From the IMG/VR virus record IMGVR_UViG_3300030430_002072, positions 1 through 34,386 of that record: DNA of 34,386 nucleotides. One strand, written 5' to 3'. Of the stretch, positions 1 through 34,386 are shown one piece after another. Position 1 is the stretch's first letter; every line of letters starts with the position of its first letter. The translations under genes were made by a program, and so were the position numbers. This stretch comes from a virus. The notes beneath the pieces were generated by a model. The model worked only from the letters and a program-made list of their open reading frames with translations, was not told where the DNA came from and did not search any database.

Positions 1-98
1 AAACACCCTACTCTACGGTCTTTAAAATGCGTTTTTATTTGAAGTAATAGTACAAACAAATGCAAAAACCTAAACTTATTAGAAAACCAGTCATATTA
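1..98. repeat. Terminal direct repeat, left copy
   Basis: Bases 1-98 are identical to 34288-34385. The match stops at base 99, where the left copy has t and the last base of the window has a. The repeat lies in the 3' untranslated part of the leftward operon and ends on the stop codon of the 96-359 gene. This is what a circular genome gives when assembled with an overlap of about 100 bases. A real short terminal repeat is possible but less likely, because the leftward transcription unit and its terminator span the join. Confidence 0.95.
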
Positions 99-359
99 TA
101 TCTCCGCACTTATTTCACAAGTTATGACCGCTTTCATGGTTCTAGACTCATCGTCATAATGCCAACAAATATCTCTGTCACAGTCCAAAACAAATCTTAT
201 AAAATCTTGTAAGTGCATAAAATCATGCTTCTTAATATTTGTGATTTTGGTTTTTTGTTCATTCTTAGGTAAATCGACATACTTACTCATTTCGTAGTCA
301 TATTCTTTAAAATGTTTAACATGTCGATCTAAACTTACATTTCTAAAACTAAAATACAT
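96..359 (-). CDS. Hypothetical protein, last gene of leftward operon
   Basis: An 87-residue protein I do not recognise. It is rich in His, Asp and aromatic residues, with a charged N-terminal half (residues 10-45) and no predicted membrane segment. The start is supported by a Shine-Dalgarno-like AAAGGA about 9 bases upstream of the ATG at 359. It follows the 33-residue membrane peptide by 14 bases and is the promoter-distal gene of the leftward operon. The stop lies at the edge of the 98-base terminal repeat, and the operon terminator is across the circular junction at 34254-34297. Confidence 0.75.
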   Translation of the reverse strand: MYFSFRNVSLDRHVKHFKEYDYEMSKYVDLPKNEQKTKITNIKKHDFMHLQDFIRFVLDCDRDICWHYDDESRTMKAVITCEISAEI

Positions 360-373
360 TTAACTAATCCTTT

Positions 374-475
374 CTATAATGTTAAAAATATTACGGCCGA
401 TATCATGGCCAAAAGCCATAGCGGTATCACTACCACTATAACAACTGCTAAATAAATTTTCTGTAAAAAATTCAT
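374..475 (-). CDS. Small single-pass membrane peptide
   Basis: A 33-residue reading frame that is almost entirely one hydrophobic segment: after a short MNFLQK head, residues 7-33 are Val/Ile/Leu/Ala-rich with one Pro-Leu-Trp kink. Its ATG overlaps the TGA of the upstream gene (ATGA), the coupling used throughout this phage, which is the main reason to believe it. It would sit in the inner membrane. Small early membrane peptides of this kind can act in superinfection exclusion or membrane-protein inhibition, but nothing in the sequence specifies a role. Confidence 0.6.
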   Translation of the reverse strand: MNFLQKIYLAVVIVVVIPLWLLAMISAVIFLTL

Positions 476-780
476 TCGTTATCCATTAATATTTCATTCT
501 CCTCATGGCAAACGCCACATACATAACCCCTAACTTCGTCACCGTAATATGAATATCTATTGACATATCGGCCAGATCCAAAACTACAATCTTTATCACA
601 ATGAACGCAGATCTCTTCATCAAACATATCTATCATTACTGACTCAGACATTGTTGCGTTACATTCCTTTGCAAGTTCTTCTAATGATGATAGACACCTC
701 GCATAAGTATCTTCACAATCAAAACTTGCAACTTGCCATGTTACTGTTACGCTTTTATTTGTAAAATATACTTTAATCAT
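472..780 (-). CDS. Cys-rich probable zinc-binding protein
   Basis: A 102-residue protein. Residues 58-94 contain two CxxC pairs (CVHC near 58-61 and CGVC near 88-91), a usual pattern for a zinc ribbon or treble-clef knuckle, with Tyr/Gly-rich sequence between them. The N-terminal half is a mixed alpha/beta stretch without recognised motifs. The ATG at 780 overlaps the end of the upstream gene, and GGAG lies 10 bases upstream. The role is unknown; zinc knuckles in early phage genes often mediate protein or nucleic-acid contacts. Confidence 0.75.
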   Translation of the reverse strand: MIKVYFTNKSVTVTWQVASFDCEDTYARCLSSLEELAKECNATMSESVMIDMFDEEICVHCDKDCSFGSGRYVNRYSYYGDEVRGYVCGVCHEENEILMDNE

Positions 781-943
781 TTTGTTGCTCCAAATGTATC
801 ATATAATCTTTTAGGCGTTCAACATCTTCATATGCTAATTCAATGTCTGCCTCGGCAGTATCAGACCACCACTCAATATCTTCTTCATAGTGTTTTACAA
901 CTCTACTCATTGATTGAATTATCTTTTGTTTATCAGTTATCAT
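773..943 (-). CDS. Small acidic helical protein
   Basis: A 56-residue, strongly acidic protein starting MITDKQKIIQSMSRVV and ending HLEQQND. It looks like one continuous amphipathic helix or short coiled coil. The ATG at 943 has an excellent ribosome site (AAAGGGGAAG just upstream) and overlaps the end of the 933-1145 gene. Its own stop overlaps the start of the 472-780 gene by 8 bases. Function unknown. The strong ribosome site and tiled overlaps make it likely to be real. Confidence 0.7.
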   Translation of the reverse strand: MITDKQKIIQSMSRVVKHYEEDIEWWSDTAEADIELAYEDVERLKDYMIHLEQQND

Positions 944-1145
944 CTTCTTCCCCTTTCAAAAATTCTTCTTCATTGTATGTACATTCAAAAACTTTAGTCC
1001 TTGCGTCAGCTACATGTTTATTATCGCCTATTTTACTTTCTGCGATATCTTCAGCTTGTTTAAAGTTTTCAGCTTCTACTGATATTTCATAGTATACTTC
1101 TTCTAATACTTGAAATTCATAAGTATATAATTTTTTATTGGCCAT
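933..1145 (-). CDS. Hypothetical acidic protein
   Basis: A 70-residue protein with an N-terminal beta hairpin pattern (YTYEFQVLEEVYYEISVEAE) followed by a helix containing KQAEDIAESKIGD, ending in a poly-acidic tail. The layout resembles the short 'beta-strand then EA-rich helix' proteins common in phage early regions, but I cannot name a family. It overlaps neighbours on both sides (11 bases with each). The ribosome site is weak (AGAAAG). Confidence 0.7.
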   Translation of the reverse strand: MANKKLYTYEFQVLEEVYYEISVEAENFKQAEDIAESKIGDNKHVADARTKVFECTYNEEEFLKGEEDDN

Positions 1146-1275
1146 TTTCTTTGCTTTCTAAATAATCTAATAGTGTTTGTAATTTAGATTGTAAGTTGTC
1201 CTCATAATCTAATTCATCTGCTAGTCTATGTGATAGCTCTATAACTATCTCTTTTATTTTTTCTAATGTGTGCAT
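1135..1275 (-). CDS. Small helical protein
   Basis: A 46-residue protein starting MHTLEKIKEIVIEL, predicted as two amphipathic helices. A longer frame would begin at 1317, but the internal ATG at 1275 is preceded by AAAGGAAATAG, the same ribosome-site pattern seen before the 2164 and 1486 starts, and it avoids a 29-base overlap. It overlaps the next gene by 11 bases. Function unknown. Confidence 0.65.
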   Translation of the reverse strand: MHTLEKIKEIVIELSHRLADELDYEDNLQSKLQTLLDYLESKENGQ

Positions 1276-1288
1276 ACTATTTCCTTTC

Positions 1289-1486
1289 TTATCTACATTT
1301 ATAACAATAATCTTCAAATTTCTTAAAACCTCTTTTAAAGATTTTTAAGGCGCTATCTTCACTATCGCTTCTAATTTTTGTTATGTATTCTCTATTATGA
1401 AATTTAAGAAAACCATAACACTCATAATAGTTAAGATCTTCATTGTAATTAATTTCAATTACTTGTTTATAATCTTCAATCTTCAT
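1289..1486 (-). CDS. Hypothetical protein
   Basis: A 65-residue protein rich in Tyr, Lys and Glu. It has an N-terminal beta-like segment and a basic C-terminal helix ending in CYKC, a lone CxxC-type pair. The ATG at 1486 lies within the end of the upstream gene (11-base overlap), with GAGGAAATAG upstream as ribosome site. No family recognised. Confidence 0.7.
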   Translation of the reverse strand: MKIEDYKQVIEINYNEDLNYYECYGFLKFHNREYITKIRSDSEDSALKIFKRGFKKFEDYCYKCR

Positions 1487-1631
1487 CTACTTCTATTTCC
1501 TCATTAATTAAATTGATACCGTAATCTTCATAAAACCGCTCTTTTATTAATTCAATGTATTCTTCTTTATTTGACGCTTCTAAATTATTACCGCCAAATT
1601 TTATAGTAATTACTGATGTGTATTCTTTCAT
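1476..1631 (-). CDS. Small hypothetical protein
   Basis: A 51-residue acidic protein (MKEYTSVITIKFGGNN at the start). Its ATG overlaps the TGA of the 1628-1864 gene as ATGA, and its own end overlaps the start of the 1289-1486 gene. The beta-strand start followed by a Glu-rich helix resembles its neighbour 933-1145 in layout, though not clearly in sequence. Function unknown. Confidence 0.65.
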   Translation of the reverse strand: MKEYTSVITIKFGGNNLEASNKEEYIELIKERFYEDYGINLINEEIEVDED

Positions 1632-1864
1632 TCTTTCATATCCTTAATTAGATCCGATAACGTTAAAATGGCCGTTGCGCTATCAGGGTTTTGTTGGTGG
1701 TATTCACTGGCCATTATCCATTTATTATTTATATTCATAACTTTGTAATCGGTTAAATTACCGCCTTTATCATATTCAAAAGCGATTGTGTAAACGTCGT
1801 TTATGTTATGGCATGGAAAACTTGATTTAAAATCAGTTATTAAATTTGGTAATAAATAAATCAT
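1628..1864 (-). CDS. Hypothetical protein
   Basis: A 78-residue protein with alternating beta-like stretches (VYTIAFEYDKGGNL, YKVMNINNKWIM) and a C-terminal helix (ATAILTLSDLIKDMKE). No motif recognised. The ATG overlaps the TGA of the upstream gene (ATGA) and has AAGGAAA 9-10 bases upstream. Overlap at both ends makes it a likely member of the leftward operon. Confidence 0.7.
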   Translation of the reverse strand: MIYLLPNLITDFKSSFPCHNINDVYTIAFEYDKGGNLTDYKVMNINNKWIMASEYHQQNPDSATAILTLSDLIKDMKE

Positions 1865-2046
1865 TTTGATATTTTCCTTAATATTTCTTTAGTATCTTTT
1901 TTAATCAAATTACCGTTTTTATCAATTTCAATGAATTCAATAATTTGATCTAATTTTTTCCAATTAATCGCATTTACAAATTGGTTTTGTAATTCAATAG
2001 CTTTTTTATTTTTATTTTTTATTTTCATTCTTAACTTTACTTTCAT
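1861..2046 (-). CDS. Small Lys-rich protein
   Basis: A 61-residue protein rich in Lys, Asn and Ile; the first 17 residues are almost all basic or Asn. The start is uncertain: the ATG at 2046 overlaps the upstream gene by 35 bases, while an ATG at 2028 would overlap by 17; neither has a convincing ribosome site. The composition suggests nucleic-acid binding, but in such AT-rich DNA Lys/Asn/Ile content is expected anyway. Confidence 0.55.
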   Translation of the reverse strand: MKVKLRMKIKNKNKKAIELQNQFVNAINWKKLDQIIEFIEIDKNGNLIKKDTKEILRKISK

Positions 2047-2164
2047 CTATCCAAATTCTTTTCCATTTTAGTAATTTTTGCGTTGCGCGTGGCGTGTTTT
2101 TAAACATGCCTTGTGGTTTTATTATATGGCCGTCACTGTTTATATAATACATTTTCTTAGTCAT
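2012..2164 (-). CDS. Small basic protein, first gene of leftward operon
   Basis: A 50-residue basic protein starting MTKKMYYINSDGHIIKPQG, with a central TPRATQKLLKWKRIW segment. A longer frame starts at 2203, but that ATG lies upstream of the -10 box (2194-2199) of the leftward promoter. The ATG at 2164 has AAAGGAAATAG directly upstream, so 2164 is the start that would actually be on the transcript. It is the first gene expressed from this promoter. Function unknown. Confidence 0.7.
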   Translation of the reverse strand: MTKKMYYINSDGHIIKPQGMFKNTPRATQKLLKWKRIWIDESKVKNENKK

Positions 2165-2193
2165 TTTTCTATTTCCTTTAATTAATAAATAGC

Positions 2194-2222
2194 ATTTAAG
2201 CATGAAATAAAAACAATGTCAA
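2194..2222 (-). promoter_or_regulatory. Leftward early promoter
   Basis: On the minus strand TTGACA (2222-2217) is followed after exactly 17 bases by TTAAAT (2199-2194). This is a consensus -35 with a 4/6 -10, placed about 30 bases upstream of the first leftward ATG at 2164. It would drive the eleven-gene operon down to the junction terminator. Confidence 0.65.
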
Positions 2223-2230
2223 ATAATAGC

Positions 2231-2257
2231 TTTACATCTAATAATAATGGATATATA
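2231..2257 (+). promoter_or_regulatory. Rightward cassette promoter, copy 1
   Basis: TTTACA, 15 bases, then TATATA, followed about 20 bases later by AAGGAT and the ATG at 2292. The same element with the same 15-base spacing precedes three more genes (3012, 3403 and 4249), which makes it a recurring signal rather than chance AT-richness. It lies back to back with the leftward promoter. Confidence 0.7.
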
Positions 2258-2291
2258 TATTATATATGTTTAATTACAAGGATCTTGAAAA

Positions 2292-3002
2292 ATGGTTAAT
2301 TTAATTAATAATGTAAATAATGTAATAGATGATCAATTACACATTACGCAATTTAAAGTTAAAACTAATAAACTATATGGATTTAAAGCTATTGGAAGTA
2401 ATACAACCAGTAATAAATTTTGCATTAAAATGAATGATCCAACAAAAAAAATAAAAATTAATAATAACGGCCTTGAAAACAATATTAATTTAAAAAACTA
2501 TGTTTTGATTTGTAATGCGAACCCATGGACAAATTTTGCATTATGGACAAAAAGAAAAGATCTTATCCAAAAATTTTTTGATAAACATAAAAAACCAGAT
2601 AATTTAATTCTTATATATAGCAATCCCGCAGTAGATAAACCAATTAAAAAGACGTTCGGTCATTTTGATAAAATTTTTAATAATGTTAGCGCGGATAAAT
2701 TTACTGAAATTCAAAATTGCACGGGTCAACAATGTATTAATTGTTTACGTTGCTATAATAAAAGCAGTAAAAACGCGGATAATATTATTGTTGAAAAGGT
2801 AAGGAATGTTAAAAACGCGCCTAATCATATTTGCAAGGCGTGCTATTCACATAAAGGAATAAATTTCCGCGCCCATACTATGGTTAAACCGTTGCAAAAA
2901 AACAGCGATTTATTAAGTAAAGATATTTTAAAACCAATTCAAATTCCGCGCATCATTGATCGTTTTTTTCGGTTCAATCATCACGGGGAATTGATCACGT
3001 AA
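2292..3002 (+). CDS. GP88-like Cys-rich protein with rearranged block order
   Basis: A 236-residue protein related, as far as I can recognise, to the phage 'gene product 88' type family (function unknown). Three recognisable blocks are present. Block A, about residues 28-48, contains GSNTTSNKFC. Block C, about 63-172, contains NANPWTNFALWTKR, then LILIYSNP, FDKIFNNV and a NCTG-x2-C-x2-C-x2-CY cysteine cluster at 142-155. Block B, about 177-236, contains ICKACYSHKG and RFFRFNHHGELI. In the family as I know it the CY(S/A) segment and the R-x-H-x-x-G segment come before the WTKR segment, so the expected order is A-B-C, whereas here it is A-C-B. Cys residues at 44, 143, 148, 151, 154, 181 and 184 could bind metal. 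It is the first gene of the cassette region, with its own promoter and an AAGGAT ribosome site. Confidence 0.75.
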   Translation: MVNLINNVNNVIDDQLHITQFKVKTNKLYGFKAIGSNTTSNKFCIKMNDPTKKIKINNNGLENNINLKNYVLICNANPWTNFALWTKRKDLIQKFFDKHKKPDNLILIYSNPAVDKPIKKTFGHFDKIFNNVSADKFTEIQNCTGQQCINCLRCYNKSSKNADNIIVEKVRNVKNAPNHICKACYSHKGINFRAHTMVKPLQKNSDLLSKDILKPIQIPRIIDRFFRFNHHGELIT

Positions 3003-3011
3003 AATAATGAC

Positions 3012-3038
3012 TTTACATTCAATAAAAAAAATTATATA
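3012..3038 (+). promoter_or_regulatory. Rightward cassette promoter, copy 2
   Basis: TTTACA (3012-3017), 15 bases, TATATA (3033-3038), then AAGGAT just before the ATG at 3074. No terminator is visible between the preceding gene and this promoter, so readthrough from the first cassette is possible. Confidence 0.65.
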
Positions 3039-3073
3039 AAAAACCATCATTAATTTTATAAGGATTTAAAAAA

Positions 3074-3331
3074 ATGAAAACAATAAAATATTGCAATAAA
3101 GAATATAAATTACCAGTCAATAATCTATCAATAGGTGATGATCCATTATTTCAAGTAATCGTTCAAAATCCTATTAGCGGTTCGCGCTGTACATTACCCG
3201 CGTTCGCGGTGGCGGTATATGATTTTATTATGGGCTGTGAATATACGAACCTTTATAGAAAAGATCAACGCAAGGCGCTTGATTGGTTTAGAGTCAATTT
3301 TCCGCGTCAATACATGGAATTATTAGATTAA
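3074..3331 (+). CDS. Conserved small phage protein
   Basis: An 85-residue protein. The C-terminal two-thirds (LPAFAVAVYDFIMG, then a linker and ALDWFRVNFPRQYMELLD) matches a pattern I recognise from small proteins in marine phage genomes (F-A-x-A-V-Y-D-x-I-x-G ... DWFRxNFPxxYMxLLD). I know no function or formal name for it. It has its own promoter (3012-3038), the ribosome site AAGGAT, and an intrinsic terminator 22 bases downstream, so it is a self-contained expression cassette. Confidence 0.8.
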   Translation: MKTIKYCNKEYKLPVNNLSIGDDPLFQVIVQNPISGSRCTLPAFAVAVYDFIMGCEYTNLYRKDQRKALDWFRVNFPRQYMELLD

Positions 3332-3353
3332 ATTTTATACACATAGTGAACGT

Positions 3354-3385
3354 AAAAAGAGCGGTTAAAAATAACCGCTTTTTTT
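3354..3385 (+). terminator. Intrinsic terminator, cassette 2
   Basis: Perfect 7-bp stem GCGGTTA/TAACCGC with an AAAA loop (3361-3378), preceded by AAAAAGA and followed by seven T. It ends the 3074-3331 cassette. It is nearly identical to the terminator at 4200-4231. Confidence 0.9.
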
Positions 3386-3402
3386 ATGTGTAAAATTAAC
3401 GC

Positions 3403-3429
3403 TTTACATATGATAAGAAAAATTATATT
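3403..3429 (+). promoter_or_regulatory. Rightward cassette promoter, copy 3
   Basis: TTTACA (3403-3408), 15 bases, TATATT (3424-3429), then a leader with AAGGATC before the ATG at 3467. It sits directly behind a strong terminator, so the following two genes depend on it. Confidence 0.75.
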
Positions 3430-3466
3430 ACTTTAGTATTATTAATTTTTACAAGGATCAAAGATA

Positions 3467-3772
3467 ATGAAAAAATATAGAGTAAAAGAAAAATACGTTG
3501 ACGGACGCTACCCCCATTTAAAAGGGGTAGTTTTTGATGAGTGGGATATAGATATTTGTCAAGATGTTGGATCAATAAGTATGTCTATAGAACAAGCTTT
3601 AGAGTTTGAAGAAATGAGTTATCAAGAGCAACGTGAATATATTGCTAGTAGTGTAGAGCTTGACGGTCAAATTATATCAGTAAGTGGTTATTCTAATGAT
3701 GATGATGTTGATGACTATACTGAATTTGATGGCATATATGAATTTGAAGAGGTAAAAGATGACAATGTATAG
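3467..3772 (+). CDS. Acidic hypothetical protein
   Basis: A 101-residue, very acidic protein. The N-terminus (KKYRVKEKYVDGRYPHLKG) looks like a small beta-barrel start. Residues 40-58 are a Glu-rich helix, and residues 77-86 hold an Asp run (DDDVDDY). No family recognised. The ribosome site AAGGATC and the dedicated promoter are clear. It overlaps the next gene by 14 bases, so the two are probably translated together. A net-negative surface can reflect DNA mimicry, but there is no direct evidence. Confidence 0.75.
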   Translation: MKKYRVKEKYVDGRYPHLKGVVFDEWDIDICQDVGSISMSIEQALEFEEMSYQEQREYIASSVELDGQIISVSGYSNDDDVDDYTEFDGIYEFEEVKDDNV

Positions 3773-4175
3773 AGAAAATTTTACAATTATAGATAATGAG
3801 ATAGTACACGAAAATCCGTATCATTATCCGACATATAACAATGGCACTTATTGTTTTGTCGTGGAGTGTTTTGATCGCACTTGCAATGTTGCTGTGCATA
3901 TCGGCAACAGTGCATTTCAAAAATGGTTAAATGACGAGCCAGACAATGACGTGTACAACAAAAAACAAGCGCTTGTTGATGATATCTACAATTTTGAGTT
4001 TAATTACGAAATAAACCCAGACATAAACATGGCAGATATATTCTGTCTGCTGTTAGGCGATCAAATGGGATTTTGGGACGATATGCCAAACGATTGGATC
4101 TACAAAATAACAAGTATAAACATGTATGAAAAGGTAGATAGCAAACTATTCCAAGAATTGATTGAAAACAACTAA
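3759..4175 (+). CDS. ArdA-like or antirestriction-type acidic protein (tentative)
   Basis: A 138-residue acidic protein. Visible features are a Tyr/Pro-rich N-terminus, FVVECFDRTCNVAVHIGN at 32-49, NDEPDNDVYNKKQALVDDIYNFEF, and a C-terminal DDMPNDWIYKITSIN segment. The acidity, aromatic content and place in an accessory cassette are reminiscent of antirestriction proteins, but I see no diagnostic ArdA motif, so the label is only a suggestion; otherwise hypothetical. The ATG at 3759 has GAGGT 5 bases upstream and overlaps the previous gene. A terminator follows 25 bases after the stop. Confidence 0.6.
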   Translation: MTMYRENFTIIDNEIVHENPYHYPTYNNGTYCFVVECFDRTCNVAVHIGNSAFQKWLNDEPDNDVYNKKQALVDDIYNFEFNYEINPDINMADIFCLLLGDQMGFWDDMPNDWIYKITSINMYEKVDSKLFQELIENN

Positions 4176-4199
4176 TTTTCAAACCAAAATATTTATAAT

Positions 4200-4231
4200 A
4201 AAAAGAGCGGTTAAAAATGACCGCTTTTTTT
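4200..4231 (+). terminator. Intrinsic terminator, cassette 3
   Basis: Stem GCGGTTA/TGACCGC with an AAAA loop (4207-4224, one G-T wobble), preceded by an A run and followed by seven T. It ends the 3467-4175 pair. Confidence 0.9.
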
Positions 4232-4248
4232 ATTTGTAAAATTAACGC

Positions 4249-4275
4249 TTTACATATGATAAAAAAAATTATAGA
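4249..4275 (+). promoter_or_regulatory. Rightward cassette promoter, copy 4
   Basis: TTTACA (4249-4254), 15 bases, TATAGA (4270-4275), then TATAAGGATC before the ATG at 4311. The -10 box is the least conserved of the four copies. Confidence 0.7.
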
Positions 4276-4310
4276 AATTTAGTATTATTAATTTTTATAA
4301 GGATCAAAAA

Positions 4311-4520
4311 ATGGCAATATATACTGCAACAATAGAATTGAAAATATCCGAAAGTTTACATAAAAATGATATAGAAAAATTAGAATACCGTTTAGAAAAA
4401 GCCATATATCAATTTGAAAATGATATACATAAAGGTTTTTTTAGTGATGTAGATGTGCGGGTTAGTAATTTACATAAAAATATTGTATATATACCGCCCT
4501 CATTAAAAGAAGTATATTAA
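4311..4520 (+). CDS. Small hypothetical protein
   Basis: A 69-residue protein with a beta-alpha-beta look: IYTATIELKISES, then a charged helix (DIEKLEYRLEKAIYQFEND), then DVDVRVSNLHKNIVYI. No family recognised. It has its own promoter, an AAGGAT ribosome site and a terminator 25 bases after the stop, so it is a single-gene cassette. Confidence 0.75.
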   Translation: MAIYTATIELKISESLHKNDIEKLEYRLEKAIYQFENDIHKGFFSDVDVRVSNLHKNIVYIPPSLKEVY

Positions 4521-4544
4521 TTTTATATAAATATTTTAAATAGA

Positions 4545-4575
4545 AAATAGCGCTTTAATCGGCGCTATTTTTTTT
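4545..4575 (+). terminator. Intrinsic terminator, cassette 4
   Basis: Nine-base arms AAATAGCGC (4545-4553) and GCGCTATTT (4562-4570) around an 8-base loop, followed by further T. Its sequence differs from the two earlier terminators. It separates the accessory cassettes from the packaging genes. Confidence 0.85.
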
Positions 4576-4645
4576 ATTTGGATCTATTGAAAAACTAAAG
4601 TAATTTATATTTATTAACAATTTTTTTTAATAATTATAAATACTT

Positions 4646-4966
4646 ATGACAATAAAAAATGAAATAAAAAAACCGCGCGGGCGTCCGCGTGGCTCTTCGG
4701 GATCTACTATCCGCGCCATTACTGTAATAACGAACGAATTGGCGCGCTCTTTAGATATTCTAAAAACTGATCACAATACAACATTAGCAGAACTGCTCGC
4801 AATCGAGTTTCAAGAGTCGCCAAGCCGTGTTTTAACTGCTGTAAGTAAATACTTGCCAAAAGAGATTAACGTTGCTGTGGGCGCTTCTAATCCATTCTTA
4901 GAGGCTATTCAAGAAATAAATACAAATATAATAGACGTCACGCCAAGCGAAGTTAAAAAAGATTGA
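4646..4966 (+). CDS. terS: Putative small terminase subunit with AT-hook
   Basis: A 106-residue protein. Residues 9-16 (KPRGRPRG) are a classical AT-hook for minor-groove binding of AT-rich DNA. The rest is helical, with LAELLAIEFQESPSRVLTAVSKYLPKEINV, a pattern seen in small terminase or DNA-recognition subunits of related phages. The position two genes before the portal and directly upstream of the large terminase supports the role: recognising viral DNA and loading it on the packaging motor. The start has no clear ribosome site. It could instead be another DNA-binding regulator. Confidence 0.55.
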   Translation: MTIKNEIKKPRGRPRGSSGSTIRAITVITNELARSLDILKTDHNTTLAELLAIEFQESPSRVLTAVSKYLPKEINVAVGASNPFLEAIQEINTNIIDVTPSEVKKD

Positions 4967-5131
4967 TTAGGTTTTATCAACCTATGCAATATTTAAAAAA
5001 ATGTAATAAAATCAATGACTTATGAAAATATGACAGCCACCCAACCTATAATTTATATGCGGGGTGCATTAAATTTAAATTACCCCCCTCATAAATATTT
5101 GACATTTTTCCCAGGCACATGAAAATATTGT

Positions 5132-5160
5132 TTGACTCTATTCGGAGCATAACTTATATT
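5132..5160 (+). promoter_or_regulatory. Probable late promoter
   Basis: TTGACT (5132-5137), exactly 17 bases, TATATT (5155-5160): a near-consensus sigma-70 promoter 115 bases upstream of the large terminase. No other promoter of this quality was noticed between here and the lysis-region genes, so it probably drives the whole late block. Confidence 0.7.
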
Positions 5161-5232
5161 TAGTGTTATATGGCAATACTAGCACCAGTTAGTGATTTTA
5201 TTGTTTCATTTATCTAGATCCTTTCAAAACAC

Positions 5233-5265
5233 GGCCTTGCAGTTTCTTACATTTCCTGCAAGGCC
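5233..5265 (+). promoter_or_regulatory. Perfect hairpin in terminase leader
   Basis: GGCCTTGCAG (5233-5242) and CTGCAAGGCC (5256-5265) form a perfect 10-bp stem with a 13-base loop, ending 9 bases before the terminase ATG. There is no following T run, so it is not an ordinary terminator. It occupies the place where a ribosome site should be and could control terminase translation or be a protein-binding site. Confidence 0.65.
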
Positions 5266-5274
5266 TTGAATTAA

Positions 5275-6681
5275 ATGACAGAAAAAAAATTAAACGATGC
5301 GGCAAAAACACTTCTTGCTTTGCGTGACGATCCTGTGTTGTTCGTGCGCACCTGCTTAAAGGCAGAGCCACAAGACTGGCAGAGAGAAGCACTACAAAAC
5401 ATAGTTGAAAACAACAGGCTTTCAATACGTAGTGGTCACGCTGTTGGTAAAACTACATTCCTTTCGTGGACAATCCTTTGGTGGTTGACCACGCACTACC
5501 CCTGTAAGATCGCCGCTACAGCTAACTCTGCATCACAGCTAGAACAGATACTTTGGTCAGAGATACAAAAGTGGCACAAGATGATGCCACAAGGTTTCCA
5601 GGACGAACTTGAGTTTCGTAGCGATAAGATCACCCTCAAGAACGCCCCCGACAGTTTTTGTGTGGCAAGAACGAGCCGACGAGAAAATCCCGAAGCATTA
5701 CAAGGCTTCCACTCACCAAACATGCTTTTTATCATAGATGAAGCATCTGGTGTCCCGGATCTGATATTTGAAGTAGCGCAGGGTGCTATGAGTACCCACG
5801 GTGCAAAGACTATAATGGTCGGTAACCCCAACCGTAGTTCTGGATATTTTTACGACTCTTTTGGAAAAAATGCCGAAAGTTGGAAACAGATGACAGTGTC
5901 GTGTCTTGATGCGGAAACGGTTGATCCACAATATGTTGAAGATATGGCGCGTCAGTATGGCGAGGATTCTAACGTATATCGTGTTCGTGTACTTGGTCTA
6001 CCACCAGAGTCGGACGATAATGCCATAATCAGTCGTGCTTTGGTTGAGTCTGCTGTAGAACGTGATGTTGAGCCTATTGAAACCTTTCCAATATGGGGTA
6101 TCGATATTGCACGTCATGGTTCAGATAGATGCGCCCTTGCAAAGAGAAAAGGTAATGTGGTTATAGAACCTGTAAAACACTGGGGTGATAAAGATCTGAT
6201 GGAATCAGTCGGTATCATTATGGCCGAGTATGAGTCTACTCCTTTCAGCGAACGTCCGAGTGAAATATTGGTAGACTCAATAGGACTGGGTGCGGGTGTT
6301 GTGGACAGATTAGTAGAACTTGATATGCCTGCTCGCGGTATAAACGTGGCAGAGAGTTCAAGTATGTCGCATAGATATATGCGTCTGAGAGATGAACTTT
6401 GGTTCAAATGTAGAGAATGGTTAGAGCAAAGAGATTGCAAACTTCCAGATCAAGAAGAACTTATAAATGAGATTACAAACGTACAGTACGAGATACTATC
6501 TAGTGGTAAGTTCAAGGTCGAGTCAAAAGACCAGATGAAGAAAAGAGGTTTTAGGAGTCCCGATATAGCTGATGCGCTTATGCTTACTTTCGCAGGCATA
6601 GCGGTACGTGCTTCCGGCAGTGGCGGAGGGTACAGGTTCAATCAGTCGATTGATTATGGTTCTGGAGGGTGGATCGTATGA
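5275..6681 (+). CDS. terL: Terminase large subunit
   Basis: 468 residues, normal length. It is the ATP-driven DNA packaging motor with a C-terminal RNase H-like nuclease. The ATPase domain is seen from SGHAVGKT (Walker A, 53-60) and LFIIDEASG (Walker B with catalytic Glu, 151-159). The nuclease acidic residues are in GIDIARHGSD (Asp277, Asp284), ILVDSIGLG (Asp334) and SPDIADALM (Asp430, Asp433). The first Asp, the middle Asp and the last Asp are the usual metal ligands of this fold. The ATG at 5275 follows a strong hairpin and has no obvious ribosome site. The stop overlaps the next gene as ATGA. Confidence 0.97.
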   Translation: MTEKKLNDAAKTLLALRDDPVLFVRTCLKAEPQDWQREALQNIVENNRLSIRSGHAVGKTTFLSWTILWWLTTHYPCKIAATANSASQLEQILWSEIQKWHKMMPQGFQDELEFRSDKITLKNAPDSFCVARTSRRENPEALQGFHSPNMLFIIDEASGVPDLIFEVAQGAMSTHGAKTIMVGNPNRSSGYFYDSFGKNAESWKQMTVSCLDAETVDPQYVEDMARQYGEDSNVYRVRVLGLPPESDDNAIISRALVESAVERDVEPIETFPIWGIDIARHGSDRCALAKRKGNVVIEPVKHWGDKDLMESVGIIMAEYESTPFSERPSEILVDSIGLGAGVVDRLVELDMPARGINVAESSSMSHRYMRLRDELWFKCREWLEQRDCKLPDQEELINEITNVQYEILSSGKFKVESKDQMKKRGFRSPDIADALMLTFAGIAVRASGSGGGYRFNQSIDYGSGGWIV

Positions 6682-6935
6682 TTAGGGACAACATAGTTGA
6701 TTTTCCGAGGCCAGAAGATCTTGATATAAACGATACAGAATTTTGGGAACATTGTTCTGAAATATATCGTGTTTTTGCAGATCTTTCTGTGTCTTTGATG
6801 CGTATGCAAGTTGCGGATAGTGATGAGGTAGCAGGATCTTTATGTGTTGTAGCATACGCACTCTTGAAAGCAAAGAATATGTCTGATAAAGAAATATCTG
6901 AATTTGCAAATATGATATTTAAAAGACAAAAGTAA
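6678..6935 (+). CDS. Hypothetical protein after terminase
   Basis: An 85-residue, mostly helical acidic protein (FWEHCSEIYRVFADLSVSLMRMQV, then VAYALLKAKNMSDKEISEFANMIFKRQK). A GTG nine bases upstream is possible, but the ATG at 6678 overlaps the terminase TGA (ATGA) and has GGAGG nine bases before it, so it is preferred. No family recognised. The position suggests a packaging or head-related accessory. Confidence 0.75.
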   Translation: MIRDNIVDFPRPEDLDINDTEFWEHCSEIYRVFADLSVSLMRMQVADSDEVAGSLCVVAYALLKAKNMSDKEISEFANMIFKRQK

Positions 6936-6936
6936 A

Positions 6937-7002
6937 ACCACCTACTAACAAAGTTACAAGCGATAAAATATATTATACACATCACTAATTGTTGTAGGTG
7001 GT
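6937..7002 (+). promoter_or_regulatory. Inverted repeat enclosing a promoter-like sequence
   Basis: ACCACCTAC (6937-6945) pairs perfectly with GTAGGTGGT (6994-7002). The stem can extend through AACAA/TTGTT with one bulge. The enclosed 37 bases contain TTACA-N15-TATACA-like boxes (6953-6979) with the same spacing as the cassette promoters. The right arm ends just before the ribosome site (GGAG) of the 7015 gene. It may be a regulatory stem in the late mRNA or an operator flanking an internal promoter. Confidence 0.5.
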
Positions 7003-7014
7003 GCAGGAGTCAAC

Positions 7015-7287
7015 ATGGTAGCAAAAAAATATCAAAATCCAAAAGGCGGACTTAACGAAGCAGGTCGTAAATTTTTTAAGAGAACAGAGGGAAGTAATCT
7101 TAAAAGACCACTGAGTAGTGGCACGAGTAAGCGACGTGTTAGTTTTGCGGCAAGGTTCGCAGGTAATCCAGGCCCTATGAAAGACAGCAAAGGTCGTCCT
7201 ACACGACTTGCTTTGGCTCTCAAAAGGTGGGGGTTTAATTCAAAAGCAGAGGCAAGAGCCTTTGCCAACAAACATAAAAACAAATAG
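7015..7287 (+). CDS. Small basic conserved marine-phage protein
   Basis: A 90-residue, highly basic protein with the pattern PKGGLNEAGRKFFKR, then KRRVSFAARFAGNPGPMKDSKGRPTRLALALKRWGF. This is a family I recognise from many marine phages (I believe a DUF6321-type protein, name not certain). Function unknown; the conserved GLNEAGRK, GPMKD and GRPTR-ALxxW blocks are all intact. It begins a run of six tiny Lys/Arg-rich genes between terminase and portal, which suggests a head-assembly or DNA-condensing role. Confidence 0.85.
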   Translation: MVAKKYQNPKGGLNEAGRKFFKRTEGSNLKRPLSSGTSKRRVSFAARFAGNPGPMKDSKGRPTRLALALKRWGFNSKAEARAFANKHKNK

Positions 7288-7295
7288 GAGGTTCA

Positions 7296-7400
7296 ATGCC
7301 CGGCATGAAGATGTACATGAAAAAAATGACTATGAAAAAAGGCGCGAAAAAGAAAGGCAAGAAGAAAAAGGGAATGTCTTATGGCGGTAAAAAGAAATAG
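7296..7400 (+). CDS. Tiny poly-Lys/Met protein
   Basis: A 34-residue protein made almost only of Lys, Met and Gly (starting MPGMKMYMKKMTMKKG, ending YGGKKK). AGGAGG lies 9-14 bases upstream of the ATG at 7296 and gives an excellent ribosome site, which is the main support. Its end overlaps the next gene by 20 bases. The composition is that of a nucleic-acid-binding peptide. No function known. Confidence 0.65.
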   Translation: MPGMKMYMKKMTMKKGAKKKGKKKKGMSYGGKKK

Positions 7401-7578
7401 CCGCAAGTTCGCAAGAGTAGCAAAAACAAAAAAGGGTGTGCCAAAAAAATATGTTTCTGGTTCAAAAAATCCAACAGCTAGAGAGCGTGAGATTTTACGT
7501 ACAAGAAGATTATACAGGCAAGGTAAACTCACAAAAGCTATGATGGATCGTATCAGCAAGCAAAGGAGTAAGGGGTAA
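7381..7578 (+). CDS. Small basic conserved phage protein
   Basis: A 65-residue protein with KKGVPKKYVSGSKNPTARE, then ILRTRRLYRQGKLT and a MDRISKQRSK tail. The VPKKY-SGxKN-x-REREI arrangement is a pattern I recognise from marine phage and metagenomic proteins of unknown function. Its TAA overlaps the next start (TAATG). It is probably translationally coupled with its neighbours. Confidence 0.8.
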   Translation: MAVKRNSRKFARVAKTKKGVPKKYVSGSKNPTAREREILRTRRLYRQGKLTKAMMDRISKQRSKG

Positions 7579-7808
7579 TGTCAAGATATAAAAGTATACC
7601 AGGAGCGGGCAGATTTTCAAAAGGAACGCTTGATAAGGTATACAAAAGAGGTTTGGGTGCATACTATTCTTCGGGATCACGTCCAAAAGTATCTGCACAC
7701 CAGTGGGCGATGGGACGTGTTAAGTCGTTCGTAAGTGGTAAGGGCGGTGCTAGAAAAGCTGACTCTGATCTACTCGGCAAGAAAAAGACAAAGGCTAAGA
7801 AGAAATAA
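7578..7808 (+). CDS. Small basic conserved phage protein
   Basis: A 76-residue basic protein. The middle (LDKVYKRGLGAYYSSGSRP, then SAHQWAMGRVKSFVSGKGGARKADSDL) shows the V-Y-x-R-G-x-x-A ... WAMxRV ... DxDL arrangement of a small family common in phages (a DUF5824-like pattern by memory), followed by a poly-Lys tail. Function unknown. TAATG overlaps join it to both neighbours. Confidence 0.8.
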   Translation: MSRYKSIPGAGRFSKGTLDKVYKRGLGAYYSSGSRPKVSAHQWAMGRVKSFVSGKGGARKADSDLLGKKKTKAKKK

Positions 7809-7975
7809 TGGCTATGAAAAAAAAGTTAACTAAGCGTCAAGAAGATGCACTCAAACGTCATAAGAAAAAGGGAACGCATACCAAAAAACATATGGATAGT
7901 ATGGTAAAAGATATGCTGAAAGGTATGACGTTTACAGAGGCACACAAACGTGCCATGAAAGGCGTAGGTCGATAA
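7808..7975 (+). CDS. Small basic conserved protein
   Basis: A 55-residue protein starting MAMKKKLTKRQEDALKRH, then THTKKHMDSMVKDMLKGMTFTEAHKRAM. The LTxRQxxxLKxH ... HTxKHMxxM ... MxxGxTFxxAH pattern is a recognisable short family found in marine phages and some giant viruses, with no known function. It overlaps both neighbours by one base (TAATG). Too short to be listed by usual length cut-offs, but very likely real. Confidence 0.8.
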   Translation: MAMKKKLTKRQEDALKRHKKKGTHTKKHMDSMVKDMLKGMTFTEAHKRAMKGVGR

Positions 7976-8094
7976 TGCCCTTTAGTAAATACAGTCCAAA
8001 GCAAAAAAAATTAGCAAGAGTTGCAAAACCGCGCAACAAAATTACAGGTGCAGATTTTAAGGCTTTACAGAAAAAAAGAAAAAAGAAAAGGTAA
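7975..8094 (+). CDS. Tiny basic conserved protein
   Basis: A 39-residue protein starting MPFSKYSPKQKKLARVA and containing RNKITGADFKALQ, then a Lys/Arg tail. The KITGADFKAL core is recognisable in similarly placed tiny phage genes. Its ATG overlaps the previous TAA, and the portal starts 4 bases after its stop. Function unknown. Confidence 0.75.
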   Translation: MPFSKYSPKQKKLARVAKPRNKITGADFKALQKKRKKKR

Positions 8095-8098
8095 TATT

Positions 8099-10183
8099 AT
8101 GCCAAAGATGGACGACAACACTTTTAAAGGTCTGATTGATGATCATATGCTTGATGCAGTAAATTACTATGATACTGAATATTCTGCTGACAGAGCCGAA
8201 ACTCTAGACTTTTATTTGGGTGAACCTTTTGGTAATGAGGTAGAGGATAGGTCGCAGGTTGTTGCAACAGAGGTAAGTGACACTATCGAATACATCATGC
8301 CACAACTTATGAAGATATTTCAGTCTACAGATAAGTTTGCACGTTTCTTACCAAGACAGCAGGAGGATACTGCCGCCGCAGAACAAGCAACTGATCTTGT
8401 AAATTACGTTATAAACAACGAGAACAACGGTTTTGTCAGTATGTATAACTGGTTTAAAGACGCATTGTTGTTCAAAGTTGGTGTTTTAAAAGTATTCTTT
8501 GATGAGGACATAGAAACTGTCGAGGAAGAATACAAAAACTTAACAGAAGAAGAACTTACTATTCTTTTAGAAGATGATGATATAGAAGTCATATCTCAAT
8601 CCATCAATGAAATGGGTATCATAAATGATGGCCAAGAGGGAATAGAACTACCCGATGAGATAGAAGATGTAGAAGATATTGAAGAAATCACACAACCAGA
8701 AAACCAAATACCTTTATCTATTTCATATGATGTCGAAGTAAAAAGAAGAAAAAATAGTGGGCGTACAAAGATTATGAACGTACCACCAGAAGAGTTTCTA
8801 TTTTCAAGACGCGCTGTGTCATTAGATACTGCTGATTTCGTCGCTCATAGGACAACAATGAAAGTCGGCGATCTTGTTAATGATGGTTACGATTACGACA
8901 CAGTATTACAATATTCTGGCTACGCTGATATTGAAAACGAAATGGAAGTGCAACAGCGTTTCCAAGACACAGAAAGTGGTACAAAATCAGAAAGCAAAAA
9001 TGATCCTACCATGCACGATTGTTTAGTTACAGAAATGTATCTAAGGGCGGACTACGATGGTGACGGTATACCAGAGTTAAGAAGAGTTCTAACTATTGGT
9101 GAGGGTAATTTCATTTTAGAAAACGATCCGTTCGACCATATACCATTCTGCATCTTATCACCCATTCTAATGCCTCACAGAATGGTTGGTCGTTCGGTCG
9201 CAGAGATGGTGAAAGATTTACAACTTATCAAATCTACTGTCCTACGTCAGATGTTAGACAACATGTATCTGACAAATAATTCAAGAGTCGGTGTTGTTGA
9301 GGGCCAAGTAAACTTAGAAGATTTATTAACAGCACGACCTGGTGGCATTGTAAGAATGAGAGCGCCTGGTATGGTACAACAACTTTCTGTACCGCAAATC
9401 GGTGCTAGTGGTTTCAACATGCTAGAGTATATAGACCAAGTGCGTGACCAACGTACAGGTTTCTCAAAAGCCAGTTTGGGACTTGATCCGAAAGTCTTAC
9501 AGTCAACTACAGCAAGCGCTGTTCAAAGCACGATGCAGGGCGCGCAACTAAAAACCGAAATGATTGCAAGAGTCTTTGCAGAAACTGGTTGTAAAGATTT
9601 AGCAAAATTAGTTTTGTTGTTGTGTCAAAAACATATGATGAAAGAAAAAACTATTCGCATACGTAACGAGTACGTATCTATAGATCCTCGTGCTTTTGAT
9701 AACGAGTTTGACATTTCTGTAGAGGTTGGACTTGGTAATGGTAAGCAAGAAGAAAAGATGGCCATGCTATTACAGGTTGCAGGAAAGCAAGAGCAATTAT
9801 TACAAACTCTTGGATTTAACAATCCTATAGTAAAACCAAGTCAGTACGTAAACACACTGGCAAAAATTGTTGAGATGGCAGGTTTCAAGGACTCACAACA
9901 ATTTTTTAACAGCGCAGAGCAGATAGATCAAATCTTAGCGCAACAACAGCAACAAGCCTCACAGCAAAGTTCTGTTTCTGCTGAGTTTGAAATCGAAAGA
10001 CAGAAATTACAAGCTGATATTGCTCTCGAAAGAGAAAAAATGTTATTAGAGTTACAACTTGAACGAGAAAAAATACAACAACAGCTATTATTAAGAAGAG
10101 AAGAATTACAAGCTGAACTTGATTTAAGACAACAAAAATTAAATCTAGGCGGTGACATAAGTACAAACCTACCTAGAAGTTAG
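8099..10183 (+). CDS. Portal protein
   Basis: 694 residues from the ATG at 8099. An in-frame upstream start at 8021 would overlap the preceding small gene, and AAAAGG lies just before 8099. This is the dodecameric ring at the head vertex through which DNA is packaged and ejected, to which the adaptor and nozzle attach. Supporting features are the P22/podovirus-type length, DRSQVVATEVSDTIEYIMPQLMKIF near residues 53-78, the DYDGDGIPELRR loop, the QMLDNMYLTNN wing/stem region, and a C-terminal Gln/Glu/Leu-rich coiled coil (about 625-685) that would form the barrel. An acidic insertion (about 140-215) is unusually Glu/Asp-rich. Confidence 0.93.
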   Translation: MPKMDDNTFKGLIDDHMLDAVNYYDTEYSADRAETLDFYLGEPFGNEVEDRSQVVATEVSDTIEYIMPQLMKIFQSTDKFARFLPRQQEDTAAAEQATDLVNYVINNENNGFVSMYNWFKDALLFKVGVLKVFFDEDIETVEEEYKNLTEEELTILLEDDDIEVISQSINEMGIINDGQEGIELPDEIEDVEDIEEITQPENQIPLSISYDVEVKRRKNSGRTKIMNVPPEEFLFSRRAVSLDTADFVAHRTTMKVGDLVNDGYDYDTVLQYSGYADIENEMEVQQRFQDTESGTKSESKNDPTMHDCLVTEMYLRADYDGDGIPELRRVLTIGEGNFILENDPFDHIPFCILSPILMPHRMVGRSVAEMVKDLQLIKSTVLRQMLDNMYLTNNSRVGVVEGQVNLEDLLTARPGGIVRMRAPGMVQQLSVPQIGASGFNMLEYIDQVRDQRTGFSKASLGLDPKVLQSTTASAVQSTMQGAQLKTEMIARVFAETGCKDLAKLVLLLCQKHMMKEKTIRIRNEYVSIDPRAFDNEFDISVEVGLGNGKQEEKMAMLLQVAGKQEQLLQTLGFNNPIVKPSQYVNTLAKIVEMAGFKDSQQFFNSAEQIDQILAQQQQQASQQSSVSAEFEIERQKLQADIALEREKMLLELQLEREKIQQQLLLRREELQAELDLRQQKLNLGGDISTNLPRS

Positions 10184-10189
10184 GATAAC

Positions 10190-10450
10190 ATGTCGTTAGA
10201 CGAAGAAAGACAACGCGGATTGCAAGCTGAGTCGCTCAGAAACAATCCATTACTGAAAGATATATTTCAGAAGTTAGAGAGTTCCTATATCGAAGATTGG
10301 ACACAAACTGATCTAAATGATACGGAAGCGAGAGAACATGCTTTCTATTTGTTGAGAGCATTAAGAGAGATTGAAATGGAAATTGAGTCCATAATATCCT
10401 CTGGTAAGATGGCAACACAACAAATAGACAGCATTGTTCGTAAAAAATAA
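10190..10450 (+). CDS. Conserved small head-region protein
   Basis: An 86-residue, all-helical protein with RGLQAESLRNNPLLKDIF, WTQTDLNDTEARE and a GKMATQQIDS tail. The RGxxAexLxxNPLL ... Wxxt...D...RE ... SGKMA pattern is common directly after portal genes in phages of this type. Function unknown. It starts 6 bases after the portal stop. Confidence 0.8.
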   Translation: MSLDEERQRGLQAESLRNNPLLKDIFQKLESSYIEDWTQTDLNDTEAREHAFYLLRALREIEMEIESIISSGKMATQQIDSIVRKK

Positions 10451-10469
10451 CAAAACAATGAGGTAAAAA

Positions 10470-11447
10470 ATGGCTAGTATTCCGGAAGATGGAACTAACA
10501 TAGAAAACGCATTAGGCCAAGCCGAAGCGATTAATTTACTTTTGAATAGAGAAAACACCCCTGTCCAGGCAAGTGAAGATGTTCAAGAGTCGGAAGATAC
10601 CCAAGAGGTGTCCACCCAAGAATCTGAAACTGAAACAGAAGAAGTAGTTCAAGACCAAACTGAAGCTGTTGCGGAAGAGGAAGAAAGTGAACAGTATGAT
10701 GAAGAATCCGATGAGGAAGAAGTCGCTGTATATTTAGCAAAAGTTGATGGTGAGGAAGTTGAAGTCACAGCAGATGACTTGATTAAATCATATCAACTAG
10801 AGCAAACTGCACAGAAACGATTGCGAGAAGCCGCAGAGGAAAGAAAGAAAATCCAAAGCGATGCACAGCAAGTTGAGGCAGAAAGGAAATATTACGCTGA
10901 AAATTTAGCACTATTACAAGAAGCTCTGCGCCAATATCAAACCGGTGATCGGACAGAGGAACAATGGTCTGAATTATACAGGGAAGATCCGATGCTTTAT
11001 ATGAAAGAAAAAGAAGATGTTAGAGATCGGCAAGCCAAACAGCAAGCGTTGCAACAAGAGCAATATGCCTTACAGCAACGTCAACTCCAGGAGGAACAAG
11101 CTAAATTACTTGAGAGAATACCCGAATGGAAAGATGCACAAGTAGCAAACAAAGAGAGAGATAGTATTGTTACTTATGCAAAACGGTTTGGTTTTAATGA
11201 TCAAGAGATAGCGGCAACGGCAGACTCTCGTGTTGTTGATCTTCTTAGACGTGCATATCTTTATGATGAGTTGATGGCCAAAAGACCAACAGCGACAAAG
11301 AAAGTAAAGAAAGCGCCAAAAATGATTAAAGCAGGAAAACCCAAAGGTAAAATAAATGTTTCCGAACAAAACCGAAAAACGGCTTTTGATAAACTAGCGA
11401 AATCCGGCCGTAAAGAGGACGCGATTTCATATCTTTTAACTAAATAA
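10470..11447 (+). CDS. Putative scaffolding protein
   Basis: 325 residues. Residues 30-85 are extremely acidic (Glu/Asp/Gln/Thr). Residues 105-215 are a long charged coiled coil rich in Gln and Glu. Residues 270-310 are Lys-rich. This is the typical build of a capsid scaffold: an acidic flexible N-terminus, a helical centre and a basic C-terminal coat-binding region. The position between portal and major capsid protein supports it. It would be present in procapsids and lost on maturation. The start has GAGGT about 7 bases upstream. Confidence 0.8.
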   Translation: MASIPEDGTNIENALGQAEAINLLLNRENTPVQASEDVQESEDTQEVSTQESETETEEVVQDQTEAVAEEEESEQYDEESDEEEVAVYLAKVDGEEVEVTADDLIKSYQLEQTAQKRLREAAEERKKIQSDAQQVEAERKYYAENLALLQEALRQYQTGDRTEEQWSELYREDPMLYMKEKEDVRDRQAKQQALQQEQYALQQRQLQEEQAKLLERIPEWKDAQVANKERDSIVTYAKRFGFNDQEIAATADSRVVDLLRRAYLYDELMAKRPTATKKVKKAPKMIKAGKPKGKINVSEQNRKTAFDKLAKSGRKEDAISYLLTK

Positions 11448-11464
11448 CTGAATAGGAAAAAACA

Positions 11465-12409
11465 ATGGCAACATTTACGACCACTTCAGCCGTAGGGGAG
11501 CGCGAGGATTTATCCGATATTATCTATCGTATTGATCCGTCTGAAACACCATTGTTCACAGCCGCCGCTAAAGAAACTACAAGCGGTGTAACAACTGAAT
11601 GGCAAGTACAAGAACTAGCCGCCGCAGTTGATACAAACCATGTGAACGAGGGCGCAGACTACTCATATGTCAATCCAACGGCTACAACTAGACTGTCAAA
11701 TGTCCATCAGATTGCCGCACAAGCCGCATCAGTTTCAAATACCTTAGATGTCGTCGATAAGGCAGGCAGGGATAGAGAAACAGCGTATGTGAAAGTAATC
11801 AAAGGACTGGAACAAAGACGTGATATTGAGAAGAGTTTATTCAAAAACGAAGCAAAATCTGCGTCAGATCCAAGAAAGACAGCTAAACTTCTAACATGGC
11901 TAACAAATGGCGATAAACCATCTGACATGGGCCACGCTACTGGTGACGGAAGTGACACTGCTGACCTAACAGGTACAGCAAGAGCGCTAACACTAGCACA
12001 GATCGAAGCGGCTATCAAAGAAGCATACGAAGATGGAGGTTCACCATCACTATTAGTGATGTCACCTGCAAACAAAGTAGCTTTCTCTGGCCTATCATCT
12101 GGTTCAGTAGCAACCAACCAAATCACAACAACTGCACCGCAAGAAGCGGCTATTGTTGGTTCAGTAAGTCTATTCTTATCTGATTTTGGTACTGTAAATG
12201 CAGTGGTAGACAGACAAGCACCGAACAGCGAGATGTATGTGATTGATACAGACTATGTAGCAATCGGTACACTACCAGGACGTAACTTCGCAGTAAGCGA
12301 TGTTGCACCAACTGGCGATGCTACAAAGTTCGCAATCATCACAGAGTACGCTCTGATTGTACGCGCACCGAAAGCACACGCATTTATTTTCGGACTAAAT
12401 ACTTCATAG
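11465..12409 (+). CDS. Major capsid protein (DUF5309/SU10 type)
   Basis: 314 residues. The N-terminus (TTTSAVGEREDLSDIIYRIDPSETPLFT, then TTEWQVQEL) is the signature of the DUF5309/SU10 major capsid family, an HK97-fold shell protein without a long N-terminal prohead domain. YEDGGSPSLLVMSP and the C-terminal YALIVRAPKAHAFI strand also fit. Translation should be very strong, and the codon use is noticeably less AT-biased than in the left arm. A GC-only hairpin follows 15 bases after the stop. Confidence 0.94.
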   Translation: MATFTTTSAVGEREDLSDIIYRIDPSETPLFTAAAKETTSGVTTEWQVQELAAAVDTNHVNEGADYSYVNPTATTRLSNVHQIAAQAASVSNTLDVVDKAGRDRETAYVKVIKGLEQRRDIEKSLFKNEAKSASDPRKTAKLLTWLTNGDKPSDMGHATGDGSDTADLTGTARALTLAQIEAAIKEAYEDGGSPSLLVMSPANKVAFSGLSSGSVATNQITTTAPQEAAIVGSVSLFLSDFGTVNAVVDRQAPNSEMYVIDTDYVAIGTLPGRNFAVSDVAPTGDATKFAIITEYALIVRAPKAHAFIFGLNTS

Positions 12410-12424
12410 TATTTAAAACACACA

Positions 12425-12444
12425 GAGGGGGGTTCTCCCCCCTC
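12425..12444 (+). promoter_or_regulatory. G/C hairpin after capsid gene
   Basis: Perfect 8-bp stem GAGGGGGG/CCCCCCTC with a TTCT loop, in a 48-base gap after the capsid gene. No T tract follows, so it may act as an mRNA 3' stabiliser or partial terminator that lowers expression of the genes downstream of the capsid. Confidence 0.8.
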
Positions 12445-12457
12445 ACATGAGGTTGAG

Positions 12458-12790
12458 ATGGCAAAAAAAATTACAGTTGATACAGACGGTGTTTCAAAAA
12501 AAACAACGATGGAATACGATGCTAACGAGGAGCATTACGTATACAAAACCGAACAAAAAATAGATCCAATAAAAGATTTGGCAAAAAGTCAATTAGACTT
12601 ACATAGGCCAGGTGATCTTATTGGTAACACACAAAAACACTGGCAAAAGGTAGGTGAGATACCTGCTGTTTTATATCACGAACTTCTAGTGAAGTTTGGT
12701 GAGCCAAGAGATAACCCAAAGGCATGGCTACGTTGGTTACAGGATAAAGACAACGAAGCGTTTAGAACAACAAACGGAAGATTAATTTAA
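12458..12790 (+). CDS. Conserved hypothetical head/neck protein
   Basis: 110 residues. The C-terminal half (QKVGEIPAVLYHELLVKFGEP, then NPKAWLRWLQDKDNEAFRTTNGRL) is a pattern seen in small genes directly after the capsid in many podoviruses and siphoviruses. The N-terminus is Lys-rich and probably disordered. Possibly a head-completion or decoration component; function not known. The stop overlaps the adaptor start (TAATG). Confidence 0.75.
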   Translation: MAKKITVDTDGVSKKTTMEYDANEEHYVYKTEQKIDPIKDLAKSQLDLHRPGDLIGNTQKHWQKVGEIPAVLYHELLVKFGEPRDNPKAWLRWLQDKDNEAFRTTNGRLI

Positions 12791-13413
12791 TGGCTTTTAG
12801 CACTTACAGTGAATTAAAAACAGAGATTGCAAACTTTCTTGCAAGAGATGATTTAACGTCACAGATTCCAAGTTTTATTACTCTGGCAGAGGCTCGTATG
12901 AGTCGTGAGTTGAGTTCAAGGACGCAAGAGAAAAGAGCAAACGCGACAACGGTTGCAGGTGATGGTTTTATATCTCTACCTACTGATCTTAGAAGCATAC
13001 GTAACGTACAGCTAAATACTGATCCGATCACTATCTTAAAATATCATACAGTCGAAATGTTAGGAAAAGAATACAGCACAAGTGGTAACGGAAAGCCACG
13101 AGGTTATACTATAATTGGTAGTGAATTATCTGTACGTCCTATACCAGATACTGCATATACATTAGAAATCGTTTACGGTGAGGGCATTGACTCATTGTCA
13201 GACACAACTACAAACAATGTAATTTTAACAAGACACCCAGATGCGTATTTATACGGCTCTTTATCAAACGCATACACTTTCCTTATGGACGAAGCAAGGG
13301 CAACTACTTATGATGGTCTGTTTACAAGAATTATGTCAGAGATTATCAGAGATACAGAAGATGCCAGATACGGTGGTGTACTATCAATGAAAACAACATA
13401 TAGAGGAAAATAA
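12790..13413 (+). CDS. Head-tail adaptor (SU10 type)
   Basis: 207 residues. It starts with a helical STYSELKTEIANFLARDDL and LAEARMSRELSSRTQEKRA, then a beta region (GDGFISLPTDLRSIRNVQL, PRGYTIIGSELSVRPIP) and a C-terminal helical stretch with HPDAYLYGSLSNAYTFL. This order is characteristic of the SU10-type adaptor that binds under the portal and carries the nozzle. Position after the capsid gene and before the tail proteins agrees. Confidence 0.85.
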   Translation: MAFSTYSELKTEIANFLARDDLTSQIPSFITLAEARMSRELSSRTQEKRANATTVAGDGFISLPTDLRSIRNVQLNTDPITILKYHTVEMLGKEYSTSGNGKPRGYTIIGSELSVRPIPDTAYTLEIVYGEGIDSLSDTTTNNVILTRHPDAYLYGSLSNAYTFLMDEARATTYDGLFTRIMSEIIRDTEDARYGGVLSMKTTYRGK

Positions 13414-13415
13414 AG

Positions 13416-13802
13416 ATGTCAGCGATGTCAGATTATTTAGAAGAAAAACTTCTCAACCATGTTTTGAGAAACACAGCATTTACACCACCTAGTACAGTCT
13501 ATATTGGACTTTCAACCGGTAGTTTCGGCGATGACAATAGTGGCACAGAATTGAGTGGTAATGGTTATGCTCGACAATCAATAGCATTTGATGCGGCTAG
13601 TGGTGGTGTTTCAGATAATACAAGTAACGTAGACTTTCCGGCCGCAACAGGTTCTCAAGGCACAATCACTCATTTTGGATTGTTTGATGCTAGTAGTGGT
13701 GGTAACTTGCTTATACATGGTGCATTTAGCGCAGGTAAAACTGTAGCTACAGGTGACATTCTACGTATTGCGGCAGGCGAACTAGATATAACTGCGGCTT
13801 AG
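13416..13802 (+). CDS. Conserved phage tail-region protein
   Basis: 128 residues: MSDYLEEKLLNHVLRNTAFTPPSTVYIGL, then GYARQSIAFDAASGG, ITHFGLFDASSGGNLLIHG and a beta tail. This is a widespread small phage family (about 125 residues) usually located in tail modules and variously annotated as tail or hypothetical. It is probably a beta-rich virion protein; its exact place is not known. A second in-frame ATG lies four codons downstream. Confidence 0.8.
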   Translation: MSAMSDYLEEKLLNHVLRNTAFTPPSTVYIGLSTGSFGDDNSGTELSGNGYARQSIAFDAASGGVSDNTSNVDFPAATGSQGTITHFGLFDASSGGNLLIHGAFSAGKTVATGDILRIAAGELDITAA

Positions 13803-13806
13803 TTAC

Positions 13807-14370
13807 ATGGCAACTATGGAGGAGTTAGATGCCTTTGGCACGATGGACTCCCTTGATGCTTTTACATTAGAAGAGTTAGACAATCTTACACTTCACAGTG
13901 CAAGCAGTGCGGTGTCTATTGCACTAACAACTTCTGCAACGTCAAACAGAATATTGAGTGCTTCTTCTGCGGTATCAATAGCAATCACTTCAACAAGTGC
14001 AAGTGGATTGATCCAACCTGTAGGTAGTAATGTAACAATATCTATTACAGAAAGTAGTGCGGCAGGTCTGATAAAAACAGTATCAGAAAGTGTTGCAATT
14101 TCAATAAATGCAACGTCGACTTTTAATGTAATATTTGACGCAAGTGCAGATGCTACCATCAGCATATCAGCAAGTGGTAATGCTAGTTTAATTATGGAAA
14201 TATCAGCAGGTGAAACCATAACATTGTCTGCTGAAGTCATAGGTGAGATACTTGGTGAGTCTTGGTCAGAAGTTACAGTTGGTAGCGAAACATGGTCAGA
14301 GATAGCTGTTGATAATGAAACGTGGACAGAAACATCGCCTGCAACCATAGAGTGGAGTGAGTTACAATGA
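13807..14370 (+). CDS. Repeat-built virion protein (six 20-residue repeats, four Trp repeats)
   Basis: 187 residues. After an acidic head (1-30), residues 31-149 are six consecutive repeats in exact 20-residue register, starting at 31, 51, 71, 91, 111 and 131. Each has the pattern SxVSIxIxxxSxxxxLI, two short beta strands per repeat. Residues 150-187 switch to a 10-residue period with Trp at 153, 163, 173 and 183 in E(S/T)W(S/T)E contexts. This suggests a beta-solenoid or stacked-strand domain plus a Trp ladder, probably a tail or decoration component. It lies between the tail-region protein and the nozzle, and its stop overlaps the nozzle start (ATGA). Confidence 0.8.
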   Translation: MATMEELDAFGTMDSLDAFTLEELDNLTLHSASSAVSIALTTSATSNRILSASSAVSIAITSTSASGLIQPVGSNVTISITESSAAGLIKTVSESVAISINATSTFNVIFDASADATISISASGNASLIMEISAGETITLSAEVIGEILGESWSEVTVGSETWSEIAVDNETWTETSPATIEWSELQ

Positions 14371-15836
14371 TACAATTTGGTGAGTGGTTACCCGATCAAA
14401 GTGATTTAGGCAATCCTGGTGTAATAGAAGCTACAAACGTAATAGCAGGTATTCGTGGTTATAGACCGGTCAGAGGTCTTGCGCCCATATCAAATGCCGC
14501 AGATAATTACATAAGAGGCATTTTTGCTACGAGAAAACAAGACAGAACGGTGCAACTATTTGCAGGTGATAGCAGTAAAATCTATAAATATGCGAGTTCT
14601 GACTCTGATCTGGACAATGTTTCGACAACTGGCAACTACACACTTGGCTCACGAGATGTTTGGAAGTTCGTGCAGTTTGGTAACTCAATATTAGCGGCAA
14701 GTGGACACAATCAAGCACTACAGGAGTTCAATGTCGAAAGTTCAAGTAATTTTGATCCAATTAGTGGAGCGCCTGCGGCAAAACATATTGCAGTTGTGCG
14801 AGATTTTGTTGTTACTGGTAATGTCAAATATAGTGGTAATGTACACTCTGATCGTATTTATTTCGGTGGGATCGGTAGTGCTACTGATTGGACTATCGGA
14901 ACAAATCAAACTGATATACAAGATATACCTGATGCGGGACAGATTACAGGTCTTATAGGTGGTAATTACGGTGTCGTTTTACTTGAGAGAGGTATAGCGC
15001 GTATTGAATATGTCGGCAGTCCTATTATATTTTCTGTAGAAAAAGTAAGTAATGTCGGTTGCGAAATGCCAAACAGTGTTTGTTCATTGGGAACATATGC
15101 GATGTTTTTTCTGTCACCCGACGGATTTTTTATGTTTGATGGTAATAGAGCAATACCGATTGGCGCTGAAAAAGTTGACACATTTTTTTATGATGACTTA
15201 CACCCTGCGCATATAAACAGATTGACTTCAACGATAGATCCGCAAAATCAAGTGGCCATGTGGTCATATGTCAGTAATGCTTCTGTAGATGGTGAGCCAG
15301 ACAGAATACTAGCGTATAATTACGCAATCAAAAAATGGTCATTGTTAGAATTAGCACATGAGTCATTAGGCACTATTTTACTACCAGGAACGACTTTAGA
15401 GCAACTTGATAACATAAATTCTAGTATTGACGCACTGGGTACAAGTTTAGACAGTCCTTTATTTGAGGGTGAAACATTTACACTCGGTGCTTCAAAGGAT
15501 AAAAAAATACATTCGTTTACTGGTGATTTTTTGTCGGCGACTATAGTTACAAAAGAGTTTGAAACTACACCGTTACGATCGTCTGTCATAAACAGCGTTA
15601 CACCGTATGTGACTTCTAAGAATACAGCAGTGCAACCAACATTGACGGTTTCAGTTGGAAGCAGAAACAAACAGGTTGATGCAGTTACATTTACATCTGC
15701 AACGACACTAAACGCAGATAATTTTTGTAACCTAAGAAGTCACGGTCGTTATCATAGAGTCAAAGTACAAACCTCTGGTGACTTCAGATATGCACTTGGT
15801 TGTGATGTAGAGGCTAAGGCACTTGGTAGAAGATAA
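14367..15836 (+). CDS. Tail nozzle / P22 gp10-like protein
   Basis: 489 residues, beta-rich throughout. Motifs include GYRPVRGLAP near 31-40, IRGIFATRK, YGVVLLERGIARIEYVG, and FLSPDGFFMFDGNRAIPIGAEKVDTFF (about 247-273). These are the recurring elements of the beta-propeller nozzle/stabilisation proteins that close the tail tube of P22- and SU10-like podoviruses. The position between adaptor and ejection genes fits. Confidence 0.75.
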   Translation: MIQFGEWLPDQSDLGNPGVIEATNVIAGIRGYRPVRGLAPISNAADNYIRGIFATRKQDRTVQLFAGDSSKIYKYASSDSDLDNVSTTGNYTLGSRDVWKFVQFGNSILAASGHNQALQEFNVESSSNFDPISGAPAAKHIAVVRDFVVTGNVKYSGNVHSDRIYFGGIGSATDWTIGTNQTDIQDIPDAGQITGLIGGNYGVVLLERGIARIEYVGSPIIFSVEKVSNVGCEMPNSVCSLGTYAMFFLSPDGFFMFDGNRAIPIGAEKVDTFFYDDLHPAHINRLTSTIDPQNQVAMWSYVSNASVDGEPDRILAYNYAIKKWSLLELAHESLGTILLPGTTLEQLDNINSSIDALGTSLDSPLFEGETFTLGASKDKKIHSFTGDFLSATIVTKEFETTPLRSSVINSVTPYVTSKNTAVQPTLTVSVGSRNKQVDAVTFTSATTLNADNFCNLRSHGRYHRVKVQTSGDFRYALGCDVEAKALGRR

Positions 15837-16159
15837 TGGTAGACTTTAATTTTAAAAAGTTACCACTAAATGGTGGGAGTCCTCGTGAGGTTTCAACTGC
15901 TGTCAATCTTCTTATAGATGGCAAACATAATGCAAAAGGTAGTGTTACTTTGACAGCATCAACGACAACAACGACAGTAACTGATGTAAGAGTAGGTGAG
16001 GACAGTGTTATATTGTTCGTACCGATCACAGCAAACGCATCAGCAGAATTAGGTGCGGGTGGTATGTTTTTATCTTCAAGAGCAAACAATTCTTTCACGA
16101 TAACACATGCAAACAACTCACAAACAGATAGAACTTTTTTATACACAGTAAACGGATAA
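15836..16159 (+). CDS. Small conserved tail-region protein
   Basis: 107 residues: residues 30-45 (HNAKGSVTLTASTTTTTV), then SVILFVPITANASAELG, MFLSSRANNSFTITHANN and DRTFLYTVNG. This all-beta pattern recurs in small genes next to phage tail and nozzle genes. The start overlaps the nozzle stop (TAATG), and the end overlaps the next start the same way. Probably a virion knob or attachment component; no experimental role known to me. Confidence 0.75.
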   Translation: MVDFNFKKLPLNGGSPREVSTAVNLLIDGKHNAKGSVTLTASTTTTTVTDVRVGEDSVILFVPITANASAELGAGGMFLSSRANNSFTITHANNSQTDRTFLYTVNG

Positions 16160-16590
16160 TGAAATTTTTACCTATACCATCAGAACAAATAGATAGTATG
16201 TGGCCTTATGTAGAACCTGTTTTACAAAAATCAGTGTCACTTACACCCGACAGAATTGAAACAAAAGACGTATATGATGAGGCAAAAAAAGGCAGTTATC
16301 TTGTCTGGATCGTATATGAAGAAAAAAAAGATACAAAAGTTATACAGGCTGTCTTGACTGCTAGAATATCACAATACCCAAAGACGAAAGCCTTATGTAT
16401 AGATTTTGTGGCAGGTCAAAGAATGAAAGAATGGTTACCGATCGTTATGCCTATATTTGAAGATCTTGGTAAGGCAAACGGTTGTACACATATAGAGGGC
16501 TATGGAAGAAAAGCATGGCAAAGATATTTAGAAAAATATGATTGGAAACCAAGACATATACAATATGAAAAGAGGTTAAGTAATGAGTAA
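16159..16590 (+). CDS. GNAT-like acetyltransferase-fold protein
   Basis: 143 residues with an N-terminal helix, KGSYLVWIVYEE and VIQAVLTARISQYP (beta strands 2-4 of the GNAT fold), and a C-terminal CTHIEGYGRKAWQRYLEKYDWKPRHIQYEKRL. The GRKxWxRxLxxxxW ending is typical of the short acetyltransferase-like proteins encoded among podovirus tail genes. The usual acetyl-CoA loop (Q/RxxGxG/A) is not obvious, so enzymatic activity is uncertain. Confidence 0.7.
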   Translation: MKFLPIPSEQIDSMWPYVEPVLQKSVSLTPDRIETKDVYDEAKKGSYLVWIVYEEKKDTKVIQAVLTARISQYPKTKALCIDFVAGQRMKEWLPIVMPIFEDLGKANGCTHIEGYGRKAWQRYLEKYDWKPRHIQYEKRLSNE

Positions 16591-17452
16591 AGGTAGTAGT
16601 GGAAGATCCACGACGACGACTATAAGTAATCCTGTAATACCGCAGTATGTTCAGTCGTTGCAAGAGGAGGCATTTGAAGCGGCAAGACAGTTTCAGCCAG
16701 AGGTGTTTTCTGGTGATAGATTTGCGCCACAGAACCCTTTTGAAACACAACAAATAGAAGCGCTTGGACAATTTGGAACAGACACAGGTGCTATTGATCA
16801 GTTTCGTGACGCAATCAGTGGTATCGCTTTGGGCAACGTTGGCGCACCAGATCTACTGCGACAAGAATATGATAGAGATATAAGTTCAGATTTTCTTAAC
16901 AGAGTGATTGATGACAGACTTGCAGACACAACAAATAGACTTACATCACAGTTTTCAAGAGCAGGTCGTTTAGGTAGTGATGCTTTTGGAACGGCACTTG
17001 GTCGGGGGATAGGAACAGCCGTAGCGCCTATATTAGCACAAAATGAGATAGCTGAAGCACGTAGACGTGCATCACTAGCAAACACAATAGCAAATGCCGA
17101 GAGGCAAGCGGCGGCTTTACAGTTAAGTGCCGCAGGGCAACTGCCAAGAGCGCAGGCTTTAGACTTACAAAGAATTGCAGGTTTAGGTAGCGCAGGGGAA
17201 TTACAAAGAGCAATGGACACAAGACCAATAGTTGCTGAACAACAACGTATTGCAGAACAAACAGAAGCAGATAGACAAAGCCTCAACGCTTTACTTTCTG
17301 CGGCAGGTGCAGGGACTGTGGGTATAGGTACAACAACACAACAAGTTGCTCCACCTGCGGGCGTAGCGCAAACATTATCTGGTTTAGGTCTAATCGCAAG
17401 TGGTTTGGGTGGAAGCACTGGTCTGCTTGGATTAATACCGGGTATACGATAG
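16583..17452 (+). CDS. Putative ejection/internal virion protein 1
   Basis: 289 residues. The N-terminus is Ser/Thr-rich, followed by a long Ala/Gln/Arg-rich helical region (about 95-235) containing TSQFSRAGRLGSDAFGTALGRG and a Gly/Leu-rich hydrophobic C-terminus (about 262-289) that could enter a membrane. This build is typical of podovirus ejection proteins that leave the head with DNA and span the envelope. It overlaps the previous gene by 8 bases. Confidence 0.7.
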   Translation: MSKGSSGRSTTTTISNPVIPQYVQSLQEEAFEAARQFQPEVFSGDRFAPQNPFETQQIEALGQFGTDTGAIDQFRDAISGIALGNVGAPDLLRQEYDRDISSDFLNRVIDDRLADTTNRLTSQFSRAGRLGSDAFGTALGRGIGTAVAPILAQNEIAEARRRASLANTIANAERQAAALQLSAAGQLPRAQALDLQRIAGLGSAGELQRAMDTRPIVAEQQRIAEQTEADRQSLNALLSAAGAGTVGIGTTTQQVAPPAGVAQTLSGLGLIASGLGGSTGLLGLIPGIR

Positions 17453-17461
17453 GAGTAAGAT

Positions 17462-18517
17462 ATGCCATTAGAATTTTTTAGAGATAAAGACGGTAAGAAA
17501 AAAAGTCGTTACATTACACCATCAGAGTCACGCAGAAGAGAACAAGAAAGAGAAGAACGTAGAAGAACAGCCGAAGGATCTGGCGGTGTTGGTGAAGATA
17601 CAAATTATGTAAGACGACTTTTCAATGTGTTTGGAAATGCAGGCACAAGATTAGATAAGATGGTTGATCAAGATCAACTTGAAAGATTGAAAAAATTTCC
17701 AGATTTACAAAGTCCAAGATTTAAGAATGTGCAGAAAAATAGACGCGATGCGGCTAGAAACGAGGGGTTTGATTTTGATAGTCTATTCAGCGCGACTTTG
17801 CCAGATACAGTTGTTAGAGCGCCGGTTGAAGTAAGACCAAGTAGAGGAACAACAGGTGATCGTAGACCAGAGTTAGAAAAAATTAGAGATGAGCAAATTA
17901 TAGGATCAGATCAACCGTTGACTGTTGGTAGATCCTACACAGGTGACAGAACGGGCGGCACAAATCAAGTTTTTGGATCAACTTCCCCAAACACAGTTGG
18001 ACGAAGTATCACGGGTGATCGGCGTATGACTCAAGAAGAGGCTATGGCAAACAGAGATGCTTTCACAAGAGGGAACATTGATCTATTTTTTCCAGGCAGA
18101 AATCCAGTGCCTGTTTCAGCAGGCACACCGTTGACACCAACTGTTGGTGGCTTTAGTAGAAACTTAATTGGTTTACTAAATCAAAATGTTGGGAATTTGG
18201 TACCAGGAGCAAATCAATTTCCTGTTGGTATAGCACCGTTTGGAGGAAGCAGAGGTCTAGGTAAAGGTCTTGACTTCTTTGCAAATCAAGAGTTAAGATC
18301 AGCTATTGCCGGCACACCTTTATTTATTGACGAAAGTTTACCATTCAGTACACGCGGTTCATCAATTAATGTTGGAAATTTTGGTCAAGGTTTTGATATC
18401 TTTGGCAATCCGATGACACCGCAAATGCAACAACAAAGAGTAACCGACGCTTTTGGTTTTTTGCAAAATCTAGAGGATAACGAAAGACTTCTAGGTTACA
18501 ACTTAAATATATTATAG
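17462..18517 (+). CDS. Putative internal virion protein 2 (repeat-containing)
   Basis: 351 residues, not recognised by family. The N-terminal 40 residues are Arg/Glu-rich helix. Residues about 115-190 contain three imperfect repeats built around a TGDR core (RGTTGDRR, TVGRSYTGDRT, TVGRSITGDRR). The rest is Gly/Asn/Phe-rich and low in secondary structure. It has a strong ribosome site (AGGAG). The position between two ejection-type proteins suggests it is packaged in the head. Confidence 0.65.
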   Translation: MPLEFFRDKDGKKKSRYITPSESRRREQEREERRRTAEGSGGVGEDTNYVRRLFNVFGNAGTRLDKMVDQDQLERLKKFPDLQSPRFKNVQKNRRDAARNEGFDFDSLFSATLPDTVVRAPVEVRPSRGTTGDRRPELEKIRDEQIIGSDQPLTVGRSYTGDRTGGTNQVFGSTSPNTVGRSITGDRRMTQEEAMANRDAFTRGNIDLFFPGRNPVPVSAGTPLTPTVGGFSRNLIGLLNQNVGNLVPGANQFPVGIAPFGGSRGLGKGLDFFANQELRSAIAGTPLFIDESLPFSTRGSSINVGNFGQGFDIFGNPMTPQMQQQRVTDAFGFLQNLEDNERLLGYNLNIL

Positions 18518-18526
18518 GAGTTAAAT

Positions 18527-19819
18527 ATGGTCGCATTTTTACCTGCTTTAGGTGCTTTAGGCACAAGTGCGTTACGTTTTGGGCCAAGACTGTTGCAGAC
18601 TGGCAGAGGTTTGTTGCAAAGAGGAGGGGGTATACCGCAAAGTTCACGACAGTTTTTAGATCCAGATTTTCTAAGAACAGCTTTTTTAGAATCTGCTAAA
18701 AGACGTCCAGTAAGAACAGCTATAGGAGGCGGTGCTATTGGTAACCTCTTGTTTCCTCCAGATTTTTCTGGTGGATCGGGTACACAGACACCTGGTACAG
18801 GTGTTCCTATAAATCCAGGGCCGATTACGTCAGAAACAACAACGCAAGACACCATTCAGACTCCAGATATTTCCACGTCTGATGACGATGATGATCGTGG
18901 TTCTTTTCTCGCTAATGCACAAAATTTATTTGGTGATACAAACAGATTACAAAACATCATAACAGGTGTAGGTTTACTTGAGGGGTTAAGTCCAGAAGAA
19001 GCAGTCAAAGTAGGTGCGTCAATCAAAGGCATACCAAGAGGCCCAGTTGATACTGAGGTTTACGATACACGTTTGAAACGAGTTGTATACACAGGAAACT
19101 CATCTGATGCAACAGTGACCAATTTTTCAAATGACACTAGTGGTCGATATTTGATACAAGATAGAGGCAAAGATGCTGAAAGGTATTTCGAGAGGGAGCA
19201 AAAAAGAGAAGAGGGAAAAATAAAAGTTTCTGAAAAAGCGATTGAGGAGTTTGCAAAAAATATTGATGACATGACAGAAGTCAACGCATTAGTTGATCAA
19301 GTTTTAGAATTGATCGAGAGCGGTGAATTGGACACAGGTGTTACAAAACCATTTACAACACTTGGGAAAAGGTTAACTGGTGGTATTTTTGGTGACGTTA
19401 CAAATGAAGAATTATTAAATGCACTTAATACAAAATTGGCAGTTTTACAAAGAGTCCCAGGATCTGGTCAGACCTCTGATATTGAGTTTGAGGCATATAG
19501 AGCGGCGACAGTTGGGTTGGGTAGAACAGAAGATTACAACAAACAGACATTAAGACGTGTGCAAGTTGCAAGTCGCATGATTGAGTCAAAATTAGCATAT
19601 ATAACTGATCAAGTTTATAATGAGGGTGCAACTTATGCAGACGCTCTAAAAGAATTTAGTGATCAATTTAGCAAAGAGAACTACGAATTTATTGCTAGAG
19701 TTATGGGTGTTGACGGCGTGATCACAGATGTTACTACACAAAAAATTGAACCCGGTAAAGAATATTATATTCTGGATAAAAATAGTGATAAATACCAATC
19801 AATAGAGTTAGTGAGATAA
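18527..19819 (+). CDS. Putative internal virion protein 3
   Basis: 430 residues. Residues 1-80 are hydrophobic/Gly-rich with a possible membrane-interacting segment (VAFLPALGALGTSALRFG; RTAIGGGAIGNLLF). Residues 80-125 are a Thr/Pro linker ending in an Asp run (DDDDD). The C-terminal half is a long helical region (VSEKAIEEFAKNIDDMTEVNALVDQVLELIE; YADALKEFSDQFSKENYEFI). This matches ejection-protein architecture rather than any enzyme. It has a good ribosome site (AGGAG). Confidence 0.65.
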   Translation: MVAFLPALGALGTSALRFGPRLLQTGRGLLQRGGGIPQSSRQFLDPDFLRTAFLESAKRRPVRTAIGGGAIGNLLFPPDFSGGSGTQTPGTGVPINPGPITSETTTQDTIQTPDISTSDDDDDRGSFLANAQNLFGDTNRLQNIITGVGLLEGLSPEEAVKVGASIKGIPRGPVDTEVYDTRLKRVVYTGNSSDATVTNFSNDTSGRYLIQDRGKDAERYFEREQKREEGKIKVSEKAIEEFAKNIDDMTEVNALVDQVLELIESGELDTGVTKPFTTLGKRLTGGIFGDVTNEELLNALNTKLAVLQRVPGSGQTSDIEFEAYRAATVGLGRTEDYNKQTLRRVQVASRMIESKLAYITDQVYNEGATYADALKEFSDQFSKENYEFIARVMGVDGVITDVTTQKIEPGKEYYILDKNSDKYQSIELVR

Positions 19820-19820
19820 C

Positions 19821-21347
19821 ATGGCAATATCCATAGAAGAATTGAGAAACAGCACAAAAAAAATTCAACAGCAAGATGATCCTCTAGACAGTAATTTTGC
19901 TACTGATTTAATATCAAACATACCTCAGTCTGCCGCTAAATTTGTAAGAGATGTTCTAACACCAGTATTAGATCCGCAAGGTTTTGTCACAGATGTTGGT
20001 GATTTAGCTTTAAGCATTGTTTCAAAAATACCAGGTGTTCCTGGTGACGAGTCAACTGCCAACGCTGTAGGCTCTTTTCTGAAAGAGCGTTACGGAGGAA
20101 AAGCGAATATAGTAAGAACAATGAGAGATGATCCTGTTGGTTTTGTTGGTGATCTATCATTGTTGTTTGTCGGTGGTGGTGCGGCACTTAGGGCAGGTAA
20201 ATTAGGGACAGTTGCAGACGAAATAGGCGCAGGTGCTATAACTACAGGCCAAACGATTGATCCTTTAGTCCAAGCCGGTCGTTTAGCCGATGAGATTGGT
20301 GCTTTTGGTGATATTGCCACTGCGGCCTCTGTTCGTAATATACAAGCGGCGGCCTCTGGTGTAAAACCACAAGCGCTAGAGATAGCGTTCCGTGAGGGCG
20401 CAACCGATCAAGGTTTCAAAGATGCAAGAACAGGTAAACTTTCACAAGAAGATATCGTTCGTAACGCAGAAAAAAAAGTGAAAGATTTCTCAACTCAAAT
20501 TAATGAAAAACTTACTGAGGCAGGAGTAGCCGCAAAGCTAAAAACAAAGAAACTTACAGACACGCAAATCAACAGACTGTCAAAAGCTGTAGAAGAAATT
20601 AAGAAAGATAACATGGTTTCCGGACAGTCTAGTCTTGACAGAAGAGAAATTAGTTTGTTGAACAAAATTGAAAAAGATATTCAAGATCTTTTGTCTGACA
20701 AAAGTAGATACAATGCAGAAAATTTAAGAGTTGTAATAAGAAAAGTAGATAAATTACGTCCTGCGCCTACTGACGCAAACCGTGTAGCAAGGGGAATACA
20801 TAGCAGAATAAGAGCAGATATAAAAAGAATCTTTGACGATACTCCCGGAGTTTCTCAAGATTACAAAAATGCTTTATCAGAATTTTCAGACAATCAAAGA
20901 AAGATTGATAGAGCAAAAAGTGAACTCGGTCTTGGAAAAAAAGATACCTCTAAAGAAAGCACAATATTTAACAACTTGAAAGCAACTTTGAGATCAACTG
21001 ACAGTATACCAGAAAACGTTTTACTTGACATACCTGGCGGACGAGAAGTGTTAAATCAAGTAGCGGGTAATCTGTCAAAAGAATTTTTGCCTGGTGAGTT
21101 TTTGAGAACAGCGCCTGGACTTGGAATTGGTGGTGGTCTTACTCTATTTACTGGTAATCCTCTACCGTTAGTTGCAAGTGGTGTAGCAATCAGTCCAAGA
21201 ATAGGATCTGAATTACAAACTTTAGCAGGTCAAGCTAGACGTGCCGTTCCAAGACTAAGAGCAGGGTTATTAGAAGATTTGAGAGGGCCGTTGACAGCTA
21301 TAAGACCGCTCGAACAATCGTTTACAGAAACAGAAGATTTACGTTAA
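19821..21347 (+). CDS. Putative internal virion/DNA-ejection protein 4
   Basis: 508 residues. The N-terminal section (IPQSAAKFVRDVLTPVLDPQG, then FLKERYGG and RTMRDDPVGFVGDLSLLFVGGGAAL, about 34-120) is a segment I know from large ejection or tail-channel proteins of many phages (QSAAxF...P...; RYG...DPVGxxxDL). The centre is helical and Lys-rich. Near 415-455 there is a Gly/Leu/Pro hydrophobic stretch. It follows the previous gene by one base and probably forms the trans-envelope channel with its neighbours. Confidence 0.75.
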   Translation: MAISIEELRNSTKKIQQQDDPLDSNFATDLISNIPQSAAKFVRDVLTPVLDPQGFVTDVGDLALSIVSKIPGVPGDESTANAVGSFLKERYGGKANIVRTMRDDPVGFVGDLSLLFVGGGAALRAGKLGTVADEIGAGAITTGQTIDPLVQAGRLADEIGAFGDIATAASVRNIQAAASGVKPQALEIAFREGATDQGFKDARTGKLSQEDIVRNAEKKVKDFSTQINEKLTEAGVAAKLKTKKLTDTQINRLSKAVEEIKKDNMVSGQSSLDRREISLLNKIEKDIQDLLSDKSRYNAENLRVVIRKVDKLRPAPTDANRVARGIHSRIRADIKRIFDDTPGVSQDYKNALSEFSDNQRKIDRAKSELGLGKKDTSKESTIFNNLKATLRSTDSIPENVLLDIPGGREVLNQVAGNLSKEFLPGEFLRTAPGLGIGGGLTLFTGNPLPLVASGVAISPRIGSELQTLAGQARRAVPRLRAGLLEDLRGPLTAIRPLEQSFTETEDLR

Positions 21348-21362
21348 TAAAAGGATATAAAT

Positions 21363-23201
21363 ATGACTAAAGATAGCATATCAGATTACAGTACCACAGC
21401 CGGTAGTAATACAGACATAGATGGTGTAAATATTGCAGAATCATGTCCTCCCTCCGGAATCAATAATGCACTGAGAAGTCTGATGAGTCACCTCGCCAAA
21501 ATTAATGACGGCACAGACTCATTTGGCACAGTCAAGGTTGATAATTTACAACTTGATGGGAACACAATCAGCTCAACCAATACCAACGGTAACATAGTAC
21601 TCACACCTAACGGAAATGGTTTAGTCAGTATCGCAGAGGGCGATTTACAAATAGGCTCAACAACAGTAACCGCAACAGGTGCGGAACTAAACCTCATGGA
21701 CGGTGGCACTTCACCCGGAACTACTGCTGTTGCAGGAAGTGACGGAATTGTTACCAACGATAATTCTACAATGCGACAAACAACTGTAGACACGTTTGAC
21801 ACATATTTATCCCAAACAACTAAAACACTTACAAACAAAAGCATAAGTGGTGCGAGTAATACAATCACAGCAGTACCACTTACAGCATTAGATATTGATG
21901 GTGGCACAGCGACAACAACACTTGCTGATGCTGACTTGTTTATTGTCGATGACGGTGCAGGTGGCACAAATAGAAAGATCACAGCCGCAAATGCCAAAAC
22001 ATATTTTGGTGGTGGCACTTCTGCACCTACAGCACTAAGTGGTACAACACCTGCAATTGATTGGAGTGCCAACACACAATTCACACATACACTATCAGGT
22101 GCAACAACATACTCATTTAGCAATATATCAGCAGGAGCATCTATCGAGTTATATCTAAAAAATGTTGGTAAGAGATTTGACCTATTATCACAAGCATCAA
22201 GAACAGATGTATCATTTAGTTCTCAGATAAGTACATCAGATGATATGTTTGCAAGTTTTTTCAATAATGATGGCAGTAAATTTTATTTAGTTGAGGGCAG
22301 TGGAGTATTCCACGAATATAATTTATCTACGAACTATGATGTCAATACAAACAGCCATGTGCAAACAAAGACGGGTATGCCGTCTGCAACACAATCGGGC
22401 TATCAATTTAATGCAGATGGTACAAAACTTATATCAATCAGAGGGGACGATTTGCACGAACATGCCCTTACAAGTGCCTATAATATCAGCACGATTAACA
22501 CCACACCTGCCAACTCTGTAAACTTAGACACAGTATTAGGCGATAGTGGAGGAAGTGGACTATTATTTGATAATGGCAGATTTAATTCTGACGGCACAAA
22601 ATTATTCATATCAAATGAAAGACATGGCAACAGCTCATCAAATGCTTTTGATGGAAGTCATTTTGTTATTACTCTTTCAAGTGCCTATGATATTACAAGC
22701 ACTCTAGCATTAGAATCTTCTTTTGACATTGGTTACGATTTAAGAGTCTTTGGCGAGGGGTATGATGGATTTATTGCAAGTGATATATCATCAGATGGCA
22801 CAAACCTTGTTGTTATCGAACAAGCATTAGACTCAAATTCATTAAGGAGAATACATCATTATTATTTATCAACGCCTTTTGATTTAGATACGATAAAAAG
22901 GGTAGGTAGTAGTGATTACGATAGAGTAGACGCTGACTCAGAAACAATAACATTTATTAGAATAAATGATGATAGTGGAACTTACCATTTACAAGAAAAA
23001 GACGCTACAGCATCTTCAGATAACCAAAAACTAAGAGTTTATGACATTACGGGTGACCATCAAATTACTTTTCCTGCCGTAACATCAACTCAACCATCGG
23101 GTTTTGGAGATGGTCTTGATCCCACAACAGTTTCATTTTTGCGACTTACAAGTAATGATGGCACAAATGTGTTGATTACTGACCATAGAGAAATTTCATA
23201 A
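21363..23201 (+). CDS. Tail fibre / receptor-binding protein
   Basis: 612 residues. The N-terminus (about 25-45: AESCPPSGINNALRSLMSHLAKIN) is the virion-attachment segment common to phage tail fibres. Residues 60-220 are Gly/Thr/Asn-rich shaft repeats (GAELNLMDGG, TTKTLTNKSISG). Residues about 270-560 contain repeated FNxDGTKL / YNISTI-type units (QFNADGTKL, RFNSDGTKLF, ISSDGTNLVV), suggesting a beta-propeller-like receptor-binding head. It is the last structural gene and would fix host range. Confidence 0.85.
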   Translation: MTKDSISDYSTTAGSNTDIDGVNIAESCPPSGINNALRSLMSHLAKINDGTDSFGTVKVDNLQLDGNTISSTNTNGNIVLTPNGNGLVSIAEGDLQIGSTTVTATGAELNLMDGGTSPGTTAVAGSDGIVTNDNSTMRQTTVDTFDTYLSQTTKTLTNKSISGASNTITAVPLTALDIDGGTATTTLADADLFIVDDGAGGTNRKITAANAKTYFGGGTSAPTALSGTTPAIDWSANTQFTHTLSGATTYSFSNISAGASIELYLKNVGKRFDLLSQASRTDVSFSSQISTSDDMFASFFNNDGSKFYLVEGSGVFHEYNLSTNYDVNTNSHVQTKTGMPSATQSGYQFNADGTKLISIRGDDLHEHALTSAYNISTINTTPANSVNLDTVLGDSGGSGLLFDNGRFNSDGTKLFISNERHGNSSSNAFDGSHFVITLSSAYDITSTLALESSFDIGYDLRVFGEGYDGFIASDISSDGTNLVVIEQALDSNSLRRIHHYYLSTPFDLDTIKRVGSSDYDRVDADSETITFIRINDDSGTYHLQEKDATASSDNQKLRVYDITGDHQITFPAVTSTQPSGFGDGLDPTTVSFLRLTSNDGTNVLITDHREIS

Positions 23202-23401
23202 TGGCAGAGCCTAAAATAACAATGCGCCACCTTGCTGACAAGTTGGAACATATTCATCAAGACGTTGAGAAAAATAGCAACGACATTATGAAACTAAAAC
23301 TTGAGATGTCTTATGGTCGTGGAGCGGTCAAAAGCGTACTTTGGATTGGTAGCTGTGTAGCTGTGATTGTCGGTCTGATGCGTATATTTAACGGAGCATG
23401 A
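23201..23401 (+). CDS. Small membrane protein, holin/XhlA-like
   Basis: 66 residues. An N-terminal soluble coiled-coil segment (HLADKLEHIHQDVEKNSNDIMKLKLE) is followed by one transmembrane helix (about 44-62) at the C-terminus. The layout resembles hemolysin-type XhlA or accessory holins. TAATG overlap with the fibre gene. Probably part of the lysis block. Confidence 0.65.
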   Translation: MAEPKITMRHLADKLEHIHQDVEKNSNDIMKLKLEMSYGRGAVKSVLWIGSCVAVIVGLMRIFNGA

Positions 23402-23402
23402 G

Positions 23403-23813
23403 ATGTTACCTTTTCTTGGTTTTTTATCGAACCCAATAACAAAACTTGTTGCAGATAAAGTTATTGGAGCGGCAAGCCATGCTATGGAAAAGAAAAAAAT
23501 CATACGTGCGGCTGAGATTGAAGCTACCAAAGAACTTGATATAGTAAAACTTGAAACTGCAAAACTTGTCAGTAAAGCGGAAGCAGAAGTAAAATCTGCA
23601 CAGGTAAAAGCAGGTGAAAACTCTCTCAAAGACGAGTGGCTCACTTTGGTTTTTACAGGAATTTTGATAGCGCATTTTGTACCGTATACACAGCCTCACA
23701 TACTCAAAGGTTGGGAGTTACTTAATAACGCACCAGATATGTTCTGGGTAATCATATTGACTATTGTAGGAGGCAGTTTTGGGGTTAACACACTTAATAA
23801 ATGGAAAAAATAA
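23403..23813 (+). CDS. Holin-like protein (GTA holin type)
   Basis: 136 residues: a hydrophobic N-terminus, a Lys/Glu/Ala coiled-coil centre (about 27-75), DEWLTLVFTGILIAHFVPY (membrane helix) and a second helix DMFWVIILTIVGGSFGVNTL near the C-terminus. This is the layout of the three-segment holins first described for gene transfer agents and common in marine alphaproteobacterial phages. It would permeabilise the inner membrane at lysis. Its TAA overlaps the next ATG. Confidence 0.65.
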   Translation: MLPFLGFLSNPITKLVADKVIGAASHAMEKKKIIRAAEIEATKELDIVKLETAKLVSKAEAEVKSAQVKAGENSLKDEWLTLVFTGILIAHFVPYTQPHILKGWELLNNAPDMFWVIILTIVGGSFGVNTLNKWKK

Positions 23814-24454
23814 TGAAACCGTCAAGACTCGACAAGATACTATCATACATAGCGTGGGCCATAATTATAGGTTGGACACTTGCTATTATTGTAATTGATG
23901 CAGAAGCTGACACGAACCAGACAACTTCAAGTGGATCGAATACAGCGATCCAGGGAGGCTACAATTCGACTACAACCAATAATTATTCTGCGGCAACAGC
24001 AGTAGATCAAAGTAGCACCAGTAATAGCACAAGTAATGTCAAGTCAGCGCCACCCACCGCATCAGCACCGCCACTTAGTAACGGTATAGATACATGCGCA
24101 TTGTCCATGTCGGCCGGTGTACAAACATTTAATTTTGGCGTGTCGCACGGTCACACATACACTGATGAAAACTGCGAACGAATAAAACTTGCAAGAGAAC
24201 TTGCGACGGTACACAATATGAGGGTTGCAGGTATAAGTGTCTTGTGTCAATCAAAAGAGGTGTGGATCGCCATGTGGGCCGCCTCAACATACTGCCCGAT
24301 AAATATAAATGGCGTGTCATTAATTGGTGAGCAGGCTCGTAACGTCTATTTACGTTTTCCAATTTTAAGGCCGGATTACGAAGAGTGGAAAGCGCAACAA
24401 GATGCGATACAAAAAATGAAAGACGAAGAAGTACAATATACGGTAGCAAGATGA
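23813..24454 (+). CDS. Exported/membrane-anchored conserved phage protein
   Basis: 213 residues from the ATG at 23813, which overlaps the previous TAA (an ATG four codons earlier is possible). Residues 9-30 are a membrane/signal segment (LSYIAWAIIIGWTLAIIVI). Then comes a Ser/Thr/Asn-rich spacer (about 33-85), followed by a conserved domain with CALSMSAGVQTFNFGVSHG, NCERIKLARELATV and CPI, carrying four Cys that could form disulfides in the periplasm. This Ser/Asn linker plus CERxKLxRxL domain is a recurring marine phage gene of unknown function. Confidence 0.75.
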   Translation: MKPSRLDKILSYIAWAIIIGWTLAIIVIDAEADTNQTTSSGSNTAIQGGYNSTTTNNYSAATAVDQSSTSNSTSNVKSAPPTASAPPLSNGIDTCALSMSAGVQTFNFGVSHGHTYTDENCERIKLARELATVHNMRVAGISVLCQSKEVWIAMWAASTYCPININGVSLIGEQARNVYLRFPILRPDYEEWKAQQDAIQKMKDEEVQYTVAR

Positions 24455-24690
24455 TCTCAAAATGGATTTTAGTTTTGAAGATTTGTAGCTTGGAGGGCGA
24501 TTTAGAATGTCTACCAGAGTTTACGAACTCTGTAAGATTTTTAGATTTTTATTCGTGTAATCTAACAGGTCACGCTGACTCATTAAGATTATATGAAGAG
24601 TTTGGCATAGACGGCAAGACAGAGGACATAAATAAAGACAAATTAGTGGTCAAACATTATTGTCATTTTCAAGATGGTAAAGGTATATGA
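24451..24690 (+). CDS. Small Cys-containing, possibly exported protein
   Basis: 79 residues from the ATG at 24451, which overlaps the preceding TGA (ATGA). Residues 1-14 (MISKWILVLKICSL) look like a short signal or anchor. The mature part has CLPEF, FYSCNLTGHADSLRLYEEFG and a final HYCHF. Similar Cys-containing small proteins (YSC..G...AL) accompany the exported gene upstream in related marine phages. Function unknown. Confidence 0.7.
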   Translation: MISKWILVLKICSLEGDLECLPEFTNSVRFLDFYSCNLTGHADSLRLYEEFGIDGKTEDINKDKLVVKHYCHFQDGKGI

Positions 24691-26225
24691 GATGGTATTT
24701 TGGAGTAGGCATTTTATTCTTAACAATGTTCGTGTCTATGAGTCCGGCAAAAGCGGCGCAAACTGATAATTTATTACCTAATGCTAATCACGGTACAGAC
24801 TGGAACTCATCATCAACTGATATTATAAATAGTGGTAGCAGTGGTGTCGTCAACAACGGTAACACCATTGATGGATTTACCGTTACTTGCCCTACTCAAC
24901 AATCTAACTGCGGTTATAAATATGATATTGGTGGTGATTTTGAAGTTACAGGCACAGCGACAGTTTCTGCCGAAGATATAAAATTATATGACAACAATAT
25001 CACGCAATCTATGCTTGATAATGGTATAACTCTAGAAAGTAATATTGACGTTGCAAACTGCGAAAGTAATCAAGGAAACTGCGAGTCAAAGGGTGGTGCT
25101 AACGACTCTCATACTGTTACTATCACATTGAAAGATAACACCGGCGATGTATTGTCAACTCTATCACAAACAAGAAATGAAGTTACTGGCTTTCAAGGTG
25201 ACTGCAACGGCTATCCAGGACAGAACTCGACAGGGGTGACTGCTGACTGTGGTCAATATACTGATACTATGATATATACAGGTGTTGGCGCAAACTCTGT
25301 AGATTGGTCGTGGACTGGAATTGACAATAATTACAGCAATCAATCTCGGCAAGGCCCAAATTTATTAGGTGCAACTCTTGTTATGACATATGAACAATTT
25401 GTCTTAGATAGTGAAATATTTAACAATATAAATACAACCTTTAACGATATTGATGACGATCTTAATTTTGACGAAGATATTTTTGCTTTTGAACCAGACT
25501 TTGATCTTGGTATGGAATTTGATTTTCCGACTTTTGACGAGCCAATGGTATTCACAGAAACAACACTTATACCTCTCATGGACTTTGATGACAATGTCAT
25601 TTTATTTTTTGAATATGACGATGACATAGAAGTAGAGGAAGAAATAGATATGGACACGCCATTTATATTTCTTGGCGAAGCACCCGATATGTTAGAGGAA
25701 GAGCCAGAGTTTTTTGAAGAAACTGAAACGGTGATGTTGGTAGAAACATTTGAAGAAATGCCAGAAGAAGAAACAGAAACTGTTGCAACAGAAGAAGTGC
25801 CAGAAGAAACCGAATTTGCTGAAGAAACGACAGAAGAACTTATTGTAGAAGAAGAACTAAGCGTTGTAAGCACCGAGGAGGTTGAGGAAAGCACTGTTGA
25901 TATGGTAGAGGTAGCGCCAGATACAAACATCGTTGTAGAGGCAAATGTGGGCGATCTAGAGGGTATCGACAAATATTTGGCACAAAACTTTGCAAAAATG
26001 GAACAAATCATGGCCAGTGAGCCAAAAATAGAAGATAAACCGTTTTATATTGATTTAGGTATTTATTTAGAGCAAGTGAGTATCGTGGACAACAGGCAAC
26101 TTTATCAAGATGTTGCTTTTCATGTATTTGATCCTGTTGTAGAATATGAAAGAAAACTTAATGATAACCTAAAAAAACAACAAGAATTAAAAATAAAATT
26201 AGAGAGTTTAAATGGAGTTAATTAA
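24687..26225 (+). CDS. Exported acidic protein with N-terminal beta domain
   Basis: 512 residues. Residues 1-24 are a clear Sec signal peptide (hydrophobic core, cleavage near AKA-A). Residues 25-235 form a beta-rich, Gly/Asn/Ser domain with six Cys in CxxxxxxC and CESNQGNC-type pairs, resembling secreted or lectin-like domains. Residues 240-425 are strikingly acidic, dominated by Glu/Asp with Phe/Met (FDEDIFAFEPDFDLGMEFDF, then many EE(T/E) runs). A C-terminal helical part (430-512) ends in a Lys-rich coiled coil. It overlaps both neighbours (ATGA upstream, 14 bases downstream). It may act in the periplasm during lysis or envelope passage, but no family function is known to me. Confidence 0.75.
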   Translation: MRWYFGVGILFLTMFVSMSPAKAAQTDNLLPNANHGTDWNSSSTDIINSGSSGVVNNGNTIDGFTVTCPTQQSNCGYKYDIGGDFEVTGTATVSAEDIKLYDNNITQSMLDNGITLESNIDVANCESNQGNCESKGGANDSHTVTITLKDNTGDVLSTLSQTRNEVTGFQGDCNGYPGQNSTGVTADCGQYTDTMIYTGVGANSVDWSWTGIDNNYSNQSRQGPNLLGATLVMTYEQFVLDSEIFNNINTTFNDIDDDLNFDEDIFAFEPDFDLGMEFDFPTFDEPMVFTETTLIPLMDFDDNVILFFEYDDDIEVEEEIDMDTPFIFLGEAPDMLEEEPEFFEETETVMLVETFEEMPEEETETVATEEVPEETEFAEETTEELIVEEELSVVSTEEVEESTVDMVEVAPDTNIVVEANVGDLEGIDKYLAQNFAKMEQIMASEPKIEDKPFYIDLGIYLEQVSIVDNRQLYQDVAFHVFDPVVEYERKLNDNLKKQQELKIKLESLNGVN

Positions 26226-26574
26226 AAAATATTTTTCTGCGTTGATTGCAGTCATAAGTTCTATGAGTGTCCTCGGCGGCGGTTTCTACGCTTATGGTGT
26301 TTTTGAAAACAGAATAGCACAATTAGAAGAGAGAGAATACGTCATAACACAAGAGATAGATCTTGTACCTGTTTACGAGAAAATGGAACAAAGCAAAGAA
26401 GTTGTAACAAATAAAATGGGCGAAAGATTTCGTGAGCAAAATACAGAGATTACAGTCCTAGAAAACAGAGTTACAGAAACAGAAAAATCAATCGCTGTCT
26501 TACAAACAGAATTTGAATTGCTTGATCTGCAAATGGAAGAATTTACATTGAAGAACAGCAACCCATTACAATAG
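26212..26574 (+). CDS. Membrane-anchored coiled-coil protein, spanin-like
   Basis: 120 residues. An N-terminal transmembrane helix (about 8-30, ending GGGFYAYGVF) is followed by a continuous charged coiled coil (about 34-112). This is the topology of an inner-membrane spanin, which helps breach the outer membrane in Gram-negative hosts. No lipobox partner is seen nearby, so the assignment is tentative. It overlaps the acidic exported protein gene. Confidence 0.6.
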   Translation: MELIKKYFSALIAVISSMSVLGGGFYAYGVFENRIAQLEEREYVITQEIDLVPVYEKMEQSKEVVTNKMGERFREQNTEITVLENRVTETEKSIAVLQTEFELLDLQMEEFTLKNSNPLQ

Positions 26575-26582
26575 AGGAAAAA

Positions 26583-26726
26583 ATGATAAATAAAATAAAA
26601 ACACAATATATAAAAATACTAGACAAATTCACTGACATTGTTCCTTGTGAGTGCAAAAGAAGATTGAACAAGAAAGGTAAAATTTTAGCTGTCGCTATCT
26701 TGCTTATCTTGATCGTCGCTATCTAG
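26583..26726 (+). CDS. Small basic membrane protein
   Basis: 47 residues with a basic N-terminal part (residues 1-33, with CEC near 22-24) and a single C-terminal hydrophobic helix (ILAVAILLILIVAI). The ribosome site is excellent (AGAGGAAAAA before the ATG). Its end overlaps the convergent zinc-ribbon gene by 42 bases on the opposite strand. It probably belongs to the lysis or envelope block. Confidence 0.65.
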   Translation: MINKIKTQYIKILDKFTDIVPCECKRRLNKKGKILAVAILLILIVAI

Positions 26727-26861
26727 ATCCTCTGGTAAATATACAAGAACAAAAGCGTCACATGACGGACACGACAGGTTTGTGACCATCATAAAATCGT
26801 GTTCGTCACAATCGTGATCCCCACCCCAAATGAGTTCTGTATTACAATGCCAACACTTCAT
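26685..26861 (-). CDS. Zinc-ribbon protein
   Basis: 58 residues. Residues 3-6 (CWHC), GGDHDCDEHD at 13-22 and CPSC at 31-34 form a zinc ribbon in the order CWHCxxELIWGGDHD ... VTNLSCPxC ... VLVY, a short family I recognise from many phages. An acidic Asp/Ser tail follows. Its start overlaps the end of the nuclease gene by 20 bases, so it is translated from the same leftward mRNA. It ends within the convergent membrane-protein gene. Function unknown; probably a transcription- or DNA-metabolism-related adaptor. Confidence 0.8.
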   Translation of the reverse strand: MKCWHCNTELIWGGDHDCDEHDFMMVTNLSCPSCDAFVLVYLPEDLDSDDQDKQDSDS

Positions 26862-27273
26862 CTTGCATCATTTCCCTTGCAACCATACAAAAAGTTTCCA
26901 ACGTAAGTTCGACCAGGTTTTCGTGAAAAGAACCAGTTGGACAATCAAATGCCTCTAATATCACATTTAGATCAACAACACATCGTATTGGCGATCTGTT
27001 AAGTTGATATATCAACACAGGGTGTTTGTTCTCTTTTTTGGACGAACGTAATACCTGTTCCCACCAATCCCTACTATAAGTTGTCCCCGACTTGCGGCGC
27101 TTACATTCAACAACCCAGTTGAATTTATCATTATCACAAACCAAATCGCCGTTATCGACTTCCCTGTATTGCTCCAAGTTTCTTTTGAAATTAAACGCAC
27201 TACCAAGTTCATCAGTAAGCATGTTACCGATCTTCCGTTCAAATGTACTACCTATTCTTCGTGAATTTGTCAT
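26842..27273 (-). CDS. PD-(D/E)XK nuclease, resolvase-like
   Basis: 143 residues from the ATG at 27273, chosen because AGGTGCGG lies just upstream; longer starts up to 27366 run into the promoter region. The motif order is Glu12 in FERKIG, GD at 42-43, then ECK at 56-58, followed by a conserved DWWEQVLRS helix. This is the core of small PD-(D/E)XK resolvase-type nucleases that cut branched DNA such as Holliday junctions. It is the first gene of a two-gene leftward unit facing the integrase. Confidence 0.75.
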   Translation of the reverse strand: MTNSRRIGSTFERKIGNMLTDELGSAFNFKRNLEQYREVDNGDLVCDNDKFNWVVECKRRKSGTTYSRDWWEQVLRSSKKENKHPVLIYQLNRSPIRCVVDLNVILEAFDCPTGSFHENLVELTLETFCMVAREMMQDEVLAL

Positions 27274-27319
27274 TCCGCACCTATACATAATCATAGACAT
27301 ACATAAATGATTTACAAGA

Positions 27320-27348
27320 AAAATATTTGACAATCTATAATTTGACAA
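27320..27348 (-). promoter_or_regulatory. Leftward promoter overlapping integrase promoter
   Basis: On the minus strand TTGTCA (27348-27343), 17 bases, TATTTT (27325-27320). It would serve the nuclease/zinc-ribbon pair. Its boxes interleave with those of the rightward promoter, so only one polymerase can bind at a time. Confidence 0.5.
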
Positions 27349-27355
27349 ATATATT
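27327..27355 (+). promoter_or_regulatory. Rightward integrase/replication promoter
   Basis: TTGACA (27327-27332), exactly 17 bases, TATATT (27350-27355): near-consensus sigma-70 boxes 33 bases upstream of the integrase ATG. The sequence ATTTGACAA occurs twice in direct orientation (27325-27333 and 27340-27348), 15 bases apart, inside this promoter and may be a repressor operator. Confidence 0.75.
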
Positions 27356-27388
27356 AAGAGCATCATACAAATTTTGAAAGGATTGATG

Positions 27389-28414
27389 ATGACACATTAT
27401 ATAGACCAATATTTAGACTATCGTTACAGTCGTGTAGATAAATCTACATACATAAGCGACCGCACAATATTACGTTGCGCAAAGAAATATTTTACAAATC
27501 AAATGATTGACGAGGGTAGGCCAAAGATTATATCTGAACAGCTTGAAAAGATACAGTCAGACTACTCTAAGGACAAACACAATCGTGTTCTGGCCAAGAT
27601 GCGTATGCTAGTCGATCATCTTATACGCTTTGAATTGATTGACAATCAGAACAACGTATTTAGATCTATGCAAAAGGTACAAGTGCCAACAGAAGAGAAA
27701 AGACACAAAGGTTTTTTTGAGTCACATAAAGACATACCTACAGAACATCATACAATAACCAGGCTGTATAATACGGCCGATGACGTACACAAAAAGTTGT
27801 TGATATTATTATTATCAGTGACTGGAGGACGTATCAACGAGGTTCTGAAAGTAAAATGGACAGACTTTGATTTGGACTCTGACACCCCACATGTACGGAT
27901 TTCTGAGTCAAAAAAGAAGTCCGGTGGAAAACTTGTCAAAGACGACACTAGACTTATGTTTCTCGATCCTGCCCATGTGGATAAGTTGAAAGAATTATAT
28001 AAACAGATTGCAGAAAAAAATAAAAATTCTAGCATTATGTGTAAAGATACATATACTTATGTAGTTACGAACTCGCATGGCGAGCGTCCGAGCAGAACGA
28101 CTATCTATAATTGGTATAGAAATATTTGGAAAAAAGCCTATGAGAAATACAAATGCCACAAAGAATATCCATTCCCACATGGCGACACACCCACAGGCTA
28201 TACTTTCCAAGCGTATCGGCGACACCTTATTTGTTCGTACAGAGAAAGTTTTGGTGAAAACTACACCAAATCTAACCATGAGGATTTACAACTAATGATT
28301 GGTCATGTCGTAGGATCTACTGTAACAGATAGAGAGTATACGCTCTTCAACAAAGAGAAAGTATTACAAAGACAGCAGAACAACAAAATCAACATAGGAG
28401 TGAAATTCGCATGA
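27389..28414 (+). CDS. int: Tyrosine recombinase / integrase
   Basis: 341 residues from the ATG at 27389, six bases after AAAGGA; an ATG one codon earlier is too close. An N-terminal SAM-like core-binding domain (about 1-100) is followed by the catalytic domain. Arg148 lies in TGGRINEVLKVKW, the beta-hairpin lysines in SESKKKSGGK, Arg277 in FQAYRRH, His306 in LMIGHVVG, and the nucleophile Tyr317 in TDREYT. The usual His of the H-x-x-R box is Gln274 here, as judged by eye. It should integrate the phage at a host att site. It overlaps the next gene as ATGA. Confidence 0.92.
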   Translation: MTHYIDQYLDYRYSRVDKSTYISDRTILRCAKKYFTNQMIDEGRPKIISEQLEKIQSDYSKDKHNRVLAKMRMLVDHLIRFELIDNQNNVFRSMQKVQVPTEEKRHKGFFESHKDIPTEHHTITRLYNTADDVHKKLLILLLSVTGGRINEVLKVKWTDFDLDSDTPHVRISESKKKSGGKLVKDDTRLMFLDPAHVDKLKELYKQIAEKNKNSSIMCKDTYTYVVTNSHGERPSRTTIYNWYRNIWKKAYEKYKCHKEYPFPHGDTPTGYTFQAYRRHLICSYRESFGENYTKSNHEDLQLMIGHVVGSTVTDREYTLFNKEKVLQRQQNNKINIGVKFA

Positions 28415-28635
28415 CATTGAGTGAATATATGAACAAATATAATATATCTGCTATCAAACTTGGACAGGAATTAGGTGTAAGTAGGCAGACGATCTATAAC
28501 TGGTTACGTGGTGAGGAGGCAACGTACAACCAGTTATGGAACAATCGCTACATACCAAGTGCAAAGATGATGTATGAGATATATGAGTATACAGGACGCA
28601 GAGTAAAACCTGCGAGTTTTTATCCACTGAAGTAA
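28411..28635 (+). CDS. Cro/XRE-type HTH regulator
   Basis: 74 residues with a helix-turn-helix at about 16-34 (AIKLGQELGVSRQTIYNWLRG), the classical Cro/XRE pattern, followed by IPSAKMMYEIYEYTG. It is too short to be a full CI repressor with a dimerisation domain, so it is more likely Cro-like, or possibly an excisionase-type directionality factor. Its position directly after the integrase (ATGA overlap) fits either. Its likely operator is the direct repeat at 27325-27348. Confidence 0.8.
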   Translation: MTLSEYMNKYNISAIKLGQELGVSRQTIYNWLRGEEATYNQLWNNRYIPSAKMMYEIYEYTGRRVKPASFYPLK

Positions 28636-28644
28636 GAAAGGTTA

Positions 28645-29439
28645 ATGATGCGGAACTTACCAGGAATAAAAAAATGGGTTGATTTAGATCAAGGATTTTC
28701 ACCAACAGTGAGCGCGTCCAAACTAAGTCAATTCAGAAATGACCTAGCGATGTTTGTATGTCGTTACGGTTACAACAAAAAGAGTAAGGCCTCACCGGCT
28801 ATGTGGCGCGGTATAATGTGTGAGGACGCAGTCGTTGAGGTACTTACCAATCAGAAAAAAATTGATCAAGCAATCGAGGACTGTCAAGGACGGTACAAAT
28901 CTACACTGATGATCACCGGCATGTTCAGTGAAACGGTACAAAAAGAATTTAATAGTCTCGAACCAATTATCAGAAATGCGTGTGATGCGCTGTCTACATA
29001 CGGCGTGCCGGAGTTTGCCGAAGATGGCGGACAGCAAATGATTGAGTTTGACATTGAAGAAGATGACTGGTCAATACCGGGTATCGGTTACCTTGACCTA
29101 GTGTTTCCAAACGGACAGATAATTGACTTAAAAACATCAAATGTTGCACCGACAGAAATGTCGCCCGATCACATGATGCAACGCGCATTTTATAAAACAG
29201 CCAAAGATAATTATGATGTAAAGTTTCTATACGTCACACCAAAGAAAACCGCACTATTAGAGGACGGTGACGTGGTGGACGTTATGAAAGACGTAAAAGT
29301 ATTAATCAAGCAACTTGATAACTTTTGCAACAACTTAACCCCAGACCAAGCTAGAAAGTGTATACCGATAGCAGAAAGTAAATTTAACTTTTACTGGAAA
29401 GGCGAGGACGAACTTAAAAACTTTTATAGAAAGGACTAA
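28645..29439 (+). CDS. RecB-type PD-(D/E)XK exonuclease
   Basis: 264 residues. Residues 22-31 (VSASKLSQFR) and MWRGIMCED (Arg55, Gly56, Glu60) are the N-terminal signature of RecB/lambda-exonuclease-like nucleases (PDDEXK_1-like). Asp151 in GIGYLDLVF and DLK at 161-163 are the catalytic D...DxK, and MMQRAFYK is the following Q/Y helix. It probably resects DNA ends during phage recombination and replication. The start has GAAAGG upstream; two successive ATG codons (28645, 28648) are possible. It lies directly before the putative ssDNA-binding gene. Confidence 0.85.
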   Translation: MMRNLPGIKKWVDLDQGFSPTVSASKLSQFRNDLAMFVCRYGYNKKSKASPAMWRGIMCEDAVVEVLTNQKKIDQAIEDCQGRYKSTLMITGMFSETVQKEFNSLEPIIRNACDALSTYGVPEFAEDGGQQMIEFDIEEDDWSIPGIGYLDLVFPNGQIIDLKTSNVAPTEMSPDHMMQRAFYKTAKDNYDVKFLYVTPKKTALLEDGDVVDVMKDVKVLIKQLDNFCNNLTPDQARKCIPIAESKFNFYWKGEDELKNFYRKD

Positions 29440-29441
29440 TT

Positions 29442-30020
29442 ATGAGTTTTGAAATAAATCTACAATCAGACGACAATGCACTGCCGATAGACGGTTTCAT
29501 TGGATATACTTCACAAGGCAGTCAAGACGGCGAAATACCAAGAGCGTCGTTTTACATCAGCAGTGAGGGACAAAAGACGTTATTTGACGAAATTAAGAAA
29601 GACGGCATTGTCATTGATCTAACCACACTAAAGACAGGTTGGGGTGCTTACTTAGGTAACGGACAGCCAACAGATTGGAAGTGGAATGACAGTATCAAAG
29701 GGCCGTGGATTGAACAGCCAGGTGAAGAATACAAACGTGGTTTTTCTGTCTTATGTATGTCTGGCACAAAATTACTTAACTGGACGCAAAACGGAGTGGC
29801 AGTGATGGAAGCTTTATTATTAATAAGTCAACAATGTGCAGACTTTGATCCCGACTCCGGCAAACTACCTTTGATGAAGTTTACAAAAGTAGAAACAAAA
29901 AAATTCAAGAACGGTAACAGCACGTCAGTGCCGGTGCTTACACTTGATAAATATGTAGACAGGCCATTTGCTCTTGATCTTGATAAAAAAGATGAGGGTG
30001 TAAAAAATCCCGAGTTCTAA
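29442..30020 (+). CDS. Putative ssDNA-binding or annealing protein
   Basis: 192 residues, beta-rich, with LKTGWGAYLGNGQPTDWKWND, KRGFSVLCMSG and LPLMKFTKVE, and an acidic C-terminal tail (DLDKKDEGVKNPEF). Placement right after a RecB-type exonuclease and before a primase-helicase, the OB-like strand pattern and the acidic tail all point to a phage ssDNA-binding protein. A recombination annealase is the alternative. Confidence 0.65.
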   Translation: MSFEINLQSDDNALPIDGFIGYTSQGSQDGEIPRASFYISSEGQKTLFDEIKKDGIVIDLTTLKTGWGAYLGNGQPTDWKWNDSIKGPWIEQPGEEYKRGFSVLCMSGTKLLNWTQNGVAVMEALLLISQQCADFDPDSGKLPLMKFTKVETKKFKNGNSTSVPVLTLDKYVDRPFALDLDKKDEGVKNPEF

Positions 30021-30036
30021 AAAAAAGAAAGTTACA

Positions 30037-30222
30037 GTGTTAGACGATGATTATTTTACAAATACATGTCGTCTTACTGAAAACTTTTGTGACTGTGGCG
30101 GACAGATTTTAGAAGTCGGTGATTTTGAATTTTTGATAGGCGGACATGATTGTGACATAATCACAATTTCTGTCTGCCTGGATTGTGAAGAAGTATACGA
30201 AGAGAAACATAGGAAACATTAA
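30037..30222 (+). CDS. Small Cys-rich protein
   Basis: 61 residues beginning with a GTG at 30037 (GAAAG about 8 bases upstream). Cys residues lie at 11, 18, 20, 39, 47 and 50, including CDCGG and CLDC, so a zinc ribbon is likely. Its last base overlaps the ATG of the primase-helicase gene (TAATG), indicating translational coupling. Possibly a transcription or replication cofactor; not identified. Confidence 0.7.
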   Translation: MLDDDYFTNTCRLTENFCDCGGQILEVGDFEFLIGGHDCDIITISVCLDCEEVYEEKHRKH

Positions 30223-32360
30223 TGCGTGCAAACGGGGGGGAAATTAAGAAACACCTGCAAGTCATTACAAAGAGGTGGGGTGAACTAGACCAAGAGGCAG
30301 ATTTTGAGATACGTTGTCTGCTACCAGAGAACAGTAAAATAAATAAATCAAAAAAATTCAAACGTGATCAAATACAAAACGCAGTTAAATACGCCATAGA
30401 ACAAAATGAAAAGTACAATGTGTATGTAACCATAAATCCAATCGCACCTAACAGACCAAATCCACACGCACGAGATGAAGATATATTATGTGCTTTTTAT
30501 TGCTATTGTGATTGTGACACACCAGAGTCTGTTGTAAACCTGCAAAACACAATGCAAGAGGGGTTTGTTGGAAGCTTTTCAGTGCATACAGGGCAGAAAC
30601 CAAAACGTGGTCATATGTATTACGAAATGACACAGCCAATGGTAGATCTTGACCACTGGCGTAGCATGCAGAAAGCCATAGCGCACAAGATAAAGTCAGA
30701 TGAAGTTGTAAACAATCCAAGTCGTATTATGCGTCTTGGCGGTACTGTAAATTATCCGGACAAAGGAAAACGCGAAAAAGGCAGAGTCATTGAGATGACT
30801 ACTTTTACACAATATGACGCACCACAAAGAACGCAAAAAGAGATGAAAGAGTTCTTTCCGTCACCAAATAACAAAGAGCCATTTAACATTTACTTGCAAG
30901 GCATGACACAAACAGAGCGTCTTGACGTTGAGAACGCACTTTCTCTCGTAAAAACTAATCAAGACTGGCACAACAACATGATACGCATAGTCGCGTCCCT
31001 GGTCGCACGCGGACGCACAGATCAAGAAATACACGCTTATCTTAGCGGTATTACGCAAACAGGTTTCACCCTTGAGGAAACGACAAAAGAAATTGATGTC
31101 GCTATTGAGGGCGCACGAAATAAGGGGTTTACGGGCCAGTCGTCACAGTCAACTGAGGTATTTATTCTCCCGGATCTCAGTGACACGGAAATTGACAACT
31201 ATTTCCGCAAAATAGAGAACGTAAATCCCTTATCCATACCAAGACGTGAATGGCTGTATGGCAATCATTACATAAAAGACTACTTATCACTAACTGTCGC
31301 TCCTGGTGGTGTTGGTAAGTCAACACTCGTGCTAACAGAGGCACTCGCTATGGTCACCGGTAAGGCACTGTTAGGTATACAGCCGTTGAAAGAGTGCAAG
31401 GTATGGTACTTTAACGCAGAAGATCCGCGAGATGAAATATTGCGACGTATCATCGCATTATGTCAACATTACAAGATTGATTACGACAAAGAGTTAGACG
31501 GTCTATATTTTGGATCGGGACGTGAAGTAGAGATGTTACTTATGGCGGGCGATCATGGCACGCTTAACACAAAATTAATAGACATGATCAGACAAAGAGT
31601 AAAAGAATACGAAATTGAATTGATAATTATTGATCCGCTTGCGTCCGTTATGACAAGTTCAGAGAGCGTGGATAATTTTAAAATACTCGCAAAGAGTCTA
31701 TCTATGCTTGCCGATGAATGTAAAGCGTCTATTGAGATCGTACACCACACCAGGAAACTCAACAACGCACAAGAAGTGTCCGTAGAAGATAGTCGTGGTG
31801 GCAGTAGCTTAGTGTCCGCGTCCAGATCTGCACGCATATTGACGAAGATGGACGCAAGAGAGGGCGACGCACTAGGCTTAGAAGATTACATAGATTATTT
31901 TAAGATAGAACCTGCCGGAAAAAATAACTTATCGCGACCACTTGATAAAATATCCTGGTATAAAAAAATAGGAGTGACCATACCAAATGATGACATTGTC
32001 GCCGTTGTAGAAGAATACAAACCGCCAAGTGCGTTTGACGGTATTACACATCAGAAATTAAAACAGTTATGGGAAAGCATAAAAGGTACAGATACATATC
32101 TTATGGCCAGTATACAATCGGCACGAACAGAACATAAGATGTCAGTACATGAGTATATTGCAGATTTCCTGGAATTAGATTACGACGCAAAAGTTACAAA
32201 GACGCGCGTCAAAACAATAGTACGGTCATGGCTCGACAGCAAAATGCTTAAAATAAAGTCTGTTCCGAAGTCAGATGTCGATCCAAAAAGCTACAGAAAG
32301 GACATGGTGAAGATTGTCGTCACTGGTGAAAATATTCCAGGAAATATGTATGCCAACTAA
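30222..32360 (+). CDS. Primase-helicase fusion
   Basis: 712 residues. The N-terminal part (about 60-200) has the features of an archaeo-eukaryotic-type primase: acidic CYCDCDT at 94-100, VHTGQKPKRGHMYYE (the H-containing motif) and SRIMRLGGTVNYP at 167-179. Residues about 225-310 are a helical linker. Residues 345-530 are a RepA/RecA-type ATPase: Walker A VAPGGVGKST (359-368), YFNAEDP, Walker B LIIIDP (467-472) and IVHHTRK. A winged-helix-like C-terminus follows. It would open the origin and make primers for host DNA polymerase, as no polymerase gene is present. An array of GCATACATAT sites starts in its last codons. Confidence 0.9.
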   Translation: MRANGGEIKKHLQVITKRWGELDQEADFEIRCLLPENSKINKSKKFKRDQIQNAVKYAIEQNEKYNVYVTINPIAPNRPNPHARDEDILCAFYCYCDCDTPESVVNLQNTMQEGFVGSFSVHTGQKPKRGHMYYEMTQPMVDLDHWRSMQKAIAHKIKSDEVVNNPSRIMRLGGTVNYPDKGKREKGRVIEMTTFTQYDAPQRTQKEMKEFFPSPNNKEPFNIYLQGMTQTERLDVENALSLVKTNQDWHNNMIRIVASLVARGRTDQEIHAYLSGITQTGFTLEETTKEIDVAIEGARNKGFTGQSSQSTEVFILPDLSDTEIDNYFRKIENVNPLSIPRREWLYGNHYIKDYLSLTVAPGGVGKSTLVLTEALAMVTGKALLGIQPLKECKVWYFNAEDPRDEILRRIIALCQHYKIDYDKELDGLYFGSGREVEMLLMAGDHGTLNTKLIDMIRQRVKEYEIELIIIDPLASVMTSSESVDNFKILAKSLSMLADECKASIEIVHHTRKLNNAQEVSVEDSRGGSSLVSASRSARILTKMDAREGDALGLEDYIDYFKIEPAGKNNLSRPLDKISWYKKIGVTIPNDDIVAVVEEYKPPSAFDGITHQKLKQLWESIKGTDTYLMASIQSARTEHKMSVHEYIADFLELDYDAKVTKTRVKTIVRSWLDSKMLKIKSVPKSDVDPKSYRKDMVKIVVTGENIPGNMYAN

Positions 32361-32550
32361 AACACCCAAAAAAGGTAGCATACATATCTCTGGAAAACCG
32401 CAGAAAACTGCCAAATTTGTATACATATGGAAAAAAAGCCGAAAATGGCTGTCAGCAAGGGTTTCGGACATATGGGCATGTATGTATGCTGTAGTATTTA
32501 TAATACTACAACATACTAGCATACATATGTGTACACATACGCATACATAT
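32344..32550. repeat. GCATACATAT repeat array, candidate origin or operator
   Basis: The 10-mer GCATACATAT occurs four times: 32344-32353 (reverse), 32378-32387, 32519-32528 and 32541-32550 (forward). Two one-mismatch copies lie at 32419-32428 (GTATACATAT) and 32480-32489 (reverse, GCATACATAC). A perfect 9-bp hairpin (arms 32490-32498 and 32502-32510) lies between them. This is the layout of an iteron origin or multi-site operator, located immediately after the replication gene. Confidence 0.75.
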
Positions 32551-32559
32551 GCAACTTAA
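32350..32559 (+). CDS. Doubtful small ORF over the repeat array
   Basis: A 69-residue frame starting MPTKTPKKGSIHISGKPQ, with a possible hydrophobic segment (ACMYAVVFIIL) and a His/Thr ending that is just the translated repeats. AGGA lies 7 bases upstream of the ATG at 32350, and it overlaps the primase-helicase gene by 11 bases, so translation is possible. The repeats could equally mean that this stretch is non-coding regulatory DNA. I recognise no family. Confidence 0.3.
   Translation: MPTKTPKKGSIHISGKPQKTAKFVYIWKKSRKWLSARVSDIWACMYAVVFIILQHTSIHMCTHTHTYAT
32490..32510 (+). promoter_or_regulatory. Perfect hairpin within repeat array
   Basis: Arms TGTAGTATT (32490-32498) and AATACTACA (32502-32510) with a 3-base loop. 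There is no T run afterwards, so it is unlikely to be a terminator; a cruciform or origin-associated structure is more plausible. Confidence 0.6.
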
Positions 32560-32574
32560 CAAGGAGGTATCTTT

Positions 32575-33165
32575 ATGAGAGATTATGTGTTTTTTAATCG
32601 TAAATCTGGATATGTAGGAGTCACTGCATATCGGTATGAACCTTATTGGGAATATATTGAAGATTATCTAAAACTGCAAGAGTCGTTTGATGACATGTAC
32701 GGATATATGGGACTGGTAGATCTTGTAGAACCAGATATGGCCAAAAGATTTAAAAGTGCGCTCTATAAGTTTCGTGTTACGATCACACGCGCCGGTGTTA
32801 AATTTAATACGCGTAAAGACGTACAGCAACGTGCAGAGATATGCAAGCGTGGATTATTAGCTATGAAAAAGCATGTCGATGATAACAACCTCGCGCCAAT
32901 ACCACCAGTCTTGATCTACGAAAATCTTGGAAAAAAGCATTTTGGTGTTGTAAAAGATGCAACAAGATTAAAAATAGTTATGGAAGAAAACACTGATGTT
33001 GAGTGTTTTTACACACTAAAAGAGTTGCATATGATATTAGAAAATTATAAAACTATAAAAGATGCAAAAAAAACTTTGAGCCGTGAAGATATACCGGCTG
33101 AGGTAACAGAAATAGAAAAACCAAAATACAAAGAGGAGGATTTCGATGAAGAAGTACCGTTTTAA
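32575..33165 (+). CDS. Hypothetical protein downstream of repeat array
   Basis: 196 residues, Tyr-rich N-terminus (YRYEPYWEYIEDYLKLQESF), a basic helical centre (RFKSALYKFRVTITRAGVKFN; RAEICKRGLLAMKKHV) and an acidic tail ending DEEVPF. The end resembles the acidic tails of proteins that bind replication machinery, but no family is recognised. It has one of the strongest ribosome sites in the genome (AAGGAGGT). It overlaps the next gene by 20 bases. Confidence 0.75.
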   Translation: MRDYVFFNRKSGYVGVTAYRYEPYWEYIEDYLKLQESFDDMYGYMGLVDLVEPDMAKRFKSALYKFRVTITRAGVKFNTRKDVQQRAEICKRGLLAMKKHVDDNNLAPIPPVLIYENLGKKHFGVVKDATRLKIVMEENTDVECFYTLKELHMILENYKTIKDAKKTLSREDIPAEVTEIEKPKYKEEDFDEEVPF

Positions 33166-33517
33166 AAAATACGATGAAACAAAGTCACCTGCGTCATTTT
33201 TAGTGCAAGCAGAGTCTGTTTTACGATCCAGGGGAAAAGAGTACGGACATTTCCTGGATTTGTTTCGTAACACTGCAAGACGCATGTCAATGGCTACTGG
33301 TAAGGATCTAGATCCTTATGATGTTGCAAGAATAATGATTGAGTTAAAACTAAGTCGTTTGGATCAAGGTGGTTACAAAGAAGATACAATATTAGATATA
33401 ATTAATTATTGTGCATTAGCGGGCAGTATAAAAAGTCATATGGATATTCAAGAGGAAAAAAAGGGAAATATTGATTTCTCTCAGATATTGAATGTGACTG
33501 ATGAAAAAAGCGAATGA
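33146..33517 (+). CDS. DUF6378-like protein
   Basis: 123 residues. The centre (RGKEYGHFLDLFRNTARRMSMATGKDLDPYDVARIMIELKLSRL, then EDTILDIINYCALAGS) follows the RGxxYG ... hxMhxxKLxR ... DxxxDhhxYxALA pattern of small helical phage proteins I associate with DUF6378. The all-helical layout with Glu/Asp residues recalls MazG-like nucleotide pyrophosphohydrolases, but the metal-binding EExxE motif is not evident. An 18-base perfect palindrome lies in the coding sequence at 33301-33318. Confidence 0.7.
   Translation: MKKYRFKKYDETKSPASFLVQAESVLRSRGKEYGHFLDLFRNTARRMSMATGKDLDPYDVARIMIELKLSRLDQGGYKEDTILDIINYCALAGSIKSHMDIQEEKKGNIDFSQILNVTDEKSE
33301..33318. repeat. 18-base perfect palindrome
   Basis: TAAGGATCTAGATCCTTA is a perfect palindrome inside the DUF6378-like gene. 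A 12-base part of it (ATCTAGATCCTT) also occurs at 5212-5223, upstream of the large terminase. No role is apparent. Confidence 0.7.
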
Positions 33518-33977
33518 AAAGTCAGATTACGGCAACGAAATACGTTTAAAAAAAGACGATGAGTATCGTGAAGAAAACATTAGTATTACTGCCGGATCTA
33601 AAAAACGTAGAAGAATACTAACGCAAAGTAGTATTGATCGTTATTTCCAGAGAGGCCAGTTGACCTCGCAACAATATAATACTGCTTTGTATATCTACGC
33701 CATTTATCAGAGATCAGAAAAAAATATTATTAGTTCATATAATCCAGACTCTAGAGTTTCTAGATCTACAAATGATGATCGTAACATAGTTGGATTTTGT
33801 GACTATATGCAACTAACAAAACATTTGCCCAAAAAACTTTTTAATGTAATGCAACATATCGTAATCTATGGGTTTTCTGCAAATGAATACGATAAGAAGT
33901 TTGACAACAAAAGAAGATCTTTAAATGAATTGAGAGAGGCCTTAGATATATTATCAAAACATTTTCGGATACGATAA
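33501..33977 (+). CDS. Hypothetical protein, possible late regulator-like
   Basis: 158 residues with a very basic, disordered N-terminus (1-38, KKRRR at 34-38), then a helical domain (SSIDRYFQRGQLTSQQYNTALYIYAIYQRSE) and a C-terminal helix (LNELREALDILSKHF). The 'helix, G-x-L/I-T-x-x-Q-Y, ..., LxEALxxL' layout resembles phage late-gene or antitermination-type regulators and DUF6456-like proteins, but the match is only in outline. It overlaps the neighbour upstream by 17 bases and the one downstream by one base. Confidence 0.6.
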   Translation: MKKANEKSDYGNEIRLKKDDEYREENISITAGSKKRRRILTQSSIDRYFQRGQLTSQQYNTALYIYAIYQRSEKNIISSYNPDSRVSRSTNDDRNIVGFCDYMQLTKHLPKKLFNVMQHIVIYGFSANEYDKKFDNKRRSLNELREALDILSKHFRIR

Positions 33978-34252
33978 TGCCACGCCCAAGATCTTATGTA
34001 GATTTTACAGATCGCGAAGTAGAGATCATAAAAGGCCTCAATAAACTGTTCATTGAAAATCCAGGATTAGTAGATCATAATCTTAAATATGAGATTGATT
34101 GCTTAGAAGAAGATATTTTAATCACTAATATGAACAAACTTACGGAACAACAAACACATCATTTTATAACATTATTGTGTATGTATGTATTTAGAATGAA
34201 AATCGGCGGTGTTGAATATGATACTATTAGATCTGTAATTAAGTTCAGATAG
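33977..34252 (+). CDS. Hypothetical protein, last rightward gene
   Basis: 91 residues, starting MPRPRSYVDFTDREVEIIKGL and mostly helical. No family recognised. The start overlaps the previous stop (TAATG). It is the last gene of the rightward operon, and its stop lies two bases before the junction terminator region. Confidence 0.7.
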   Translation: MPRPRSYVDFTDREVEIIKGLNKLFIENPGLVDHNLKYEIDCLEEDILITNMNKLTEQQTHHFITLLCMYVFRMKIGGVEYDTIRSVIKFR

Positions 34253-34253
34253 C

Positions 34254-34297
34254 CAAAAAAATAGGGTGTTATGATACCTAAAAATCAAAACACCCTA
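34254..34297 (-). terminator. Terminator of leftward operon at circular junction
   Basis: TAGGGTGTT (34262-34270) pairs with AACACCCTA (34289-34297). Read leftward, the stem is followed by seven T (the AAAAAAA at 34255-34261), the standard intrinsic terminator form. It therefore ends transcription coming from the minus-strand operon across base 1. For rightward transcription the stem lacks a T tract and would be weak. The right arm is inside the terminal repeat. Confidence 0.85.
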
Positions 34298-34385
34298 CTC
34301 TACGGTCTTTAAAATGCGTTTTTATTTGAAGTAATAGTACAAACAAATGCAAAAACCTAAACTTATTAGAAAACCAGTCATATTA
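34288..34385. repeat. Terminal direct repeat, right copy
   Basis: Identical to bases 1-98. Base 34386 (a) differs from base 99 (t). For gene purposes it duplicates the 3' end of the leftward operon and should be collapsed to one copy in a circular map. Confidence 0.95.
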
Positions 34386-34386
34386 A

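Follow-up and report, generated by a model that had tools for sequence, protein, structure and literature searches.

The GP88-type gene at positions 2292-3002 of a phage genome raises the question of whether the conserved segments of its product have truly been reordered and, if so, whether the reordered protein still works. The stretch of DNA analysed, called the window throughout, is the whole of the 34,386-base phage record IMGVR_UViG_3300030430_002072, which encodes SU10-type portal and major capsid proteins. In addition to its SU10-type head genes, the phage has a phage integrase-family gene (27374-28414; PF00589, E 1.9e-8). There is only one GP88-type gene in the whole 34-kb record (one match in the search), and it forms a single unbroken frame of 236 amino acids on the plus strand.

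Block order in the window protein

The GP88 family can be described by three blocks, with the consensus sequences GF(K/Q)AI.(S/T)NT..N.(F/Y)C (N1), IC..CYSH ... FFRF..HGEL (B) and NP..F.LWTKR ... LIYS ... NC-x4-C-x2-C-x2-CY ... VEKV (C). A search with profile HMMs of the separate segments, as proposed in the initial annotation, finds all three blocks in the window protein, and they occur there in the order N1, C, B. The features of the gene are as follows.

2292-3002, plus strand: whole gene, 236-residue GP88-type protein with order N1-C-B (frame, BLASTP and block HMMs)
2334-2432, plus strand: block N1, residues 15-47, HITQF..KLYGFKAIGSNTTSNKFC (block HMM E 1.9e-12)
2433-2471, plus strand: replacement linker, residues 48-60, occupying the native site of block B, with no block B there (alignments)
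2472-2807, plus strand: block C, residues 61-172, with NP..FALWTKR, LILIYSNP, FDKIFNNV, NC-x4-C-x2-C-x2-CY and IIVEKV (block HMM E 3.6e-47)
2808-2825, plus strand: C-to-B linker, residues 173-178 (alignments)
2826-2993, plus strand: block B, residues 179-234, ICKACYSH ... FFRFNHHGEL, displaced to the C-terminus (block HMM E 1.4e-24)

The native place of the moved block B, which contains C181 and C184, is after window residue ~47-60, where a linker of about 13 residues is found instead. Block N1 includes C44, which corresponds to the opening cysteine of the family motif C-x12-C-x2-C (invariant C28 in the canonical alignment A5). The linker between N1 and C contains NNNGLENN, which is similar to NHHGELIT and was considered as a possible leftover of block B; this reading was dropped, as the sequence is not kept in the genes L007 or L008 listed below. 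There is also an imperfect direct repeat at 2768-2789 and 2810-2831 (TAAAAACGCGGATAATATTATT and TAAAAACGCGCCTAATCATATT, 82%), the second copy of which spans the C-B junction.

The nearest proteins from cultured phages are gp26 of Pelagibacter phage Greip EXVC021P and gp02 of Roseobacter phage CRP-5 (48% and 43% identity over the aligned pieces), and both are annotated as hypothetical proteins. A more distant relative is vir526_00018, from the virus record vir526 assigned to Methanomicrobiales. These three proteins and that of contig L001 all have the order N1-B-C, whereas the window protein is N1-C-B. Two separate BLASTP alignments are needed to match the window protein with each of them, wherein window residues ~61-171 correspond to the relatives' ~92-206, and window residues ~180-235, which represent block B, correspond to ~39-98. 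The split alignments and the order of the block HMM matches confirm the initial impression that the segments are shuffled relative to GP88 proteins, and the boundaries first assigned to them (residues ~63-172 and ~177-236) are right to within a few residues.

Occurrence and selection of the reordered genes

Block HMMs were scored over 226 sequences, which are the collected loci plus the window and include overlapping copies of some contigs. There are 212 representatives of N1-B-C, 10 of N1-C-B and three of B-C-N1, along with one truncated gene, and thus one small family exhibits three chain orders. The statement in the initial annotation that the CY and R-x-H-x-x-G segment precedes WTKR in relatives is borne out, and the possibility that A-C-B might itself be the relatives' norm was looked at and gave N1-B-C as the norm.

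The order N1-C-B is found in eight other IMG/VR contigs, whose proteins are 40-69% identical in amino acid sequence to that of the window, and additionally as a fragment in 3300021379_000864.

3300009001_002137: L007 (L159 is the same contig)
3300038825_000420: L008
3300002231_003511: L009
3300025168_000102: L018
3300017745_000184: L162
3300025168_004841: L227, from a scan with the window's terminase
3300025120_001534: L228, from the same scan
3300018428_000468: L231, from the same scan

A terminase 84-88% identical to the window's lies beside four N1-C-B genes (L159, L227, L228 and L231), and the flanking DNA of L159, L228 and L231 is syntenic with the window, with several of the same flanking genes. 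No other gene shared with the window was detected in the flanks of L008/L009, L018 or L162, and so the shuffled gene occurs in several phage lineages. The N1-C-B order is not private to the window genome, and it is inherited in the window's phage lineage. The neighbours of GP88 genes are mostly terminase, then a DUF932-like gene and a DNA cytosine methyltransferase-like gene (recognized by eye from the sequence), and no fixed partner gene was found among them.

The N1-C-B gene is under purifying selection. Values of dN/dS are ~0.04-0.33 among N1-C-B genes (L007/L231 0.05; window/L007 0.14), counting only pairs with estimable dS and with many dS values near saturation, and 0.03-0.09 among B-C-N1 genes. 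There are 38 near-invariant columns, defined by at least 95% conservation among canonical representatives, and the reordered proteins keep 35-37 of these, with the consensus retained at only 8-17 of the 58 variable columns. The window protein keeps 35 of the 38 residues, including all seven cysteines. Because the order is inherited and all of the cysteines and almost all of the other near-invariant residues are kept, the gene appears to be an uncommon example, from nature, of a protein that was re-cut and re-joined while working.

We consider it probable that the gene encodes a working GP88-family protein, whose function we infer, reordered from N1-B-C to N1-C-B by an in-frame exchange of adjacent segments. 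The in-frame internal transposition suggested at the outset is thereby supported, since N1-B-C is the norm and both junctions recur in independent contigs. That the order instead results from a misassembled canonical gene, a thought prompted by the record being a metagenomic virus contig, is hardly credible, because the eight contigs above have the same order with junctions that agree to within a few residues, because three of these contigs are syntenic with the window, and because purifying selection would not maintain a misjoin; misassembly was rejected for the N1-C-B order as such on the grounds of recurrence in independent contigs and synteny.

Kind and origin of the rearrangement

Proteins are known to evolve by circular permutation, and the initial annotation had offered a circular-permutation-like event as one description. 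This description does not hold in the strict sense, because N1 stays N-terminal while B and C trade places, and no rotation of N1-B-C gives N1-C-B. As to the kind of REARRANGEMENT, N1-C-B is a non-cyclic permutation in which two adjacent segments are swapped. Equivalently, N1 has remained where it was and the B-C part has been circularly permuted.

The B-C-N1 genes L032 (3818-4507), L033 (2-691) and L039 (3818-4507) exhibit a rotation of N1-B-C and are thus true circular permutants, whose N- and C-termini both lie in the cysteine loop. They are complete in three contigs (3300010368_003329, 3300025168_002931 and 3300024520_000888) and partial in two more, and they form a clade of their own with all motifs kept. 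A cut between the first cysteine and C..CY is common to N1-C-B and B-C-N1, and N1-C-B is also cut after HGEL. A canonical-order clade (the GP88 genes L016, L010, L024 and L177) has long inserts at the N1-B and B-C loops, which are the loops where the reordered proteins are cut.

The canonical order N1-B-C is most likely ancestral, judging from its presence in the distant vir526, in the Pfam GP88 profile (positions 41-185 of which are colinear with L041, a protein identical to Greip gp26) and in the CY and TKR segments of DUF5131. In the tree, the proteins of the window, L007, L008 and L009 are grouped (support 99/98), and L162, which is represented by one contig, lies beside a canonical protein; L162 and L018 shift position between trees. 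A single origin of N1-C-B was weighed with AU tests. With joined blocks, one clade of all six N1-C-B proteins is rejected (p 0.023, or 0.025 without long rows), and single blocks do not reject it (B 0.28, C 0.125). The number of N1-C-B origins is therefore put at one to three.

The most likely origin, as we infer it, is duplication, fusion and loss. The gene or its B-C part would have been duplicated in tandem and fused in frame, after which the first B and the last C would have been lost. No clear trace of a duplicate block is left at the window junctions. The surroundings of the gene include copies of a repeat:

2218-2256, plus strand: 39-nt intergenic repeat (family D1) upstream of the GP88 gene, with TTTACAT (promoter-like by eye) and an exact CTTTACATNNNAT at 2230
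2999-3037, plus strand: second copy of the 39-nt repeat (family D1), running from the GP88 stop codon into the next gene

The GP88 gene is thus flanked by direct repeats, which could promote its duplication. A third copy of the 39-nt repeat is located at 3390-3428. The repeated intergenic unit, with CTTTACAT, precedes successive small genes at these three places and near 4248, and there are four exact copies of CTTTACATNNNAT, all on the plus strand, between 2230 and 4260. In L032, the C-to-N1 linker carries an in-frame ATG ahead of N1, as a former start codon would be. This ATG may be a sign of the duplication route. Also in L032, a near-identical CAATTACAATGTAA(C/G)TGAAAGG is found at ~3787-3810, before the B-C-N1 gene, and at 4515-4537, before the next gene. 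Perhaps this is a repeated promoter or ribosome-site unit; it was not found in L039.

An alternative is a fusion of two paralogues, in which a neighbouring second GP88 gene contributed the C-terminal block B and the gene's own B, instead of moving, was lost. This would fit the observation that in the window, L007, L008 and L018 block B stands further from its canonical counterparts (best 41-53%) than N1 and C do from theirs. The flanking 39-nt repeats could likewise have favoured a duplication, and two-copy states do occur, as the Bacteroidetes MAG UBA10340 carries two GP88 genes. However, there is no second GP88 copy in the window, and trees built from B or C alone carry too weak a signal to assign the two blocks to separate regions of the family. 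We consider such a paralogue fusion unlikely, and favour an exchange within a single gene.

Predicted fold and comparison with known systems

The AlphaFold2 model of the canonical protein L041 (pLDDT 93, pTM 0.90) has six strands (16-18, 85-88, 119-124, 143-152, 165-170 and 200-204) and three core helices (55-70, 98-114 and 127-135). Whether the permuted chain still folds had been raised in the initial annotation, and a prediction for the window protein, made from an alignment of six full-length sequences plus unpaired blocks of canonical relatives, gives pLDDT 82 and pTM 0.83, with the blocks retaining the corresponding secondary structure. The cysteine loop of block B is poorly predicted (pLDDT ~50 around residues 181-192), where the alignment is six sequences deep. 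The models give good support to the prediction that the compact alpha/beta core of the canonical protein is essentially preserved in the window protein. Block B (cysteine loop, helix and strand ending HGEL) would still be packed beside N1 and C, but connected differently.

Perhaps, instead, N1 and C keep the core fold and the C-terminal B is a separate appendage or is swapped between subunits. The low pLDDT of the window model where block B begins is in keeping with this, as is the fact that B is the most diverged block. Yet all of the B motif residues (C..CYSH, R, HGEL) are retained and the pTM of 0.83 applies to the whole window chain, which makes an altered architecture of this type distinctly improbable beside a shared core.

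VIA-align comparison of the canonical model with the PDB places radical SAM proteins at ranks 1-6 (QueE 6nhl, 5tgs and 5th5; EpeE), with Z 5.4-4.8 over 134-159 residues. As a sign of the partial (beta/alpha) barrel core of the radical SAM superfamily, the best scores (QueE 5.4, EpeE 5.0) are weak, as Z near 5 is within the method's background, and dehydroquinate dehydratases are nearly tied with them (Z 4.8). Foldseek alone gave no PDB match for the canonical model at E <= 0.001, a PDB sequence search with the canonical alignment found nothing, hhalign of GP88 against QueE profiles gave no significant match (E 0.04, probability 1.3%), and Radical_SAM is absent from the Pfam hits of the canonical relatives. 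The window model produced weak matches (Z 3.4 or less) with the sequential aligner, and these are no evidence either way because this is expected for a reordered chain.

Radical SAM enzymes have a GGE motif at the end of strand 2. QueE has a beta6/alpha3 core and a CX14CX2C motif (PMC4389238). In canonical GP88 proteins, strand 1 is followed by C28-x12-C41-x2-C44 and strand 2 ends in H-G-E, in the place of GGE. The wide first cysteine gap is common to QueE and GP88, and the modelled GP88 fold resembles QueE and minimal radical SAM proteins in its six strands, three core helices and G-E after strand 2, although no sequence similarity between QueE and GP88 was detected and the fold match is weak (Z 5.4). 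GP88 is not filed in the radical SAM superfamily. It is moderately supported, with the chances about even, that the canonical GP88 proteins are QueE-type Fe-S proteins resembling minimal radical SAM enzymes. In such a protein, C-x12-C-x2-C would hold the cluster, H-G-E would replace GGE, and C-x4-C-x2-C-x2-C would serve an auxiliary metal or Fe-S site. The favoured function, by analogy with QueE alone, would be the modification of nucleic acids or nucleotides by this phage-encoded protein.

Radical SAM enzymes carry their three-cysteine cluster motif (CX3CX2C or an accepted variant) in one stretch. The corresponding cysteines of the window protein are not contiguous (C44-x136-C181-x2-C184), and in the B-C-N1 group the counterparts are C7, C10 and C221. 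If the radical SAM reading is right, the swap splits the cluster-binding triad, because C44 is parted from C181 and C184, and the triad would be assembled from residues 136 positions apart. More tentatively, and with the balance somewhat against it, evolution may have re-cut a radical-SAM-type Fe-S family on two or more occasions, one of them non-cyclic, leaving the active fold unchanged in all orders and the triad contiguous, split by 136 residues or distributed over the two chain ends. Such a history would directly show that a non-cyclic permutation can arise and persist in nature in a functional, recognizable family. Should GP88 prove to be a radical-SAM-like enzyme, we know of no earlier one with a cluster motif divided by permutation, and a literature search found no report of one.

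All three window blocks are homologous to accepted members of the Pfam family GP88 (PF17338), with the same conserved residues, but the order is not colinear with the N1-B-C norm of that family. All 62 canonical relatives match PF17338 (best E 1.1e-12; L041 40.5 bits). The window protein scores 21 bits (E 3.2e-4), below the gathering cut-off of 24.4 bits, and is matched in block C alone, where profile positions 116-187 align to residues 67-133. Profile searches can therefore miss reordered proteins. DUF5131 (PF07505, phage Gp37/Gp68) is a distant homologue that shares a three-cysteine motif ending in CYA and the TKR segment (hhalign E 8e-6 and 2.2e-6, canonical relatives only). It matches 40 of the 62 canonical relatives in Pfam (E down to 2.9e-5), and L041 is below the Pfam cut-off. 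In DUF5131 the C-x6-C-x2-C is contiguous and the CY segment lies ahead of TKR; the C-x4-C-x2-C-x2-C set was not found in the members aligned. Within the literature library searched, nothing on GP88 or DUF5131 was found.

Both the window protein and the B-C-N1 group are reordered GP88 proteins with their motifs kept, and they differ in that the latter rearrangement is cyclic and the former is non-cyclic. The reordering in the window gene is real, non-cyclic, inherited and under selection, and the phage protein family concerned, itself a known one, also contains a cyclic reordering. To our knowledge, there are hardly any documented cases of clear homologues that differ by a natural non-cyclic permutation. 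The GP88 swap can be traced between proteins at 50% identity, and as there are also orthologues, signs of selection and a canonical sister group, the question can be tested in a protein of 236 residues. Non-cyclic permutations between structures have been described for glucokinase versus 2-dehydro-3-deoxygluconokinase (PMC2213659) and for AML1/CBF versus riboflavin synthase (PMC2096629). Those cases are structure comparisons, whereas the proteins that differ by the GP88 swap belong to a single phage protein family and are clearly homologous in sequence (~50% identity).

Follow-up and report, generated by a model that had tools for sequence, protein, structure and literature searches.

The 34,386-base viral record analyzed here (the window) is classed as linear in IMG/VR and may therefore be a fragment. 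Between positions 30222 and 32360, its + strand encodes a 712-residue primase-helicase of the initiator type, composed of a PrimPol/AEP-like N half, a RepA-type core, and a C-terminal domain. The core matches Pfam AAA_25 (E value of 9e-34), and in a Foldseek search with a low-confidence structural model it matched the hexameric helicase RepA of RSF1010 (1olo and 1g8y). The N half gave a weak profile match to the PrimPol AEP domain 6zp9 (E value of 4e-4) and contains DxD and RGH motifs, kept in 8 of 8 aligned members of the family, which we take to be the AEP motifs. For the C-terminal domain (approximately residues 606 to 702), profile searches against PDB and Pfam returned nothing convincing. 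The helices and strands of its AF2 model follow the order of a winged helix (mean pLDDT of 52, with local values mostly between 63 and 86), and the domain is thus probably of that type.

An array of six 10-bp repeats and a hairpin (positions 32344 to 32550; 207 bases, without strand) spans the end of this gene and stops approximately 25 bases upstream of the start codon of the next one, at 32575. Four repeats are on the + strand and two on the − strand, and they form two facing pairs. The first pair consists of iteron 1 (an exact copy of GCATACATAT; 32344 to 32353, − strand), which overlaps the last codons of the primase-helicase gene, as the left arm, and iteron 2 (exact GCATACATAT; 32378 to 32387, + strand) as the right arm. 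Iteron 3 (GTATACATAT, one mismatch; 32419 to 32428, + strand) follows. In the second pair, iteron 4 (GCATACATAC, one mismatch; 32480 to 32489, − strand) is the left arm and iteron 5 (exact GCATACATAT; 32519 to 32528, + strand) the right arm, and between them lies a central palindrome, the perfect 9-bp hairpin TGTAGTATT-TAT-AATACTACA (32490 to 32510). Iteron 6 (exact GCATACATAT; 32541 to 32550, + strand) ends the array, with a perfect 14-bp palindrome, TATGTGTACACATA (32526 to 32539), between iterons 5 and 6. An earlier note on this DNA had described a perfect 9-bp hairpin surrounded by four exact and two one-mismatch 10-mers of either orientation, and all of these positions were found again.

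The same note had expected the 10-mer to be confined to this place and had judged its density to exceed chance. No further exact copy of GCATACATAT occurs in the 34,386 bases, and the six sites in 207 bases compare with a maximum of three in 300 dinucleotide shuffles, in agreement with both points. Over the whole window, sites with at most one mismatch number eight, compared with a shuffle mean of 3.5, and 6 of 100 shuffles reach eight; the raw number of near matches is unremarkable by itself, and it is their clustering that is remarkable. Among 300-base segments along the window, the array is also the densest cluster of an exact 8-mer (five copies, the next best having four). Its AT content is 0.64, versus 0.62 for the whole window. 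Analysis of GC skew, a check proposed in the note, showed no turn at the array and was uninformative.

A reading frame of 69 amino acids runs through the array (32350 to 32559). Its codon score of 0.008 lies below those of all in-frame chunks of known genes (minimum of 0.014) and above those of all off-frame chunks, and tblastn of the searched loci gave no match to it. The low score and the lack of a tblastn match argue that this frame is probably not a gene. A scan of the array region revealed neither a + strand sigma-70-type promoter nor a terminator.

The gene downstream of the array (32575 to 33165, + strand) codes for a 196-residue protein and is conserved together with it. The product has no match in PHROG or Pfam, and a structure search with its model yielded no match at E values of ≤0.001. 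The model is mostly helical outside the C-terminal tip, DEEVPF. An acidic D/E..(V/I)PF tip is present in 8 of 8 aligned members of the family and in the further homologues inspected (L029 to L037 and L092 to L106), and it resembles the C-terminal tip of bacterial SSB. The product may recruit host replication proteins. Several inverted repeats lie upstream of the strong ribosome-binding site of this gene, as might be expected if the conserved unit were a cis-acting RNA structure, i.e., the leader of 32575, rather than a DNA element. This explanation appears highly improbable, given that some repeats are in direct orientation, that there are loci with an array behind the helicase gene in which the searches detected no relative of the 32575 product, and that an Rfam scan of the region returned no family at its gathering score. 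The Rfam lines with the lowest E values, microRNA families below their gathering scores, were discarded.

Single-protein searches of viral contigs with the primase-helicase or the 32575 product found no relatives. Alignment-based searches gathered 61 loci for the helicase and 22 for the 32575 family, with some contigs in both sets. The close clade keeps the order of helicase gene, array, 32575-like gene, DUF6378 gene, and further genes. The earlier note had looked to related phages for the same array at the same place. The place is indeed kept, an array being found in the gap between the helicase and 32575-like genes, but the repeat sequence usually differs, by clade. Thus, the words GTATGTATG/CATACATAC build the arrays of L029, L030, L033, and L092, and they are combined with a second word, CCCTACA, in L034 and L035. 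The repeat word is ACACCACC in L095 to L097, AACTGTGG in L098 and L102, and TGTAGAAA in L099, L104, and L106. Across the relatives, the arrays mostly comprise 4 to 12 exact repeats and start at the helicase stop codon; the + and − labels given to their repeats were set by alphabetical order and are not comparable between families. In the close loci inspected, an inverted repeat pair surrounds a palindrome whose sequence varies, e.g., GTATATATTATATAC in L035 and AAGACCCCTATAAGGGTCTT in L033.

Extra sequence separates the helicase gene from the array in L031, L032, L037, L094, and L102, and in the first four of these loci arrays of GTATGTATG/CATACATAC words are found behind inserted genes. Judging from these insertions, the tie between the array and the downstream gene is no looser than that between the array and the helicase gene. 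The cargo occupies positions 1661 to 3594 in L031 and 2109 to 2912 in L032 and is also found in L037 and L094, and the array still adjoins the 32575-like gene. It includes an N6/N4 methyltransferase gene (PF01555) in L031 and a 268-residue frame without a Pfam match above the cutoff.

The association of arrays with helicase genes was then quantified over the family. After removal of 4 of the 73 helicase loci found, in which the contig ends at the gene, the remaining 69 formed 41 clusters at 85% DNA identity. An array was scored if, over 300 bases at the helicase stop codon and with both strands counted, the commonest 8-mer had at least three copies and no more than 1 of 100 shuffles reached its count. 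By this definition, 33 of the 41 dereplicated homologues have an array at the helicase stop codon, versus 19 of 954 control positions at which other long reading frames of these loci end. The eight misses include L031, whose array lies behind inserted genes and whose cluster mate L033 has an array; L074, although its cluster mate L079 carries one; and L081, which failed narrowly (2 of 100 shuffles). L027, L041, L052, L077, and L084 are plain misses.

Hairpins of at least 8 pairs were found in 23 of 41 helicase-end segments, versus 85 of 950 control segments and 50 of 820 shuffled ones. A hairpin lies between facing repeats in 23 of 36 arrays, compared with 465 of 1,800 gap-shuffled versions. 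The gap of the first facing pair is richer in AT than its locus in 32 of 36 arrays, but not in the window (0.57 versus 0.62). Loci without a significant array were excluded from the facing-hairpin and gap-AT analyses and from the motif-sharing and core-matched analyses described below. L033 replaced L031 in these four analyses and in that of helicase-end hairpins; L079 and L107 were added to all four, L099 to the facing-hairpin and gap-AT analyses, and L108 to the motif-sharing and core-matched ones. We also observed that CCCTA or its complement occurs in the hairpins of many GC-rich arrays (L033, L038, L044, L045, L053 to L065, and L099), as in CCCTTTAGGG, CCCCCGTAGGGGG, and CCCTATAAGGG, while AT-rich clades have TATATATA instead. 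The CCCTA-type word is possibly a primer start site.

Searching bacterial genomes with the helicase alignment yielded five Rhizobiales loci, two with an array and three without; the array of one of these loci, L108, has the same motif and positions as that of L045. The corresponding search with the 32575 alignment revealed no prophage and no integrated copy of a close relative.

Which protein reads the repeats was addressed by comparing L098 with L099 and L104. The primase halves of their genes share 94 to 95% DNA identity, and identity of 90 to 92% starts 3 bases inside the downstream open frame. There is no DNA match in the helicase half, the C-terminal domain, and the array, and the last 150 residues of the proteins cannot be aligned; both helicase halves are still AAA_25 proteins. 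The repeats, AACTGTGG in L098 and TGTAGAAA in L099 and L104, form unrelated arrays. The array and the helicase half have thus been exchanged as a block, with the downstream gene and its ribosome-binding site unchanged, and the 32575 homologues of L098 and L099 are identical at 199 of 208 positions. This exchange indicates that the array follows the helicase half rather than the downstream protein. As near-identical 32575 homologues adjoin unrelated arrays, the 32575 product is unlikely to read the repeats. The earlier note had proposed either an origin bound by the primase-helicase or its partner or an operator for the gene at 32575; the swap favors the primase-helicase-bound origin and speaks against an operator bound by the 32575 product.

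The comparison of the window with L096 and L097 points the same way for the virion genes. Their terminases are 82% identical to that of the window, whereas the helicases are 40 to 44% identical and the arrays differ, which argues that the array is linked to the replication gene rather than to the virion genes. Among named records, the terminase closest to that of the window (58%) is that of L025 (phage C72C1). A tblastn search found no counterpart of the window's primase-helicase in L025, and the replication initiation protein in its annotation is a different one, suggesting that replication modules are exchanged between similar virions.

Pairwise statistics did not narrow down the part of the protein concerned. 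Over 38 arrays, motif sharing gave a partial rank correlation of 0.15 for C-terminal identity and of 0.27 for core identity, and when core identity was matched, the expected C-terminal difference was clear in only two of four bins; the analysis of these 38 arrays did not tell the C-terminal domain apart from the helicase core. As these statistics do not discriminate, it is the swap, the position of the domain, and analogy on which we base the assignment of repeat recognition to the C-terminal domain.

The array might also serve as an operator for the 32575 gene cluster, bound by a regulator, by the primase-helicase, or by the Cro-like product of the gene at 28411. Its location shortly before the 32575 start codon would suit such a function, as would its persistence beside a 32575-like gene despite upstream insertions and the presence of the Cro/CI-type helix-turn-helix (HTH) gene at 28411. 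However, the lack of a + strand sigma-70-type promoter in the region, long arrays that begin at the helicase stop codon and change along with the helicase half next to a constant downstream gene and ribosome-binding site, and the detection of homologues of the 28411 product only in L029, L034, L035, and L088, among loci that are partial, make an operator unlikely.

A tyrosine recombinase gene precedes the HTH gene (27374 to 28635 for both), and this combination suggests a temperate phage. attP regions are of similar size and have repeated arm sites and an inverted core. With an integrase gene present at 27374, the array, which resembles such regions in size and repeat layout, could be the attachment or recombination site of this enzyme. 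Nevertheless, the integrase gene ends approximately 4 kb from the array, the window has no tRNA gene, and in the relatives the arrays change in step with the helicase half and are found beside helicase genes in loci, albeit partial ones, where no relative of the integrase was detected. We hence give an attachment site very little credence.

The comparisons of sequences make it likely that the array is the replication origin of the phage, and that the primase-helicase encoded upstream binds its iterons through a C-terminal domain that is probably a winged helix. By analogy with SaPI Rep, P4 alpha, and pRN1, we infer how such an origin would work. The C-terminal domain would bind the 10-bp iterons, and with both facing pairs occupied, the central palindrome would be flanked on either side by a RepA-type hexameric helicase. 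The palindrome would then melt or be extruded, yielding single strands on which the helicase could enter and the PrimPol-like N half could synthesize primers, and forks would proceed outward.

Elements of this arrangement are found in several known systems. In the available text of PMC7581432 and PMC6092414, the rep-ori of PICI/SaPI and SCCmec Cch2 are described as an initiator helicase gene, sometimes primase-fused, followed by a short-iteron origin, and the array here likewise lies directly 3′ of an initiator-helicase gene; two iteron sets are a further likeness to PICI/SaPI in these sources. According to the same portion of PMC7581432, SaPI Rep uses its C-terminal domain to recognize iterons located immediately 3′ of the gene that encodes it. 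In PICI origins as described there, the two sets flank an AT-rich melting site, whereas the facing pairs here surround a possibly GC-rich palindrome. The ATPases also differ, being of DUF927 or D5 type in the PICI/SaPI relatives, including SaPI Rep (available text of PMC7581432 and PMC6092414), and AAA_25 with an RSF1010 RepA fold here.

In P4 alpha, a single protein performs winged-helix binding of origin repeats, unwinding, and priming, as far as the available sections of PMC4234260 describe it, and the same is proposed here; the P4 primase is of the bacterial Toprim type, in contrast to the PrimPol/AEP-like N half of the window protein. Likewise according to those sections of PMC4234260, ORF904 of pRN1 and phage BIP-1 combine a PrimPol, a helicase, and a C-terminal winged helix in one protein, and a stem-loop of conserved structure and variable sequence lies directly downstream of the gene, as here; in pRN1, this stem-loop downstream of the PrimPol-helicase gene is essential for replication. 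However, pRN1 has an SF3 helicase and a single large stem-loop without iterons, whereas here an AAA_25/RepA-type core goes with iterons. The oriV of RSF1010 resembles the present locus in its RepA-type helicase, AEP primase, and iterons, and has small hairpins exposed for the primase, a role that the hairpins here may share (same sections of PMC4234260 for RSF1010); the Foldseek matches of our low-confidence model are to this very type of hexameric helicase. RSF1010 nonetheless uses three separate proteins (RepA, RepB′, and RepC), with ssiA/ssiB as hairpins and RepC reading the iterons, whereas primase, helicase, and probable binding domain are fused here; no match to RepC was found among the 10 products scanned.

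The domain order is the same in PrimPol-PV1/PrimQH proteins, which have a RepA-type ATPase and a C-terminal winged helix, and the available part of PMC5862659 suggests that the C-terminal winged-helix domains of such primase-helicases might recognize origins. That part names no cognate iterons, for which the arrays described here are candidates. The polymerase of phage NrS-1, a PrimPol, requires an 8-nucleotide template sequence for priming (available text of PMC7102993), and it is thus conceivable that priming starts at a specific sequence in the hairpin.

More tentatively, and with somewhat less than even confidence, we propose that these loci represent a widespread class of phage replicon, in which a protein joining a PrimPol, an RSF1010 RepA-type helicase, and an origin-binding domain would load itself, normally at the 3′ flank of its own gene. 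Facing iterons would bracket a possible priming hairpin, and the helicase half and the array would make up one exchanged specificity cassette. If this is true, each clade would have a private origin code, which could stop co-infecting phages from firing each other's origins. A search of the open-access literature found no description of arrays behind RepA-type PrimPol-helicase genes. For a phage family with few cultured members, the array supplies a candidate origin and points to a candidate cognate binding domain. The rule of checking the region just 3′ of a RepA-type PrimPol-helicase gene predicts an origin for 33 of the 41 dereplicated homologues. It also links three models that are usually separate, namely, iteron origins of the PICI/P4 kind, stem-loop origins like that of pRN1, and primase hairpins like those of RSF1010. 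The natural swap between L098 and L099 offers a ready-made test of specificity.

Viral contigs were also searched for two close copies of the 10-mer, which yielded 20 contigs, with tandem arrays in L009 and L012. At least five of the 20 have a different element in common, and tblastn of 15 products of the window against the 20 contigs gave no match. On the basis of these differing elements and of the tblastn result, the contigs were rejected as relatives and regarded as unrelated uses of a short AT-rich word. In L006, L011, L013, L014, and L024, we noted an unrelated conserved element with three GCATACATA words, e.g., GCATACATATACTACAAAGCATACATATACAGCATACATA. In L010, another unrelated viral contig, dense TATGTATGC repeats (positions 3108 to 3135) occur just before an RBS-like AAGGAGG and are possibly an operator.
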